Of a DNA stretch of 64,000 bases, positions 1-64,000 are shown piece by piece (within the stretch, counting starts at the first letter, position 1; the number at the start of each line of letters is the position of its first letter). The position numbers and the translations under genes are program-made. Where the stretch lies: positions 238,200 through 302,199 of the forward strand of contig NZ_FMUX01000003.1 of assembly GCF_900101345.1 (NCBI RefSeq), given 5' to 3'. The notes below the pieces were generated by a model. That model was given only the letters and a program-made list of their open reading frames with translations. It did not search any database and was not told where the DNA came from. This stretch comes from Desulfoluna spongiiphila (GTDB lineage Bacteria > Desulfobacterota > Desulfobacteria > Desulfobacterales > Desulfolunaceae).

Positions 1-3
1 GCT

Positions 4-30
4 GCCTCCGGCAGGGTCGCTTTTAGCAAA
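4..30 (+). repeat. Fragment of the GCCTCCGGC intergenic element
   Basis: The sequence GCCTCCGGCAGGGTCGC resembles the start of module A of the dispersed element described at 6175-6346, but the AAACTTTTGAAAAGTTT palindrome is missing. The rest of the first 120 bases holds nothing I can name. Confidence 0.35.
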
Positions 31-137
31 TAACTCCGCAATACCGTTCCGGTGGCATTCCCGTTTTTCAGCCTGTTGAACCTCTTGTACCGGTTTGGTG
101 CCCATGGCCCTTCCGGTGAAAGCCCGTGATATACATT

Positions 138-575
138 ATGAAAAGCGTAACACCAGATAATTTCCTCCTGAAATTTTCAGCAAAGATAGATGTCGATATT
201 TCACGTGAGTCCTTCACCTTCACGAAGGGTAACGTAACCCAAAAAATTCACACCTATATCTATCTTTCCAAGGGTGAAAACGCCCGTATCACCTCTGTGG
301 GTGAGGTACCGGCCAGGGCTTTTGAGTCCTTTAAAGTTGATCTGTTTGCCACGCATCATGCAGAGGATGGGAGCCGCGACAAATACCAGTGCCTCTCAGC
401 GTTTTTAAAGCATTGCACCGCATCCATTTCACCAAAGTTTGCCATGATACGCCCCACGTTTATTGTACGCGGCGTCGACGAGCTGCAACCTGTACTGCAT
501 GGGTATCAGCGGCAGATAATCATGGATGGTTTGAGTGACGCCGGTGCGGCCCACATCATATTCGAAGAGGATTAG
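138..575 (+). CDS. Hypothetical protein
   Basis: I do not recognise this 145-residue protein. It has no signal peptide or membrane segment and appears soluble, with alternating beta-prone and helical stretches and an acidic end (IIFEED). ATG at 138 is the likely start; an in-frame GTG at 126 would add four residues. Neither has a strong ribosome site, although GTGAAAG lies upstream. Its base composition is less GC-rich than the regulator that follows 115 bases later on the same strand. A frame open for about 150 codons with sensible composition supports a real gene, but no function can be read from it. Confidence 0.6.
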   Translation: MKSVTPDNFLLKFSAKIDVDISRESFTFTKGNVTQKIHTYIYLSKGENARITSVGEVPARAFESFKVDLFATHHAEDGSRDKYQCLSAFLKHCTASISPKFAMIRPTFIVRGVDELQPVLHGYQRQIIMDGLSDAGAAHIIFEED

Positions 576-689
576 ATTTCCGGCAAACCAGATGCAAAGG
601 TGAAAAATCCACATCTGCCCCCCCATGGTGTGGTACGTTTTTCCTGTTCACTTGGATTGCCGCACAGGATGAAGTTGGAGACGTTACCC

Positions 690-2501
690 ATGGAAACCCA
701 GAAAATATTTGCCGTGATTGCCCAGAAGGTGGCGGAGGCCATTGAGGCGGTGGTCAATATCGATGTCACCGTCATGGACAGCAACATGGTGCGCATTGCC
801 GGGACGGGCATCTACAAAGACCGGATCGGCCTCAAGATCGAGGAGCAGACAGCCTTCGGGTACGCCCTGAAAACCGGACGGCACTATGTGGTGGAGACTG
901 CCCGGGAGAGCGAGATCTGCGCGGTGTGCGAAAGGCGGGGGCGGTGCAGCGAAAAGGCGGAGGTGTGCATGCCCCTTAAACGGGGAGATGTGCCCATCGG
1001 TGTCATCGGGGTCATTGCCTTCAGCGACGAGCAGCGGGACAAGATTATCCGGAACAAGGCCCAGTATATCAACTTCATCCAGAAGATGGCCGAGCTCCTG
1101 GAAGCCAAACTCTCGGAAGAGAGGATGTCAAAGGAGAACCAGCTCCTGGCCCTCCGGCTCAAGACCATCCTCAACACCATGCAGGAGGCCCTGGTGGTCT
1201 TCAACCGCACAGGGGACATCCTCTACAAAAATGATCCCCTGAGGCAGCTCCTGGCCGAACTGGCCATCACCGATGCCGGGGGATTCCTGGCAGACCTGTG
1301 GGGCCAGCTCAAGGACAAGGCCCTGAACAGGGAGGTCGTGGAGAACAGGAAAATCCGTATCCGGTTCCACGGCCAGGCATACACCCTCATCGCCTCGGTG
1401 TACCTGATGGATACCAAGGGCAGCGAGTTCATCGTCAAGCTCCATGAATTCATCCGTTTCGAAAAAAAGATGATCCGCTACACCCAGCAGAACCAGGTCA
1501 GCGTGGACTTCGACAGCATCCTCACCGTGTCCGAGAGCCTCCTGGACACCAAGGCCACCGCAACCAAAGCCGCCGAGTCCGACTCCAACGTGCTCATCTA
1601 CGGCGAAAGCGGCACCGGCAAAGAGCTCTTTGCCCGAGCCATCCACAACAGAAGCAAAAGGCGGGACAACGCCTTTATCGCCATCAACTGCGGGGCCATC
1701 CCCGACGAGCTCCTGGAAAGCGAGCTCTTCGGCCATGAAAAAGGGGCCTTCACCGGTGCCATCAACACCCGCATCGGCAAGTTCGAAGGGGCTGACGAAG
1801 GCACCCTCTTCCTGGACGAGATCAGCGAGATGCCCTACGCCCTTCAGGTGAAACTCCTCAGGGTGCTGCAGGAAAAAGAGATCTGCCGGGTGGGCAGCAA
1901 CGAGACCCGAAAAATCGACATCCGCATCATCGCAGCCACCAACGCCGACCTGCGGGAACGCATCGAGGAAAACACCTTCCGGGAAGACCTCTACTACCGG
2001 CTCAACATCATCCCCATCCACATCCCCCCCTTACGTGAACGGTACGACGACATCGTCTACCTCTCCCAATTCTATATCGGGCAGTACAACCTCCGGTTCA
2101 ACAAAACAGTCAAAAAACTCTCCCGGAACGCGGAGAAACTCTTCACCGCCTACGCCTGGCCCGGTAATGTCCGGGAGCTGCAAAACATCCTGGAGTATGC
2201 CGTCAACTTTGAAACCGGCAACGAGATCCACGAAGACCTCATCAAACGAAGACTCTCCGGCGGCAGAAAAGAGCCCCGTGCCCATTCCGGCTCCGTGGGC
2301 ATTCCCATCAACCACACCGGCGCCACCCTCTCAACGGATATGAATCTGGTGGAAAAAGATCTGATTCGGAAAAAGATCGATGCCTACAGCGACCTGAAAC
2401 ACAAAGAGATCGTCAAAAACGTCTGCCGGGACCTCAACATCAGCCGCACCACCCTCTACCGAAGACTCCGCAAACACGCCATCACCATCCCTCGCTCCTG
2501 A
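690..2501 (+). CDS. Sigma-54-dependent transcriptional activator
   Basis: This bacterial enhancer-binding protein (about 603 residues) should hydrolyse ATP to open sigma-54 promoters. Residues 1-140 form a sensory domain with four cysteines at about 77, 80, 86 and 93 (CxxC-x5-C-x6-C). A PAS-like segment follows at about 165-280. The AAA+ domain has Walker A GESGTGKE near 304, the sigma-54 contact loop GAFTGA near 352, and Walker [11 protein letters not shown] Fis-type helix-turn-helix ([15 protein letters not shown]) ends the protein. ATG at 690 is preceded by GGAG at nine bases; ATG at 669 is the alternative. It is followed by a sigma-54 promoter (2941-2955) in front of a cysteine desulfidase, so it probably activates that gene. 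The cysteine cluster could bind a metal or Fe-S centre or sense thiols, which is inference. Confidence 0.93.
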
Positions 2502-2537
2502 CGCAGGCCTTACTGCAGAGGAAAAAACAAAAGCAAT

Positions 2538-2706
2538 GCCTCCGGCGGCGAGGTGTGCCACCTCGAAAGCAGGTTGCGAATGCGCTTTCCCCTTCGTTCC
2601 TCAGGGAAAATCACATTCGCCTTTGATTCAGGTTAAACTGAATCTACTTTCAAGGCTTTTTTATCAAACTTTTTAAAAGCTTGGCCCCCGGCACAGTCGC
2701 CGAAGG
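2538..2706. repeat. GCCTCCGGC composite element, copy 1 (B then A)
   Basis: About 169 bp. It begins with GCCTCCGGCGGC, followed by hairpin I (GAGGTG/CCACCTC) and hairpin II, whose outer stem is GCGAATG (2576-2582) with CATTCGC (2614-2620). It ends with an inverted module A (AAACTTTTTAAAAG, then GGCCCCCGGC) and GCCGAAGGC. It lies just after the regulator stop codon. Confidence 0.8.
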
Positions 2707-2940
2707 CCTTGCTTTTTACTTGTTTTGTTTCAACATTGATACAGTATCACATCTGACACAAATTTTTGTAGCACATGTGAAACTAAGCTTCTTGTACCCT
2801 TCCCATGGCACTCCGACACAAGGCGTTGGTCCCGCCTGCGCCGCACCGGACAAACGTCTCCTTTCTTCGAGCACTTACATCACCCATCCGCCATATCCAA
2901 ACGCAAAATTTGGGGCGATATGCCCCCCCTTCGTCAAAAA

Positions 2941-2955
2941 TGGCATGCTCCTTGC
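2941..2955 (+). promoter_or_regulatory. Sigma-54 promoter of the cysteine desulfidase gene
   Basis: TGGCATGCTCCTTGC matches the sigma-54 consensus (TGGCAC-N5-TTGC) with the required ten bases between the -24 GG (2942-2943) and the -12 GC (2954-2955). Transcription would start near 2967, about 65 bases before the coding start. The gene immediately upstream encodes a sigma-54 activator, which makes the assignment more likely. AT-rich sequence with CACATG-type repeats at 2740-2790 is a plausible enhancer site, but I cannot define it. Confidence 0.8.
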
Positions 2956-3032
2956 CCTTAGTCATGGAACGAAAACAAAAAACCTTGAACGATCATGTAC
3001 GACACGTACGAACCATAGAAAGGAGTCAGAAC

Positions 3033-4331
3033 ATGGCCACCGATTATTACGAATTGGTTGGGATCTTAAAGCGGGAAGTTGTCCCGGCCACAGGGTGTAC
3101 CGAGCCCATTGCCGTGGCATACGCAGCCTCTGTGGCGGGGGCTAAAATCAAGGACCTCTCCATGATCAAAGCGGTTGAGGTCTGCGTGGATGCCGCCCTG
3201 TTCAAAAACGGCCTTCGCGTGGGCATCCCGGGCATCAAGAAACGGGGCCTGGAGATCGCCGCGGCCCTGGGCCTTGTCATCGCAACCCCGGACAAGGAAC
3301 TGCGGGTCCTGGAAACCATCGAGCCGGAGCAAAACCAAAAGGCGGAAGCCCTGGTGGAAAAAGAACTGATCTCCGTGTGCATCAAAGGCAATTGCAGCAG
3401 GCTCTTTGTGGAGATCTTTGTCACCCTCACCGACGGCAGGCAGATCAAGGTCATGGCCGTGGATCGCCACAACAACATCGTCAAGGTGGAGGAGGGGATC
3501 AACCTTACCCATGAAGAGCCCGGTGCCGTGGACGAGCAGGCCCACAAAAAACTGATCCAGGCATACGACCTCAAAGACTTGCTGGACTTTTCCAATACCG
3601 TGCCGGTGGATGAGATCCGTTTTCTTCAGGAAGGGGTCGAAAAGAACATGATGCTGGCCAAAGAAGGCCTCTCCTTTGACGGCGGCATCGGTCAGGCGTA
3701 CCAGAAGATCGTTGAAGAGGGGATCTTAAACGACCAGATGGTCACCAAGGCGGAAATGCTCTGCGCGGCGGCCTCGGAAGCCCGGATGTCCGGTTCCACC
3801 CTGCCGGCCATGAGCAGCGCGGGAAGCGGTAACCACGGCATCACCGTTTTCTTGACCATTGCCGGGGTGGCCGAATCCACCGAGGCCTCCCCCGAAGCCA
3901 TGCTCCGGGCCCTGGCCTTCAGCAACCTGATCACCGTCTACATCAAATCCTTTACAGGCACCCTGTCTGCCATGTGCGGATGCGGCGTGGCCGCGGGTAT
4001 CGGGGCCTGTGCCGGGGTTTCCTACATGATGGGCGCAAGCGAAAGCCAGATCTTCAAAAGCATGCTCAACATGGTGGGCAGCATCACGGGCCTGATCTGT
4101 GACGGCGGCAAAGAGGGGTGCGCCTACAAGCTGGCCCTGTCGGCAAGCTGGGCCGTCAAGGCGGCCCTTTTGGCCCAGAAAGGGGTCGCCGTCCATGAGG
4201 ACAACGGCATCCTGGCCTTCAGCTTCCGTCAGCTGTTTGAAAACCTCGGATACCTCTGCAACACAGGCCTGGCCGGTGCCAATAACTCCATTCTCGATAT
4301 CATGGAGAGACAGTACAAAAAGGTGGGATAA
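3033..4331 (+). CDS. cyuA: L-cysteine desulfidase family protein (UPF0597)
   Basis: CyuA/YhaM proteins break L-cysteine down to pyruvate, ammonia and sulfide with a [4Fe-4S] cluster that binds substrate. The predicted product is 432 residues, the usual family length. Family landmarks are the N-terminal PATGCTEPIA (Cys22), a conserved CIKGNCSRLF segment, glycine-rich TLPAMSSAGSGNHGI, SAMCGCGVAAG near residue 315 and CDGGKEGCAYK near 355-362. These cysteines are the expected cluster ligands. The start at 3033 has AAGGAG seven to nine bases upstream; an upstream in-frame extension has no support. It follows a sigma-54 promoter and precedes an amino-acid symporter gene, consistent with cysteine catabolism. 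Serine dehydration is a less likely activity. Confidence 0.9.
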   Translation: MATDYYELVGILKREVVPATGCTEPIAVAYAASVAGAKIKDLSMIKAVEVCVDAALFKNGLRVGIPGIKKRGLEIAAALGLVIATPDKELRVLETIEPEQNQKAEALVEKELISVCIKGNCSRLFVEIFVTLTDGRQIKVMAVDRHNNIVKVEEGINLTHEEPGAVDEQAHKKLIQAYDLKDLLDFSNTVPVDEIRFLQEGVEKNMMLAKEGLSFDGGIGQAYQKIVEEGILNDQMVTKAEMLCAAASEARMSGSTLPAMSSAGSGNHGITVFLTIAGVAESTEASPEAMLRALAFSNLITVYIKSFTGTLSAMCGCGVAAGIGACAGVSYMMGASESQIFKSMLNMVGSITGLICDGGKEGCAYKLALSASWAVKAALLAQKGVAVHEDNGILAFSFRQLFENLGYLCNTGLAGANNSILDIMERQYKKVG

Positions 4332-4795
4332 CAAGGGCAGGGAGGGGGAAAAGCGACCCGCCGAAGGGTACTCTTCCCTCCCAGGTCACGGCGATCATCC
4401 GCCCGGATCGCGTTCCTTTTTGCGGAACATCGGAACTATTTTAACCGGCCCCTATTTTTCACGGGACATGGCCGGAATCGCGCTATATGGTCACCTTGGC
4501 CAACGAAAAGCACCCCGGCAACCCTGCCGGGGAACCCATATGCAAGGGAGTTGACAAACACGTGTAAAAAAACGGAGGGCAGGTACGATTCGGGCCCCCT
4601 GGCCCGGAAGCCGCCCCCCAGGCAATAGAGGCCCCGGCATAGAAAGCACGGCAATCGGCAGCAGGACGATTGGAGACGCTGCAGCCGACATGGACGCCAC
4701 AGGGAGTCGCCTCACCGTTGAGACGCCCCGGAACGTCCACCCGCAGGATGCTTTTTTGCCCGAGCCCAACATGTTCAACCAGGAGGGATGATAGG
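4332..4795 (+). other. 464-base leader between desulfidase and symporter genes
   Basis: No gene is seen. At 4513-4532 there is a perfect hairpin (CCCCGGCA, loop ACCC, TGCCGGGG) without a following T-run, so it may stabilise or attenuate a transcript rather than terminate it. TTGACA occurs at about 4549 but has no convincing -10 box at 16-18 bases. Confidence 0.4.
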
Positions 4796-6019
4796 ATGTC
4801 ATTGGAAAACAGATTTGGCGAATTTGCACTGATTATCAAGCTCATCGGCGGGATCGCCGCCGGTATTGTCATCGGACTTGTGGCCAACGAGGCCGTTATC
4901 GAAGTTGTTACAACCATAAAATATGTGATCGGGCAGCTTATTTATTACACGGTGCCCCTGATCATTATGGCATTTATTGCACCGTCCATCGTCAAGCTCG
5001 GGAACAATGCCAACAAGATGCTCGGCGCGGGCGTGCTCCTTGCCTACCTGTCCGCCGCCGGTGCGGCCACCATGGCTGCCGTTGCGGGGTATCTCATTAT
5101 CCCGAACCTTTCCATCGCCACCCAGGTGGAGGGGCTCAGGGAACTGCCCGAGGTCGTTTTTCAGCTGAACATCCCGCCGGTCATGTCGGTGATGACCGCG
5201 CTGGTCACCGCCATCCTGCTGGGCAGCGCAACCATCTGGACCAAGGCCGAGACCTTTGCCAAGCTCATGAACGAGTTTGAAGAGATCATGATGCAGGTTG
5301 TTCACCGCATTGTCATCCCTGTCCTTCCGGTCTTTATCGCCACCACCTTTGCCTGCCTTGCCTACGAGGGAAGCCTCACCAAACAGCTTCCCGTCTTCCT
5401 GGAGGTGATCGCCATTGTGCTGGTCGGGCAATTCCTCTGGCTGACCATCCTTTATCTCATCGCGGGCATGATCTCGGGGAAAAACCCCATCGAGGTCGTC
5501 AAGCACTACTCCCCGGCCTACATCACCGCCGTGGGCACCATGTCCAGCGCGGCAACCCTTCCCGTCTCCCTCTCCTGTGCCTCCAAGTCCAGTGTGCTCA
5601 GCAAGGACACCGTGGAGTTCATGGTCCCCATGGGTGCCACCATCCACCTGTGCGGCTCCGTGCTCACCGAGACCTTCTTTGCCATGACCATCTCCATGAT
5701 GCTCTACGGCCACCTGCCTTCGGTGAGCGTCATGGCATTGTTCATCCTGCTCTTCGGCATCTTTGCCATCGGCGCACCCGGCGTCCCCGGCGGCACGGTG
5801 ATGGCCTCCCTTGGAATCGTCGTGGGGGTCCTTCAATTCGATCCCGCGGGCGTGGCCCTTCTCGTGGCGGTCTTCGCCCTGCAGGACAGCTTCGGCACCG
5901 CCTGCAACGTCACCGGAGACGGCGCCCTCTCCCTGATGCTCGAAGGCCTGTTCAACCGCAACGGAGAGCTCCAGAAGGAGCGCGGTTGCGAAGCAGGACT
6001 CGGCACCGAACTCAAATAG
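4796..6019 (+). CDS. SLC1-family (DAACS) amino acid:cation symporter
   Basis: A 407-residue inner-membrane secondary transporter of the dicarboxylate/amino acid:cation symporter family. The family re-entrant loop motif appears as SSAATLP, and the TM8 binding segment as DSFGTACNVTGD near residues 363-375. In Glt-type transporters this segment has Arg397 contacting the acidic side chain; here that position is Gly, while the Asp394, Thr398, Asn401 and Asp405 equivalents remain. The usual NMDGT motif in TM7 is HLCGS. These changes argue for a neutral substrate such as cysteine or serine, which fits the upstream desulfidase gene. The ATG at 4796 has AGGAGGG ten bases upstream. Confidence 0.88.
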   Translation: MSLENRFGEFALIIKLIGGIAAGIVIGLVANEAVIEVVTTIKYVIGQLIYYTVPLIIMAFIAPSIVKLGNNANKMLGAGVLLAYLSAAGAATMAAVAGYLIIPNLSIATQVEGLRELPEVVFQLNIPPVMSVMTALVTAILLGSATIWTKAETFAKLMNEFEEIMMQVVHRIVIPVLPVFIATTFACLAYEGSLTKQLPVFLEVIAIVLVGQFLWLTILYLIAGMISGKNPIEVVKHYSPAYITAVGTMSSAATLPVSLSCASKSSVLSKDTVEFMVPMGATIHLCGSVLTETFFAMTISMMLYGHLPSVSVMALFILLFGIFAIGAPGVPGGTVMASLGIVVGVLQFDPAGVALLVAVFALQDSFGTACNVTGDGALSLMLEGLFNRNGELQKERGCEAGLGTELK

Positions 6020-6174
6020 CCCCAATGGTTGCCTCCGGCGGGTCTGCCGGGGGCACCCCAAAAACAAAGAGACAAGTCCATCAAACATGCCGCTGGGCCT
6101 TAACCCGATAAGCGAAGGGGAAGGCTCAGCGGCAAACTGCGTTCAATACCGCCGGAGGCAGCCAAGTTAAAACT

Positions 6175-6346
6175 GCCTCCGGCGGCCCTGCCGGGGGCTA
6201 AACTTTTAAAAAGTTTAACAAACAGGCTTTAAAAAAACAGATTCAGGCCAATCAAAATCAAAGGCGAATGTGATTTTCCCTGAGGAACGAAGGGGAAAGC
6301 GCATTCGCAATATGCTTTCGAGGTGGCACACCTCGCCGCCGGAGGC
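6175..6346. repeat. GCCTCCGGC composite element, copy 2 (A then B)
   Basis: This is the best full copy, about 172 bp. It starts GCCTCCGGCGGCCCTGCC and continues with AAACTTTTAAAAAGTTT and a linker containing ACAGATTCAG. Hairpin II follows (GCGAATG 6264-6270 with CATTCGC), then hairpin I (CGAGGTG/CACCTCG), and it ends GCCGCCGGAGGC. The terminal 12 bases are inverted repeats. The downstream flank (CACTTTAACCATAGAAGG) recurs, inverted, next to the copy at 43239, so the mobile unit may be longer. Confidence 0.85.
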
Positions 6347-6446
6347 TTTTTTCCATGCACTTTAACCATAGAAGGTATCGCTTTGAGAAGGTCTCTGTTT
6401 TGCCGGACCTTGCAGTCCCTTCCCCCTGCCTTTTGCCGGTTTCATC

Positions 6447-6475
6447 TTGACATCCGAGCCCTTCAGTCATACTAA
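6447..6475 (+). promoter_or_regulatory. Possible sigma-70 promoter of the ABC binding-protein gene
   Basis: A perfect -35 TTGACA (6447-6452) is followed after 17 bases by TACTAA (6470-6475), a weak -10. It would leave a leader of about 170 bases before the start at 6655. Confidence 0.4.
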
Positions 6476-6654
6476 ATAAAATTTTGATTTGACTGGACGG
6501 ATCCATCAAAGGCAGGATGCCGCTTCTCCACCACGGGACAAAGACAAGGGCTCTCACTTCGGGGCCTTTTGCCGAAGGCCCGGTTCACCGGGACGCGGAG
6601 GGCAACCGCCTGTTTGGGGGCCGTCTCCATATGATAACCAGGAGGAAGACGAAC

Positions 6655-7419
6655 ATGGCACGATTGAAAAAACTGCTGACCGTCATGGTCATGGCAGGGG
6701 TTTGCATGGCAATGGTCTCCACGGCATCCGCCGCGGACAAGAACTGGGAAAAAATCAAAAAATCCGGCGTCCTCACCATCGGCACCAGCCCCGACTACCC
6801 CCCCTTTGAAAGCGTGGACCCGGCCAACAGCAAAATTGTTGGTTTTGATATTGACCTCATCGACGCCGTGGCAGCCGAGCTGGGCCTTAAAACCAAATTC
6901 CAGGCCATGGGTTTTGACTCCATCATCATTGCCGTGAAAAACGGACAGGTGAACCTGGGCATGTCCAGCTTCTCCGTCACCGAAGAGCGCAAGCAGAGCG
7001 TCGACTTCACCATCCCCTACTACAAAAACGGCTCCACGGTCCTCACCAAGGCGGACTCTCCCGTAAAAACCGTTGAAGACCTGGTGGGCAAGCGCGTTGC
7101 CGCCCAGATCGGCTCCACCAGCGCTGAGGCGGCCAAGAAGATCGAAGGCTGCGACGCACAGATCGTGGACGACGCCAACATCGCCGTGATGATGATGAAA
7201 AACGGCGCGGTCCAGGGTGCGGTCCTTGACGTAGCCATCGCTGAGAACTACGCCAAAAAAGCCGAGTTCACCCTCTTTGCCAAGCCCCTGAGCTACGAAG
7301 AGACCGCCGCCATCGTGCGCAAAGGATCCCCCGAGCTCCTGGACGCCCTCAACAAGGCCATCAAGAAACTCGAAGCCGACGGCACCATCACCAAGCTCCG
7401 CACCAAGTGGGGCGTATAG
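6655..7419 (+). CDS. Amino-acid ABC transporter substrate-binding protein
   Basis: A 254-residue periplasmic binding protein of the polar amino-acid uptake (PAAT) family, SBP_bac_3 fold. It has a signal peptide with a hydrophobic core (LLTVMVMAGVCMAMV) and likely cleavage after ASA at about residue 26. Landmarks include GVLTIGTSPDYPPFE, the GFDIDLIDAVAAELG segment and the SVTEERKQSVDFTIPYY segment that lines the ligand cleft. The start has AGGAGG upstream. A permease gene follows after a 270-base gap with a hairpin. No ATPase gene is adjacent; the ATPase at 62389-63117 is a candidate partner. The ligand cannot be read from sequence, although neighbouring cysteine genes make cystine/cysteine worth considering. 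Confidence 0.92.
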   Translation: MARLKKLLTVMVMAGVCMAMVSTASAADKNWEKIKKSGVLTIGTSPDYPPFESVDPANSKIVGFDIDLIDAVAAELGLKTKFQAMGFDSIIIAVKNGQVNLGMSSFSVTEERKQSVDFTIPYYKNGSTVLTKADSPVKTVEDLVGKRVAAQIGSTSAEAAKKIEGCDAQIVDDANIAVMMMKNGAVQGAVLDVAIAENYAKKAEFTLFAKPLSYEETAAIVRKGSPELLDALNKAIKKLEADGTITKLRTKWGV

Positions 7420-7496
7420 GATTGCAACGGAGCCCGGCCGTCACCGGCTGCGCCCCTTGTACTGTATGAGCCTCAGCTTTGATCGTGAAATGATAT

Positions 7497-7524
7497 CACC
7501 CCAGCCGGCAATCCGGTTGGGGTG
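7497..7524 (+). promoter_or_regulatory. Intercistronic hairpin between binding protein and permease
   Basis: CACCCCAGCCGG (7497-7508), loop CAAT, CCGGTTGGGGTG (7513-7524): a 12-bp stem with one G-U pair and only a TTGT afterwards. Such stem-loops between binding-protein and permease genes commonly stabilise the upstream message or partly terminate, giving excess binding protein. Its role here is inferred. Confidence 0.6.
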
Positions 7525-7688
7525 TTGTCCTTGCAGGATGCACCATTACCCATAGGGGATGCGAATCGTACCAGCATCCCGCCATGGGCCACCCGTCGGG
7601 TGTGCCGTGCGCACCCCTCAACTGACAACCCAATAGTTACCCCCCCCGGCAGGCCCGCCGGCGGAAACCCCATAGAAGGACCATCACA

Positions 7689-8369
7689 GTGATCGATTTT
7701 GCGCTGGTTTGGCAGCACAAGTTATTTTTGCTTAAAGGAGCCGTGGTCACCATCCAGCTGACCTCCGGGGCCCTGATCATCGGTATTATCCTCGGCTGCC
7801 TGGCCGGAATGGGCCGCATCTCCAGAAACCGCCTGATCCGCGCTGTGGCCGGTGTCTATGTCTACGTCCTGCGCGGTACCCCCATGCTGCTCCAGATCTT
7901 TTTCATCTATTTCGGCCTCCCCCAGATCTACCTGTCCCTCACCGGGAACCCCATCATGTTCTCGCCCATCAAGGCCGGTATCATCGCCCTGGGCATCAAC
8001 TCCGGGGCGTATGTGGCCGAAATTGTCCGTGCAGGGATCCAGGCCGTGCCCAGCGGCCAGATGGAGGCAGCCCGGTCCCTTGGCATGCCCCACGGCCGCG
8101 CCATGTGGGACGTCATCCTGCCCCAGGCCTTCCGCAAAATCATCCCCCCCTTGTGCAACGAGTTCATCGTCCTCTTAAAGGACTCCTCCCTGGTCTCCGT
8201 CATCGGTGCCGGTGAGCTGATGTACTCCGCCAAGGTCATGGGCGCCCGATATTACGACTATGTCCAGTTCCTCTTCGGTGCCGGCTTGGTCTACCTGGCC
8301 CTGACCTTTATCATTTCCCAGGCCCTGGCCGCCCTGGAACGAAAACTGGGCGTCACCGGCAACGGCTAA
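7689..8369 (+). CDS. Amino-acid ABC transporter permease
   Basis: A 226-residue inner-membrane permease of the HisM/GlnP type, with about five membrane segments. The ATPase-contacting EAA loop is visible in the segment beginning SGAYVAEIVRAG and continuing QMEAARSLGM. The start is GTG (7689), with GAAGGA eight bases upstream. It should form the channel for the binding protein encoded upstream and needs an ATPase from elsewhere. A hairpin followed by TCTTTT lies after the gene, so transcription probably ends without reaching an ATPase gene. Confidence 0.92.
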   Translation: MIDFALVWQHKLFLLKGAVVTIQLTSGALIIGIILGCLAGMGRISRNRLIRAVAGVYVYVLRGTPMLLQIFFIYFGLPQIYLSLTGNPIMFSPIKAGIIALGINSGAYVAEIVRAGIQAVPSGQMEAARSLGMPHGRAMWDVILPQAFRKIIPPLCNEFIVLLKDSSLVSVIGAGELMYSAKVMGARYYDYVQFLFGAGLVYLALTFIISQALAALERKLGVTGNG

Positions 8370-8451
8370 CGCCTCCATAAAAAAATAAAATGCCATCTCC
8401 GAAAACCGCTTGCCAGGGCATTGCCCGGAACGATATCCATGGACGTGGAAG

Positions 8452-8482
8452 GGGTGGGTGCACCTTGTGCCCACCCTCTTTT
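8452..8482 (+). terminator. Rho-independent terminator after the permease gene
   Basis: GGGTGGG (8452-8458) pairs with CCCACCC (8470-8476), with an inner CAC/GTG pairing, followed by TCTTTT. Confidence 0.65.
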
Positions 8483-8568
8483 CCATAACCCATGGGCACG
8501 CCGAGACCACCTGAAAAAGCGCATTGTCACGCATGCCCGCACAACCCAAGAGCCCCAATGGAAGCGGT

Positions 8569-10047
8569 ATGCATCAGGAGTACAGCAAGGCAAGACGGTC
8601 CAAAGACAAAACCTACGACGGCAGGTTCTTTTTCGGGGTAAAAACCACCGGAATTTTCTGCAGGCCGTCGTGCCCGTCCCCTGTGGCACACGAGAAGAAC
8701 GTGGCCTACTTTCACACGATCTTCGAAGCCCTGGAACAGGGGTTCCGGCCCTGCTACCGCTGCAGGCCCGATGTGGAGGTGGCCTACACCAACGGGAACA
8801 TCCGCGGGACCTTCCTGGTGAAAGAGGCCCTGGAAAAAATCTACGGCGGTTACCTCCACGACCACTCCCTTCAGGAGCTGGCCGCAACCGTGGGGGTATC
8901 GGACCGGCACCTGCGGCAGCTCTTTGTGGAGAACCTGGGCGCCCCACCCGTAACCATCGCCCGCTATCACAAGGCCCTCTTCGCCAAGAAACTCCTCCTC
9001 TACTCGGACCAGAGCATCACCGACATCGCCTACGCCTCGGGTTTCGGATCCATCCGTCAGTTCAACGAGGTGTTTAAAAAGGTCTTCGGCAACACCCCCA
9101 CCCGGGTTCGGCAGGAGGCAGCCCCCGCACCGCAGTCCGGTACCGGAAACCCCGGTCACAACACCCTGCTGCGCCTCCCCTGCAGCTCCCCCGTTGGCTT
9201 TTCCCGGATCCTCGATTTCCTCCGGCCACGTGCCGTGAGCGGCGTAGAAGTGGTCACGGAAAACAGCTACAGCCGGACCTTTCGCACCGCCACGGCCCGG
9301 GGGTACTTCACCGTCACCCACGCCCCGAAGGTATCCGCCCTTGAACTGCGAATCGGCTGCGACGATATCCGCTGTTTCATGGAAATCCACAACCGCGTGC
9401 GCACCATGTTCGATCTCGACACCGACTTTTCCAGGATCAACCCGGCACTTCGCCGGGACCCTGAGCTGGCCCGGGGCATGGCCGACGGGCATGTCCCGAG
9501 GCTCCCGGTGGCTTTTTCTCCCTTCGAATTCGCGGTGCGCGCCATCCTCGGCCAGCAGGTCACGGTCAAGGCTGCCACCACCCTTGCAGGGCGCATCGCA
9601 GAAAGGGCGGCCCTGAAAACCGACGGGACGTTCCCGGAGGGCCTGACCCGCTTCTTCCCGGACCCTGACGAGCTGCTGGCCCTTGACCTTGATGCCATGG
9701 GCCTCACCCGCACCCGAAGGGCCACCGTCCATACCGCGGCCCAAGCCATTCGGGACGGCCGGGTAAAGCTGACGGTCAACCAGCCCTTTGAAACATTTCA
9801 CCGGGATTTTTCCAGCCTTAAAGGCATCGGGGACTGGACCGTGCATTACGTTGCCATGCGGGGACTGGGCATGAAAGACTGCTTTCCCGCCTCCGATCTG
9901 GGGGTGATCAAGGCCCTGACCCAAGGCAAAAAACCGACCCCGAAAGAGGCCCAGGCCCGGGCCGACGCATGGCGTCCCTATCGAAGCTATGCCACCCTGT
10001 GCCTGTGGAACCGTCCTCCGGAACCCAAGAAGGAAGCAACACCATGA
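8569..10047 (+). CDS. alkA: Ada-type sensor / AlkA 3-methyladenine DNA glycosylase fusion
   Basis: A 492-residue fusion for alkylation damage. Residues 1-75 are an Ada zinc-binding domain with Cys31, Cys35, Cys62 and Cys65 (CRPSC ... CYRC); in Ada, Cys of this set accepts methyl from phosphotriesters and switches on the activator. Residues about 85-180 are an AraC-type DNA-binding domain. The C-terminal half is an AlkA N-terminal domain and HhH-GPD glycosylase, with hairpin GIGDWTVHYVAMRGLG and catalytic Asp in FPASDLGV. ATG at 8569 follows GGAAG and starts close to the Ada domain; TTG 8524 and ATG 8533 are alternatives. Its stop overlaps the ogt start (ATGA), so the two are translationally coupled. 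It probably autoactivates this operon when methylated. Confidence 0.93.
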   Translation: MHQEYSKARRSKDKTYDGRFFFGVKTTGIFCRPSCPSPVAHEKNVAYFHTIFEALEQGFRPCYRCRPDVEVAYTNGNIRGTFLVKEALEKIYGGYLHDHSLQELAATVGVSDRHLRQLFVENLGAPPVTIARYHKALFAKKLLLYSDQSITDIAYASGFGSIRQFNEVFKKVFGNTPTRVRQEAAPAPQSGTGNPGHNTLLRLPCSSPVGFSRILDFLRPRAVSGVEVVTENSYSRTFRTATARGYFTVTHAPKVSALELRIGCDDIRCFMEIHNRVRTMFDLDTDFSRINPALRRDPELARGMADGHVPRLPVAFSPFEFAVRAILGQQVTVKAATTLAGRIAERAALKTDGTFPEGLTRFFPDPDELLALDLDAMGLTRTRRATVHTAAQAIRDGRVKLTVNQPFETFHRDFSSLKGIGDWTVHYVAMRGLGMKDCFPASDLGVIKALTQGKKPTPKEAQARADAWRPYRSYATLCLWNRPPEPKKEATP

Positions 10048-10538
10048 CCTTTTACACACACATTGATGCCCCCTTCTGCGGGGTGATCTTAGCCGGCGAC
10101 CACCACGGACTCTCCCACCTTCACCTCTGCACGGGCGAAGGCAAAAGGGTCTTTGAGATCGACCCCGCGTGGGAGAGAAACGACGCGTTTTTTAAAGAGA
10201 CCGCCGGCCAGGTCCTGGCCTATTTCAATGGGGAGCTGAAAGAGTTTCATGTGGCGCTGAACCCTGCCGGGACAGCGTTTCAAAAGCGGGTGTGGGCCGA
10301 GCTCACCAAAATCCCCTTCGGTGAGCTCAGGACCTACAAAGAGGTGGCGGCGGCCATGGGCAACGACAACGCCTCACGGGCCGTGGGCATGGCCAACAGC
10401 AAAAACCCCATTCCCCTCATCGTGCCGTGCCACAGGGTGGTCGGGGCAGGCGGCAAGCTCACCGGGTTTGCCCACGGCCTTGCCATCAAAGAGAGACTGA
10501 TTCGACTGGAGCAGGAAACCACCCCATGTTTGCCGTAA
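10044..10538 (+). CDS. ogt: Methylated-DNA--protein-cysteine methyltransferase
   Basis: A 164-residue suicide repair protein that moves the alkyl group from O6-alkylguanine to its own cysteine. The active site PCHRVVG (Cys about 132) and the preceding DNA-binding helix with RAVGMANSKNP are intact, as is the FGELRTYKEVA helix. Its start overlaps the stop of the Ada/AlkA gene by four bases. Together they cover N3- and O6-alkyl lesions. Length and motifs are normal for Ogt. Confidence 0.95.
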   Translation: MTFYTHIDAPFCGVILAGDHHGLSHLHLCTGEGKRVFEIDPAWERNDAFFKETAGQVLAYFNGELKEFHVALNPAGTAFQKRVWAELTKIPFGELRTYKEVAAAMGNDNASRAVGMANSKNPIPLIVPCHRVVGAGGKLTGFAHGLAIKERLIRLEQETTPCLP

Positions 10539-10849
10539 TATTTGAAGTCACCCCAAAGGAGGAGGGCAAGGCCCGGTACCTCAAGATCGCCTCGGAGATC
10601 CGGGGTTTCCTTGAGAGCCGACGGGGCTTTATCTCCATTGAACGATTCGCAAGCCTCAATGACGAGGGAAAGCTCCTGAGCCTCTCCTTCTGGGAGGACG
10701 AAGACGCCATCGAGGAGTGGCGCACCATGCTGGACCACCGGACAGCCCAGAAAACAGGAAGAGACTCCCTCTTTACCTCCTACCGCATCCGCGTGGCCGA
10801 GGTGGTGAGGGACTACACCCACGACAGACGCGACCAGGCCCCCGGATGA
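10526..10849 (+). CDS. ABM-domain (antibiotic biosynthesis monooxygenase-like) protein
   Basis: A 107-residue protein with the small alpha/beta-barrel ABM fold: MFAVIFEVTPKEEGKARYL, then RRGFISIERFASL and SFWEDEDAIEEWR, a typical order in YgiN/HmoA-like proteins. Such proteins act as small cofactor-free oxygenases or haem-binding proteins; the role here is unknown. Its start lies 13 bases inside ogt, so it belongs to the alkylation-repair operon. The 14 bases after it separate it from a convergent chemoreceptor gene. Confidence 0.8.
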   Translation: MFAVIFEVTPKEEGKARYLKIASEIRGFLESRRGFISIERFASLNDEGKLLSLSFWEDEDAIEEWRTMLDHRTAQKTGRDSLFTSYRIRVAEVVRDYTHDRRDQAPG

Positions 10850-10863
10850 GCTCCGCCACCCAA

Positions 10864-12543
10864 TTACAGGGTAAACCGGCCCACCATGCCGCTTAACTGA
10901 TCCGCAAGGCCGGAAAGATCCCGGGCCTTGGTGCGGACCTGGAGGCTGCCCTCATTCATCTCCCGCGCGGCCCCACTCACCTCCGTGATGGTCCGGGCCA
11001 CCCCTTCCGCTGCGGAGGAGGCCTGGGCCACGTTGTCGCTCACCGCCTGGCCCCCGGCTGCGGCCTGGGCCGCGCTGTGGGAAATCTCCCGGGTGGTGGC
11101 GGACTGTTCTTCAATGGACGCGGCCACGGTGGTCACGACCTGGTTGATGTCATGGATCACCGTCACGATGGATTCGATGGCGGCAACGGAATCCGCGGTC
11201 ACGTTCTGAATCCCGGCGATCTTTCCTTTGATCTCTCCTGTGGCCTCGGCCGTCTGACGGGCAAGGACCTTGATCTCTTCAGCCACCACCGCAAAACCTT
11301 TCCCGGCCTCCCCTGCCCGCGCCGCCTCGATGGTTGCGTTCAGGGCCAGAAGATTCGTCTGTTCGGAAATCTCGGAGATCGCCTCCGTCACCTGATTGAT
11401 CTCCTTGGCTGCGCTCCCCAGCTCCGTCACCTTTTCGGAGACCATGCGGGCCTCCTCCACGGCACCTCGGGTAATTTCACTTCCCTTTGCCGTGTTTCCG
11501 GCAATCTCCTCAATGGTGGCCGTCATCTCCTCGGAGGCCGCGGCGATCATCTGTATGCTCATGGTGGTCTGCTCCGTGGATGCCGACACATGGTTCATGT
11601 TGCCGGTCATCTCTTCGGCAGCCGCAGACACCGTGCCGGATTTTTCCGCGGTCCGATCCGAATTCGCCGTGATCTGTTCCGACACGGCGGACAGCTCCGC
11701 AGACGAGGAGGTCAGCACCGCCACCCCGTCACGGACGTCTCCGAACATGGTCTTGAGGTTTGACGACATGCTGTTGAGGGCCTCAACAAGCAGGCCGGTT
11801 TCATCTTTGCGGTGGATGTCCAGCTGCTGGCGCAGGTCCCCTTGCGCCATCTTGTCTGCAAAATCAACGGCCCGGGCCAGGGAGGTGACGATGGGCCGCG
11901 CGATGACAAGGGCCACCACCACGGAGAACACGAGCACAAGGCCGATGGATACCCACACGGTGCGAGCCGTCAGGGAGCTGTGCTCCCGCATGGTGGCAAG
12001 GGAGCTGTCCAGCTCTTTCACGTGTTGGGCCACCAGGTGGTCGATCATGCCCGTAAGCTCTTCGGCAAAGGGGTCAAACTTCTCCATCATGGGGTTTCCC
12101 AGCTCCGGCCCCCCGTCGATATAAGCCCGGGCCATGGACTGCCCCATGGTGTAGTACCGGTCCAGGCTTGCCTGCATCCGTTTCAACAACGCCACGGTCT
12201 CGGCTTCACCGTACTTCTCATGCTCGTCAACGGCAAAGGCGATGCGCCTGACCGCATCGTCGTAGTAGGTTTTCGCCTCGTCAAAGCCATCATCGTACCC
12301 TTGGGCCCCCCGGGTGGCCGAGATGTCCGTGAGCCAGCCCTGGATCTGCTCGATATCCCGTTTGGTTTCGATAAAATTGAACGTATGGGGCAGGACTTCA
12401 CCTTCAGCCGTTGTCAGCTCTTCCACCGTCGCCTGGGTGTACCGGGTGATGCAGAACCCCGAAACGGCAAACAGCACCCAGACAATCCCGAACCCCGCAA
12501 ACAGCTTGACCCTTACCGACACATCATTGAGTTTAGACACCAT
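10864..12543 (-). CDS. Methyl-accepting chemotaxis protein (four-helix-bundle sensor)
   Basis: A chemoreceptor of about 559 residues. It has an N-terminal membrane helix ([19 protein letters not shown]), a periplasmic helical sensor of about 150 residues, a second membrane helix ([19 protein letters not shown]), a HAMP domain and a cytoplasmic signalling hairpin. The CheA/CheW-binding tip reads [19 protein letters not shown]. The start at 12543 has AAGGA nine bases upstream; ATG 12552 lies too close to it. The tip matches the receptors at 14677 and 27723 but differs from the one at 50550, so it probably works with a chemotaxis core not in this window. Confidence 0.93.
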
Positions 12544-13090
12544 CTCTATCATTCCTTACCAATCGGTCACAAAAGGAGGGGCACAAGAGCCATCACGAAG
12601 CGGCCATGGACCGGCTGCCTGAAGGGCTGCCCAATGGGTTTTTCCGAGCCCCCTGCGCACGCCAACGGGGTATGCCTCTATATTAAAAAAACAATCACAC
12701 GCGCTCATCGGCAGGAACCGCCTGCGTGTGTTTTAGAGGAACATAAAGAAACCCGGACACAATACTACACTCCATCCATCGACAATTCCAAAACAGCCTT
12801 GAATAATTCTTTCTTTATTTTTGCAATATAATTTCAAGTGAAACGGCTCTGCATGCTGTTGCCTGCGGCGGAACTGCCGTGGCCAGAGGTTTGGGTCATG
12901 TGACAAGCAGCGTGTAGAACGGGATTCGGTCGGGAAGGGGAAAACATCGCGAAAGGGCATGATCGGAGCGAGGTATCACGGAAAGGAAACAAATCGAAAA
13001 GGCACTGCGCACAAACAGAGAGTGCGCCATGGCCCCGGGGGCCACCAGGGGAAGCGTAAAGGCAGGGCCAGTGTGCCCCTGCCGCTTAGC
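12544..13090. other. 547-base intergenic region
   Basis: No convincing gene. A degenerate relative of module A may lie at 12861-12910 (GCCTGCGGCGG...CTGCCGTGGCC...GACAAGCAG). A stem GGCAGGG/CCCTGCC at 13061-13083, followed on the minus strand by TTTA, is a weak terminator for the channel gene. Confidence 0.4.
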
Positions 13091-13441
13091 TTAAATCTGC
13101 TTTTTGATCTCCTTGACCATCCCCATGTCCACGTGCCTTTCAAAGGCCATGGTGGCCGTATGAAGCGTCATGGCCACGAGGATTCCCGTAAACATGATGC
13201 CCGTCAGGGCAATCAGCACGGAAAGGGTTCTGGACATCCGCCTTACGGGACGCATGTCCCCATAGCCCACGGTGGTTGCCGTGATGAAGGTCCAGTAGAG
13301 GGCGTCGAAGCGACCCCATTTTTCAAGGCGCCCCACGCCCTGCCCCAGGGCGATGATCACAAGCAGTAAAAACAGCATCAAAGGGGCCGCAAAGTAAAGG
13401 GCCCAGAACAGAAATCGAATGAATGTCAGGGTAAATTCCAT
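13091..13441 (-). CDS. Two-transmembrane potassium-channel-like protein
   Basis: A 116-residue inner-membrane protein with two hydrophobic helices around a pore loop whose selectivity filter reads TTVGYGDM, the ion-channel-2 (PF07885) signature. It resembles the minimal KcsA-like core without a RCK or ligand-binding domain. The short C-terminal helix (HVDMGMVKEIKKQI) could help tetramer assembly. It sits between two chemoreceptor genes and a hydrolase gene, which says little about its role. Potassium selectivity is inferred from the filter. Confidence 0.85.
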   Translation of the reverse strand: MEFTLTFIRFLFWALYFAAPLMLFLLLVIIALGQGVGRLEKWGRFDALYWTFITATTVGYGDMRPVRRMSRTLSVLIALTGIMFTGILVAMTLHTATMAFERHVDMGMVKEIKKQI

Positions 13442-13568
13442 AGGGAAGCGCCTTTCATGAGGTTCACCCGGGTAAATGCAGCCGCAAGAGATTCATACGA
13501 AAGATAAAATCATTGATCAACAGAAAAGGCACCTGTTCCAGACCACAACGCGAAAAACCGGGCCGGAA

Positions 13569-14117
13569 TCAGCAGTACTGCACGTAGTTCTCGATTTTGT
13601 TCCGAAGCCTCTCGGCCAGGGTCGCATTGGCCGGACCAAGGGCGTCAAGGATGGTTTTCGCCTCGTCCCGGTAAAACGAGATCTTCTCCCGGTTCCAGTG
13701 GGAAGGTGGGGCCTGGAGGTTGGTGATGCGGTCGGCAAGCTTGACCATCCACACCTCTTTGGGCTGTTGCCGGATACGAACGAGGCTGTCGGCCATCTGT
13801 TCGCGCTTGCCGGGCAACCCCTTGTCCTTGGACAAAGCCTGGACGCCTTTCGCCACCTCAGCGCCAAACCCCTCGACCACCGTCTCAAAGGAGATGTCGG
13901 TGTCTTCGATGGTGTCGTGCAGCAGCGCGCAGAGTACGGCAAGATTGGGGTTGTCGGTACAGGCGGGATCTGAGGTGATGGCGGCCATCACCTCCATGGA
14001 AACCGTACCGATGTGGTTGATGTAGGCAATATCGGTGCCGGGCATGGTCTGCCCGTTGTGTGCCTTTGAGGCAAAATTCCAGGCGGCAAGGATAAGATCC
14101 TGATTCCAGACAGTCAT
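13569..14117 (-). CDS. HD-domain small alarmone hydrolase (MESH1/SpoT-like)
   Basis: A 182-residue HD-superfamily phosphohydrolase related to the hydrolase half of SpoT and to MESH1, which removes pyrophosphate from (p)ppGpp. Metal and catalytic residues appear in order: HNGQ, YINHIGTV, LLHDTIEDTD (HD and ED pairs) and KLADRITNL. No synthetase, TGS or ACT domain is attached. The start at 14117 (MTVWNQD) removes an unsupported 25-residue extension. The YciI gene lies just upstream on the same strand, so co-transcription is likely. Action on other nucleotides, such as NADPH, cannot be excluded. Confidence 0.88.
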   Translation of the reverse strand: MTVWNQDLILAAWNFASKAHNGQTMPGTDIAYINHIGTVSMEVMAAITSDPACTDNPNLAVLCALLHDTIEDTDISFETVVEGFGAEVAKGVQALSKDKGLPGKREQMADSLVRIRQQPKEVWMVKLADRITNLQAPPSHWNREKISFYRDEAKTILDALGPANATLAERLRNKIENYVQYC

Positions 14118-14142
14118 GGGTACAATCCTTAAAAAATAAAGG

Positions 14143-14433
14143 TTATGTCGGCAGCAGGCACTCGAAGCCGTCGCCCGCCATGGAGGGGACAAACTCCGTC
14201 ACCTCATAGCGTGCCACGCCCTCGGTGTAAAAGGGGTCCTCGGCCAGCACGGCATCAAGGGCCTCCCTGGAAGGCATGTCCGCAAGGACCACTCCACCGG
14301 TACGGGGCACCTTGCGGCCGGAGGCGATGAAGTGGCCTTTTTCATACTGTTTTTTGAGAAAAACGACGTGGGCGTCCAAGTGTGCGTCTACTTTGTCCAT
14401 CTCGCACACATAGGTCAGGGAAACAATATACAT
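14143..14433 (-). CDS. YciI-like protein
   Basis: A 96-residue protein of the YCII family, a small ferredoxin-like fold. The characteristic opening is MYIVSLTYVCEMDKVDAHLDAH, with a His in DAHLDAH, followed by GHFIASGRKVPRTGGVVL and a LAEDPFYTEGV segment, all expected in the family. Members are proposed to be small enzymes or dehydrochlorinase-like proteins, but most are uncharacterised. It ends 26 bases before the alarmone hydrolase start on the same strand. Confidence 0.82.
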   Translation of the reverse strand: MYIVSLTYVCEMDKVDAHLDAHVVFLKKQYEKGHFIASGRKVPRTGGVVLADMPSREALDAVLAEDPFYTEGVARYEVTEFVPSMAGDGFECLLPT

Positions 14434-14589
14434 TGGGTGGTCCTTTGCATCTTTATCCTATCACGAAAACGGGGGGACTTGAATTTGCAAGCCGTTCCTC
14501 CGTGCCCCTGGGCTTCCTAAGGAAGCCAGGCATCACAACGGCACAAGGGAACCACAGACAAAGCAAAGCTTCAAGGATTTCCTTCCACG

Positions 14590-14623
14590 AAAAAAGGGGC
14601 TGCCAGGCAGAGCAAGCCCCTTT
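14590..14623 (-). terminator. Terminator of the chemoreceptor gene at 14677
   Basis: On the minus strand, AAAGGGGCT pairs with AGCCCCTTT (14593-14601 with 14615-14623) and runs into a T tract, about 54 bases beyond the stop codon. Confidence 0.7.
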
Positions 14624-14676
14624 CCTCACCAAAGGTTTATTGAATGCACGGGCCAAGGCCCTTCACGGCCTCTTCC

Positions 14677-16305
14677 CTACAGGCGGAACTGGCCCACGGC
14701 GGTCTGCAGCTCTTCGGAGAGGCGGTTGAGGGTAAAGGACTCCGAGGCCACTTTGGAGCTGCCCTCATTGATCCCTGTGGTCTCCCGGTTCAGTTCGGTG
14801 ATATCGTGGGCCACGCTGCCCACAGCCACCGAGGTATCGGCAATGTTGGCCGCCACTTCCTGGATGCCCAGGGAAGCCTGCCCGATATTCTCGGAGATTT
14901 CGCGGGTGGTGACGGACTGGTCTTCCACGGCGGCGGAGATGCCCCCCACCACTTCGTTGATGCCGTGGACCACCTCGTTGATGCCCGTTACTTCGCTGAC
15001 GGCATCCCGGGTGGCCTCCTGGATCATGCTCACCTGGGTGCGGATATCTCCGGTGGCTGCTGCGGTCTGGCGGGCCAGCTCCTTGATCTCGTTTGCCACG
15101 ACGGCAAACCCCCTGCCCGCGTCACCGGCACGGGCGGCCTCGATGGTGGCGTTTAAGGCCAGCAGGTTGGTCTGCTCGGAGATTTCGGTGATGGCTTCGG
15201 TGACGTTGCCGATCTCCTTGGCCGCCTCGCCCAGGGAAGCGATGCGGGTGGCCGAGGACTCGGCCTGGTTTACGGCCTGTGCGGTGATTTCCGTGGCCTT
15301 GCCCGTACTTCCGGCGATCTCGCCGATGGTCTCCATCATCTGCCCGGCGGACTCCGCCACAATGCCGACGTTGGTGGAAGCCTCTTCAATGGCGGCTGCC
15401 ACGGAGTTCATGTTGCCGCTCATCTGCTCGGCGGACGCGGCCACGGACTGGGACTTTCCTGCGATGGACGACAGGCTCACATTCATGCCCCCTGAAAGGG
15501 TGCTCAGCTCGCCTGAGGTGACAAACAGGGTTTTCGAGTTGTCCACGACCCCCTGGAGCATCACCTTCATCTCTCCGGCCATGCCGTCGAGACTCCTGCC
15601 GATGCGTCCGAGTTCGTCGTCTCCGTCGATGCCGGAGGTGGCGTTTAAGTCACCGGAGCCCAGGCGGCTGGAGAACTTTTCCACCCGTGCAAGGCGGGTC
15701 AACAGCCCGAAGGTCATGCGGATGCCGAGGAGCATGACCAGAAACCCCACGGCGACCCCGCCGATCTGAAGGGTGTAGAGAAGGGAGAGTTTTTTCTCGG
15801 AGGCCTTCTGCATCAGGAGCACAGCCTTGTTCATCTCCCCCAACAGGGCAAGGTTATTGGCCTTGACCCAGGCAAGGCTGTCGTCAGCCCCGCTGCCCCC
15901 TGAGACAATGGTCTCAAGGTGGCCGTAAAAAGCGTCCCAGAGGGAGGAGACCTTTTCAAGCCGGTGGCGCACCTCCCCGCGGGCTGCGGGGCAATGGCGG
16001 AATGCCGTGGTGTTCAGGTTCAGGGTGAGAGGAGCGTTGCCGGAGTCGGTGAGGGCCTTTAAGGTTAGATCGAACACCTTGGCCGTGTTGCGGATGGTGC
16101 CCGCAAGGGAGGCATCGGAGGTGGACGTGTAATCAAGGATCTCCTTGGTCATTTTCTGGGTCAGCATACGCTGCCGGCCCGCCAGGTTGATGACGAGTCC
16201 GTCGTCTTTCATCCGTCCGGACACCACCACGGTGGAGCAAAACATAAACACAACAATCACCGAAAACCCAACCATCAAAAGCGTCTGCCTGGCCTTGATA
16301 CTCAT
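14677..16305 (-). CDS. Methyl-accepting chemotaxis protein with PilJ/NarX-like sensor
   Basis: A 542-residue chemoreceptor. After the first membrane helix ([19 protein letters not shown]) the periplasmic part begins [19 protein letters not shown], the signature of the type IV pili methyl-accepting/NarX-like sensor domain. A second membrane helix ([18 protein letters not shown]), HAMP and the signalling domain follow. The tip is [19 protein letters not shown], the same class as the receptors at 10864 and 27723. The last residues ([11 protein letters not shown]) resemble other receptor tails and do not form a classic CheR-tethering pentapeptide. A terminator follows at 14590-14623. Confidence 0.93.
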
Positions 16306-17074
16306 CTTTTCAAACTCCGCTGCAACTTATTTTTAGTATACATACCTGTCTCACCCGTTGTGACACAGATCAACCCTGATCCATCGGCATCCCGGAAGGG
16401 GCCTCCTGCCCACTGTTTCACTTATCACTTATACTTTTTCGTTATATCAACAACTATGCCAGCCCTGCCTTTTCCTTCCTCAAAAAGACAAAAACACACC
16501 ACCGAGCGGGCCGTCTGTCCACCCGACCGCAAGGCCGACCGGCCCGCCCTGCAAAATACTTAAGATGACATATCAACCCCTTACCATGGATGCGCGTTGC
16601 TTCACCCCGCCGACAGGGAGCGGTCAACCGACATGAATGCCCATCGTTGCCGAAAGGCTTCGACCGGTTCACCAAAGCCGTCAAACCTGTCCCACCCCGT
16701 CCAATTTCAAGCAGATCTGTATCACACCCCACCTGGCACACCCCTTATTTTTATTTATGAACCCGGCAACAGGCGACATGTGCACCCACCACATGGAGCC
16801 CCATTGTTTCTCAGGATGGCATCCGTCCTCGACGGCCCAGCCTTTACCCCCCGGATTCTTAAAAAACTCCGGCCGGTGGGCATCCCCGGGGAGCAGGCCT
16901 GGCGCGGTCCGTTTTTCCATGATAAATTATTGAATCAGGGATCATTTTTTCCTGTCTTTCACCCCGGTAAAATATTATAAACCAAGGTCAGGCAAGGGAC
17001 ACGGACGTGACAGGGTGCACCATACGACACCCGTTGCCTCCACGACGCCCCCATCCATTCTTAAGGAAAGTGAC
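16306..17074. other. 769-base divergent intergenic region
   Basis: It separates a minus-strand chemoreceptor from plus-strand hemolysin III and must hold both promoters. AT-rich sequence GTATACATAC near 16337 and TATTATAAACC near 16972 are candidate -10 areas, but I find no well-spaced -35 boxes. The open frames here lack protein-like features. Confidence 0.4.
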
Positions 17075-17725
17075 ATGGGAATCAAAACTCAGGAATCATT
17101 CAACTTCTATTCACACCTCGCAGGAGCCGTGGCCTCCCTCGTGGGAACCGTCTACCTCCTCCGGATCGCCAGCCACTCCGCATCCATGATGATCACGGCC
17201 CTTGTCTACGCCCTCTCCCTGGTCTTTCTCTTTTCGGCCAGCTCCCTGTACCACGCGTTTAAAAAGCAGGAAAATGAGCTCTCCTTCTGGCGAAAAATGG
17301 ACCGCCTGGCTATTTTCTTCATGATCGCGGGAACCTACACCCCCATCAGCTACTTCTGCCTTGAGGGCAACACCCGGTGGTTCATGATCGCCTTTCAGTG
17401 GAGCGTCGTGGGCTTCGGCCTGGTCTCGCAGCTCTTCTTCCCCAGGGCCCCCAGGGCCCTTTACGCCATCATCTACAGTGCCATGGGGTGGTCGGCGGTC
17501 TTTCCCATCAAGCAGGTCCTGGCCAACCTCTCCACCGGACAGGCGGTCCTGCTCTTCACCGGCGGCGCCTCCTTCACGGCAGGGGCCCTCATCTACGCCA
17601 TCAAAAAACCCCGCCTCGTCCCGGGGATCTTCAGTTTCCATGAACTCTTTCACATCATGGTCCTTTTGGGGGGAGTCCTCCATTACGCCCTGATCTACCG
17701 GGTCTACGCCACATCCCTTGCGTAA
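17075..17725 (+). CDS. Hemolysin III / PAQR-family membrane protein
   Basis: A 216-residue integral membrane protein with seven predicted helices, YqfA/HlyIII type. Family zinc-site motifs are present: SSLYHAF after helix 2 (Ser-x3-His), D in KMDRLAIFF, and the C-terminal HELFHIMV (His-x3-His). By analogy to PAQR receptors it may be a membrane-embedded zinc hydrolase; haemolysis is not implied. The start at 17075 has AAGGAAAG upstream. An esterase gene follows 83 bases later on the same strand. Confidence 0.92.
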   Translation: MGIKTQESFNFYSHLAGAVASLVGTVYLLRIASHSASMMITALVYALSLVFLFSASSLYHAFKKQENELSFWRKMDRLAIFFMIAGTYTPISYFCLEGNTRWFMIAFQWSVVGFGLVSQLFFPRAPRALYAIIYSAMGWSAVFPIKQVLANLSTGQAVLLFTGGASFTAGALIYAIKKPRLVPGIFSFHELFHIMVLLGGVLHYALIYRVYATSLA

Positions 17726-17808
17726 CCGACCCCTGGACAGTTGATTTCACAGCACGCCAAGCAAAGACAGGAAAACCAGACGCATTGATTGAATCACGGA
17801 GAGAACAG

Positions 17809-18672
17809 GTGGAAAGCCGGGAATGGGAGACCCTCGCCCTTAAAGAGATGCTCCGCTTTTACGAGGAGTATGAGACCTTCGCTGAGGAAGGCGTATCCAA
17901 ACCACGGGACATCGGCGCGCCCGTGTTCCTTCATCACCCAGACGCCCACATCGGCATCCTCCTCATCCACGGCTTCATGGCCGCCCCCGAGGAGGTAAGA
18001 GAGTGGGCCGAGTGCCTCTACGAAAAGGGGTACACGGTGTACGCCCCCAGGCTGGCCGGCCACGGCACCTCCCCTGCAGACCTTGCCGGGCGCACCTGCG
18101 ACGAATGGATGGACTCCGTGGACCGGGGCCATGCCATCCTCAAGGGGTGCTGCCCCCACATCGTGGTGGCGGGCTTTTCCACCGGTGCCGGCCTGGCCCT
18201 GGCCCAGGCCCTGTTCAAGCCGGAAGCCTTTCAGGCCGTCATCTCCGTGAGCGCCCCTTTGAAATTCAAAAGCCCGTCCGTCGCAGGTGCGGAAGCCTTA
18301 AACGACTGGAACCGGCTCTGCCGGGCCCTGGGCCTTTCCTGGTTCGCAAAAGAATTTGTAACCAACCACGCGGACAACCCCCACATCAACTACCTGAAAA
18401 GCCCCATCGCCGGCCTCGTCCAGGTCAAGGCCCTGATGAACAGGGTGTGGAAAAAGCTCCCGGCCCTTTCCGCCCCAGCCCTCATCGTCCAGGGAAAAGG
18501 CGACCCCAAGGTGAGCGACAAAAGCGGCCAAAAGATCTTCACCCGCATCTGCCACGACAACAAAACCTACCGGGAAATCCCCTTTCACCTCCACGGCATC
18601 GTCCGCGGCCCCATCGCCCTTGAACTCTTTGACGAAGTAAACCAGTTCCTGGACAACCTGGAAACGCCGTAA
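17809..18672 (+). CDS. Alpha/beta hydrolase (carboxylesterase/lipase-like)
   Basis: A cytoplasmic serine hydrolase of about 287 residues. The oxyanion region reads LLIHGFMAAPEEV, and the nucleophile elbow is GFSTGAG (Ser about residue 124), followed by a C-terminal DPKVSD acid region and an FHLHGI histidine, in the order expected for an Est/monoglyceride-lipase-like triad. The best start is GTG 17809 behind GGAGAG; TTG 17785 is an alternative. The N-terminal 30 residues are acidic and helical, and no signal peptide is seen. The substrate is unknown. Confidence 0.85.
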   Translation: MESREWETLALKEMLRFYEEYETFAEEGVSKPRDIGAPVFLHHPDAHIGILLIHGFMAAPEEVREWAECLYEKGYTVYAPRLAGHGTSPADLAGRTCDEWMDSVDRGHAILKGCCPHIVVAGFSTGAGLALAQALFKPEAFQAVISVSAPLKFKSPSVAGAEALNDWNRLCRALGLSWFAKEFVTNHADNPHINYLKSPIAGLVQVKALMNRVWKKLPALSAPALIVQGKGDPKVSDKSGQKIFTRICHDNKTYREIPFHLHGIVRGPIALELFDEVNQFLDNLETP

Positions 18673-18927
18673 GAAAGATCCTTAAAAAACATTGTGGCCC
18701 CTTCTATCTCCGGGGGCTCTAAAAGGCGCCACCTGTCAACCGCCTTAGAGAGCGTTCCGGTATCGCCCGGACGCTTGCAGACCGCAGCGCCCATGGGATT
18801 TTTCAAGCAGGTGCCCACCGCGCGTTTATTCTATTCACAGAAACGCTCAATCCATGCTTTAATATTGATCTGTTATTCCGGGCTTCTGGTTCCATCCACC
18901 TGTTCAGCCACAGCAACCGAGGTTTCC

Positions 18928-20919
18928 ATGGGCATCGCAACAGACATCACCCTTATCGTGGTCGCGGCATTTTTCTGCGGCCTGATCATGCAGCGCATCG
19001 GCCAACCCCTCATCCTCGGGTACATTGCCGCCGGTATCGCCCTGGGGCCCTACACCGGGCTGACCACCATCGCCAATATCCATGACATTGAACTCCTGGC
19101 GGAAATCGGCGTGGCCCTGCTGCTCTTTGCCCTGGGCCTGGAATTTTCCATCAAGGACCTCAAGCCGGTAAAGAAAATAGCCCTTGTGGGCACGCCCCTG
19201 CAAATGGCCCTTACCATTGCCCTTGGCTTCGGCATCGGCAAGGCCCTGGGCTGGAACTGGCTGCCCGCCCTCTGGCTCGGCGCCCTCATTTCCCTGTCCA
19301 GTACCATGGTGATCTTAAAAACCCTCATGAATCAGGGGTGGATGGGCACCCTCTCCAGCAAGGTCATGGTGGGCATGCTCATCATCCAGGACCTCGCCGT
19401 GGTGCCCTTTATGATCATCCTGCCCCAGCTCAGCACCCCTGGCATGGGCATGGAAACCCTGGGAGCTGCGGCTGTCAAGGCAGCGGTCTTCCTCTTTGGC
19501 ATGATTTTCCTGGGGACCCGCCTGCTGCCCAAGCTGCTGGAACACATCGCCCGCCTCGGCTCCCGGGAGCTCTTTCTTTTGGCCATCACCGCCATCGGCC
19601 TGGGCATCGGCTACCTTACGTATCTGGTGGGCCTCTCCTTTGCCTTCGGCGCCTTTGTGGCCGGCATGGTCCTGAGCGAATCGGATTACGGCCACCAGGC
19701 CTTAAGCGACATCATCCCCTTAAGGGACCTCTTCGGGCTTCTCTTCTTCGCCTCGGTGGGGATGCTCCTGGACCTTCCCTTCCTCATGAACCACCTGGGC
19801 GCGGTGCTGCTTTTGGTCACGGTGATCAGCCTGGGCAAGGGCCTCATCTTCATCAGCCTCACCCGCCTCTTCCGATACGGAAACGTGGTGCCCCTGGCCG
19901 TGGGGCTGGGCCTGTTCCAGGTGGGGGAGTTCTCCTTTGTCCTGGCCCGCGTGGGGGTGGCAACGGATTCCATCAGCCACGATCTCTACACCCTTGTCCT
20001 CACCACGGCGGTCATCACCATGGTGCTCACCCCCATTGTCTCGGGCCTGACCCCACGCCTCTACACCTTGAAGAAACGCTGGTTTCGCCATGAGCCCCTG
20101 GAGACCGTGGGTGTTCCGGTAGAAGGGTTTCAAGACCATGTGGTCATCGCAGGGGGCGGGCGCGTGGGGCGCCATATCGCCCACGTCCTCAAAGGCATGG
20201 GCCTTCCCTTTGTGATTATTGAAATCGACCAGCGGCGCGTGGAGCTGGCGAAACAGGACAGCATGCCCGTGGTCTTCGGAGACGCCTGCCACGAGATCGT
20301 ACTGGAAGCCGCCGATATCCTGAGGGCCCGTCTCCTGCTCATCACCCTGCCCGGACCGGTGGAAGCCCGGTCCGTGGTAACCCACGCCCGGAACATGGCC
20401 GAAGGGATCACCATCATCACCCGGGCATCGGGCAGGGAATCCATCGAAACCTTTAAGGACCTGGACGTCTCTGACGTAATCCTCCCCGAATTTGAAGCCG
20501 GACAGGAGATGGCCCGAAAGGCCCTGCTCCATCTGCGCGTGCCGGTAACTGAGATCCAGCACCACACCGAGGCCCTGCGGCAGAAGATTTTTTCCCCCAT
20601 GCTGGCCAGCCACGAACACATGACCACCCTGGATCAGCTCACCAGGGCAGAGCAGCAGTTTGACCTTCAATGGGTCCGCCTGGAGCCCTCGGGTACCCTC
20701 ATCGGCAGCACCCTGGGCGAAGCAAAAATCCGAACGAAAACCGGCGTGTCCGTGGTGGGCGTCCTCCGAGACAGCACTTTGATCCCCAACCCCGACATCA
20801 ACTTAAGGTTCACGGCATGCGACCTTGTGGCCATCATCGGAACCGATGACGCCCGCAGCCAGTTTCAGGTCCTGGCCGGCATCAACGCACCGGACCTCGA
20901 CACCGAGGTGCTGGAATAA
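18928..20919 (+). CDS. CPA2-family cation:proton antiporter with TrkA domains
   Basis: A 663-residue inner-membrane antiporter like YbaL/KefB/KefC. About 12 membrane helices form the exchanger (residues 1-380). A Rossmann RCK/TrkA-N domain follows ([17 protein letters not shown] near 410) and a TrkA-C domain near the end ([15 protein letters not shown]). RCK domains gate K+ efflux in response to NAD(H), nucleotides or glutathione adducts. The chosen start follows GAGG; a longer frame back to 18694 has low-complexity sequence and no ribosome site. No KefF/KefG partner gene is adjacent. Confidence 0.92.
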
Positions 20920-21042
20920 AGCAAAATAAACGGTGGCCCTGTGCCGTTTCTGGGCAGGAGCCACCCTTAAACAGTGGTAATCGATCGTGACCCGTCACGC
21001 GCCCCGCACCCCGGGGTGCTCACCCAAGCACGGACAACCGCC

Positions 21043-22137
21043 ATGAAATGCCCAAAATGCAATCACGAACAAAGCTCGGAGAGTGAATGCGAAGCCTGCG
21101 GCATCGTCTTCGAAAAATACCGAATCATGCAGGAACGCCTCAAGGACCCCATCCACAGCGTCTCGGACCGGGCACCCGTCCGCCTGCCCGTGATCCCGCT
21201 CCCCAGATGGGCACGCGTCACGGTCAGCATAGGTCTTGTCTGGGTTTTTATTGCCGGTGCCATGCACCTTGCCACCCGATCCTCCACCCCGAAACCCGGG
21301 GCATCGCCCCAACCCCAGGCGGCCACAGGCATCACCCGGCAGCTCTACGAGTTCATGCAACCCGGAAACCCCATCGAAGAGAGCCAGCTGGCAACGGTGT
21401 TCATCGAAACGCCCTGGGGTTCGGGCTCGGGGTTCTTCATCGACGCCGACTGCCGCATCATCACCAACAAGCATGTCCTCACCATAAGCGAAGAGGACAT
21501 CCAGGGGCTTCGGCAAGAAATGCTCCTGCTTGACTATGTCATCAGCCGCAAGCAAAGGAGCATCGAAGATGCCGAAGGCACTGCCCCCTTTGTGGCGGAT
21601 CCCAAGCTCTCCATGGAAATCGACGATTACATCCAAAAGGAGCAGGAGGACAGCGCCTCCCTCGCCCAGCAGTACGCCGAGCTGAAAAGCCGCATTGCGG
21701 CCATCGAAGAGAACCGGGACAACCCCTCTTACACGGTCATCCTCTACGACGACTCCACTTACACCGCCACGGAGGTCACCTTCAGCGACACCCATGACCT
21801 GGCCCTCCTGCGGCTGGACCAAAAAGAGTGCCCCTGCCTGAAGAAGGGACAATCCGATGCCCTGAAAATCGGCCAGTCGGTCTTCACCATCGGCAACCCC
21901 CTGGGCCTCTCCCACACCGTGACCTCCGGCATCGTTTCCGGAAAACGAAGCCATGACGACCACGCCTACATCCAGACCGATGCCCCCATCAACCCCGGTA
22001 ACAGCGGCGGCCCCCTCATTGATGAGACAGGCCGCGTGGTGGGCATCAACACCATGGTCCTCTCCGACTCCGAAGGCATCGGCTTTGCCATCCCCATTGA
22101 GGCTGCCCTGGATGAATTTGGGGAATTGAAAAACTAA
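21043..22137 (+). CDS. Membrane-anchored trypsin-like (HtrA-type) serine protease with zinc ribbon
   Basis: A 364-residue protein with an unusual order. An N-terminal zinc ribbon (CPKCNH ... CEACG) is followed by a membrane segment (VSIGLVWVFIAGAMHLA, about residues 65-81) and an S1C protease domain. Triad residues are His in ITNKHVL (about 145), Asp in HDLALLRL, and Ser in NPGNSGGPL (about 320). Between His and Asp is a charged, coiled-coil-like insertion of roughly 80 residues not found in DegP. No PDZ domain follows, because the protein ends about 40 residues after the serine. The ribbon would be cytoplasmic and the protease periplasmic. Its partner is unknown. Confidence 0.88.
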   Translation: MKCPKCNHEQSSESECEACGIVFEKYRIMQERLKDPIHSVSDRAPVRLPVIPLPRWARVTVSIGLVWVFIAGAMHLATRSSTPKPGASPQPQAATGITRQLYEFMQPGNPIEESQLATVFIETPWGSGSGFFIDADCRIITNKHVLTISEEDIQGLRQEMLLLDYVISRKQRSIEDAEGTAPFVADPKLSMEIDDYIQKEQEDSASLAQQYAELKSRIAAIEENRDNPSYTVILYDDSTYTATEVTFSDTHDLALLRLDQKECPCLKKGQSDALKIGQSVFTIGNPLGLSHTVTSGIVSGKRSHDDHAYIQTDAPINPGNSGGPLIDETGRVVGINTMVLSDSEGIGFAIPIEAALDEFGELKN

Positions 22138-22162
22138 GGGATTGCACAGCTTTTAAAAAAAA

Positions 22163-22297
22163 GCCTCCGGCGGCCCTGCCGGGGGCCAAACTTTTGAAAA
22201 GTTTGACAAACAGCCCTTAAAGACAGATACGATTTAACCTGAACCAAAAGCGCATTCGCAACCTGCTTTCAAGGGGGCACACCTTGCCGCCGGAGGC
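22163..22297. repeat. GCCTCCGGC composite element, copy 3, truncated
   Basis: Module A (22163-22213: GCCTCCGGCGGCCCTGCC and AAACTTTTGAAAAGTTT) is intact. Hairpin II has lost its loop half, leaving GCGCATTCGC at 22250. Hairpin I (CAAGG/CCTTG) and the terminal GCCGCCGGAGGC (ends 22297) remain. It lies 25 bases after the protease stop. Confidence 0.8.
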
Positions 22298-22574
22298 ATC
22301 TTTTTGGTTTTTCTCTGAGCCCTCTGTGGCTCTATGGTTTGCTCCCTCCTTGCCGTCCGCGCTCCAGGCTGGCCCTCTTCCCATTTCCCGGGGGATGTGT
22401 CATAGTAACGCCCCCGATAATGGGAGTCATTTTTTCCGGCAGCCCTTTTCAAAAGGGCGTCCGGGCATGCCTTTGGGGACCGCTGTTTCACGCATCGCAA
22501 GCCGCTTTCACCTACCGCGCACCGCCACGAAATACCTGTCCCCAAGGCGCCACCCAAACCGTGAGGAGTCTGCC

Positions 22575-23810
22575 TTGGGAACCCATGTCATCGAAGAGGC
22601 CAACCAGTGTCTTGTCTGTAAAAAACCGCGCTGCACCGCGGGATGCCCCGTATCCACCCCCATCCGAGACATGATCGAGCTCTTCCGCAAGGGCGAAATG
22701 ATGGAAGCCGGGCGCCTGCTGTTTGAGAACAACCCCCTGTCCGTGGTCTGCTCCCTGATCTGTCCCCACGAAAAATTCTGCGAAGGCCACTGCGTGCTGT
22801 CGGCCAAAAAAAAGCCCGTGGCCATCAGCACCATCGAGCAGTACATCTCCTCGTATTACCTCACCCGCCACGACATGGCACCCCGGGAGGCGAAAGAGGA
22901 ACGCGTGGCCGTCATCGGATCGGGCCCGGCCGGTCTCACCGTGGCCATCATCATGGCCCTCAAGGGCTACAAGGTCACCATCTTTGAGTCAGCGGAACGC
23001 ACCGGCGGCATCCTGCGCTACGGCATCCCCGAATACCGCTTGCCCAAAAAGGTCCTGGACAGCCTGGACGACCTCCTGGAGCGGCTCGCCGTCAAGGTGC
23101 GCCCCAACACACTCATCGGGCCGGTCATCACCATCGACGACCTCAAGCGGGACGGCTACAAGAGCATCTTCATCGGCACCGGTGTCTGGAAACCACGCCC
23201 CTTACGCATCCAGGGCGAAAGCCTCGGCCACGTGCACTACGCCATCAACTACCTCAAAAACCCGGATGTCTATCGCCTGGGCCGCCGGGTGGCCATCATC
23301 GGCGCAGGAAACGTGGCCATGGACGTGGCCCGCACGGCCTTGAGAAAAGGGGCCCAGGAGGTCACAGTCGTCTACCGACGCAGCGAAGCCGAGATGCCCG
23401 CCACCCCCTTTGAGTACGACTACGCCAAAGTGGAAGGGGTGGAGTTCGCCTTCCAGACCAACCCCGTTGCCATCACCGACGAGGGCCTTGTGGTGGAGTC
23501 CACGGTCAGAAGCGAAGATGCCGAGGGCAAGGCCACCTACACCCCGGACCCGGCCACCCGGACCCTCTTCCCCGCCGACGCCGTCATGATCGCCGCAAGC
23601 CAGACCCCCCAGGCCAATATCGTGGCCACGGCCACTGGCATCGAGGTCGCCAGAGGCGGCCTCGTCATCACAGACGACTGCGGCCGAACCACCATGGAAG
23701 GAGTCTTCGCCTCCGGGGACGTGGTCACCGGCGCCAAGACCGTGGTGGAAGCCGTGGCCTTCTCCAAACGGGCCGTGGCTGCCATGGAAACGTATATGGA
23801 CAGCAAGTAA
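22575..23810 (+). CDS. GltD-like NAD(P)-dependent oxidoreductase (glutamate synthase small-subunit family)
   Basis: A flavoprotein of about 411 residues. The N-terminal region has two Fe-S cysteine groups (CLVCKKPRCTAGCPV; VCSLICPHEKFCEGHC) as in GltD, dihydropyrimidine dehydrogenase and NfnB. Then come an FAD Rossmann motif (VIGSGPAGLTVAI) and an NAD(P) Rossmann motif (VAIIGAGNVAMDVARTA). A TTG start at 22575 with GAGGAG six bases upstream fits the family's N-terminus. An in-frame extension upstream contains repeat-derived sequence and is rejected. No large glutamate synthase subunit or NfnA is adjacent, so it is a stand-alone copy that may serve another partner. Confidence 0.88.
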   Translation: MGTHVIEEANQCLVCKKPRCTAGCPVSTPIRDMIELFRKGEMMEAGRLLFENNPLSVVCSLICPHEKFCEGHCVLSAKKKPVAISTIEQYISSYYLTRHDMAPREAKEERVAVIGSGPAGLTVAIIMALKGYKVTIFESAERTGGILRYGIPEYRLPKKVLDSLDDLLERLAVKVRPNTLIGPVITIDDLKRDGYKSIFIGTGVWKPRPLRIQGESLGHVHYAINYLKNPDVYRLGRRVAIIGAGNVAMDVARTALRKGAQEVTVVYRRSEAEMPATPFEYDYAKVEGVEFAFQTNPVAITDEGLVVESTVRSEDAEGKATYTPDPATRTLFPADAVMIAASQTPQANIVATATGIEVARGGLVITDDCGRTTMEGVFASGDVVTGAKTVVEAVAFSKRAVAAMETYMDSK

Positions 23811-23839
23811 GAGATGACGCAAACATAGAAAAAAACGAT

Positions 23840-23922
23840 GCCTCCGGCGGCAAGGTGAGCCACCTTGAAAGCGGGTTGCCGCAGTGCTTTACCCCTCGTT
23901 CCTCGGGTTAAATCACTGCGGC
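23840..23922 (+). repeat. Module B of the GCCTCCGGC element, covarying copy
   Basis: It starts GCCTCCGGCGGC. Hairpin I is CAAGGTG/CACCTTG. Hairpin II has a changed but still perfectly paired outer stem, CCGCAGTG (23879-23886) with CACTGCGG (23914-23921). A separate module A fragment, GCCTCCGGCGGCCCTGCC, is at 23994-24027. Confidence 0.8.
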
Positions 23923-24134
23923 ATCTTTCGCAAAAATTGTGCATTTATTTTTTGCGCAAGCCCTAAACAGAATGTAACTATTCAGCTCAAACAAGCCTCC
24001 GGCGGCCCTGCCGGGAGCCAAACTTTTACCAATGTCTATCATCTTGGTTTAAAAATGTTTGCTATCCCACCACCGCAGGTATGCCGCATCAGGTCATTGT
24101 TGCGCCTTGTCACCTATAACCTATAACCTATGTC

Positions 24135-24611
24135 CTATGTCCTGTCTTTTAATCGCTCGTCAAAAACAAAGCTGATGGGACCTGAAACGGTGCAATGAGA
24201 AAAATCGGGGTGGGACGGGTTGATCAGGAAGGTGTGTTCCACGGGGTTAAGGGCGCTGGGGACTTTCAGGGCGAGGAATTCTCCAGCCAGCAGCCAGGCA
24301 TCCCCAAGTTGTCGGGTGGCGGAAGGTGCGGGGTAGCTTGCCCAGCCTTCGGGAAGGAGCAAAGGCGAAAGGGAAATCACGGAGGCATCCGGCACCTCAA
24401 GGGTAAAGTAGACATAGCGCTGTGCGAGCATCGCCTCATCAAGATGGACCAGCATCTCAAGCATGGCCAGGGACAGCGTTTCAGCGGTGTAGACCACGGG
24501 CGTGCCTCCGCTGTTCCAGCGCCCGGGGTAGAGCCTGGCGCCGTCCCCGCTGAAGGCCTCTGCGGCATCGCGGCCAAATCGGCGCGAAGTAATGCGATAC
24601 AGGGTGATCAA
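24135..24611 (-). CDS. RES-domain toxin
   Basis: A 158-residue RES-family toxin. Studied members (MbcT, ParT, Res) act on NAD+ or ADP-ribosylate targets. The family residues are visible: Arg in LYRITS, GRWNSGGTPVVYTAET with the Arg and Glu, and a conserved Ser in the C-terminal NPSHPDFS segment. Length is typical. Its start overlaps the antitoxin stop by four bases (24608-24611), the usual type II arrangement with antitoxin first. Confidence 0.92.
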   Translation of the reverse strand: MITLYRITSRRFGRDAAEAFSGDGARLYPGRWNSGGTPVVYTAETLSLAMLEMLVHLDEAMLAQRYVYFTLEVPDASVISLSPLLLPEGWASYPAPSATRQLGDAWLLAGEFLALKVPSALNPVEHTFLINPSHPDFSHCTVSGPISFVFDERLKDRT

Positions 24612-25036
24612 CTGAACACCCCGTGCTCAAGACGCCCGATGAGGCCCATGACCTCCCGTGCACCGGGCTCCGTATCGGCGTAGTCCAATGGGGTTTTTCC
24701 CCCCAGGGCGCGGCTGGGCTTCATCAGCCAGACCGCCGCCGCTTCCGAGTCCCCGTCCATCAACTCAATGGCCCGTTCCACCACCCTTCCGACCCGAAGC
24801 AGCCGCTCCGACTCATCGGCATGAAACCGCATCTCCCGCTTGCGACGGGACAGGGTCCGCTGGTTGATGTTGGCAACCTCCGCGAGCTTTTTCTGCGGGA
24901 TGCCCACAGACTGCCACAGCGCTTCAAACGCGCTGTAAGGAAATCCAGCCTTGAGGGCGGCGATCACGGCGTCCAGGTCGTCCGTCTCCACCCCAAGGGT
25001 ATGGCACCCGTAGGCCGATCGTTCTTCTGCAAACAT
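24608..25036 (-). CDS. Xre/MbcA/ParS-type antitoxin
   Basis: A 142-residue antitoxin of the Xre-like DUF2384 family that neutralises RES toxins. An N-terminal HTH-like region contains IPQKKLAEVANINQRTLSRRK, and the C-terminal toxin-binding region contains AAAVWLMKPSRALGG and TPLDYADTEPGAREV, both family hallmarks. The start at 25036 has GGAGGGG upstream; a 10-residue extension to 25066 is less likely. The pair probably autorepresses through the palindrome at 25079-25098. Confidence 0.92.
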   Translation of the reverse strand: MFAEERSAYGCHTLGVETDDLDAVIAALKAGFPYSAFEALWQSVGIPQKKLAEVANINQRTLSRRKREMRFHADESERLLRVGRVVERAIELMDGDSEAAAVWLMKPSRALGGKTPLDYADTEPGAREVMGLIGRLEHGVFS

Positions 25037-25078
25037 AACCCCTCCAAAACTTTGGCTGTTGTTCACACGTAAACCATA

Positions 25079-25098
25079 TGTCTATTTTACAAAAGACA
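25079..25098 (-). promoter_or_regulatory. Likely operator of the RES-Xre operon
   Basis: The 20-base imperfect palindrome TGTCTATTTTACAAAAGACA lies 42 bases upstream of the antitoxin start in an AT-rich stretch, where an autoregulated toxin-antitoxin promoter is expected. Confidence 0.5.
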
Positions 25099-25476
25099 CA
25101 TGGCCACGTCAAGTAAAGGCATGCGGCAGGCCACGGACGTGTTCGCCAAACCGGCGACTCGATAGGCGCACTCCGTGCACCGCGTACCCGCACCCCCCGG
25201 CGTTGATATTGCCCGTCGCCCCGAAAATCCAGTGTGACCCGCTCCCTGAGGAACTTCCGATATCGAAGCGGTTCTGCCCCCGGTTTATCCTTGGAGCTTT
25301 CAACGTCGTTGGGAGATGGACATGGTGCACAGAGTGCACCCTGCGGGATAAGGGGACATTGCAGGGTAGCGGGAACTCGGCACGCAGGGGAATGAAGACC
25401 CGGCCCACGGAATCAGAGCTTACCGCCGCAGGATTCCATTCCAGCCGAATACATGGAGTGTATCCCCCATTCCCTA
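25099..25476. other. Intergenic region with a perfect 7-bp hairpin
   Basis: No gene seen. GGTGCAC (25324-25330), AGA, GTGCACC (25334-25340) forms a tight stem-loop without a T-run, of unknown role. Confidence 0.35.
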
Positions 25477-27393
<1,917 letters not shown>

Positions 27394-27438
27394 GATGTCC
27401 TTTCCCTTTAAGAAGAATATGGTAGATAGTCAGCTGTC

Positions 27439-27489
27439 GCCTCCGGCGGCCCTGCCGGGGGCCAAACTTTTGAAAAGTTTGATAAACAG
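27439..27489 (+). repeat. Module A of the GCCTCCGGC element
   Basis: GCCTCCGGCGGCCCTGCC, then AAACTTTTGAAAAGTTT and TAAACAG, with no module B nearby. It lies in the 330 bases between RecQ and a chemoreceptor gene. Confidence 0.75.
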
Positions 27490-27617
27490 GTATTAAAGAC
27501 AATACTGAACGGCCAACGTTGTCACGGCATAATACATAGCAAACCCATAGCCAAGGAGGGCTCTTTACACAAGGTTAAAATACCACTGAAATGAATAGAC
27601 CTTGGCCGAGCCCCCAC

Positions 27618-27665
27618 AAAAAAAATGATGCGCTTTGCCCGAATAAACGGAAACCAAAGCGCATC
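27618..27665 (-). terminator. Terminator of the Cache chemoreceptor gene
   Basis: On the minus strand a perfect 11-bp stem, GATGCGCTTTG with CAAAGCGCATC (27627-27637 and 27655-27665), is followed by A then eight T residues. Confidence 0.85.
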
Positions 27666-27722
27666 GAAAATCAGCGGTGCCACTCACCACGTTCTACTCA
27701 CTATTCACTATTTACTCTCTTT

Positions 27723-29447
27723 TCACACCTTAAACCGCGCCACCATGCCCGTCAGGGAATCGGACAGTTTCGTCAGGTCTTCGGCATGGGTGCTGAGCAG
27801 GGTGCTGCTTGAGGCAAGCTCGACCCCGGTGGCGTTCACCGCGCCGATCTCTTCGGCGATATTTTCAGCAACCATGGAGCTTTCGGCCACGTTGGAGTTC
27901 ACCTCGTCAATGCCCTGGGCAGCCTGGGCCACGTTGGCGGCGATCTCCCGGGTGGTCACGGCCTGCTCTTCCACGGCTGCTGCGATGGTTGAGACCACGT
28001 CGTTGACCTCCACGATCACGTCCGTAATGGCCCGGATCTCCACAACCGTCTCGTCGGTGGCCCCTTGAATCCCGGCCACCTGTCGCTTGATCTCCTGGGT
28101 GGCGTCGGCGGTCTGACCGGCCAGGGCCTTGATCTCATTGGCCACAACGGCAAAGCCTTTTCCCGCCTCACCGGCGCGGGCCGCTTCAATGGTGGCGTTC
28201 AAGGCCAGCAGGTTGGTCTGCTCGGAGATTTCGGTAATGGCCTCGGTCACCTTGCCGATCTCCTGGGCCGAGCCCCCCAGATGGTCCACCTTCTGGCTGG
28301 CCATGCGCGCTTTGTCCACGGCCTCATGGGTCATGCTGCTCGCCTTCTCGGAATTGGCTGCGATATCCTGGACCGTGACGCTCATCTCCTCGGAGGCTGC
28401 CGCCACCATGCCTACGTTGCTGGAGGCCTGCTCGCTGGCTGCGGCCACCGAGGTCATGCTGCCGCTCATCTCACCGGCTGCCGCGGCAACGGTCTTCGAT
28501 TTGGAAGAGGCCTCGTCCGCGTTCTGGGAGAGCTGGGTCGAGACGGCTGAAAGCTCTGTTGCTGCGCTGTTGAGCCCCCGGGCGTTTTCCGTCACGTCAC
28601 GGACGATGCCCTGCAGGTTCTCGATAAAGACATTGATCCAGTGGGCCAGCACACCGGTCTCGTCGTGTTTTTTGATCACCAGGCGGGTGGTGAGGTCCCC
28701 TTCGCCCTCGGCAATGCCCCGGAGCCCACGGATGGCATCTCCCAGGGAGCGGGAGATACCGAAAGAAATCGTCAGGGTGACGGGAAGGATCATTAAAAGG
28801 AAAAAGGCCCCGGCAAGTCCGGCCACCCACATCCCTTTGCGAAACACCTTGCCCGACACAAGGGATTCGATGCGCGCCTTCTCCTCATCGATGTTATCGA
28901 TGTAGACACCGGTCCCCACCCAGAGGTCGGTGCCCGGGATCATCTCGGCATATCCCAGCTTCGGCTGGATTCCCTTGCCGGGCTTCTTGTACTGATACCG
29001 CACGAACCCGCCCCCGCCTTTGGCGGCACTCTGGAAGTCGCGGACATAATAATTCCCATCCGCATCCTTGGCAGCTGCCAGGTCTTTCCCGGCCAATGCC
29101 AGGTTGGAGGCGACACACACCGCTGTGGTCTTGTCATACACAAAAAAATAACCCGACTTGTCCTTGCCGAACCGGAGCGAGGCGATGCGGTCTTCCACCA
29201 CGGCCCGAACTTCCTCCGAATCGCTTTTACCCGCAAGGGCCTTGCTCAACATCACACCCATGGCATGGGACGACACCTTCAGCGTCTCCTTCTGCCCATC
29301 CAGCATCACCGCCTCGGCGGCCTCAATACCAACCTCTTTTGCCAAACGTCCCGTTTCAAACACGCCGAACAACATGCCACCAAACAACACCATAACCATC
29401 CCGACAACAACAAACAGACGTGCTTTGATTGATACGTTTTTGAGCAT
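27723..29447 (-). CDS. Methyl-accepting chemotaxis protein with single Cache domain
   Basis: A 574-residue chemoreceptor. The membrane helix [19 protein letters not shown] is followed by a periplasmic sCache_2 domain ([38 protein letters not shown]), which typically binds small carboxylates. A second helix, HAMP and the signalling domain follow, with the tip [19 protein letters not shown]. The start at 29447 has AAGGAG upstream; the extra eight residues to 29471 are unlikely. A strong terminator follows at 27618-27665. Confidence 0.94.
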
Positions 29448-29900
29448 CACTTCTCCTTCACAGTCATGCATTTGGGCTCGGATAAAAAACCGTCATGAGC
29501 CCTTTCCCCTTTCGCCATTGAAAGGGACCAGCCTCGTTTAACACCACTTTTCAACACATACGGGACATAAATTTTCACAGGGAACGATTCAGTTATTTTC
29601 AATAAAAACAGCCCAAACAAAGGGGTAACCATCCCCAAACGAATGACTCTCAGCCACAATTCGTTTGATCAGGCCATCAAACATCGTTCCATGCTCCATC
29701 TATCGCCGTTTATGCCCCATGATTTAGCTCAATTTTCAATCCTGACGCGGCATCAAGGCAAAACCACAGGCCAAATCCCCGATTTTCCGAAACACTCCCT
29801 GTGAAAAAAAATGCAGGTCCCCATCCCATGTCAAAAACACCCGCAACAGCGCCCAAGGGGCCCAAACGGGGAAGGCACACCTTACAACCGCCTCAAGCAT

Positions 29901-29957
29901 AAAAAATGCCTTTGCCCATGGCCGGGAATCTTCCCGCCACAGGTAAAGGCATTTTTT
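29901..29957. terminator. Long bidirectional hairpin, possible sRNA end
   Basis: AAAAAATGCCTTT (29901-29913) pairs perfectly with AAAGGCATTTTTT (29945-29957), with an inner CGGGAA/TTCCCG stem. It has terminator form on both strands, but lies about 300 bases beyond the aldehyde dehydrogenase stop and 450 bases from the chemoreceptor start. The rest of 29448-30258 shows only a truncated element copy (30154-30199). Confidence 0.65.
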
Positions 29958-30153
29958 GTTCAACCAAAGCCATCAGGCAACATGCCAAAGCGGCCCTTGC
30001 CGCCGGAGTTATGCCCGAGAAAACCTATTCAATGCGAAGAGCCACGCATCGTCCTTTTTGATGAATGAAACAGGCATCTCCTGCAGTGACGGTTGCCGAA
30101 TGTCACACGTCACGCGAATGCCGCGAAAACGCCAGCATCACGATGCCCCCCAT

Positions 30154-30199
30154 GCATTCGAAACCTGCTTTCAAGGTGGCACACCTTGCCGCCGGAGGC
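30154..30199 (-). repeat. Truncated module B
   Basis: Half of hairpin II (GCATTCG), the conserved ACCTGCTTTCAAGG, hairpin I (CAAGGTG/CACCTTG) and the terminal GCCGCCGGAGGC. It sits 60 bases after the aldehyde dehydrogenase stop. Confidence 0.7.
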
Positions 30200-30258
30200 T
30201 GCTTTTCCGCCTCTTTAGGCATAGACGGCACCGCTTCATTTATTTTTAAAACCGGCCC

Positions 30259-31854
30259 TTACTTCATAAACATCCGCGGAAAGCCCATGAGGACCTTTCC
30301 GAGGCCCTTGGCCCGCCCTTTCCACGTCGGAGCGTACAGGGCCTGGGCCACACCCTTAATGGTGGCGTAAACCCTGGGACTGAAGGGATGCCACCACAGG
30401 TTTTTCTTCACAAAGGGAAGCACGTCCCGCACCACCACCTGGGATTCGGTCATCTCGGCAAAACCGATGGCACCGTGGGACCGTCCGATGCCCGATTCCT
30501 TGAAGCCCCCCCAGGGGGTCTCGGCAAGGCCGTGGCTCATGAGGTGATCGTTGACGGTGACGGCGCCGGCCATGATGCGCCGGGCAAGGGCGGCACCCTT
30601 TTTCCCTTTTTTTGTCCACACCGAGCCGGTGAGCCCCAGGTCGGAATCGTTGGCAAGGATAATCGCGTCGTCCATGCTCGCCACCTTCATCACCCCCAGC
30701 ACCGGGCCGAAGGTCTCTTCGGCCATCACAAGCATGTCGTGGGTCACCTCGATGAGCACCGTGGGCGGGTAGAAGTGGCCTTCCATGGGGTCCTTCGGGG
30801 ACTTGGACTGGGCATAGATCACCGCCCCTTTGGCCAGGGCATCGTCCACGTGACGTTTCACCGTCTCCAGCTGCCGTGAGGTGGCGATGGCACCTACATC
30901 CGTGGTGTGGTTGCGGTCGTAACCCACCCGCAGTTTCTCCACCTTGGTCTTCAAGATCTTCATAAAGGGCTCATACACCGCGGCGTGCACATAAATCCGC
31001 TCCACGCCCCCGCAGGATTGGCCGGCGTTCTGAAGGCCTGCCCACACCGCACCGTTCACCGCACGGTGGAGGTCCGCGTCTTCGCACACCAGCATGGCGT
31101 CGTTACCCCCAAGCTCCAGGGAGACCGGGGTCAGGGTCTCGGCCGCCTTGGCCATGAGGATTTTTCCCACGGGCACCGATCCGGTGAAAAAGAGTTTATC
31201 GACACCGGACTCCAGGAATGCGTCCCCGGCGACGCGGCCGGGCATGTTGATAAAACTGAACAGGCCCTTGGGAAGGTCTGCAGCCTCCAGGCACTCCTTC
31301 AAGGCCAGGCCCACGGCCTGGGTCTCCGAGGCTGTCTTGAGCACCACGGCGTTGCCCGCCAAAAGCCCCATGACCACCTCGGAGAAGGGAATACTGAAGG
31401 GATAGTTCCAGGGAGAGATAATGCCGATCACCCCAAAGGGCACCCGGTGAATCTTGCTCCACTTGTTGGCGAAAAAGATATTTCCCGGCATCATCCCCCG
31501 GGGTTTGAGAAAGCCCTTTGCCTTGCCGCAGTAGTACGTCAGGGCCATCATGGCGGGGACGATCTCGGAGACCAGGGCGTCGATACGCGTCTTGCCCACA
31601 TCCCGGGCCACGGTTTCGGCCAACTCGTCCAGGTTGGCCATCATGTACTCCCGCACCGGCATCATTCGCCGGACCCGCTCCTTGACCGGAAGCGCCGCCC
31701 AGGTCGCCTGGGCCTGTCGCCCCGCTGCAATGGCCTCTTTGAGTTCCTCTGTCGTGTGCAGGGGAGAGTGCCCGAGAAGTTCCCCCGTAACCGCGTTGCA
31801 GCAGGGGGTGGCTTCATTATCCGGTAGAACCTGTGCCTCCATGGAACCGCTCAT
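30259..31854 (-). CDS. NAD(P)-dependent aldehyde dehydrogenase
   Basis: A 531-residue ALDH-superfamily enzyme oxidising an aldehyde to an acid. The conserved FGVIGIISPWNYPFS, FTGSVPVGKIL, ELGGND and catalytic-cysteine motif GQSCGGVERIYV are present, as is the late EETFGPVLGVMKV. Most bacterial members with the GQSC-type centre act on succinate semialdehyde, benzaldehyde or fatty aldehydes, and the substrate here is not decided. The ATG has AAGGAGG upstream. A C-terminal extension after the usual core (KKNLWWHPFSPRVYATIKG to MGFPRMFMK) may be an amphipathic, membrane-associated tail, as in fatty-aldehyde dehydrogenases. Confidence 0.92.
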   Translation of the reverse strand: MSGSMEAQVLPDNEATPCCNAVTGELLGHSPLHTTEELKEAIAAGRQAQATWAALPVKERVRRMMPVREYMMANLDELAETVARDVGKTRIDALVSEIVPAMMALTYYCGKAKGFLKPRGMMPGNIFFANKWSKIHRVPFGVIGIISPWNYPFSIPFSEVVMGLLAGNAVVLKTASETQAVGLALKECLEAADLPKGLFSFINMPGRVAGDAFLESGVDKLFFTGSVPVGKILMAKAAETLTPVSLELGGNDAMLVCEDADLHRAVNGAVWAGLQNAGQSCGGVERIYVHAAVYEPFMKILKTKVEKLRVGYDRNHTTDVGAIATSRQLETVKRHVDDALAKGAVIYAQSKSPKDPMEGHFYPPTVLIEVTHDMLVMAEETFGPVLGVMKVASMDDAIILANDSDLGLTGSVWTKKGKKGAALARRIMAGAVTVNDHLMSHGLAETPWGGFKESGIGRSHGAIGFAEMTESQVVVRDVLPFVKKNLWWHPFSPRVYATIKGVAQALYAPTWKGRAKGLGKVLMGFPRMFMK

Positions 31855-32120
31855 CTGAGCCTCCTTTCCGACCCGTAAAACACGGACCCGTTGTGATGGA
31901 CCAACCGTTCATGCCTTGATTGCCAAGCCTCTCAGTCGGCCAGCCGGCCGACAACAACTCCAACCATAGCCTCCAGAGACAACACTGTCAATACACAGCA
32001 AAAAATGTAGTTCACAAAAGCAAAAGAGGTTCCCGGAACCGGCACACACGGTCCCAACGCATCACCTCAGGAGGGCCCCGGCGCGACCAGGAGAACAGCC
32101 CCTGATCGCACCCCTGCCCA

Positions 32121-33641
32121 TCACGAGAAACCGGACACTCCCAGCGCCACGTCCCCGTCCTCGCCCTCCACAGGAGTCAGATGCCACCGGGTCATGGCAA
32201 TGCGCTCCAAAAAGCGGTGGTCATGGCTGACCACAAGAAGAGCGCACGAGCACGTTGCCAGGGCCTCCTCCAGGCAGGTTACCGAGGGCAGGTCCAGGTG
32301 GTTGGTGGGTTCGTCCATGACAATGAAATGGGGATGTTTGACAATGCCCATGGCGATGGCAAGTTTCCTCAGCTCCCCCGGGCTCGGCTGCCGGGTATCC
32401 ATGAGACTGGCCGGAGGCGAACCCAGCCTGCGGACGAGGGTCATGATCCGCCCCAGCTCCTCTTCGGGCAACGAGCGGACCTTTTGGACAATTCGAAGGG
32501 CTTGGTCCGGATCTGTCTCCTGGGGCAGAAAGAACACCCGCTCTTCCGGAAGCTGGGTTCGGGCCAGAACGTACCGAATCAGTGAGCTCTTGCCCGTCCC
32601 GTTGTCTCCGGTGACACCCACACGGCCCGATGGCCCCATGCCGAGGTCCGGAAAACTAAGGCCTTTGTCCGGCGACAGGGCCATGGTCCCCCCGGGGACA
32701 TGGAACAGGAGGTCCCGTTTCGACCTGTTTTCCGGCAGCCAAATGCCCGTGTCATACCGCTTGACGACCCGGGTGTTCCGATGCGTTTCATGGGCCTGCC
32801 GTATCCTGCCGGCCAGGCGTTTCAAGGCCCGCCCGTCTGCCCCGTCCTTTCCTGAAACACGGCAGAGATCGATTTTGGCTTTTGTATCATGATCTTTTGC
32901 GTCAACGCCCCGTTTGGACCGCCTGGCGTGGGCACGGGAGGCTCGGTCTCGCCTCCGGGCCGCCTCCTGCCTGAGTTTTTTAAGGGCCCGGCCTGATGTT
33001 TCACGCTCTTTTTCCGCGGATTGCTCTTCCAGTTCGGACTGCTCCCGGCCCTGTGAATACGAGCCGGGCCGCATGCGCACAACCGGTGGATCCATAAAGA
33101 GGCACCGATCACACAACGAATCCAAAAGCTCCCGGTCGTGGCTCACCAAAAGACCGATGCCATCGAAGGCCTTCAGCGCGTTAAAAAGGAGCCCCCTTGC
33201 CCGGGCGTCCAGGTGATTCGTGGGCTCGTCCACCGCCAGCAAACGGGGCTGTTTCCAGAGGGCCGTGCCCACCTGGGCCCGCTTCCGCTCGCCATGGCTC
33301 AAGCTCTCCCACCGATACGGCCAGTCGTAGCCGATTTCCAGTTCCGAGACGAGGCGTCCTGCGGCTTTGTCTCCGGAAACGAGCATATCTTCCAGATCGT
33401 CGGGCATCCGGTCGGTGTCCTGACGGCAGTAAACCGCATGTTCCGGTGCCATGACGTGCCCGGAATCCACGGCGAGGGTTCCGGTGGCAAGCTTGAGCAG
33501 GGTTGTTTTTCCGGTGCCGTTGCCCCCCACGACACCGGTCCACCCCTCGGGAACCGTCGCGGAAAGGTGATCAAACACAGGCGAGCACAACGCCGGATAA
33601 GAAAAGGTAATCGCGTCAAAAACAATGGTTGAATGGCCCAT
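32121..33641 (-). CDS. ABC-F type ATP-binding protein
   Basis: A 506-residue soluble protein with two ABC ATPase domains and no membrane helices. Domain 1 has GGNGTGKTT, LSHGERKRAQVG and LLAVDEPTNHLDA. Domain 2 has GDNGTGKSS, SPGELRKLAIAMG and FIVMDEPTNHLD. The domains are joined by a basic, helical linker rich in Arg and Lys (ARRRDRASRAHARRSKRG). ABC-F proteins act on ribosomes in translation or antibiotic protection; the assignment to a subclass needs phylogeny. MGHST at 33641 follows GAGG and is preferred over the upstream in-frame start at 33686. Confidence 0.88.
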   Translation of the reverse strand: MGHSTIVFDAITFSYPALCSPVFDHLSATVPEGWTGVVGGNGTGKTTLLKLATGTLAVDSGHVMAPEHAVYCRQDTDRMPDDLEDMLVSGDKAAGRLVSELEIGYDWPYRWESLSHGERKRAQVGTALWKQPRLLAVDEPTNHLDARARGLLFNALKAFDGIGLLVSHDRELLDSLCDRCLFMDPPVVRMRPGSYSQGREQSELEEQSAEKERETSGRALKKLRQEAARRRDRASRAHARRSKRGVDAKDHDTKAKIDLCRVSGKDGADGRALKRLAGRIRQAHETHRNTRVVKRYDTGIWLPENRSKRDLLFHVPGGTMALSPDKGLSFPDLGMGPSGRVGVTGDNGTGKSSLIRYVLARTQLPEERVFFLPQETDPDQALRIVQKVRSLPEEELGRIMTLVRRLGSPPASLMDTRQPSPGELRKLAIAMGIVKHPHFIVMDEPTNHLDLPSVTCLEEALATCSCALLVVSHDHRFLERIAMTRWHLTPVEGEDGDVALGVSGFS

Positions 33642-33697
33642 GGTGTCCTCATCAATCGTCTTAGGGACGGTACAAAAATAAAACACACAAAAGCGAT

Positions 33698-33780
33698 GCC
33701 TCCGGCGGCAAGGTGAGCCACCTTGAAAGCTTGTTACCGCTGCGCTTTACCCCTCGTTCCTCGGGTTAAATCACATCGGC
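33698..33780 (+). repeat. Module B of the GCCTCCGGC element
   Basis: It starts GCCTCCGGCGGC. Hairpin I is CAAGGTG/CACCTTG. Hairpin II is partly mispaired (ACCGCTGCG with CACATCGG). No module A follows. The remaining sequence to 34343 contains a CGACGT/ACGTCG stem near 34149-34164 but no recognisable gene. Confidence 0.7.
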
Positions 33781-34343
33781 ATTCCTGGGTGATGTGTATA
33801 TTTATTTTTTGCCTGATCCCTTATGACCATGTTCCGTTAACGCCTAACAATGGTAACACGCTCTTTTTTCGGTTTGGTGTGCCCGTGGATAATGCGCCCT
33901 GCTGAAAAAAAGGGGTTCAAAAGCCATACGTGCAGATGTGGGTGGGGAAAACCGATGCGTCCAACGCGTCAGGAGGCTGACTTCAGCCGACACGCAAAAC
34001 CAAAAGAGCCGAGGGGAACGGAACATGGGAATGGTTATGGCTTGACGGCCCGAAAGCGGTCGCCCTTGTGTACCGATTCACATGATCTGGTCTGGTTCCC
34101 TTGGCTATTTTCTCATCGGTTCTTTCCTTTGACGGAGTAAAAGGGCCCCGACGTGAAGACGTCGAGGAGAGATCTCAAATCTTTATACCGGCAGAAACGT
34201 TTCATCAACGTTTTTCTGGCCTGCCCGTGTCGACGCTTGCATCGGCACAGGCAATTCCCGCGTGCCAAATCCTCGCCGATGTCGTATGACGGACAGAGGA
34301 CCAGGGCGTCGCCCGGAACAGGAAGACTAAGGAGCGTTTTGCC

Positions 34344-35054
34344 ATGAACCACCCCGACATCGACACCTACAAACAGGACCTGGCCGTGTTTCGCATCCGG
34401 GATTTGAACGCCCCCTGGCGGGAGATCCTGGACAGGGGAGAGCGAAAAATCCTGCCCAGGCACCACGAGCTGAGCAACGCCGACGAAAGCACCTTTTTCT
34501 TCCTCAACCGGGGCACCCTTCACCTCTCCTGTATCGCCGAGGACGGCCAGGAACGGGTGGTGATGATCATGGAGGAGGGAGTCCTCTTCGGTGAGATCAC
34601 CTTCATGCACAAATCCAGCGTCCATTTCCACAGCCTGCGCACCTTAACGGAGTGCGAGATCATCGTCTTTCCCAACACCCTTTTGGACGACCTGGCCTTC
34701 TGTCGGGAATACCCCCATCTTGTCCTCAACCTCGTCAAGTCCCTGGGTGTCAAAGGCGGGGCGTTTTTCAGCCAGATTTACGACTCCAACCTCCTGGACG
34801 CCCGGGGACAGATCTGCCGGATGCTCTCCCACATCTGGCGAGAGCAGGGGGAAAAGGAGACCGTCAACCCCGACCTCTCCCAGGTGGACATGGCCAATAT
34901 CCTGGGCATCCACCGAAGCAGCGTCTGCCGCGTTATCCACGAGCTGCGGGACGAAGGGGTTATCGGCCGGTTTTCCAAGACCCGCCTGGAGGTCCTGGCC
35001 CCCATCAAACTCATGGAACACGGCAAGATCCTCTGCCTTCTCGCCCCCGAATAA
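34344..35054 (+). CDS. Crp/Fnr-family transcriptional regulator
   Basis: A 236-residue regulator. The N-terminal cupin-like sensor domain (FFFLNRGTLHLSC ... VLFGEITFMH) is followed by the dimer helix and a C-terminal winged helix (VDMANILGIHRSSVCRVIHEL). There is no N-terminal four-cysteine cluster, so it is not an Fe-S FNR, and the phosphate-binding RSxA-type cAMP motif is not evident. It lies 317 bases upstream of a four-gene operon on the same strand whose leader has an inverted repeat, so it may control that operon. Confidence 0.92.
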   Translation: MNHPDIDTYKQDLAVFRIRDLNAPWREILDRGERKILPRHHELSNADESTFFFLNRGTLHLSCIAEDGQERVVMIMEEGVLFGEITFMHKSSVHFHSLRTLTECEIIVFPNTLLDDLAFCREYPHLVLNLVKSLGVKGGAFFSQIYDSNLLDARGQICRMLSHIWREQGEKETVNPDLSQVDMANILGIHRSSVCRVIHELRDEGVIGRFSKTRLEVLAPIKLMEHGKILCLLAPE

Positions 35055-35176
35055 CCCATAGACCTGTCGCCTTCCCATGGCACATCCCCATCCTTAGCCA
35101 GCCCTTTTGACTCTTTGAGGCCCTGTCTCTGGCCGTGGCCGTCCTTGGTCTCCTTTCCGGCTGTCCGACCCGCCCC

Positions 35177-35205
35177 TCTTTAATCAAAATTATTGATGAT
35201 ATAAT
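35177..35205 (+). promoter_or_regulatory. Possible regulated promoter of the sulfatase-like operon
   Basis: A perfect TATAAT (35200-35205) has only a poor -35 (TCTTTA) 17 bases upstream, suggesting activator dependence. The inverted repeat ATCAA-AATTA-TTGAT (35183-35197) fills the spacer and is a candidate site for the neighbouring Crp/Fnr protein. Nothing else notable is seen in 35055-35371. Confidence 0.45.
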
Positions 35206-35371
35206 TCAGTCAATTTTCAAAAAGTGTCTCATGTGAAGCAGAATTTTTCCGCCGGATGCCCTACCCTTTCCCCATTGTCAAACAGGTCCGCGGCGAGCCC
35301 GCAACGCTCCCGCCACCGGCAGGCATCACCCGCCGGACAGACAGACCACCTATCGTGCCGAGGAAACACAC

Positions 35372-36895
35372 ATGGCTTTCAACCGAGACAAGATCAAAAA
35401 CGTCGTCTTCATCATGCTGGACACCCTGCAGTTCAACTACCTGGGGTGCTACGGCAACGATAAGATCAAAACCCCCAATATCGACCGCTTCGCACGCCAG
35501 GCGACCCTCTTTGAGAACGCCTACAGCGAAGGGCTCCCCACCATACCCGTACGACGCGCCCTCATGACGGGCCGGTTCACCCTTCCCTACGGCGGCTGGG
35601 AGCCCCTCGCAGGTGACGACACCACCCTCACCGACATCATGTGGGGCAAGAACATGCAGACCGCCCTCATCTACGACACCGCCCCCATGCGGCTGCCCAA
35701 GTTCGGCTACTCCCGAGGCTTTGACTTCGTGGATTTCTGTCCCGGTCAGGAGCTGGACCACACCTCCTTTGCCGATGTTCCCCTGGACCCGGCCATGAAG
35801 CCCGAAGACTTCACCTCCGCCTCCATGGTGTGGGACAAGGAAGGCAACCTCATCGACGACGACAGCAAGCAGCTCTTAGACGAAATCGGCTGCTTTCTCC
35901 GCCAGCAGCAGCACAGGCGCACCGACGCCGACAGCTACGTGGCCCGGGTGGTCAACCGCACCGTGGACTGGCTCAAGACACGCCGGGACAAGGAGCGCCC
36001 CTTCTTCCTCTGGGTGGACTCCTTTGATCCCCACGAGCCCTGGGATCCCCCATCGGTCTGGAAAGGGGAACCCTGCCCCTACGACCCGGACTACGAAGGC
36101 AACCCCATCCTCCTTGCCCCCTGGACCCCGGTGGAGGGCCGCATCACAGAACGTGAGTGCGAGCACATCCGCGCCCTTTATATGGAGAAGATCACCCTGG
36201 TGGACGAGTGGATCGGAAAGGTTCTCGACAGTATCCGCACCCAGGGCCTCTGGGACGAGACCATGGTGGTCCTCATGTCCGACCACGGCCAGCCCATGGG
36301 CACCGGCGAGCACGGCCACGGCATCGTGCGTAAATCCCGCCCCTGGCCCTACGAAGAACTGGTCCACGTGCCCCTGATGATGCACATCCCAGGCGTTGAA
36401 GGCGGCCAGCGCGTCAAAAGCTTTGTCCAGAACGTAGACGTCACCGCCACCATCATGGATGTCATGGGCCTGCTCGACACCGAAAGCGGCGTCAGTGACC
36501 ACGGCATGAACACCTTCGGGGCCGAAGAGTTCCAGGGCGAAAGCCTGTTGCCCCTCATGCAGGGCGAGGTGGAGAAAATCAGAGATTTTGCCATCGCAGG
36601 CTACTACGGCATGTCCTGGTCCATCATCACCGAAGAGCACAGCTACGTGCACTGGCTGGTGGACGAAGAGGAGAAAAACAGCGTCGACTGCGTGGCCGGT
36701 TCCGAAAAGACCATGGACGAGGAGATGTGGACCTGCACCGCAGGGGCCAAAGTAGAGATGCCCGAACACAACGAGCTCTACGACCGCAAGGCCGACCCCT
36801 TCCAGCTCAACAACATCGCAGCCGACAACCCCGAAAAAGCCGAAGAGCTGCTCCAGAAGCTGAAACTCTTCATCGGCGAGCTGCGCACGACGTAA
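35372..36895 (+). CDS. Sulfatase-fold (alkaline phosphatase superfamily) hydrolase with Thr at the nucleophile position
   Basis: A 507-residue soluble protein of the sulfatase family (PF00884), without signal peptide. Metal-site segments are recognisable: MLDTLQFNYLGCYG at the N-terminus, VDSFDPHEPWDPP, and MSDHGQPMGTGEHGHG. The sulfatase signature, normally CxPxR with Cys converted to formylglycine, reads TIPVRRALMTGR, so the nucleophile position is Thr. Thr or Ser nucleophiles are standard in phosphoesterase members of this superfamily, so phosphoester, phosphodiester or phosphonate chemistry is more likely than formylglycine sulfatase activity. It is the first gene of a group with a thioredoxin, a thioredoxin reductase-like protein and an SLC13 transporter. 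Confidence 0.88.
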   Translation: MAFNRDKIKNVVFIMLDTLQFNYLGCYGNDKIKTPNIDRFARQATLFENAYSEGLPTIPVRRALMTGRFTLPYGGWEPLAGDDTTLTDIMWGKNMQTALIYDTAPMRLPKFGYSRGFDFVDFCPGQELDHTSFADVPLDPAMKPEDFTSASMVWDKEGNLIDDDSKQLLDEIGCFLRQQQHRRTDADSYVARVVNRTVDWLKTRRDKERPFFLWVDSFDPHEPWDPPSVWKGEPCPYDPDYEGNPILLAPWTPVEGRITERECEHIRALYMEKITLVDEWIGKVLDSIRTQGLWDETMVVLMSDHGQPMGTGEHGHGIVRKSRPWPYEELVHVPLMMHIPGVEGGQRVKSFVQNVDVTATIMDVMGLLDTESGVSDHGMNTFGAEEFQGESLLPLMQGEVEKIRDFAIAGYYGMSWSIITEEHSYVHWLVDEEEKNSVDCVAGSEKTMDEEMWTCTAGAKVEMPEHNELYDRKADPFQLNNIAADNPEKAEELLQKLKLFIGELRTT

Positions 36896-36905
36896 GCACG
36901 AAAAC

Positions 36906-37193
36906 GCCTCCGGCAGCCCTGCCGGGGGCCAAACTTTTGAAACGTTTGACAAACAGTTTTTAAAGGCCACACCGATTCTCCGAGACTTGCCAACAGAACC
37001 GATGCGCCAAACTCGCTTACATTCGCCCCAGCCTTTCGCTTTATCAGGGTCACAAGAAAGGCTGGAGCAACCGAAATGTCTGCAGGTCAAACGGTTATCC
37101 ACGGACGAAGCCCGTCAGCAAATGTGTAGGGGCGGAGCCCCGGAGCATTTGCGAACTTGGGTTCCAAGGGCTCAGCCCTTGGCCGCCGGAGGC
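36906..37193. repeat. GCCTCCGGC composite element, enlarged divergent copy
   Basis: Module A (36906-36956) is followed about 160 bases later by a divergent module B (37118-37193). The latter's hairpin II is GCAAATG (37118-37124) with CATTTGC (37146-37152) around GGGGC/GCCCC, and its hairpin I is CCAAGGGC/GCCCTTGG. It ends GCCGCCGGAGGC. The sequence differs from other copies, but the fold is kept. Confidence 0.75.
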
Positions 37194-37240
37194 ATACTGA
37201 ATTCTTTAAAAAAATATGCATTTAGTTGCAGGAGACCATC

Positions 37241-37549
37241 ATGTTTACCACCCTTGACGACAGCACCTACAAAAGCGCCATCTCCGGAACCGACGCCGGG
37301 ATCCTCATCTGCTTCAAAGAGCAGTGCCCCCACTGCAAGAACATGGAAAAGGTGCTGGAAAAATTCTCCAAAAAAAATGAGGGCGTGAGCTTTTACAACA
37401 TGGATTCCGAAGCAAACCCCGATGCCAGGGAAGAGCTTGGAGCCCAGCGCGCCCCCACCCTCTTTGTGATCAAAGGGGGGGCCATCGTCGCCACGAAGGC
37501 GGGCCTCATGAACCCCAAGGAGATGACCGCTTTTTATAAAAACGCCTAA
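37241..37549 (+). CDS. Thioredoxin-like protein with CPHC active site
   Basis: A 102-residue cytoplasmic thioredoxin-fold protein. The redox motif is EQCPHCKNM (CPHC instead of the usual CGPC), and the conserved cis-proline is in RAPTLFVIKGG. ATG 37241 has AGGAG upstream. CPHC is the active site of DsbA and occurs in some anaerobe thioredoxins; it generally gives a more oxidising couple. The next gene encodes a thioredoxin reductase-like protein, a natural partner, separated by a module B element copy. Confidence 0.88.
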   Translation: MFTTLDDSTYKSAISGTDAGILICFKEQCPHCKNMEKVLEKFSKKNEGVSFYNMDSEANPDAREELGAQRAPTLFVIKGGAIVATKAGLMNPKEMTAFYKNA

Positions 37550-37558
37550 TGTTGTAAG

Positions 37559-37643
37559 GCGGATGTGATTTTCTCCGAGGAACGAGGGGGGAAGCACATT
37601 CGCAACCTGGGGTCCAGGGGATCATCCCCTGGCCGCCGGAGGC
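37559..37643 (-). repeat. Module B of the GCCTCCGGC element
   Basis: Hairpin II is GCGGATGTG with CACATTCGC, and hairpin I is CCAGGGGA/TCCCCTGG. It ends GCCGCCGGAGGC. It lies between the thioredoxin and reductase-like genes, ten bases after the thioredoxin stop. Confidence 0.75.
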
Positions 37644-37755
37644 ATGCTTTAGAAGGCACGTCTTTCTGCCAGCAATCCCCCCACATGATCGCGACGTGTG
37701 GACCCTTTGTTTCGCCCTGCCGGGGTGAAGCGCACCTTGATTTGGAGAGATACAG

Positions 37756-38691
37756 ATGAAACCGGAACAACACGTCGACCTGGTCATTGTCGGGGGAGGC
37801 CCCGCAGGCATGACCGCCGCCATCTATGCGGCCCAGGCCAATTTACACACCGTGATCCTTGAAGAGAGCGTCACCGGCGGGCTCGTCAATTCCACCCACA
37901 CGGTGCAGAACGTCCCCTCCTACCCGAACATCCACGGCATGGAGCTGGTGGAGAAGATGCGCGCCCATGTGGACAGCCTCTCCGTGCCCGTGGAAGAGGT
38001 ATGCGAGATCGAGGCCCTCAGCCTTGAAGGGGAGATGAAAACCGTTGAGACCGACGAGGAGGTCTACCACAGTAAAGCGGTGATCCTTGCCACCGGGCGA
38101 AAACCCGTGCCCCTTGACCTTCCCCACGAATGCGATGAGGTGCACTACTGCGCTGTCTGCGACGGCGGTGCCTACAAAGGCAAACGCGTCCTGGTCCTGG
38201 GCGGCGGCAACAGCGCCTTTGACGAAAGCCTCTACCTGCTTCAGATAGGTGTCTCCCACCTCACCCTCGTGGAGACCGAAGACCGTTTCTTTGCCGCCGA
38301 ATCCACGCAAAAGCAGCTCCTGGCCCATGACCGGACCGACGCCCGCACCGGCACAAAACTGGTGGACCTCCGTCTCGACAAAGGCCGCCTCACCGGCGCC
38401 GTCGTCGAAAACCTCGCCACAGGGGAGCAGGAAACCCTCCCCGTGGACGGGGTCTTTGTCTTCCTCGGCCAGACCCCCAACAATGATCTTTTCAGGGACC
38501 AGGTGGCCTTAAACGACAAAGGCTACATCCTGGCCGGGGCCGACATGGGCACCGACATCCCCGGTGTGTACGGCGCCGGAGACATCAATGAAAAGGTATA
38601 CCGGCAGATTACCACCGCCATGGGTGACGCAACGGTTGCAGCACTCTCCGTTGAACGCTATATTCGCAACCTCAAAGGGAACGTATCATGA
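37756..38691 (+). CDS. Thioredoxin reductase-like flavoprotein lacking the NADPH signature
   Basis: A 311-residue FAD protein with the two-domain thioredoxin reductase fold: FAD motif VIVGGGPAGMTAAIYA, redox motif CAVCDGGAYKG (Cys about 133 and 136) and C-terminal FAD contact GVYGAGDINEKVYRQI. In NADPH-dependent enzymes the second Rossmann domain has HRRxxxR. Here the matching stretch is VETEDRFFA, so the arginines that hold the NADPH phosphate are absent. Known enzymes of this kind use ferredoxin (clostridial FFTR) or unknown donors (DFTR). It is paired with a CPHC thioredoxin gene and overlaps the transporter gene start (ATGA). Confidence 0.88.
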   Translation: MKPEQHVDLVIVGGGPAGMTAAIYAAQANLHTVILEESVTGGLVNSTHTVQNVPSYPNIHGMELVEKMRAHVDSLSVPVEEVCEIEALSLEGEMKTVETDEEVYHSKAVILATGRKPVPLDLPHECDEVHYCAVCDGGAYKGKRVLVLGGGNSAFDESLYLLQIGVSHLTLVETEDRFFAAESTQKQLLAHDRTDARTGTKLVDLRLDKGRLTGAVVENLATGEQETLPVDGVFVFLGQTPNNDLFRDQVALNDKGYILAGADMGTDIPGVYGAGDINEKVYRQITTAMGDATVAALSVERYIRNLKGNVS

Positions 38692-40079
38692 CTGCATTGC
38701 TGACTTCACAAAAAACAAGGGGCTGGGCCCTGACCCTCCTCTTCGCGTCCCTCGGCGCCTTTCTGCTCCACAACCCGGAGGCTCCGAAGGTCACCACCTA
38801 CTGGTTCCTCACCATCTTTGCCATCTCCGGCTTTGCCTTTGAGATCATGCCCCTGTTCACCACGGCGGTGCTGCTCCTGATGATGTACATCGTCACAGGG
38901 GTCGCCTCCCCGGACCTTGCCTTTGTGGGCTGGACAACCCCCATCCCCTGGGTCATCCTCTGCGGCATGCTCATCGGCGGGCTCATGGAACGCACCAAGC
39001 TCTCGGACCGCATCGCCCTTCTCACCATCTACCACATCGGCTCCACCCCCATGAAACTCTACGGAGCCTTTATCATCGCCGGGTACGTGGTGGGGGCCAT
39101 CATCCCGGACGTCATCACTGTGGTGATTCTCTTCATGACCATCGCCTCGGGCATGTGCGCCAAGATGGGGCTTGAAAAAGGGTCCAAAGCGGCCACCACC
39201 CTGATCATGGCCGCCTTCTTCGGCGCCACGGTCCCTGCCACCAACTTTTTGCCCAACAACGTCGGCATCGTGGGCCTGCTCATGGTCAAGGACATGGGCG
39301 TCCCCATCGAGTGGTTCAGCTTCTTCATCGACAACCTGGGCTACAGCCTCATCAACGCCCTCTTCTGCATCGGCATCCTCCACGTGTTCGGAAGCCGGGA
39401 GCTTGGGCAATACATCGACCAGTGCCGGGCCCACGCCCACGAAGAGATCGAGGCCATGGGCGCCATGAACCGTGATGAGAAAAAGACCCTTTTTCTAACC
39501 ATCCTGGCCGTCATCGCCTTTGCCACGGAAAAATTCCACGGCATCCCTGGGTACTACGCCTTCTGCGGGGTCATCCTCCTGGGATTCACCCCCCTGTTCA
39601 GCCTCTTCAAGGTCGAGGACGTCAAAGAGGTCCAGTTCCCCATCCTCTTTTTCATCATCGCCTGCATGGCTGTGGGCATCGTGGCAGGAAGCCTCGGCAT
39701 CCCCGCATGGATGGCGGGAAAAGTCGTGCCCTACCTGCAAAACATGGAGAGCCTGGCCGGTACCTCGATTTTTGCCTACGGCGTGGGGATCCTGGCCAAC
39801 CTGGCCCTCACCCCCGTGGCTGCGGCCAGCTCCCTGAGCATCCCCATGGCCGAGATCGCCGCGAACCTGGGGCTCAACACCCAGCCCCTTCTCTACAGCT
39901 TCTTCTACGGACTCGACCAGTTCCTCTTCCCCTACGAGCTGGCTCCGGCCCTTATCATGTTCGCCACGGGCTACGTCCGCATGAAGTACCTGATCCAGAT
40001 CATGCTCCCCCGCATGGTCCTCTCCGGCATCGCCGTGGTCATCGTGGCCACCACCTACTGGCAGTGGATCGGCTATTAA
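38688..40079 (+). CDS. SLC13/DASS-family anion:sodium symporter
   Basis: A 463-residue inner-membrane transporter with about 11 helices, of the divalent anion:sodium symporter family (sulfate, dicarboxylates). Family features include the paired repeats with GFAFEIMPLFTTAVLLLM and FFGATVPATNFLPNNVGIVG in the first, and ANLALTPVAAASSLSIPM in the second half. The start overlaps the upstream stop codon by four bases, so it is translationally coupled to the reductase-like gene. It may import the substrate or export the anion product of the upstream hydrolase, which is inference. Confidence 0.88.
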   Translation: MTALLTSQKTRGWALTLLFASLGAFLLHNPEAPKVTTYWFLTIFAISGFAFEIMPLFTTAVLLLMMYIVTGVASPDLAFVGWTTPIPWVILCGMLIGGLMERTKLSDRIALLTIYHIGSTPMKLYGAFIIAGYVVGAIIPDVITVVILFMTIASGMCAKMGLEKGSKAATTLIMAAFFGATVPATNFLPNNVGIVGLLMVKDMGVPIEWFSFFIDNLGYSLINALFCIGILHVFGSRELGQYIDQCRAHAHEEIEAMGAMNRDEKKTLFLTILAVIAFATEKFHGIPGYYAFCGVILLGFTPLFSLFKVEDVKEVQFPILFFIIACMAVGIVAGSLGIPAWMAGKVVPYLQNMESLAGTSIFAYGVGILANLALTPVAAASSLSIPMAEIAANLGLNTQPLLYSFFYGLDQFLFPYELAPALIMFATGYVRMKYLIQIMLPRMVLSGIAVVIVATTYWQWIGY

Positions 40080-40130
40080 AGGTTCGCGAATGCTCCGGGC
40101 TTTGCCCGTGGCCACCGGGGGTATTCACGT

Positions 40131-40170
40131 TTTGTCATCTCATGGCTGAAAACATCCATGAGATGACAAA
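40131..40170. repeat. Perfect 15-bp inverted repeat after the SLC13 gene
   Basis: TTTGTCATCTCATGG (40131-40145) and CCATGAGATGACAAA (40156-40170) with a 10-base loop, 52 bases beyond the stop. No T-run follows, so it is not a classical intrinsic terminator; it may protect the 3' end or bind a protein. Confidence 0.8.
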
Positions 40171-40249
40171 GAACCCCTCGACGGCTGCCCCCCCTTCTAC
40201 CCTGGAGCGATACACGGCAAAACGCTTCCGATAACCTGATTCACCAAAG

Positions 40250-40331
40250 CCCCTGTGCTTTTCCCTGAGGAACGAAGGGAAAAACACAGGGGTAACCAGC
40301 TTTCAAGGTGGCACACCTTGCCGCCGTAGGC
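40250..40331 (-). repeat. Module B, covarying copy
   Basis: Hairpin II has outer stem CCCCTGTG (40250-40257) with CACAGGGG (40285-40292). The loop CCTGAGGAACGAAGGG is as in other copies. Hairpin I is CAAGGTG/CACCTTG, and it ends GCCGCCGTAGGC. Confidence 0.8.
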
Positions 40332-40376
40332 TGTTTTTTTAGTTTTTTCTCTTCTGCTAACATGTAAGGAAATCCC

Positions 40377-41285
40377 ATGCCCACGGCCCTTTTATTCCTG
40401 CTTCTCGTCGTCGCCCACATTATCTGGGGCGGTGGTTTTATCGTCATCAAACTGCTCATCGGCTCGTTTACCCTGCCCCAGATCCTTTTGGCCCGGGTGT
40501 TTCTGGCCGCGGTGATCTACGCTGTGATCTGGCACAAAATCCCCAAGCCCGCATATCAAAAGGGAGATTGGAAATTCCTGCTCCTCCTTGCTTTGTGTGA
40601 GCCCTTTCTCCTCTTCAGCTTTGAAACCTCAGGGCTCGCCTACACCTCGGCGTCCCAGGCAGGCATGATTGTGGCCTGCGCCCCCCTTGCCGCGGCCCTG
40701 GGCGCCCTCTTTTTCTACAAAGAGAAGGTGAGCACCCGATGTGCGATGGGCATCTGTGCCGCCGTTGCAGGGGTCGTTGTCGTCTCGGCCTTCGGCAAGG
40801 CCGACGCCGCGGCTTCGCGCCCCCTCCTCGGCAACCTCTTCATCTTCTGCGGGGTGCTCTCCTCCACGGCCTACGCCCTGACCGTCAAACACCTTGCCGA
40901 GCGCTATTCCTTCCTCTTTCTCTCGGCCATCCAGGTCTTCGGCGCCACTCTGCTCTTTCTCCCCGGCGCCCTGGCCGGTCCCGTGCCCGCCGAGATCTCC
41001 TGGAAAGCCATTGCCAGCATGGTCTACCTGGGTGTGGGGATCACCTTCTTCGTCTACGTTGTCATCAACTACGCACTCACCCGGATCAAAGCGGCCCACG
41101 TTATCCTCTTTGCCAACCTGATCCCCGTCTCCACCCTGGTCCTGGCCTACCTCATCCTCGGAGAACGCCTGCTCCCCATGCAATACCTGGGCGCGGCCCT
41201 GGTCGTCGGCGGCGTGCTCCTGGCCGGAGCCCCGGAAAGTACAGAGGCAGGGGATGAGCCCGGCATGATACGCGCCGATGCGTAA
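40377..41285 (+). CDS. EamA/DMT-superfamily transporter
   Basis: A 302-residue inner-membrane protein with ten helices in two EamA repeats (starting AHIIWGGGFIVIKL and NLFIFCGVLSSTAYALTVKH). RhaT/YdcZ-like members export amino acids, drugs or metabolites; the substrate is unknown. The last residues (ESTEAGDEPGMIRADA) are soluble. It is probably a separate transcription unit, since an inverted repeat and a module B copy lie between it and the SLC13 gene. Confidence 0.92.
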   Translation: MPTALLFLLLVVAHIIWGGGFIVIKLLIGSFTLPQILLARVFLAAVIYAVIWHKIPKPAYQKGDWKFLLLLALCEPFLLFSFETSGLAYTSASQAGMIVACAPLAAALGALFFYKEKVSTRCAMGICAAVAGVVVVSAFGKADAAASRPLLGNLFIFCGVLSSTAYALTVKHLAERYSFLFLSAIQVFGATLLFLPGALAGPVPAEISWKAIASMVYLGVGITFFVYVVINYALTRIKAAHVILFANLIPVSTLVLAYLILGERLLPMQYLGAALVVGGVLLAGAPESTEAGDEPGMIRADA

Positions 41286-41318
41286 TACGATGCGCAGTCG
41301 CATTTCGTAATGATTCAG

Positions 41319-41390
41319 GAGGTGAGCCACCTCGAAAGCGTGTTACCGCTGTGTTTTGCCCCTGGTGCCTCCGGTCAATGCACAGCGGTA
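41319..41390 (+). repeat. Module B, covarying copy without terminal repeat
   Basis: Hairpin I is GAGGTG/CCACCTC. Hairpin II outer stem is TACCGCTGTG (41344-41353) with CACAGCGGTA (41381-41390), ten perfect pairs with a sequence unlike other copies. The terminal GCCTCCGGCGGC is lost. The remainder up to 41623 holds no gene I can support. Confidence 0.75.
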
Positions 41391-41623
41391 TCCGGTTGCT
41401 CAACCGTTCCCTCTCCCCAAACACGCCCTCCGCCAACCCACCTCTTTTACACGTCCCCGCTGCCCACTTTTTCCGTGCCCCCCCGCCCAAAACATGAGAT
41501 ACTCTTGGACTGAAAATTGCATATTATCTCAAGATCACACGGGGTGCGTGTCCCATCAGAAACCGCCGCAACGCCCCGTACATACCGCTAAAATGAAAAG
41601 CCAACCCCAAGACAGGAACTCCC

Positions 41624-42412
41624 ATGGCAAAAACCATCCTAAGAAAAATGCTCCCTTTTCTCATTTTTCTCATATTCTGGGAGGGGATGGCCCTGATGAT
41701 CCAGGCCAACCGACACGTGGCCTTTCCAACCCCCTGGGAGGTGGGCCGGACCCTCGCGGCCCTTCTTGCAGGCGCCCCGCTCTCCGAAGCGCCCCTGGCC
41801 CGACACGTCGGGGACAGCCTCCTGCGCTGGCTCACCGGCTTTGGTATCGCCGCCATCTGCGGCATCGGCTACGGCCTCCTCTCCGGGTGGTCCAAGGCGC
41901 TCCGAGACGCCACCCTTCCCATTCTCCATGTTCTGCAGCTGATCCCGGGCCTCGCCTGGATTCCCGTGGCCATCCTCTGCTTCGGCATCGGCGAGGCAGC
42001 CACCGTCTCCATGATCGCCGTCACCGCCTTTACCCCCATTGCCTTGAACGTTTTATCCGGGGTGCAGCAGCTCGACGAAACCTACCTGCGGGCGGCGCGC
42101 ATGATGGGGGCCAAGGGAAATACCCTGCTCTTTCGCGTGCTGCTGCCCGGGGCCCTTCCGGCCACCATCAGCGGCCTTCGCATCGGCCTGGGCAACGGGT
42201 GGCGGGTCCTTGTGGCAGCCGAAATGGTGGTGGGCACGGGCACGGGCCTGGGCTACGCCATTATTGAGGCGCGCTGGACCCTGGACTACGCCTCGGCATT
42301 TTCCTGCATCGGCATCATCTGCCTCATCGGTCTTCTGGTGGAGCACCTCCTGTTCAAACCCCTTGAAGAGCGAACCATCGCCAGGTGGTACCTCACAGGC
42401 GACGAATCATGA
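41624..42412 (+). CDS. ABC transporter permease, NitT/TauT type
   Basis: A 262-residue inner-membrane permease like SsuC/TauC/ThiX. Six helices are expected, and the EAA loop begins QLDETYLRAARMMGA and continues LLFRVLLPGALP. Segments GLAWIPVAILCFGIG and GLRIGLGNGWRVLVAAEMV are characteristic of the family. The stop overlaps the ATPase start (ATGA). Substrates of the family include sulfonates, nitrate and pyrimidine precursors; nothing in the sequence decides among them. Confidence 0.93.
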   Translation: MAKTILRKMLPFLIFLIFWEGMALMIQANRHVAFPTPWEVGRTLAALLAGAPLSEAPLARHVGDSLLRWLTGFGIAAICGIGYGLLSGWSKALRDATLPILHVLQLIPGLAWIPVAILCFGIGEAATVSMIAVTAFTPIALNVLSGVQQLDETYLRAARMMGAKGNTLLFRVLLPGALPATISGLRIGLGNGWRVLVAAEMVVGTGTGLGYAIIEARWTLDYASAFSCIGIICLIGLLVEHLLFKPLEERTIARWYLTGDES

Positions 42413-43185
42413 TCTCGTGTTGCGGCCTCCACAAAACCTACGGAACCAACGGGGCCTCGGGCCCGTCTATTTTAGCGGATGTCTCCCTCTCCCTTTCCCG
42501 GGGAGAATTCGCCTGTATCCTCGGCCCCAGCGGGTGCGGGAAGACAACCCTTCTCAACCTCATCGCAGGGTTCACCCACCCCACCTCCGGGAGCCTTCGT
42601 TTCCGCGATCAAGAGATCACAGGCCCCGGGCCGGAGCGGGGGGTCGTCTTCCAGGAGGCCACCCTCTTTCCCTGGCTCACGGTGCAGAAAAACGTGGCGT
42701 TCGGGCTTCATCAGATGGGACAACCCGGAAAAACCTGCGCCGAAGAGGCCCTGCACCACCTGGCGCTGGTGGGCATGGCCGACCACGCCAGGGCCTACCC
42801 CCACACCCTGTCCGGCGGCATGAAGCAGCGGGTGGCCATCGCACGGGTCCTGGCCTTAAAGCCTGACGTCCTGCTCATGGACGAGCCCTTCAGCGCCCTG
42901 GACGCCAACACCCGGGAGAGGCTCCAGGACGAGCTCCTCAAACTCTGGGGGCGATTCGGCCAAACCGTCGTCTACGTCACCCACAGCGTGGAGGAAGCCG
43001 CCTTCCTGGCAGACCGGGTCATCGTCATGGGCCCGTCCCCCTGCAACATCCGAGCAGACAAACCCATCAGCCTGCCCCGTCCCCGAACACGCTACTCACC
43101 GGAAATGGAGGCGGTTGTGCGGGACCTGAGACGCGAACTCAACGCCCTGCCCTGCTGCATCGGCCCCACCAGGGTCGATGCATGA
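42409..43185 (+). CDS. ABC transporter ATPase, NitT/TauT type
   Basis: A 258-residue ATPase (SsuB/TauB-like). Walker A is GPSGCGKTT, the Q-loop is VVFQEATLFPWLTV, the signature is LSGGMKQRVAIAR, Walker B is LLMDEPFSALD, and the switch histidine is in YVTHSVEEA. Its start overlaps the permease stop by four bases, and the binding-protein gene follows after a full GCCTCCGGC element. Confidence 0.93.
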   Translation: MISCCGLHKTYGTNGASGPSILADVSLSLSRGEFACILGPSGCGKTTLLNLIAGFTHPTSGSLRFRDQEITGPGPERGVVFQEATLFPWLTVQKNVAFGLHQMGQPGKTCAEEALHHLALVGMADHARAYPHTLSGGMKQRVAIARVLALKPDVLLMDEPFSALDANTRERLQDELLKLWGRFGQTVVYVTHSVEEAAFLADRVIVMGPSPCNIRADKPISLPRPRTRYSPEMEAVVRDLRRELNALPCCIGPTRVDA

Positions 43186-43238
43186 ATAAAGCATCCAAAA
43201 GCGATGCCTTCTATGGTTAAAGTGGGTGGAAAAAGCTT

Positions 43239-43398
43239 GCCTCCGGCGGCGAGGTGAGCCACCTCGAAAGCAGGTTGCGAATGCGCTTTCCCCTTCGTTC
43301 CTCAGGGAAAATCACATTCGCTATTGATTTTGATTGGTCTGAATCTGTTTTTTAAAGCCTGTTCATTAAATTTTTTAGAAGCTTAGCCGCCGGAGTTT
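43239..43398. repeat. GCCTCCGGC composite element, copy 4 (B then A)
   Basis: About 160 bp. Module B (43239-43321) is nearly identical to 2538-2620. It is followed by an inverted linker and inverted module A remnant ending GCCGCCGGAG. The left flank (CCTTCTATGGTTAAAGTG) is the inverse of the flank found at 6360-6385. It splits the ABC transporter operon. Confidence 0.82.
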
Positions 43399-43490
43399 TT
43401 TTCTCACGTTGACCGTGAAAGGCATTGCTATCTGAACCGTTAATTTTTATGCCAGCCCTTCCACAGACAACCGACACGACAAAAGGAACC

Positions 43491-44486
43491 ATGCAAATGG
43501 CACCCACAGCTCTTTTCACCACCATCACACCACGGGGGCGATGCCCTCGCCCCCTTTTTCTGGTCCTGACCCTTGGGCTGTTGGTCGCCATTGCAGCCTG
43601 CACGGAAAAGCCGAAAACAGCCTCGGAGCCCATCCGTTTTGCCTTCCAGAACCGCATCGGCAGTGCCCTTCCCGTCATTGCGGTTGAAAAAGGGTTCTTT
43701 GCCGACCAGGGCCTTGACGTCAAACCCCTTCGGTTCAACAACGGGCCGGCCTGCGCCGAGGCCCTTTACTCCGGCTCGGCGGACTTCGGCACCATGGGAG
43801 ACACCACGGCCATCATCAGCGCCTCCCGCTCGGAAAACCTCACCATCATCGCCAGCCACTGCACCGGGGAACACCGCCACCGCCTCATTGTCCGCGACGG
43901 CTCGCCGTACAAGACCCTGGCCGATCTCTCGGGCAAACGCGTGGGCATCAAAAAGGGGACCTCCACCTACGGGGGATTTCTTGCGGCCATGGCCGCCGCA
44001 GGCATGCCCGCCGGATCCATCACCGTAACGGACCTGTCGCCCTCCACCCTTCCGGAGGCCCTTGCCGCAGGCTCCATCGAAGCCTTTGCCGCCAGTGAGC
44101 CCACGCCTTCCATGGGAGAACTCAAGGGGGGGCGGGAGCTCATGACTTTCGGGGGGCTGGGAAACCGGTACCCCATCATGCTCCTGGCCCAAAACGAGTT
44201 TCTGACAAACCGCGAAGCCGACACCCTCGCCTTCATGGAAGCCCTGAAAACCGCCGAGGGCTTTGTCCGGGCACACCCGGAGGAGACGGCAGCCATCATG
44301 GCCCGGGCCACAGGGCTCCCACCGGAGGTAATGCAATCGGCCATGGAGCGGCACACCTATGCCCTCACCATGGACGCGCCCATCCTCTCCAGCCTCTCGG
44401 AAACCGCCGCCTTTTTAAAGGCCCACGGAAAGGTCCAAAAGGTGCCTGATTTCAGCACAGCCTCCACAGACCGCTACCTGCGCTGA
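43491..44486 (+). CDS. ABC transporter substrate-binding lipoprotein (NMT1/THI5-like)
   Basis: A 331-residue binding protein of the SsuA/THI5-like fold. A long basic N-terminus and hydrophobic core end in lipobox VAIAAC, so Cys about residue 37 should carry the lipid anchor. Landmarks are ALPVIAVEKGFFADQGLDV, SGSADFGTMGDT and GKRVGIKKGTSTYGG, typical of nitrate/sulfonate/thiamine-precursor importers. ATG 43491 follows AAAAGGA. It completes the permease-ATPase pair upstream, although a repeat element lies between. Confidence 0.9.
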   Translation: MQMAPTALFTTITPRGRCPRPLFLVLTLGLLVAIAACTEKPKTASEPIRFAFQNRIGSALPVIAVEKGFFADQGLDVKPLRFNNGPACAEALYSGSADFGTMGDTTAIISASRSENLTIIASHCTGEHRHRLIVRDGSPYKTLADLSGKRVGIKKGTSTYGGFLAAMAAAGMPAGSITVTDLSPSTLPEALAAGSIEAFAASEPTPSMGELKGGRELMTFGGLGNRYPIMLLAQNEFLTNREADTLAFMEALKTAEGFVRAHPEETAAIMARATGLPPEVMQSAMERHTYALTMDAPILSSLSETAAFLKAHGKVQKVPDFSTASTDRYLR

Positions 44487-44845
44487 AAAACGAATGAAAC
44501 CACCATGCCTGAATGGCCGGAGACGATCCTCCGGCCCCGGGTATTCCGGCCTTCTTCCGTGCCACAATCCCCAAGGACATCAAGGCATTGCCTCACCCCG
44601 CCTTCTCTTTACTGATTTACTGAAAATAACCAGCCAAAATCGACCCATCATTTTTTTTCATCAAAGTCAAAACAAGCATTGACCAACAGTCAACTCATAT
44701 GGTTTATATCTAACTAGGACAGCAAAAAGATTGCCAGATAACGCATTATGTTTGCTGGTTTTAATAGAAACCCAATTTCCTCAGAGTCCATACACTCTTT
44801 TTTCCCGACCACCCCTCGATCGCCTTTCGCCGTCGGGGCCGACGC

Positions 44846-44928
44846 TGGAAAAAGCCAAACCTGCTGTGAAGCAGGGACGGAAAGCCACGGATCTTCCCCG
44901 AAACGAAGACAGCCGGGTTACCCGAACG
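44846..44928 (+). ncRNA. Cyclic-di-GMP-I (GEMM-I) riboswitch
   Basis: The core matches the class I c-di-GMP aptamer. GCCAAAC leads into hairpin CCTGCT-GTGA-AGCAGG (44860-44875) with a GNRA tetraloop, then the near-consensus GGGACGGAAAGCC. The second hairpin begins ACGGATCTTC and closes GAAGACAGCCGGG, followed by GGGTTACCCG. GACGCAAAGCC and AGACAGCCGGGTT are the recognised family blocks; only one base of the former differs here (C to G). It lies 204 bases upstream of the HAD phosphatase start on the same strand. Confidence 0.85.
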
Positions 44929-45032
44929 ATGTCAACCGAAGGCCACCGGCCCCGCGCCGAGGCATCACCGACCGACATCCACGCGACAAGGCCCCCGGGT
45001 TATTCCTCGCACCGACTCCGTCAACACGCTGG

Positions 45033-45097
45033 GCAAAGAAGTGCCCCGGTTTGCTTTTTCCACAGCCTGCAGGATTAAAAAAGTCACGCACTTTTTT
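45033..45097 (+). promoter_or_regulatory. Candidate expression platform of the riboswitch
   Basis: Two possible stems precede the phosphatase gene: GCAAA/TTTGC (45033-45054) running into TTTTT, and AAAAAAGT/ACTTTTTT (45077-45097), which ends in six T residues. Either could be the terminator that the aptamer controls. Both are weak, so the mechanism is uncertain. Confidence 0.4.
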
Positions 45098-45131
45098 ATA
45101 AACCGCACGATGATAAGGAGAAGAAGCAGAC

Positions 45132-46193
45132 ATGACACGGTTTCACAACGTCGCTCTCTTTGCAGGGATCCTCATCTTCCTGGCCTGCACCGCCCATGCC
45201 ACGGAGCTCACGCACTGGCCCCGGGCAGAGCGCCACAAGCTCATCCGCCTCATTGAACGCAATGCCTACCAGGGAAAATTCGCGGTCTTTGACTGCGACA
45301 ACACCGTCTGGTACCAAAAATTGGAAGAGTCCCTGCTGCCCTACCTGGAAAACAAAGGGCTCATGGGCCCGGAGGCCCTTGCCCCGTCCCTGAAAGTCAT
45401 CCCTTTTCTCCCGGACGATACCCTCACCTCCTATGCCTGCAGGCTCTACGATATCGACAACAAGGTGGGCTCCCCCTGGATGGCCCGGGTCTTTGCCGGG
45501 TTTACATTAGAAGAGCTCAAGGGGCACGTGGACGATCTCTTTGCTCTGAACGGGGCCAGCATCCCCGCCAAACACCGGCGCAACGGCGAGCTCGTAGACG
45601 TTGAGGTGGAGGCGCCCCGGATCTACCCCGGCATGCGGGAGCTGATCAACGCCATGCAGGAAAACGGCATTGAAGTGATCTTCATCTCCACGGCCCTGGA
45701 AGAGCTGGTCCGCATGGTGGCCTGCGACCCCAGGTACGGCCTCAACATCAAGCCCGAAAACGTCATCGGCGTCAGCACCCTGCTCAAGGATCGCGAAACC
45801 GGGGAAATCACCACGGCCCGTCTCCAGATTGAACGGGGTCACTTCTTCGATGAGACCTACCCCAAAGCAAGGCACATGGCCATGGAGCTGACCCCCACCC
45901 TGTGGAGCCCCAACACCATGTATTTCGGCAAGGTCTGGGCCATCAAAGACTATATCCACCCGGTCAACCGCCCGGTTCTGGTGGCCGGGGATTCCCCCAA
46001 CGACCACCCCATGCTCTTTGAGGCCGAAGAGTTCGGGGGCATCAAGCTCTGGATCAACCACAGGGAGGCCGACTGGAAGGCCACCAAAGAAGCCCGCAAG
46101 ATCCGAGCCCGGCAGCAGCAGGAGGCCTGGCACTATCCATCGGCCAACAAGCGCTGGCTCATGGTCCGACCCGCCGATATCGGCATTTTGTAA
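45132..46193 (+). CDS. Secreted HAD-superfamily phosphatase
   Basis: A 353-residue protein with a cleavable signal peptide (VALFAGILIFLACTAHA). The HAD nucleophile motif FDCDNTVW (DxDxT, residues about 54-58) is followed by motif II ISTA and motif III/IV VAGDSPNDHPML, so the phosphatase site is complete. The general layout resembles phosphoserine-phosphatase-like HAD enzymes with a helical cap. The start has AAGGAG upstream. It follows a c-di-GMP riboswitch, implying that extracytoplasmic phosphate release is tied to lifestyle switching. The substrate is unknown. Confidence 0.88.
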   Translation: MTRFHNVALFAGILIFLACTAHATELTHWPRAERHKLIRLIERNAYQGKFAVFDCDNTVWYQKLEESLLPYLENKGLMGPEALAPSLKVIPFLPDDTLTSYACRLYDIDNKVGSPWMARVFAGFTLEELKGHVDDLFALNGASIPAKHRRNGELVDVEVEAPRIYPGMRELINAMQENGIEVIFISTALEELVRMVACDPRYGLNIKPENVIGVSTLLKDRETGEITTARLQIERGHFFDETYPKARHMAMELTPTLWSPNTMYFGKVWAIKDYIHPVNRPVLVAGDSPNDHPMLFEAEEFGGIKLWINHREADWKATKEARKIRARQQQEAWHYPSANKRWLMVRPADIGIL

Positions 46194-46370
46194 CTCCGCT
46201 TTCCCGGGGAGCCGCGCACTTATCCGGGCACCATACGTATGCCGTCCCCACACGGCATCCCCCCCGATGGTGCCATATCCAGTGCCGGCTCCCCACTCCG
46301 TCCTCTCCCCCACTTGAGTATGAATGGGGAGGGGACGGAGCCCCTTCCCTTGTATTCATAACCATCTGGG

Positions 46371-47072
46371 CTATTTTCCAAGACAATACTCAACAATACG
46401 CTCACAGTGGATAGCCGTTGTATTCAGAAAATGAATCCCACAACCGTTTTCCGGCAAAATCAGAGGTAGTTCCGTGCATCCCAAAATCAATGCATCGATG
46501 TCATGTTCAGCCACCATTCTGTCCACAATGGAAAGCAACTCCTGGCGAGTCGAATCTTTAATAATGCCTAACTCAATCTCTGCAAACAGTTTCCGGTGAA
46601 TAAGCTCTCGCTCCTCTTTCGAAGGCACGATTACATTCATCCCTTTGCCAACAAACCGCGTCTTATAAAATCCCGTCTCCATTGTCAGCATCGTCCCCAT
46701 CAGGCCAATATTTTGAAACCCCATCTGCTGAGCTCTGATGCAGGTGGTCTCAACGATGCTGAGCAACGGAACCGGGGACTTCGATTGGATATCGTCAAAG
46801 ACATAATGGGGAGTATTGGACGCGATGGCAGCAAATTCGGCTCCGGCATGGTGCAAGGACACTATTTTATTCAAAAGCCAATCGGAGAGGTCTTCCCAGC
46901 GCTCAGCCAGCACAAAGGCCATGAGTTCATTGATATCGGCACCGTATATGATTATTTCAGGGTAATACAACCCGTTGCATTCCCCATTGAATGCATGGAT
47001 GATCTTTCGGTAGTAATCCAACGTCGACTCTGGCCCCATCCCGCCAATCAATCCGATCTTATTTATGAGCAC
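46371..47072 (-). CDS. Aspartate/glutamate racemase family protein
   Basis: A 233-residue cofactor-independent racemase. Family signatures are IGLIGGMGPESTLDYY, the first catalytic region IASNTPHYVFDDI (in RacX/aspartate racemase this position is Asn-Thr or Cys), and the second catalytic cysteine in LILGCTELPLIL. Having Thr at the first catalytic position and Cys at the second is seen in some Asp/Glu racemase relatives and can mean a narrower, one-sided activity. The GTG start at 47072 has AAGGAG five bases upstream. GC content is lower than in flanking genes. Confidence 0.88.
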   Translation of the reverse strand: MLINKIGLIGGMGPESTLDYYRKIIHAFNGECNGLYYPEIIIYGADINELMAFVLAERWEDLSDWLLNKIVSLHHAGAEFAAIASNTPHYVFDDIQSKSPVPLLSIVETTCIRAQQMGFQNIGLMGTMLTMETGFYKTRFVGKGMNVIVPSKEERELIHRKLFAEIELGIIKDSTRQELLSIVDRMVAEHDIDALILGCTELPLILPENGCGIHFLNTTAIHCERIVEYCLGK

Positions 47073-47249
47073 TCATCTCCTTTTATCAGTTGGGACAGAG
47101 AACCAGCTTCTAATGGCATTTTTCATGTGCTTCGAGGCTTTCTGGCCTGGACGCCCGCCTCCAAGGAACCCTATAAATTTAAGGGGTAAGTTCTACTTCA
47201 GATATAAAGCCCCAGCTTAATGCAACGGCATTGATTCACCACTCACTAT

Positions 47250-47543
47250 TCACCTTTTCCCTCCCTTGCACATTCGTTCCTGCTCCTCCCTGTAAAACGA
47301 CACAATCCGATCCACGGCCTTGTATTGCCGTTCCAAAAGATCCTCGATGATGGTTCGGAGGCCCCATTTCTTAAAATCGATCTGAAGACCGTTTCCTCCA
47401 GGGGCCTCGGTTGCTTCCAGTTCGGAAAAGAACACCCCCACAGATGTGAGGAGGCGATGGACGTCTTTGATGGCATCGCAAAGTTCAGTGATCTCCGACC
47501 CTGAAAACATGACGGGGCTGGATTGGCTGTCCGGTGAAGCCAT
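47250..47543 (-). CDS. Hypothetical small helical protein
   Basis: I do not recognise this 97-residue protein. It appears all-helical (EITELCDAIKDVHRLLTSVG, then LRTIIEDLLERQYKAVDRIV) with a basic tail. The start at 47543 has AAGGAG at a good distance; a 22-residue extension to 47609 is unlikely. It lies 177 bases upstream of the racemase gene on the same strand. Confidence 0.65.
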   Translation of the reverse strand: MASPDSQSSPVMFSGSEITELCDAIKDVHRLLTSVGVFFSELEATEAPGGNGLQIDFKKWGLRTIIEDLLERQYKAVDRIVSFYREEQERMCKGGKR

Positions 47544-47774
47544 GGTGGGACTCCTTGGTGGGTTAATAGTGAACGGAGAATAGAAAGTTAATGCCGCCGA
47601 ATCAAACATATAGTATTGAAATATATAATTATTATCACATCAATTAAAAGTTCCAATTTTCCAATCATGAGGTGATTTATGACTACGCTAAAGAATCAAC
47701 CGATATTTGGGCACAATCATTGAATTTCTATATCCATGCCAAATGTTCTGGATCATTTAAAAAAGTTCTGAAAT

Positions 47775-48355
47775 CTAATGATTTTCAAAACCAGCACAAA
47801 TATATTTCACAAGATGATTTTCCCGAAACACCATATCCGCCGAAAATCCTGGGATTCGAAATACGCATTTTCCGTTTCTATTGCAGCCTTCATGACTGAC
47901 TCACGTTTCTCGAGAGGCGGTTCGCCTTGCCCATTGGCAACACAGGTCAACAATTCTGAGAGCCGATCAGCATAAAGTAATGGACTGAAGCCATCTGCCA
48001 TGCTGTCATGCATTTTTATCATGACATAGCTATAATTTTCCTCTTGGCACGGCATGGCCCTTTGGTGACAAAAGGGCCATGCTTCGGATAGAATGTAAGG
48101 TAAAGTCATTTGATACTTAATGTGCGTTTCTGTGTCCTCCCTACAATGCTGCGACAGATCACCCGCTGTACGAAATCTGTTAGAAAAATCAAGAGATTCA
48201 TCAATCAGGTGATTTAACACCAAAGTGTAAGGTTCATCGTCGAAGCAAATAGGAATTCGAAGATATCCCCCAATATTGTACTGAGTGCTCATCGGATTAA
48301 TCAACTGACCGCAACGATACCGTTCTGAAAACTTGATAAATCCATCATCCCCCAC
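47775..48355 (-). pseudogene. Frameshifted fragment of a condensation (NRPS-type) domain
   Basis: The minus strand encodes a segment resembling the N-terminal half of a condensation/acyltransferase domain: INPMSTQYNIGGYLRI, LNHLIDESLDFSNRF and KMHDSMADGFSPLLYADRL, the last in the place of the HHxxxDG active site (HDSMADG). The intact frame ends at 47807 with DFRRIWCFGKIIL. One base earlier or later in CGGCGGATATGG, another frame continues DMVFRENHLVKYICAGFENH before a stop at 47775, as expected for the next helix of such a domain. The active-site second His is Asp. It is therefore probably a decayed, truncated remnant. Low GC suggests acquisition. Confidence 0.55.
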
Positions 48356-48934
48356 TCATCAGCAGCGTGCGATGAACCGAAACCATGATCAAAAAATTAC
48401 ATCTTCATGTACCACGTAACCATTCAAAATATAGATAGATTTTACTGCAACAGACAGACCCATGCGATATCAACACAGACCAGAAACCCCCTTGAGCAAA
48501 ACAAACGAACATCAGACATCGAATCGCCCCAAGGGCGAGAAAATGAAATAAAAAACCGTGAATTGCATTTTGTTTTTTTGAAACACCTGAATTTTCTGTG
48601 ATAGCTGGCAGCAACAGCACTCTATTGCTTTGACCCGGACTTTTTCTCACTCCATAACCGGGCCAACGCCTCCACGACATGGAACCCTATCACCCACCCG
48701 GCTCAACGAATAACTTTATACGTTTAAAATAAAAGAACAAAACAACTCCAATAAGAAATTTATTGATCTTTTCCATTACTTAAAAAATTTACTCTTTCAT
48801 TAATACGTATGTTTGGGTAAAAACAGATACAATAATGGTTGATATCGACCGTAACAGTTTTCCCTTAACCAGCATAAGCCAAATTACCGAATTAATAACA
48901 GTACATTGCACGAGCAATCCCGGATTCTTTCCGT
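48356..48934. other. 579-base AT-rich intergenic region
   Basis: It lies upstream of the MocR gene and upstream of the condensation-like fragment. I see no gene with protein-like composition, and no clear promoter boxes, although TTGATA occurs near 48839. Confidence 0.35.
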
Positions 48935-50362
48935 ATGAAAAAAACACATTTCAAATATGAAACCGTATCTGAACGAATTCTTGAAATGATTGATACAGGG
49001 GTGCTGATTCCAGGAGAAAAACTGCCTTCATTGCGGGATATGAGTGACAAAATGGGCTTGAGCATTGCAACGATCATGAAATCCTATATAGATCTTGAAA
49101 GGCTCGGGGTCGTTGAAGCACGGCCGCAATCGGGATTCTATGCCACCGGTCTTACGGCGCCTCAAGCACCGCTGCCGGAGAAGTCCTCCATACGACTCCA
49201 ACCCACGAAAATCAACAAATCCAACCTTCACCGATCCATACTGAAGGCCATGTCTTCCCCGGATATCGTACCGCTTAACGGTGCGGTCCCATCGGAGGAG
49301 CTTCTCGCAGGTAAAGAGCTCAAGAAAATCATCAAACAGTTACTCAATACCCCAGGGTTTGAACTGATGCGATATGAGGAACCCCAGGGATCATTTCAGC
49401 TGAGAAACCAGATCGCCTGCCACATCAGCGACTATACGTTCAAAGCTGACGCCGAAAAAATCATCATTACAACCGGAGCAACCCAGTCCCTGGATATTGT
49501 CCTTCGAACACTCACACATCCTGGTGATACGGTACTGCTTGAGTCCCCGACATTTTTCGGATACCTTCCCCTCCTTGAATCCCTTGGGTTATACGCCCTT
49601 GAAATACCGACTGACGTTTCAAGCGGAATCGAAATCGATGATCTCCGAAAAGCAATCGATGCATATGAGGTCAAGGCATGCATACTTCAACCGGACTTTG
49701 GCAACCCCGTATCGTTTCGTTACCCAGACAAAAAAAAGAGTGAGATAACCGCTCTTTTAGAAAGTCGCTCGATTCTTTTGATAGAGGATGTCACCTACCG
49801 AGACCTCAGCTATGATCATCTTCACCTGAAAAGCCTGGCATCATTCGAGGAGTCCGGACATGTGGTCCAGGTTTCTTCGTTTTCCAAAACCATAGGGCCC
49901 GGTGGCGTTGGCTGGATCGTTCCCGGGAAGTATTACGAAAAACTGATGCAAACAAGATGCGCAAGTGCAATGAACACATCAAAACTGATTCAGAATGCGT
50001 TTGCCGAATATCTATCAAGCGGCCACTACGGGAGGCACCTCAAACGCATGAGTGCCGCTTTCAGTAATCAAACGACCACGTATCGGAATCATATCGCCAC
50101 CTACTTTCCTCACGGTACGTGCATTACCAGACCCGAAGGAGGATTTCTTTTGTGGGTTGAGTTACCGCCAAGCATTGACACGGGAAAACTATACAAAAAG
50201 ACACTTACCCGGAACATCGCCTTTGCTCCCGGGACCATCTTCACATCTCAAGAGAAGTACACCAATTGTATGAGAATCAATTGCGGATACCCCTGGAGTG
50301 ATAAAATGGAACAGGCGATCAAAATAATTGGGGATACCGCCAGTCATATGATGGACACATAA
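48935..50362 (+). CDS. MocR-type (GntR/aminotransferase) transcriptional regulator
   Basis: A 475-residue regulator. Residues 1-75 form a GntR winged helix (YETVSERILEMIDTGVLIPG; LPSLRDMSDKMGLSIATIMK). The rest is a class I aminotransferase fold with the PLP lysine in SSFSKTIGPGGVGWI. MocR proteins use PLP adducts of amino acids or vitamin B6 to control nearby genes. The closest likely targets are the racemase and fragment upstream. GC content is lower than the window average. The ribosome site is weak. Confidence 0.92.
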   Translation: MKKTHFKYETVSERILEMIDTGVLIPGEKLPSLRDMSDKMGLSIATIMKSYIDLERLGVVEARPQSGFYATGLTAPQAPLPEKSSIRLQPTKINKSNLHRSILKAMSSPDIVPLNGAVPSEELLAGKELKKIIKQLLNTPGFELMRYEEPQGSFQLRNQIACHISDYTFKADAEKIIITTGATQSLDIVLRTLTHPGDTVLLESPTFFGYLPLLESLGLYALEIPTDVSSGIEIDDLRKAIDAYEVKACILQPDFGNPVSFRYPDKKKSEITALLESRSILLIEDVTYRDLSYDHLHLKSLASFEESGHVVQVSSFSKTIGPGGVGWIVPGKYYEKLMQTRCASAMNTSKLIQNAFAEYLSSGHYGRHLKRMSAAFSNQTTTYRNHIATYFPHGTCITRPEGGFLLWVELPPSIDTGKLYKKTLTRNIAFAPGTIFTSQEKYTNCMRINCGYPWSDKMEQAIKIIGDTASHMMDT

Positions 50363-50467
50363 AACCGATGGGAGCCACACCAAGGTCCCATGTCATCTTG
50401 CCACCACGGGAAAAGGCCCTCCTTCTTTACAGCCCGCCGCCTGGAGTTCAGCGTCTCGCCCCCGCCC

Positions 50468-50509
50468 ACAAAAAAAAACACCCCCTGAAGCGATGCTTCA
50501 GGGGGTGTT
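50468..50509 (-). terminator. Strong terminator of the PilJ-like receptor gene
   Basis: On the minus strand a perfect 15-bp stem, AACACCCCCTGAAGC with GCTTCAGGGGGTGTT (50477-50491 and 50495-50509), is followed by a long T tract. Confidence 0.92.
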
Positions 50510-50549
50510 GATAAGAGCCGCCTGTCTTCAGGCAAGGGGAGATTTTGAC

Positions 50550-52769
50550 CTAAGCTTCGTCCACAGTAAAGGCCGCAATGGAGCCCATCATGGCCTGTGC
50601 CGTCTCTTCCATCTCGTTCATGCGGGCGGCGGTGGCAAGGCTGGCCTCGGAGGTATCGACGCTGATGGCACCGATGGATTCCATGGCCCGGGTGATCTTT
50701 TCCGATTCCTTGGCCTGCTCTTCGGAGGTCTGCGAGATGCCCCCGATGAGGATGGCAAGCTCCCCGGAAACATCCCGGATCTCCTCCAGCTTGGTGTGGG
50801 CGTCGTCGGCCCGCTGAGAGCCTTCCACCACCCTCTGGATACTGGCGTCCATACTGGCCCCGGCCTCGGTGATCTCCCCCTGGATGTTCTTCACCAGGGT
50901 GTCGATCTGCTTGGTGGAGTTGGTGGACCGCTCCGCAAGGCGCTGGACCTCTTCGGCGACCACGGCAAAACCCCGGCCTGCGTCTCCTGCCATGGCCGCC
51001 TGGATGGAGGCGTTCAGGGCCAGGATCGAGGTCCGGTCGGCGATGTCGCCGATGATCTGAACGATGTTGCCGATCTCCTGGGAACTCTCGCCGAGGCGCT
51101 TGATGGCCCGGGCGGTCTCCTGGACGTTTTCGCGGATGGCCGCCATAGACGCGTTGGTCTTGCTTACCGCCTCGGCCCCTTCACGGGCGCTCACCGTGGA
51201 CTGCTCCGACACTTCGGCCGACTGCACGGCGCTGCCGGCAACGCGGCGGATGGTATCAGCCATGGCCCTGATGGCGCCGATGGCCCCTGTGATCTGCTCG
51301 GCCTGGAGGGTACTGGTCTCGGCCAGCTTTTCCGTGGATTCATGGACCACGCCCGAGGTTTCGGTCACGCGTCCCGCAGCGGTTTTTACCTCCCGGACCA
51401 CCTGCCCGATCTGCTCGGCCATGAGGTTGAAGGAGTCGGCAATGGCCCCTGTCATGTCCTCGGTCACCTCCGCCCGCACCGTGAGGTCCCCTTCGGTAAG
51501 GCCGCTGATTTCCGTCAAGAGCTTCATGACACTGTCTTGAATGGCGTCACGCTCTTCACGGCTCTGGATAAGGGAGAGGGTGTTGTCGAGCATGGCGTTG
51601 AGGCTCTCGGCCATGATGCCGAGTTCGTCGCCACTCATGACATCGGCTCGGGCAGTAAAGTTACCGATACCGATCTCACTGAAGAGATTCATGATGTTGT
51701 TGACCGGCCTTACAACAATCCGCCTTGCCACCAGCCAGACAACGCCCAGGCAAAAGAGCACGGCCACCACGGCGCCGACGGAGATCTTGGCAATCAAGGC
51801 GTTGATGGGGGCTACGATCTCCGATTTTTCAACGGCCATGCCCACCACCATGCCGGTGGTGGGAAGCAGGGAGAACACATAGTAAATCTCTTTTCCGTCC
51901 GAAGCCCGCGCCTGTTCCAGCATTCCGCCTGTGTGCTCTTTGAAGAACCGGAAAAAGGCGTCGTTGTACCCGGGCTCATCATACACCGCAGCCCCCACCT
52001 TTTTGTCCCCGAACAATTCGCCGGCAAGGATCGTCCCCTTGGCACTGACAAGAAAGGTTTTGGCTGTTTGGTAGGGCTTGAGCTTTTTCAGGTTCACCTG
52101 TGCGTTGATCATGGACATGTCCACGGACACAACGCCTTTAAACGCCCTGTCGACGATGATGGGATGCACAATGGAGACGGTGGGCACACCACGGGTCAGA
52201 TAGACATCCGAATAATGCATCAGGTCTTTTACATCGCTGCCGGCAAGCATCTCGTTGGCCTTTTTCTTAGGCACCTGATACCACCCCTTGGCGGTCTGGA
52301 TACTCTTGCTGGGAACCATCTCGTCGCGCTTGAGCCCGTCTTTCCAGTAGTAGAACGGAAGAAACCGGCCGTTGATGGTATGCACGCTGTCCTCAACGTA
52401 CGCCTCATCCTGACCGTCTGCGTTGGGCTCGTAGTTGATGGCAATACCGAAACAGCTGGGAAATGCCTTTACCCCTGCCTTGATCTGCTCAAGGGTCCCT
52501 TCACGGTCGCCGAAAACCCCCGTGGCCTGGGATATGGCCGTTGCCCGCACCATCTGCGCGGTGGCTGAAATGTCCGCCTCGGTGGACTGGGCCACACGCT
52601 GAATCGAGGACAGCATCAGCTCATGGCTGTTGGCAATAAGGTTAGCACGGTACGAGTTGATGATGGTCATCAACAAGGCCGCCATAACCACAATGATCAT
52701 CGATACAATGCCAAAAGAGAGCTTGGTACCGATCTTGAGGCTCTGAAAAAACGATTTTAAGCGTTCCAA
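50550..52769 (-). CDS. Methyl-accepting chemotaxis protein, PilJ-like tip, dCache sensor
   Basis: A 739-residue chemoreceptor ending the chemosensory cluster. It has a membrane helix (LSFGIVSMIIVVMAALLMTI), a large periplasmic double-Cache domain (DSVHTINGRFLPFYYW; GVPTVSIVHPIIV), a second helix near residue 350, HAMP and a signalling hairpin. The tip is IADRTSILALNASIQAAMAG with FAVVAEEVQRLAERS, as in PilJ of Pil-Chp systems and unlike the other three receptors here. The likely start is TTG 52769 with AAGGAG upstream; GTG 52805 is the alternative. It probably signals to the CheA at 56523. Confidence 0.92.
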   Translation of the reverse strand: MERLKSFFQSLKIGTKLSFGIVSMIIVVMAALLMTIINSYRANLIANSHELMLSSIQRVAQSTEADISATAQMVRATAISQATGVFGDREGTLEQIKAGVKAFPSCFGIAINYEPNADGQDEAYVEDSVHTINGRFLPFYYWKDGLKRDEMVPSKSIQTAKGWYQVPKKKANEMLAGSDVKDLMHYSDVYLTRGVPTVSIVHPIIVDRAFKGVVSVDMSMINAQVNLKKLKPYQTAKTFLVSAKGTILAGELFGDKKVGAAVYDEPGYNDAFFRFFKEHTGGMLEQARASDGKEIYYVFSLLPTTGMVVGMAVEKSEIVAPINALIAKISVGAVVAVLFCLGVVWLVARRIVVRPVNNIMNLFSEIGIGNFTARADVMSGDELGIMAESLNAMLDNTLSLIQSREERDAIQDSVMKLLTEISGLTEGDLTVRAEVTEDMTGAIADSFNLMAEQIGQVVREVKTAAGRVTETSGVVHESTEKLAETSTLQAEQITGAIGAIRAMADTIRRVAGSAVQSAEVSEQSTVSAREGAEAVSKTNASMAAIRENVQETARAIKRLGESSQEIGNIVQIIGDIADRTSILALNASIQAAMAGDAGRGFAVVAEEVQRLAERSTNSTKQIDTLVKNIQGEITEAGASMDASIQRVVEGSQRADDAHTKLEEIRDVSGELAILIGGISQTSEEQAKESEKITRAMESIGAISVDTSEASLATAARMNEMEETAQAMMGSIAAFTVDEA

Positions 52770-52818
52770 TGCGCCACTCCTTCCTTGTCGTGACAGCCTG
52801 TGCACAGGAGGCCGTCAA

Positions 52819-52842
52819 AAAAGCCCCGTGTCATCAGGGGAT
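52819..52842 (-). terminator. Weak terminator between cheY and the receptor gene
   Basis: On the minus strand CCCC-TGATGACAC-GGGG is followed by C and six T residues, directly after the response regulator gene. It could attenuate receptor expression. Confidence 0.45.
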
Positions 52843-52864
52843 ATTCCAAACCGTACCCGTTCAA

Positions 52865-53230
52865 TCAGAGCAGCGCCTTCACCGCACTCAGGTACTCATC
52901 GGTATCAAAGGGCTTGGTCATGTACCCGTCGGCACCCTGCTTCGTGCCCCAGAACCGATCGCTGTCCTGGGTTTTGCTGGTGAGCATGATGATCTTGATA
53001 TCCTGGGTATCCGGGGCCGTCTTCAGCTGTCGGCACACCTGAAAGCCGTTTTTCTTCGGCAGGATCACATCCAGGACAATGAGATCGGGATGCTCTCCGG
53101 TTGCTTTTTCAAGGGCCTCTTCCCCATCCACGGCCGTGATGACCTCATACCCCGCCTCGGTAAGGGGGGTGGTCATAAGGATCATGTTCGTCGGGCTGTC
53201 CTCGACAACCAGAATTGTATTTTTTGCCAT
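52865..53230 (-). CDS. CheY-like response regulator
   Basis: A 121-residue single-domain receiver with no output domain. It has LVVEDSPTN at the acidic pocket, phospho-acceptor Asp in LIVLDVILPKKNG (about 53), Thr in IIMLTSKT and Lys in YMTKPFD. It is PilG/PilH-like in context. GGAG precedes the ATG. It lies between a small protein gene and the PilJ-like receptor, and should receive phosphate from CheA. Confidence 0.93.
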   Translation of the reverse strand: MAKNTILVVEDSPTNMILMTTPLTEAGYEVITAVDGEEALEKATGEHPDLIVLDVILPKKNGFQVCRQLKTAPDTQDIKIIMLTSKTQDSDRFWGTKQGADGYMTKPFDTDEYLSAVKALL

Positions 53231-53321
53231 TGTTTCACTCCAGAATTACTCAAAAAAAACATGCACTGCCAACGCACAAAGCTGTCAGGGCGCCCATGGG
53301 CACCCCGCCGGTGGCCGGGCC

Positions 53322-53477
53322 CTACCGCTTCACAAACTGATCGATACCCTCTTCCTTCCACACCTTCAGCGTCTTTTCGTCCTTGGGGTTGATCTTCACC
53401 CCGATGGCGTTGACGGGAACGTCGTGCTTCTTCTGCACATCAATCCAGTTTTTCTTCACAGAGTTGTCGATGGTCAT
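53322..53477 (-). CDS. 51-residue conserved-looking small protein
   Basis: A short frame (ATG 53477, TAG 53322-53324) encodes a basic, hydrophilic protein that begins MTIDNSVKKNWIDVQKKH and ends EEGIDQFVKR. It contains VNAIGVKINPKDEKTL, a beta-strand-like core, and has no membrane segment or cysteines. AGGGAGGG lies about ten bases upstream of ATG. It is between the M16 peptidase and CheY genes on the same strand, in line with the cluster. The function is unknown. Confidence 0.6.
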   Translation of the reverse strand: MTIDNSVKKNWIDVQKKHDVPVNAIGVKINPKDEKTLKVWKEEGIDQFVKR

Positions 53478-53517
53478 GATAAAAAGCCCTCCCTTAGTCT
53501 ATTCCTGGGTTCTCATA

Positions 53518-53569
53518 GCCTCCGGCAGGCCTGCCGGAAGACAAACACTTAAAAAAATCTAACAAACAG
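53518..53569 (+). repeat. Module A of the GCCTCCGGC element, diverged
   Basis: GCCTCCGGCAGGCCTGCCGG is followed by AACACTTAAAAAAATCT and AACAAACAG. It lies in the gap between the small protein and the peptidase genes. Confidence 0.6.
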
Positions 53570-53610
53570 AGTCCAAACAACATCAACGGCTCCCGCCGGG
53601 GCCATCGGCT

Positions 53611-54897
53611 TCAGGCAAAATCCGCCAGAAGCGCCTCGATGCCCTTACGGGTGAACGTCTCCGGGCCTTCGGGCCCCACCACGGAAATCGCCACATCCCC
53701 CAGGGCACGGGCAAGATCACCTCCGGCCATGGCCGCAAGTGCCCCTTTGTCCACGGAGTCGATGGCGGACAGGATCTCCTCTCCGGAGAGAAAGCGATCG
53801 AAGTAAAAAGCCTGGGTGGCGAGCCGGCTCATGCGGGTGCTGGAGTTCTCCGAGGAGATGAGGTGCTGGGCGCGCAGCTGCATCCGCGCCTTCCACAACT
53901 CCTCGTCGGAGACCGGGTCATCCCCTGAAGCCAGCTTCCACAGCTCCACCAGCACAAGGCAAAGGACCTGGGTGAGGTATTCCGGGGCCGTGCTGCCCTC
54001 AATCACGAACATGCCGTCATCGGCGTAAGCGTGGTATTCCGAGCCGATGCGGTACACCAGGCCCCGCTCCTCCCTCAACCGGGCGTAGAGCCGGGAGCTC
54101 GACCCGCCGCCGATGATGCTGTTGAGCAGGTGAACCCCGTAGCGGCCCTCGTCCGCATAGGGCAGGCAGCGAAGCCCGATGGCAAAATAGGCCTGGGACA
54201 CAGGCACATTCTCCACCACCACCCCGGGTGCAAAGGACGGCAAGGGGGTATGGGTCTTCTCCCCCGTGCCGAGCATCCGCCAGAAGGCATCGCGCACCTG
54301 GGAGAGAAAATCCCCATGGTTCACGTTGCCCGCGGCCGCCACGATCATGCGGTCGGGGAGGTAGTACCGGTGGACAAAATAGATCAGGTCCGCACGGGTC
54401 AACCGCCGGACCACCTCAGGAAACCCCGCCACGGGGCGCCCCAGGGGGTGACGGCCCCAGACATGGGATTTCAGGGCGTCGTGGGCGCGGGACGACGGGA
54501 TGTCGGCGGCTCCGTCGATCTCCCGTAGGACCGAGTGTTTCTCCTTCTCCAGGGCCTCTTCAGGAAACACGGAGTTCAGAAGAATGTCTCCCATGAGATC
54601 CAGGGCATAGGTGGTGTAATCATCCAGGACCGTTGCGGTGTAACAGGTGTAATCCCGGGTGGTGAAGGCTCCCATCTGACCGCCGGACTCGTCCATCATC
54701 AGGGCAATGTCCCGGGCGCTTCGGCTTCCCGTGCCCTGGAACATCATGTGCTCGGCCAGATGGGCCAGGCCGTGGCTCCCCAGGGGTTCGTCCCGGGGAC
54801 CGGCATCGACCATGATCCCCACGGACACGGACCGGGTCTCGGGCATGGACTCCGTCACCACACGGATACCGTTTTCAAGCGTCGTGGCAGAATACAT
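53611..54897 (-). CDS. M16-family zinc metallopeptidase
   Basis: A 428-residue pitrilysin/processing-peptidase-like protein. The inverted zinc motif is complete: HLAEHMMF (HxxEH, about residues 46-50), with the distal Glu in EEALEKEKHSVLREI. The second half carries the inactive partner domain with LNSIIGGGSSSRLYARLREERGLVY, the R/Y clamp. It has no signal peptide. It overlaps the start region of the CheW-like gene upstream by 23 bases, so it is co-transcribed with chemosensory genes, which is an odd place for it. Confidence 0.92.
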   Translation of the reverse strand: MYSATTLENGIRVVTESMPETRSVSVGIMVDAGPRDEPLGSHGLAHLAEHMMFQGTGSRSARDIALMMDESGGQMGAFTTRDYTCYTATVLDDYTTYALDLMGDILLNSVFPEEALEKEKHSVLREIDGAADIPSSRAHDALKSHVWGRHPLGRPVAGFPEVVRRLTRADLIYFVHRYYLPDRMIVAAAGNVNHGDFLSQVRDAFWRMLGTGEKTHTPLPSFAPGVVVENVPVSQAYFAIGLRCLPYADEGRYGVHLLNSIIGGGSSSRLYARLREERGLVYRIGSEYHAYADDGMFVIEGSTAPEYLTQVLCLVLVELWKLASGDDPVSDEELWKARMQLRAQHLISSENSSTRMSRLATQAFYFDRFLSGEEILSAIDSVDKGALAAMAGGDLARALGDVAISVVGPEGPETFTRKGIEALLADFA

Positions 54898-55402
54898 GAT
54901 TCAACTCTCCGCCCAGGATGTGTTCGAGATGGGGCACCACAAGCAGCCCTTCGTCCCAGCGGTACACGCCCTTCACCGCAGGCAGCCGGGCTTCGTCCAG
55001 GTAAGCCCCCGCACACAGGGGCTCTGTCCGGGGCGCATTGCCGAGCAGCCTGGCCCCCGGGGCGATGCGCACAAGGGCTCGTTTCCAATTATCCGGCTCG
55101 CCAGACGAACCCGTTTTGCGCACCACAAGCATGCGCGTGCCGTTGTACCCGCTGGTGTCCCCGGCAAACCCAAGGAGGGTCTCAAGGGAAAGCACCGGCA
55201 GGGCAAGCCCCCGCCAGCCCGATATCCCGCTGACATACGGCGGGGCAAAGGGCACCCCGGAAAACGCAAGGGCGCCCAGGATATCCTCCACCTGGGAGAT
55301 GCCGAACAGAAAACTCACCGCCTCGCCCCCGGGGAAGGTCCCCACGGCAGGTGCCAGGATCAGGGATCCCGAGGCGGCTGCTTTGTACTCACTCACATCC
55401 AT
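54875..55402 (-). CDS. CheW-like adaptor protein (divergent)
   Basis: A 175-residue protein with one CheW-like domain: FLFGISQVEDILGAL, PPYVSGISGWRGLALPVLSLETLLG (the SGISNIRG-type core) and a C-terminal GVYRWDEGLLVVPHLEHILGG. The middle is glycine-rich. It should couple a receptor or act as a scaffold in the array. It overlaps the M16 gene and follows another CheW-type gene. Confidence 0.82.
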   Translation of the reverse strand: MDVSEYKAAASGSLILAPAVGTFPGGEAVSFLFGISQVEDILGALAFSGVPFAPPYVSGISGWRGLALPVLSLETLLGFAGDTSGYNGTRMLVVRKTGSSGEPDNWKRALVRIAPGARLLGNAPRTEPLCAGAYLDEARLPAVKGVYRWDEGLLVVPHLEHILGGELNHVFCHDA

Positions 55403-55430
55403 GGGTCTCTCTTTTCATTCAAACGAAAGA

Positions 55431-55542
55431 GCCTCCGGCGGCCTTGCCGGGGGCTGAACTTTTAAAAAATTTGATACACAGATCTTAACAACACCGATTC
55501 AGGCCGGCTGAATCAAACGCCCGTCCGCAACCTGCTTTCAAG
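55431..55542. repeat. GCCTCCGGC composite element, truncated at a gene end
   Basis: Module A (55431-55482) and linker (GATTCAG ... TGAATCAAA) are followed by CCGCAACCTGCTTTCAAG, where the match ends. The missing part is hairpin I and the terminal repeat. The conserved CTGCTTTCAAG contains the stop codon (55538-55540) of the CheW-like gene on the minus strand. Confidence 0.75.
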
Positions 55543-56485
55543 ACTCTGTCTCCATACCCTCCCCAGGGCCGGTCACCAGCTCTGAGACAATCTCTGTCAT
55601 CATGCCTTGGACCACACGGCGGACCACCTTTTCCAGCAAGCCCGGGGTGATGGCTGCCCCCAGCTCATGGGAGAGGGGATCGGGGGCCAAAAGATCCGGC
55701 GGTTCAACCTGGTCTACGACGGGCCACTCACCTTCGGGGCCCACCAGGGACCCGTCTTCGGACGGATCGCCCCCGGCCATGGCCGCCAGATCCACCTCAA
55801 AGGCGGGCTCGTCGGCCAGAACGGAAAACACCATGTCGGGAACCTCGGCATCCCCTTCAAAGGGAAAATCATCGGGCACAACGGCAAACGCGATATCCGG
55901 AGCCCCGGCATCCTCTTCAAAGGGAAAATCATCCGGAACAAGGTCGACCTCGATGTCGCAGGTCCCGGCATCCGGTATATCAAACGGCTCTGCCGCGCCT
56001 GGGTCGGCGGCGGGCTCATCCGGCACGGGGGCCTCTGTTGCAACCGGGTTTAAAGAGGCCCAAAGCACCGCCTGTTCCACGGCATCGGGGCTGATCAGGG
56101 GAACCCAGCCCCCGGGACCGTGCAGGACCTTTGGGAAAAGCGCCTTTGCAAGGCCTGTAAAGACCGGTGGCATCTCTGCCATATCGGCATCGGAGCCCTC
56201 CATAACCTTGCCGACCCGATCCACGGACAGGGCAATGATGCCGCTTTCGAAGCGAAGGATCACGGTTTTGGTGCCGGGAGAAGCATCCCGACAGGAGTCG
56301 CCCGTCCCAAAGAGATGGGAGGCGCTGTACAGAGGTACCGCCTCCCCACCGTTCAAAACCGACCCCAGCCGCAGTGCCGTTTGCCTGCCTGCGTGCTCCG
56401 GGCTGCCCTGGTCGATGGAGACCACCGAGGTCATGTCCACACCCAGGTTCAACGGCCCCACGGTAAACGATAAATAGGAATGCAT
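55538..56485 (-). CDS. CheW-like domain protein with long acidic repeat tail
   Basis: A protein of about 315 residues. Residues 1-150 are CheW-like (LSFTVGPLNLGVDMTSVVSI ... VILRFESGIIALSVDRVGKV). The rest is strongly acidic and low complexity, with a repeated unit, VPDDFPFEEDAGAPDIAFAV then VPDDFPFEGDAEVPDMVFSV. It ends with a helix, LLEKVVRRVVQGMMTEIVSE. Similar short terminal helices occur in other regulators of delta-type bacteria, perhaps as docking tails. The stop codon lies in a repeat-element remnant. The start at 56485 has a GGGGGCC upstream; 56506 is the alternative. Confidence 0.82.
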   Translation of the reverse strand: MHSYLSFTVGPLNLGVDMTSVVSIDQGSPEHAGRQTALRLGSVLNGGEAVPLYSASHLFGTGDSCRDASPGTKTVILRFESGIIALSVDRVGKVMEGSDADMAEMPPVFTGLAKALFPKVLHGPGGWVPLISPDAVEQAVLWASLNPVATEAPVPDEPAADPGAAEPFDIPDAGTCDIEVDLVPDDFPFEEDAGAPDIAFAVVPDDFPFEGDAEVPDMVFSVLADEPAFEVDLAAMAGGDPSEDGSLVGPEGEWPVVDQVEPPDLLAPDPLSHELGAAITPGLLEKVVRRVVQGMMTEIVSELVTGPGEGMETES

Positions 56486-56522
56486 CTGGCCCCCTTTCCG
56501 GGTCATCTGGCCACAGCCGCCA

Positions 56523-59500
56523 TCAGGTCATTGTCAGGCTCTGGATCAGGTTGAGAAATTGCCTGTTGTCAAAGGGCTTCACAACGTACCCGTCGGCCCC
56601 CAGGGTCCTTGCCTTTTCCCGATACTTGGCCGTGGATCGGGAGGTGAGCATGATCACCGGAATGTCGCGGTACGCCGGATGGGACCGTTTCGCCCCTAAA
56701 AATTCGTAGCCGTTCATGCGGGGCATCTCAACATCCAGGATAATCACGTCGGGACGAAGGGAGGATAGTTTTTCAAGGGCCTCCACCCCGTCCCTTGCCG
56801 AGGCGGTTTTCCAGCCCTGGTCCTCCAGCAGCCGGGCAACCACCTGGCGGACACTGACGGAGTCGTCCACAATGAGGACCTCAAGAGGCGCCTCGGCCGA
56901 CGGGGTGCTGGCCAGAGCAGCGGGGCGGGTCTCACCGACCTCGCCGTCCAGCAGCTCCCGGACGTTGAGGATCGGCACAAGGCTTCCGTCCCCCATGACC
57001 GTGGCCCCTGAGATGCCCTTGACATATTGCAGGTGACTGCCGAGGCTCTTGATAACGATCTCCCGCTGGCCAAGGAGGGCATCCACGGCCAGGGCTGCCG
57101 TTCTCTCCGGCGACTCGATCTTGAGCACAAGGGGCCTGTCTCCCACGCCCTTTCGGCTTGCGTCCTCATCGGTTATGCCCAGAACCCGGGATAGGTGATA
57201 GAGGGGAAACACCTCGTCATCCACCCGCACCGACTCCATGGGCTCATGCAGCATGTTGGCCGGATAGACCCTCAAGATATCGCTGATCTCATTCAAGGGG
57301 ACGGCAAAGGTCCGGCCCGCGGCCGTACAGAGAATGGCCCGGGTCACGGCAAGGGTCAGGGGAATGCGCACGAGAAGGACCGTGCCTTTGCCCGCTCCGG
57401 AAGATGAGATGCGCACTGAGCCCTTGAGCTCCTCGATGTTGGTCTTCACCACATCCATGCCCACGCCACGGCCTGAGATCTCCGTCACCTCGCCCCGCGT
57501 GCTGAACCCCGGGGCAAAGACCAGGGAGACCAGCTCGTCGTCATCCATGGCTGAAGCGTCCACCCCCGGCATGGTCTCCGCTCTCCGGCGGATGGCCGCA
57601 AGGTTCAGCCCGGCCCCGTCATCCCGGATCCTGATGAGCACCTCGTTGCCCTCCCGGGAGGCGGAAACGGCGATGACCCCGGTGTCGGGTTTGCCCGCCT
57701 TGCGGCGGGTCTCGGGATCTTCAATGCCGTGATCCACGGCATTTCGAAGAATGTGAAGGAGGGGATCGGCGAGTTTTTCCCAGATCACCCGGTCCAGCTC
57801 GATGCCTTCCCCGCGGATGGTCAGGCGCACCTTTTTCCCAAGCCTGTCGGTCACCTCCCGCACCGCCCGCCGCATGCGGGTCGTGATCACGGACATGGGC
57901 GCCATGCGGATGTGCATCAATTTTCCCTGGAGCTCGCTCAACAGGACCCGCTGCCGGGTGACATACCCCTCAAAATCGCTGTGGAGGGTCTGCATGACGC
58001 TGTAAATCTCCCCGATGTCCACCGCGGATTCGGCAAGGTCCCTGAGCATGAGGTTGAATTCGGAGTAGCGGTCCAGCTCCAGGCTGTCGAAATCGCTGAA
58101 CGGGTCTGCGCCACCCGAAGCCGCCTCAACAGCGCCCGCCCCCGGTTTTGCGATGGCCTTAACTTCATAGCCCACCTGAAGGCTCCGGGAAGTCTCCCGC
58201 AGACGCGCCCTGGACAGGTCCAGTTCCGAGACCGTCCCCATCAGGGCGTCCAGCTTCTGGTCAAAGGAGCTCAGGGCGATAATCTGTTCGGAAGCCAGGT
58301 TAACCAGGTCATCGAGCTTTTCCATGCCCACGCGAAAGGTCCCCGAAGGAGCGGACGTTCCGGCTGGAAAGACCTCCTGGGCAACCGTTTCCTCCTCCTC
58401 GACGGACAGGGAGTCAAAGATCCCTGCGCTCTCCTCCGGCGGCTCATGGCCCGCGCCCTCCGGCACGGGGGCCTCCCCCGCCGGGGAGGCGCCGCGAATG
58501 CGGCGAAAGGCCGTGTCCAGCCCGTCCATCTCATGGTCCGCCACCCGGGAGGGGTCTGTCAGAAAAAGGGCCATGATGTCCGTTGCTTTCAAAAGCACGG
58601 CCACCACGTCCGGCGTAATCTCCGAAGCCTCGTCGTACAACCAGTCCAGGAGATCTTCCACCCGGTGTGCCCAGGCGGGCAGCGCGGTCATGCCCACAAG
58701 ACTCGAAGCCCCTTTGATGGTGTGCACCGCACGGCGAACCTGCCGAAGCCTCTCCTTCTCATCCGGTCCCATGGGCATGGCTTCGGTCACCCCTGCTTCA
58801 AGGGCCTCCAGATTCCGGTTGATGGACTCCACATGCTCTTCCACCTCGTCGTTGAACACGGCAAGGATCTCGGGGGCCACCCCCCTCGGGGCATCCTCCC
58901 CGGAAAAAGCCCCGGCAGGACACACCGGCTCCTGCACAGGAAAAGGGTCCGGTCCCACCGGGGGCTCTTCAAAGGCAAAGGGGTCCACATCCGCCACATC
59001 CCCGGGCAGGGGCATCCCCTGAAGGCTTTCCTCACCCAGGGGATCCTCTGCCAGGAGCAGGTCCAACGCATCATCCTCTTCAACGCAGAGGGCGGGCTCC
59101 GGAGCATCAAGGGGCGCCTCGGAGACGACATCCTCCCCGAGGTCTTCAAAAAACAGGGCCATCACCTCGTCATCACCGGCTTCGGGCAGGCCCCGCAGGC
59201 GCCTGAACACCACCACAGAATCGGCCACCATGGCAATCTCATGGTCACGTCCCGTCACCTGGCCCCGGGCAAAGGCGTCGAAACAGCCCACCGTCTCTTC
59301 CATGGCGCCAAGGAGGGGGTCATCCACGGACAATCCCCCTTCCATGGCCTCTTCAAGGGCTTCCTCCATGGGTGCAGCCGCATGGCTGAGGGCCACGAGC
59401 CCCACCAGGGATGCTGCCCCGTGAATGATATGGACCAACCGGTGAAGCTCCTGGACCACCTCCACGCGATGGGGCTCGGCGGACAGGGTCTTGATTCCGC

Positions 59501-59573
59501 TTCGAAGCAACGGAATATACGTTGTCACTTCATCAATAAACCCACTGACAATGCTGCTGTTTTGAGATCCCAC
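56523..59573 (-). CDS. cheA: Hybrid CheA histidine kinase with two Hpt domains and a receiver
   Basis: A 1016-residue chemosensory kinase of Pil-Chp type (ChpA-like). The first Hpt is at about 1-110 with His48 (LVHIIHGAASLVGL, the usual Lys replaced by His). The second Hpt is at about 230-340 (AVHTIKGASSLVGM). Acidic linkers separate them. Dimerisation and HATPase domains follow (NAVDHGIEDPETRRKAGKP, IRDDGAGLN, ISGRGVGMDVV), then a CheW domain and a C-terminal receiver (LIVDDSVSVRQV, VIILDVEMPRMNG, VKPFDN). The start is GTG. No CheR or CheB gene is nearby. Confidence 0.95.
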   Translation of the reverse strand: MGSQNSSIVSGFIDEVTTYIPLLRSGIKTLSAEPHRVEVVQELHRLVHIIHGAASLVGLVALSHAAAPMEEALEEAMEGGLSVDDPLLGAMEETVGCFDAFARGQVTGRDHEIAMVADSVVVFRRLRGLPEAGDDEVMALFFEDLGEDVVSEAPLDAPEPALCVEEDDALDLLLAEDPLGEESLQGMPLPGDVADVDPFAFEEPPVGPDPFPVQEPVCPAGAFSGEDAPRGVAPEILAVFNDEVEEHVESINRNLEALEAGVTEAMPMGPDEKERLRQVRRAVHTIKGASSLVGMTALPAWAHRVEDLLDWLYDEASEITPDVVAVLLKATDIMALFLTDPSRVADHEMDGLDTAFRRIRGASPAGEAPVPEGAGHEPPEESAGIFDSLSVEEEETVAQEVFPAGTSAPSGTFRVGMEKLDDLVNLASEQIIALSSFDQKLDALMGTVSELDLSRARLRETSRSLQVGYEVKAIAKPGAGAVEAASGGADPFSDFDSLELDRYSEFNLMLRDLAESAVDIGEIYSVMQTLHSDFEGYVTRQRVLLSELQGKLMHIRMAPMSVITTRMRRAVREVTDRLGKKVRLTIRGEGIELDRVIWEKLADPLLHILRNAVDHGIEDPETRRKAGKPDTGVIAVSASREGNEVLIRIRDDGAGLNLAAIRRRAETMPGVDASAMDDDELVSLVFAPGFSTRGEVTEISGRGVGMDVVKTNIEELKGSVRISSSGAGKGTVLLVRIPLTLAVTRAILCTAAGRTFAVPLNEISDILRVYPANMLHEPMESVRVDDEVFPLYHLSRVLGITDEDASRKGVGDRPLVLKIESPERTAALAVDALLGQREIVIKSLGSHLQYVKGISGATVMGDGSLVPILNVRELLDGEVGETRPAALASTPSAEAPLEVLIVDDSVSVRQVVARLLEDQGWKTASARDGVEALEKLSSLRPDVIILDVEMPRMNGYEFLGAKRSHPAYRDIPVIMLTSRSTAKYREKARTLGADGYVVKPFDNRQFLNLIQSLTMT

Positions 59574-59646
59574 GATACAATACGTCCCCCATGTTGACTG
59601 TCGTAACGGCCCCGAAGCTCACGATAAGCCCCTCATCCTTGCCCGT

Positions 59647-60246
59647 TCAAGCCTTTCGGAAGCTGTTCATCCGGCTTGATGTGAGCAAGGCCTTCACATC
59701 GAGAAGGTAGAGCAGCGAGTCGCCGGTTGCGGCGACCCCTGCGAGGTAAGGCGTGATGTCCCCTTTCGTAAAGGGGTTGGAAGAGACCGTCCACTCCCCT
59801 TCGCTCAGGGAGGCAATCCCATCCAGCCGATCCACGCGAAACCCCACCTTCAGGTGATGGGTCTGCAACAGGATCATGCTGCCGCCTGCGGGGGGGGCCG
59901 AGGGGCTCCTCCCGAAAAATGCCTTTAAATCGACGATGGACACCACGTCCCCGCGAATGTTGCTGATTCCCGATACCCAGCCGGGAAGGTTCGGCAGCGG
60001 GGTCACCCCGGGGAGCTTGCCCACTTCAAGGGCGTGTTTCAGGGGAACCGCAAAATGCACCCCGTCCACCCTGAAGCGGATATACGGCTCCGACTCGCCA
60101 CCCCTCTCCTCCGGGTCTCCGGCCCCTTCGCCATGGAAGGCACGCTCAGGTTCCGCTGCCGTCATCTCGGCCAGAAGCTCCTCCAGAGGAGGCGACCCTT
60201 CGTTGCCCGCCATGGGGGCGGGCCGGTTGCTCTCTTGATCGTCCAT
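59647..60246 (-). CDS. cheW: CheW-type coupling protein
   Basis: A 199-residue adaptor with a 60-residue acidic N-terminal extension and one CheW domain: IRFRVDGVHFAVPLKHALEV, LPGWVSGISNIRGDVVSIVD and a C-terminal LLYLLDVKALL. This is the most canonical of three CheW-type proteins in the cluster. It lies directly upstream of cheA on the same strand and should link the PilJ-like receptor to CheA. Confidence 0.93.
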   Translation of the reverse strand: MDDQESNRPAPMAGNEGSPPLEELLAEMTAAEPERAFHGEGAGDPEERGGESEPYIRFRVDGVHFAVPLKHALEVGKLPGVTPLPNLPGWVSGISNIRGDVVSIVDLKAFFGRSPSAPPAGGSMILLQTHHLKVGFRVDRLDGIASLSEGEWTVSSNPFTKGDITPYLAGVAATGDSLLYLLDVKALLTSSRMNSFRKA

Positions 60247-60326
60247 TCGTAAATCATCCCGTTTTCGAATACTGGGCCAAAAGACCTTATGCCCGTGCGG
60301 GTACGCGACGGGTCTCTTTCGGGGCC

Positions 60327-61667
60327 CTAAATATGCTTGACGATGGCCTGTAACAAGGCATCAGGGTTGAAAGGCTTGGTCAGGTACGCTGCGCTGCCTG
60401 CGATCTTTCCCTTCATGCGGCTCATGAACCCGTCCCGGCTGGTGAGCATGATGACGGGGATGTTCTTGAGGTCACGCTTGTTTTTGATAATGGAGAGGAT
60501 CTCGTATCCGTTCATCTTGGGCAGGATAATGTCCAGCAGGATCAGGTCCGGCGTCTCCTCACTGAGCTTGCTCAAGGCCTCCAGGCCGTCCACCGCCTCG
60601 ATGATCCGGTACCCGTTGATGTTCAGGGTCGCCCCGATGACCTTGCGCGTGGTGGCGCTGTCTTCCACCACCAGGATCGTCTTGCCGTCCCCCGCCACGC
60701 CCGCCTGCCGAACGCTCTCCATTCCGCTTTCATCCGAGACCTGCTGGGCGGCCATCCAGGTAAGAAACAGCTTCAGCTGATCGGAAAAAAACGGCTGGTC
60801 GCCTGCCAGGGCCACGGTGTCGTTGAGGAGTTCTAAGGTGCGATCCGTATCCTTGATGTTAAAGTGGGACATGGCCATGTAGTACGAAGCATAGAGATTT
60901 CGATGCGCCTCCCGCTCCAGAACCTGGGAGAAACGCTTCACCGAGGCATCAATGACATCGGAGTTGCACGGGTGGTTGCCCGGGGCAAGGCAGGTTCGGG
61001 TAATCAGGAGCTGCAACCCGCAGTCCGTACACTGGATCGCTTTCATGTTCAAGGGGGCCCAGCAGAAGGGGCAGCGCTTTACACGCTCATCGGTCACCGC
61101 GCTTGCGGCCCGTTTAAACCGCTCTTTCTCCGCCACGATGACCCCGTCTTCCGGGGCCAGAAACTGGGCACGGTCAATGGCCCCTTCGATGCTCTTCAGG
61201 GAGCCTATGGTCCGGGAGTACCACAGCCAGGCCCCGGCCAGGTTCTTGTTGCGATTCAACAGCGCCACCAGGAGCTGCTGCCCCCGCTTCAGCCGGAACC
61301 CTTCGACATGGGCCACGGCCTCTTCAAAGATCTTGCGTTCCTTGTCCCTTGCCTCTTTGGTCTCGTCGTTCATCCGCTTGCCTTCAAGCAGCAGCTGCAT
61401 CATGGATGTATGGATTCGCCTGGGCTTGTTGCAGAACTTGATGATCTCGATTTCAGGGGTCTCCCAGGCGATCAGCTCAAGGGCTGCGGCGTGTCCTTTC
61501 AGCTCCCGGACGGCGGCGTCGACAATCTCGCCGTTTGTAAAATAGAGGTACCCGACCCGCCCCTCGGACCTGAGCTTGAGCGACCAGGTTTCCTGGTTCA
61601 TCTCAATCATGGTCACCATGCTGTCCAAGGAAAAACCCCTTACGTAGTCATGCGAAGTACCGGCCAA
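60327..61667 (-). CDS. PATAN (DUF4388)-zinc ribbon-receiver protein
   Basis: A protein of about 446 residues. The N-terminal DUF4388/PATAN domain reads MIEMNQETWSLKLRSEG and YLYFTNGEIVDAAVRELKG. A helical region follows, then a zinc ribbon (CPFCWAPLN ... CTDCGLQ), a TPR-like segment and a C-terminal receiver (LVVEDSATTRKV; LILLDIILPKMNG; TKPFN). PATAN-receiver proteins belong to pilus-type signalling in cyanobacteria and myxobacteria. No ATG fits the start: TTG 61667, behind AAGG, is the best choice, with GTG 61673 possible. It is the first gene of the cluster. Confidence 0.88.
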   Translation of the reverse strand: MAGTSHDYVRGFSLDSMVTMIEMNQETWSLKLRSEGRVGYLYFTNGEIVDAAVRELKGHAAALELIAWETPEIEIIKFCNKPRRIHTSMMQLLLEGKRMNDETKEARDKERKIFEEAVAHVEGFRLKRGQQLLVALLNRNKNLAGAWLWYSRTIGSLKSIEGAIDRAQFLAPEDGVIVAEKERFKRAASAVTDERVKRCPFCWAPLNMKAIQCTDCGLQLLITRTCLAPGNHPCNSDVIDASVKRFSQVLEREAHRNLYASYYMAMSHFNIKDTDRTLELLNDTVALAGDQPFFSDQLKLFLTWMAAQQVSDESGMESVRQAGVAGDGKTILVVEDSATTRKVIGATLNINGYRIIEAVDGLEALSKLSEETPDLILLDIILPKMNGYEILSIIKNKRDLKNIPVIMLTSRDGFMSRMKGKIAGSAAYLTKPFNPDALLQAIVKHI

Positions 61668-62269
61668 AATCACCACCTTAATCAGCACCCTGAAAGATGC
61701 ATATTCTTGTTGTTCTTCAACGCCACGGAAAGCATGCCGCAGTCCCCCCCGCAAAAAAACCGCACAATGCTTCGCGAAAAACAAAAGCAGGAAACGGGCC
61801 AACCCTGTCATTTTCTCAAACCGCACAAAACAAGGAAACAGGCGTCCCCGGGCAACCGGACAGATTCACATGACTTTTACTCCTTTTCAGCCAGACCACC
61901 CTCCATCGAAATGCCCAAAGCCCGCCTGCCCGGCGTGCCTTTCCCGGGGCTTGAGCCGCGGCCTCGGGCCGTCAGGATTACACTAAAGTGAACAACCGTC
62001 CGAAAAACAAAACACCCCCCTCGGTATTTCCTATTTTTCATAAAACAGAACACACCCCATTTCTTTTCACATTCCCTGTTTTTACCCCAAAGGACACACC
62101 CATTAGGTATGTCCGGGTTGCTCTGGATCGCCAGCCCCCGGGGATTGTTCACAATCCCGGATACCCCACAAGAAAGCACAATTATACGACGCGTATATCG
62201 GTGTAGTATCAGGATCATACCGGAGGGTAAGTCATGACACGAGCAATGGCTCCCATTGACAAAAGGCAC
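61668..62269. other. Upstream region of the chemosensory cluster, with palindrome
   Basis: It holds the cluster promoter but no gene I can support. The perfect inverted repeat TATACG-ACG-CGTATA (62183-62197) in AT-rich sequence is a candidate operator. Confidence 0.45.
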
Positions 62270-62306
62270 AAAAAAAGCCCCATGCTGATCAGGCAGCATG
62301 GGGCTT
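62270..62306 (-). terminator. Terminator of the ABC ATPase gene
   Basis: AAGCCCCATGCTG (62275-62287) pairs perfectly with CAGCATGGGGCTT (62294-62306). On the minus strand it is followed by a run of T. The plus strand also has a T-rich tail, so it may act in both directions. Confidence 0.9.
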
Positions 62307-62388
62307 GTTTCTTTTCTTTGTAAAAAACGACGCATCCCCGGAATCGGTCGCGGGGCCTGGCAGTGGGACCACGCGTGGTCCCCTGGTT

Positions 62389-63117
62389 TTAGTGGGTCAG
62401 GATCTTGCTGAGGAACAGCTGCGTCCGCTCGTTTTCCGGATTGGTGAAAAAGGCCTCCGGGGTGTTGGTCTCCACCACCACCCCGTTGTCCATGAAGACC
62501 ACCTCACTGCCCACCTCCCGGGCAAACCCCATCTCATGGGTCACCACCACCATGGTCATCCCCTCCCTGGCCAAATTCATCATGACCTCCAGGACTTCGT
62601 TGATCATCTCCGGGTCCAGGGCGCTGGTGGGCTCGTCAAAGAGCATGATCCGGGGCTTCATGGCCAGACCCCGGGCAATGGCCACCCGCTGCTGCTGACC
62701 GCCGGAGAGCTGGGAAGGGTACGCATCGGCCTTGTCGTGGATCCCCACCTTGGCCAGAAGCTCCATGGCTATCTCACGGGACTCTTTATCCCCTGTTTTC
62801 CGAACTTTTTTCGGCGCCAAGGTGATGTTGTCCAGAACCGTCATGTGGGGGTAAAGGTTGAACTGCTGGAACACAAACCCCACCTCGGTGCGAAGCCTTG
62901 TCAAATTGGTTTTCGGATCATGGACGGCCATGCCGTCCACCACAATGGACCCCGAGTCGATGGGCTCCAGGCGGTTGATGCAGCGAATGAGGGTGCTCTT
63001 TCCCGACCCGCTGGGCCCGCACACCACGGTGACATCCCCGGCTCCCACATGAAAATCGATGTCCTTGAGAACATGCAGGTCCCCGTACCACTTGTTTACT
63101 TTATCAAACTGAATCAT
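62389..63117 (-). CDS. Polar amino-acid ABC transporter ATPase
   Basis: A 242-residue ATPase of the GlnQ/HisP/ArtP group. Walker A is GPSGSGKST, the Q-loop [13 protein letters not shown], the signature [16 protein letters not shown], Walker [15 protein letters not shown], and the switch histidine in [12 protein letters not shown]. It stands alone: no permease or binding-protein gene is adjacent, and its own terminator follows. The binding protein and permease at 6655-8369 lack an ATPase and are of the matching PAAT family, so they may be partners, although 54 kb apart. Confidence 0.93.
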
Positions 63118-63585
63118 CCGCCATGCTCCCGATGGATTTCTCGCACCGCCCCTTGGCTGTCGGGCCGTGCTCTTCGATTCTGGTGTGGTGGCCGCGCAAA
63201 AGTCAAACGGGCCGGTCTCCCAGAGACACCATGATGCCCTTCACCGTGACAGGGAAGGGACCCGGCCGGGCCTTGTGCCTGTGCCGGTGACTTTTTTATG
63301 AACGCCTCATTTTTTAAAGGAAAGATTGTTCACGACAATGAAACAAAAGTCAATCATGAAGACTCAGGCCCGCCATGGGCATTGCCCCAGGGGACCGGAG
63401 ATAAGCCGTCGGGATTCAAGACCCCGCCCGTACCACAGGGATTTTCTTTCAAGGCCCCTTTTGTGCTATAGAAAAAATCAGGTTCTCCCGGGGACTTTCG
63501 CTCCGAGACGATCACCGGCCCTGTTGGCCGGGGCCGTTCGGCAAGAGCCCCGCCCGGCGTCCACCCCATGCAACGCAGGTGCGAT
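63118..63585. other. Divergent intergenic region with a possible promoter
   Basis: It must drive the ATPase gene leftwards and the sensor gene rightwards. TGCTATAGA (TATAGA at 63467-63472) looks like an extended -10 for the rightward gene; its -35 is poor. No gene is seen. Confidence 0.35.
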
Positions 63586-64000
63586 ATGAAGCGTCAGTCG
63601 TCCCTTAAAAACCGTTTTTTTGCAGGGGCCTCCGCCATCCTGCTCCTCTTCTGCAGCGTGGTCTCCCTTGCGGAGTACGCCTGGCTCTCCGACCAGGTGG
63701 AGGAGCAGGCCGCCCACAACGCCGCACGCCACCTGGCAACCGCCTCGGCCATCCGCACGTACGCCAAGGATGTCCTGCGCCCTGTCATGGAAACCGAACT
63801 CCCACCCAACCGTTTTGTCATCGAATCCATGTCCACCTCCTTCATCTCCCGCGAGATCATGAAGAACCTCAACGAAAGATTTCCCGAGTTCACCTACAAA
63901 CGGGCCGCGGACAACCCCCGCAACCCCCTCAACCGGGCCGACACCTTTGAAGAGGAACGCATTGCCTGGTTTGACAGCCACCGCGGGGAGACTGGCTGGG
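63586..64000 (+). CDS. DUF3365 (Tll0287-like) sensor protein, N-terminal part
   Basis: The gene runs off the window end; 138 codons are visible. After a short basic N-terminus there is a membrane helix (FFAGASAILLLFCSVVSLA), then a periplasmic DUF3365 domain. Family motifs are YAKDVLRPVMETEL, SMSTSFISREIM, FPEFTYKRAADNPRNPLNRA and FEEERI. In this family the domain often sits before HAMP, kinase, GGDEF or receptor modules, and some bind haem; no CxxCH is visible yet. What follows the domain cannot be known from this window. Confidence 0.88.
   Translation, partial: MKRQSSLKNRFFAGASAILLLFCSVVSLAEYAWLSDQVEEQAAHNAARHLATASAIRTYAKDVLRPVMETELPPNRFVIESMSTSFISREIMKNLNERFPEFTYKRAADNPRNPLNRADTFEEERIAWFDSHRGETGW

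Follow-up and report, generated by a model that had tools for sequence, protein, structure and literature searches.

A c-di-GMP-I riboswitch with a compensated base-pair swap lies ahead of a phosphorylcholine phosphatase homologue in Desulfoluna spongiiphila and may act as a translational OFF switch

A cmscan search of the window (the whole stretch of 64,000 nucleotides of Desulfoluna spongiiphila DNA analysed here) returned exactly one Rfam match, RF03167 at 44845–44926 with 69.1 bits (cut-off 59, E = 3e-14), on the forward strand like the leader elements, the gene and the possible terminator described below. An initial annotation had assigned this RNA to GEMM-I from a GNRA-capped hairpin and the blocks GGGACGGAAAGCC and AGACAGCCGGGTT, and all three are found as described, with the cap being GUGA at 44866–44869 and GGGACGGAAAGCC lying at 44874–44886. 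The proposed check against the Rfam GEMM-I model, RF01051, was run as a whole-genome search and gave 64.4 bits for this aptamer, above the family cut-off of 35; the genome carries eight GEMM-I aptamers. Judged by these scores and by order-wide covariation, 44845–44926 is a genuine member of the known riboswitch class c-di-GMP-I.

The next gene (45132–46193) begins 205 nt past the end of the aptamer and had been described as a signal-peptide HAD phosphatase, which is right about both the fold and the secretion, and the name can be narrowed to a homologue of the phosphorylcholine phosphatase PchP. The 353 aa product has a signal peptide, belongs to Pfam PF12710 and matches PchP of Pseudomonas aeruginosa (PDB 4as2) over residues 24–350, the full mature length, with E = 6.6e-89. 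The match begins at the same TEL.HWP mature end as 4as2, in agreement with Sec cleavage after AHA, and the HAD motifs are kept: DxDxT (D54/D56/T58), the Ser, K267 and GDSPND (D287/D291). By homology the gene thus encodes a full-length counterpart of periplasmic PchP, and the secreted enzyme probably frees choline from phosphocholine. The alkylammonium site of the P. aeruginosa protein (PDB 4as2/4as3) consists of E42, E43 and YYY82-84 (PMC3170909); both Glu are kept here, whereas YYY(82-84) is replaced by Y-A-C, making the exact substrate less certain. The two genes also differ in their control, as P. aeruginosa pchP is under GbdR and NtrC, without a riboswitch (PMC3170909). A possible intrinsic terminator with a weak tail lies 3′ of the gene at 46326–46349, found by a pattern scan whose site count is at chance level.

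The same gene is present at 78–81% identity in D. butyratoxydans, D. limicola and a Desulfoluna MAG, and two other Desulfoluna genomes do not have it. Looking for the pair in related genomes, as had been suggested, we found that each of the four Desulfoluna genomes with pchP carries the aptamer ahead of it. Outside the genus we rejected such an arrangement for the loci fetched around five homologues from other Desulfobacterota (43–61% identity), where the covariance model found no aptamer. In D. butyratoxydans the protein (L024:6001-7056) reads FACDNT in place of FDCDNT, without the nucleophile, and GASPSD where the motif GD should be; it may therefore be inactive, though its riboswitch is retained.

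The initial annotation had also pointed to a single change in a normally conserved block of the aptamer, where GACGCAAAG has become GACGGAAAG. This is position 46 changing from C to G in Vc2 numbering, which follows the published Vc2 and pilM structures. The change turned out to be double: in the 5′ strand, AAAGCCAAACC, position 21 (44855) is C in place of G, and as positions 21 and 46 pair with each other in helix 1 of the model, the pair is kept despite both changes. Among 122 distinct Desulfobacterales aptamers, a sample drawn mostly from RF03167 hits and so biased toward high scorers, the 21–46 pair is C-G in 91, G-C in 30, U-G in one and never unpaired. In alignment A2, with 102 distinct rows, the counts are 71 C-G, 30 G-C and one U-G, with 30 double changes, and all eight copies in the Desulfoluna genome have C-G. 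We therefore rejected GACGGAAAG as a lone pocket mutation, since the partner position co-changes in every sequence; on these alignments the change is a compensatory base-pair swap, lineage-wide in the order.

Around the swapped pair, the positions that contact the ligand are canonical. G20, C21 and C22 (44854–44856) hold the contact G20 at 44854 and the 5′ half of the pair; G45, G46, A47 and A48 (44879–44882) hold its 3′ half and the intercalating A47 at 44881; and the equivalent of C92, the Watson–Crick partner of one ligand guanine, is at 44921. Position 20 is G and position 47 is A in 122/122 aptamers, and position 92 is C with a single exception. The RNA thus shares its fold, conserved blocks and contact positions with the RF01051 aptamers Vc2 and Cd1, and differs from them in having C-G at 21–46 where they have G-C and a GUGA loop where they have GAAA. 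These two differences are coupled across alignment A2, as GAAA caps P2 in none of the 71 C-G aptamers, which have GYRA-type loops, compared with 28 of the 30 with G-C (Fisher p = 6e-23, computed on alignment rows that are uncorrected for the relatedness of the sequences). Three genomes carry both pair types, and the coupling possibly reflects two types of tertiary contact. In one genome of the sample (G115), three aptamers lie inside 1 kb (L055:738-809, 1501-1578 and 1606-1680), one of them with the U-G pair. Tandem GEMM-I arrays of four to five aptamers each were also seen in two other genera of the family (G017:C75:11273-11672, G017:C79:7082-7405, G082:C122:8549-8972 and G082:C136:52378-52727).

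For six of the seven other aptamers in the Desulfoluna genome the distance to a start codon is 20–40 nt. Four of these six (L002, L005, L006 and L008) have a 3′ strand of P1 that is complementary to sequence at the Shine-Dalgarno, as in GCCTTGAgccaacCAAGGAG, an anti-SD layout from which ON control would be expected. Judged from their sequences, the proteins they precede are PEP-CTERM and other secreted, surface-type proteins. The pchP copy, whose leader is roughly 200 nt long, stands apart, as its target is the only clear enzyme and it is the only copy with the element described next.

Three islands are common to the four pchP leaders, namely the aptamer, a 12-mer GGTTTGCTTTTT that we call S (45048–45059) and GGAGAARAAGCAGACATGA around the start codon, and the remainder has diverged. 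S and its parts are the only words of at least 7 bases common to the four spacers between the aptamer and the ribosome-binding site. S has two possible partners. The first is the 5′ strand of the aptamer, TGGAAAAAGCCAAACC (44846–44861), where pairing with GGAAAAAGC(C)AAACC is worth −15.8 to −22.4 kcal/mol in the four species; the second is the ribosome-binding site, AAGGAGAAGAAGCAGAC (45115–45131), with which S can form 12 contiguous pairs, including two G-U pairs, at −15.2 to −18.4. A local A/T-rich hairpin at 45077–45102 would be nested between S and the second partner when the four leaders are folded. Composition-matched shuffles of S reached the 5′-strand duplex in 0.04% of cases, the ribosome-binding-site duplex in 3% and both in 0.005%. 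When the 99 aptamers followed by enough DNA were ranked by 5′-strand complementarity, the four pchP leaders came out at 1, 2, 3 and 5, and none of the four has the 3′-strand complementarity used by 25 of the 99. Pairing of S with the ribosome-binding site is by itself not rare, as at least 12 contiguous pairs with S are possible in 7 of 223 SD-ATG contexts, the pchP start among them. With only four leader sequences and an invariant S, there is almost no covariation in these pairings.

When the aptamer was forced in the folding model, S paired with the ribosome-binding site at 0.82–0.90, and when S was forced onto the 5′ strand, the ribosome-binding site was unpaired at 0.41–0.62, though energy models of RNAs of 300 nt are rough. 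Together with the complementarity of S to both partners, these folds suggest a three-way switch, and we lean, with some reserve, towards a c-di-GMP-I riboswitch that controls the periplasmic phosphocholine phosphatase as a translational OFF switch. With the ligand absent, S would invade the single-stranded J1/2 and the aptamer 5′ strand and be held there, leaving the ribosome-binding site open and translation on. Binding of c-di-GMP would lock J1/2 and the 21-22/45-46 pairs, and the S thereby freed would fold onto the ribosome-binding site and stop translation. This direction of control is inferred. For two species, S on the ribosome-binding site is the fold favoured by the free-energy model even without ligand, so that switching would hinge on the order of folding. 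In Cd1 and pilM the 3′ side around the Watson–Crick C is sequestered (PMC9262584), whereas here the aptamer 5′ strand is predicted to be captured; the target is unusual, and the platform probably is as well.

The same pairing between S and the 5′ strand could instead be an intrinsic terminator (GCCAAACC/GGUUUGC, then U5) that forms without ligand and is prevented by c-di-GMP, making this a transcriptional ON switch and predicting the opposite sign to the translational OFF switch. In each of the four species S does finish on five or six T, and terminator-like hairpins follow closely behind other aptamers of the order, where the 3′-strand complementarity mentioned above is also seen. We nonetheless think this unlikely, as the stem is A-U rich and would enclose a loop of ~180–245 nt, a terminator scan yields no more sites than shuffles do, and this reading gives no reason for the complement conserved in the ribosome-binding site. 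A local terminator at 45031–45059 was rejected separately, the scan count being at chance level and the hairpin lacking conservation in the other three leaders. Somewhat less likely again is that the hairpin of S with the ribosome-binding site is a translation brake that is constitutive or answers another signal (e.g. sRNA, temperature or ribosome feedback), with the aptamer acting by an unseen route. This would fit the two species in which that hairpin is preferred with or without a forced aptamer, but each of the four species also has S matching the 5′ strand of its aptamer, which is unusual among the 99 aptamers.

Returning to the translational OFF switch, its expected ligand is c-di-GMP, predicted from the canonical contact positions G20, A47 and C92. 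The initial annotation had marked the changed block as worth checking for ligand preference; the change is real, and a ligand-changing role is unlikely for an order-wide compensated swap that keeps G20. The cGAMP aptamer of Geobacter (pilM type) is similar to ours in having C-G at the equivalent of 21–46 (C15-G40), and differs in having A14 at the specificity position where ours has G (PMC6274999), so the ligand cannot be told from the swap alone. In work on Cd1, the position of G20 was named as a factor in selectivity (PMC9262584). By the criterion of A at position 20, this aptamer with its G20 falls outside the cGAMP riboswitches (GEMM-Ib). The genome has 28 GGDEF hits, 21 with a readable GHxxG motif and seven that are divergent. 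Hypr enzymes have Ser at the D344-type position of GGDEF, and none of the 21 readable domains has this signature, all having D (one N) at that place.

It is improbable, then, that an altered pocket including the swapped pair gives the aptamer another ligand than c-di-GMP (e.g. cGAMP). The Geobacter C15-G40 pair and the higher score with a variant-class Rfam model would favour this, but it conflicts with G20 in all 122 aptamers, with the canonical A47 and C92, with the GGDEF residues above and with the targets of the other copies, which are typical for c-di-GMP. The variant model is RF03167 (c-di-GMP-I-GGC), which is the best-scoring Rfam model for this RNA but has G as its consensus at position 47, where this RNA and all 122 compared aptamers have A. 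We read GGC, from the Rfam consensus, as presumably G20, G47 and C92, and rejected it as the ligand class here, as the score passes but G47 is absent; the label does not suit these RNAs, and the order's aptamers match RF03167 by scaffold. We give only a slim chance to a related idea, that aptamers with C21-G46 and a GYRA loop make up a functional subtype whose ligand preference is different or relaxed, and that the pchP switch reads that signal; such aptamers dominate the Desulfobacterales sample, and the Geobacter cGAMP aptamer has the same inverted pair. Least probable of all is that the aptamer is in decay and has ceased to control pchP. Its P1 does retain only about two conserved G-C pairs, but few stretches of the leader are as well conserved across the four species as the aptamer.

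A role for the PchP homologue in choline release is plausible in light of the rest of the genome, in which two genes for choline TMA-lyase (CutC) score above the curated cut-off and a lipoprotein-like PchP paralogue (33%) lies ~14 kb upstream of one cutC (L212:1442-2701 and 13559-18649). The paralogue is preceded by a BMC-shell-like gene, and an aldehyde-dehydrogenase-like gene, the cutC and a cutD-like gene lie downstream, the shell-like, dehydrogenase-like and cutD-like neighbours being named by eye. Under the translational OFF switch, PchP would be made when c-di-GMP is low, in the motile, foraging state, and the choline gained would feed choline TMA-lyase. If this is right, c-di-GMP would be directly linked to phosphocholine or choline scavenging in a sulfate reducer with a choline TMA-lyase, and OFF control would sit in the same cell beside surface-protein genes under apparent ON control. 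It would also mean that a GEMM-I expression platform can read out the 5′ strand and not the usual 3′ strand, and that a suspected ligand-changing mutation is explained as a lineage-wide base-pair swap. Elsewhere in the window, ~8 kb upstream of the riboswitch, a gene for a Crp-type regulator is followed by a sulfatase-family gene (34344–36895).
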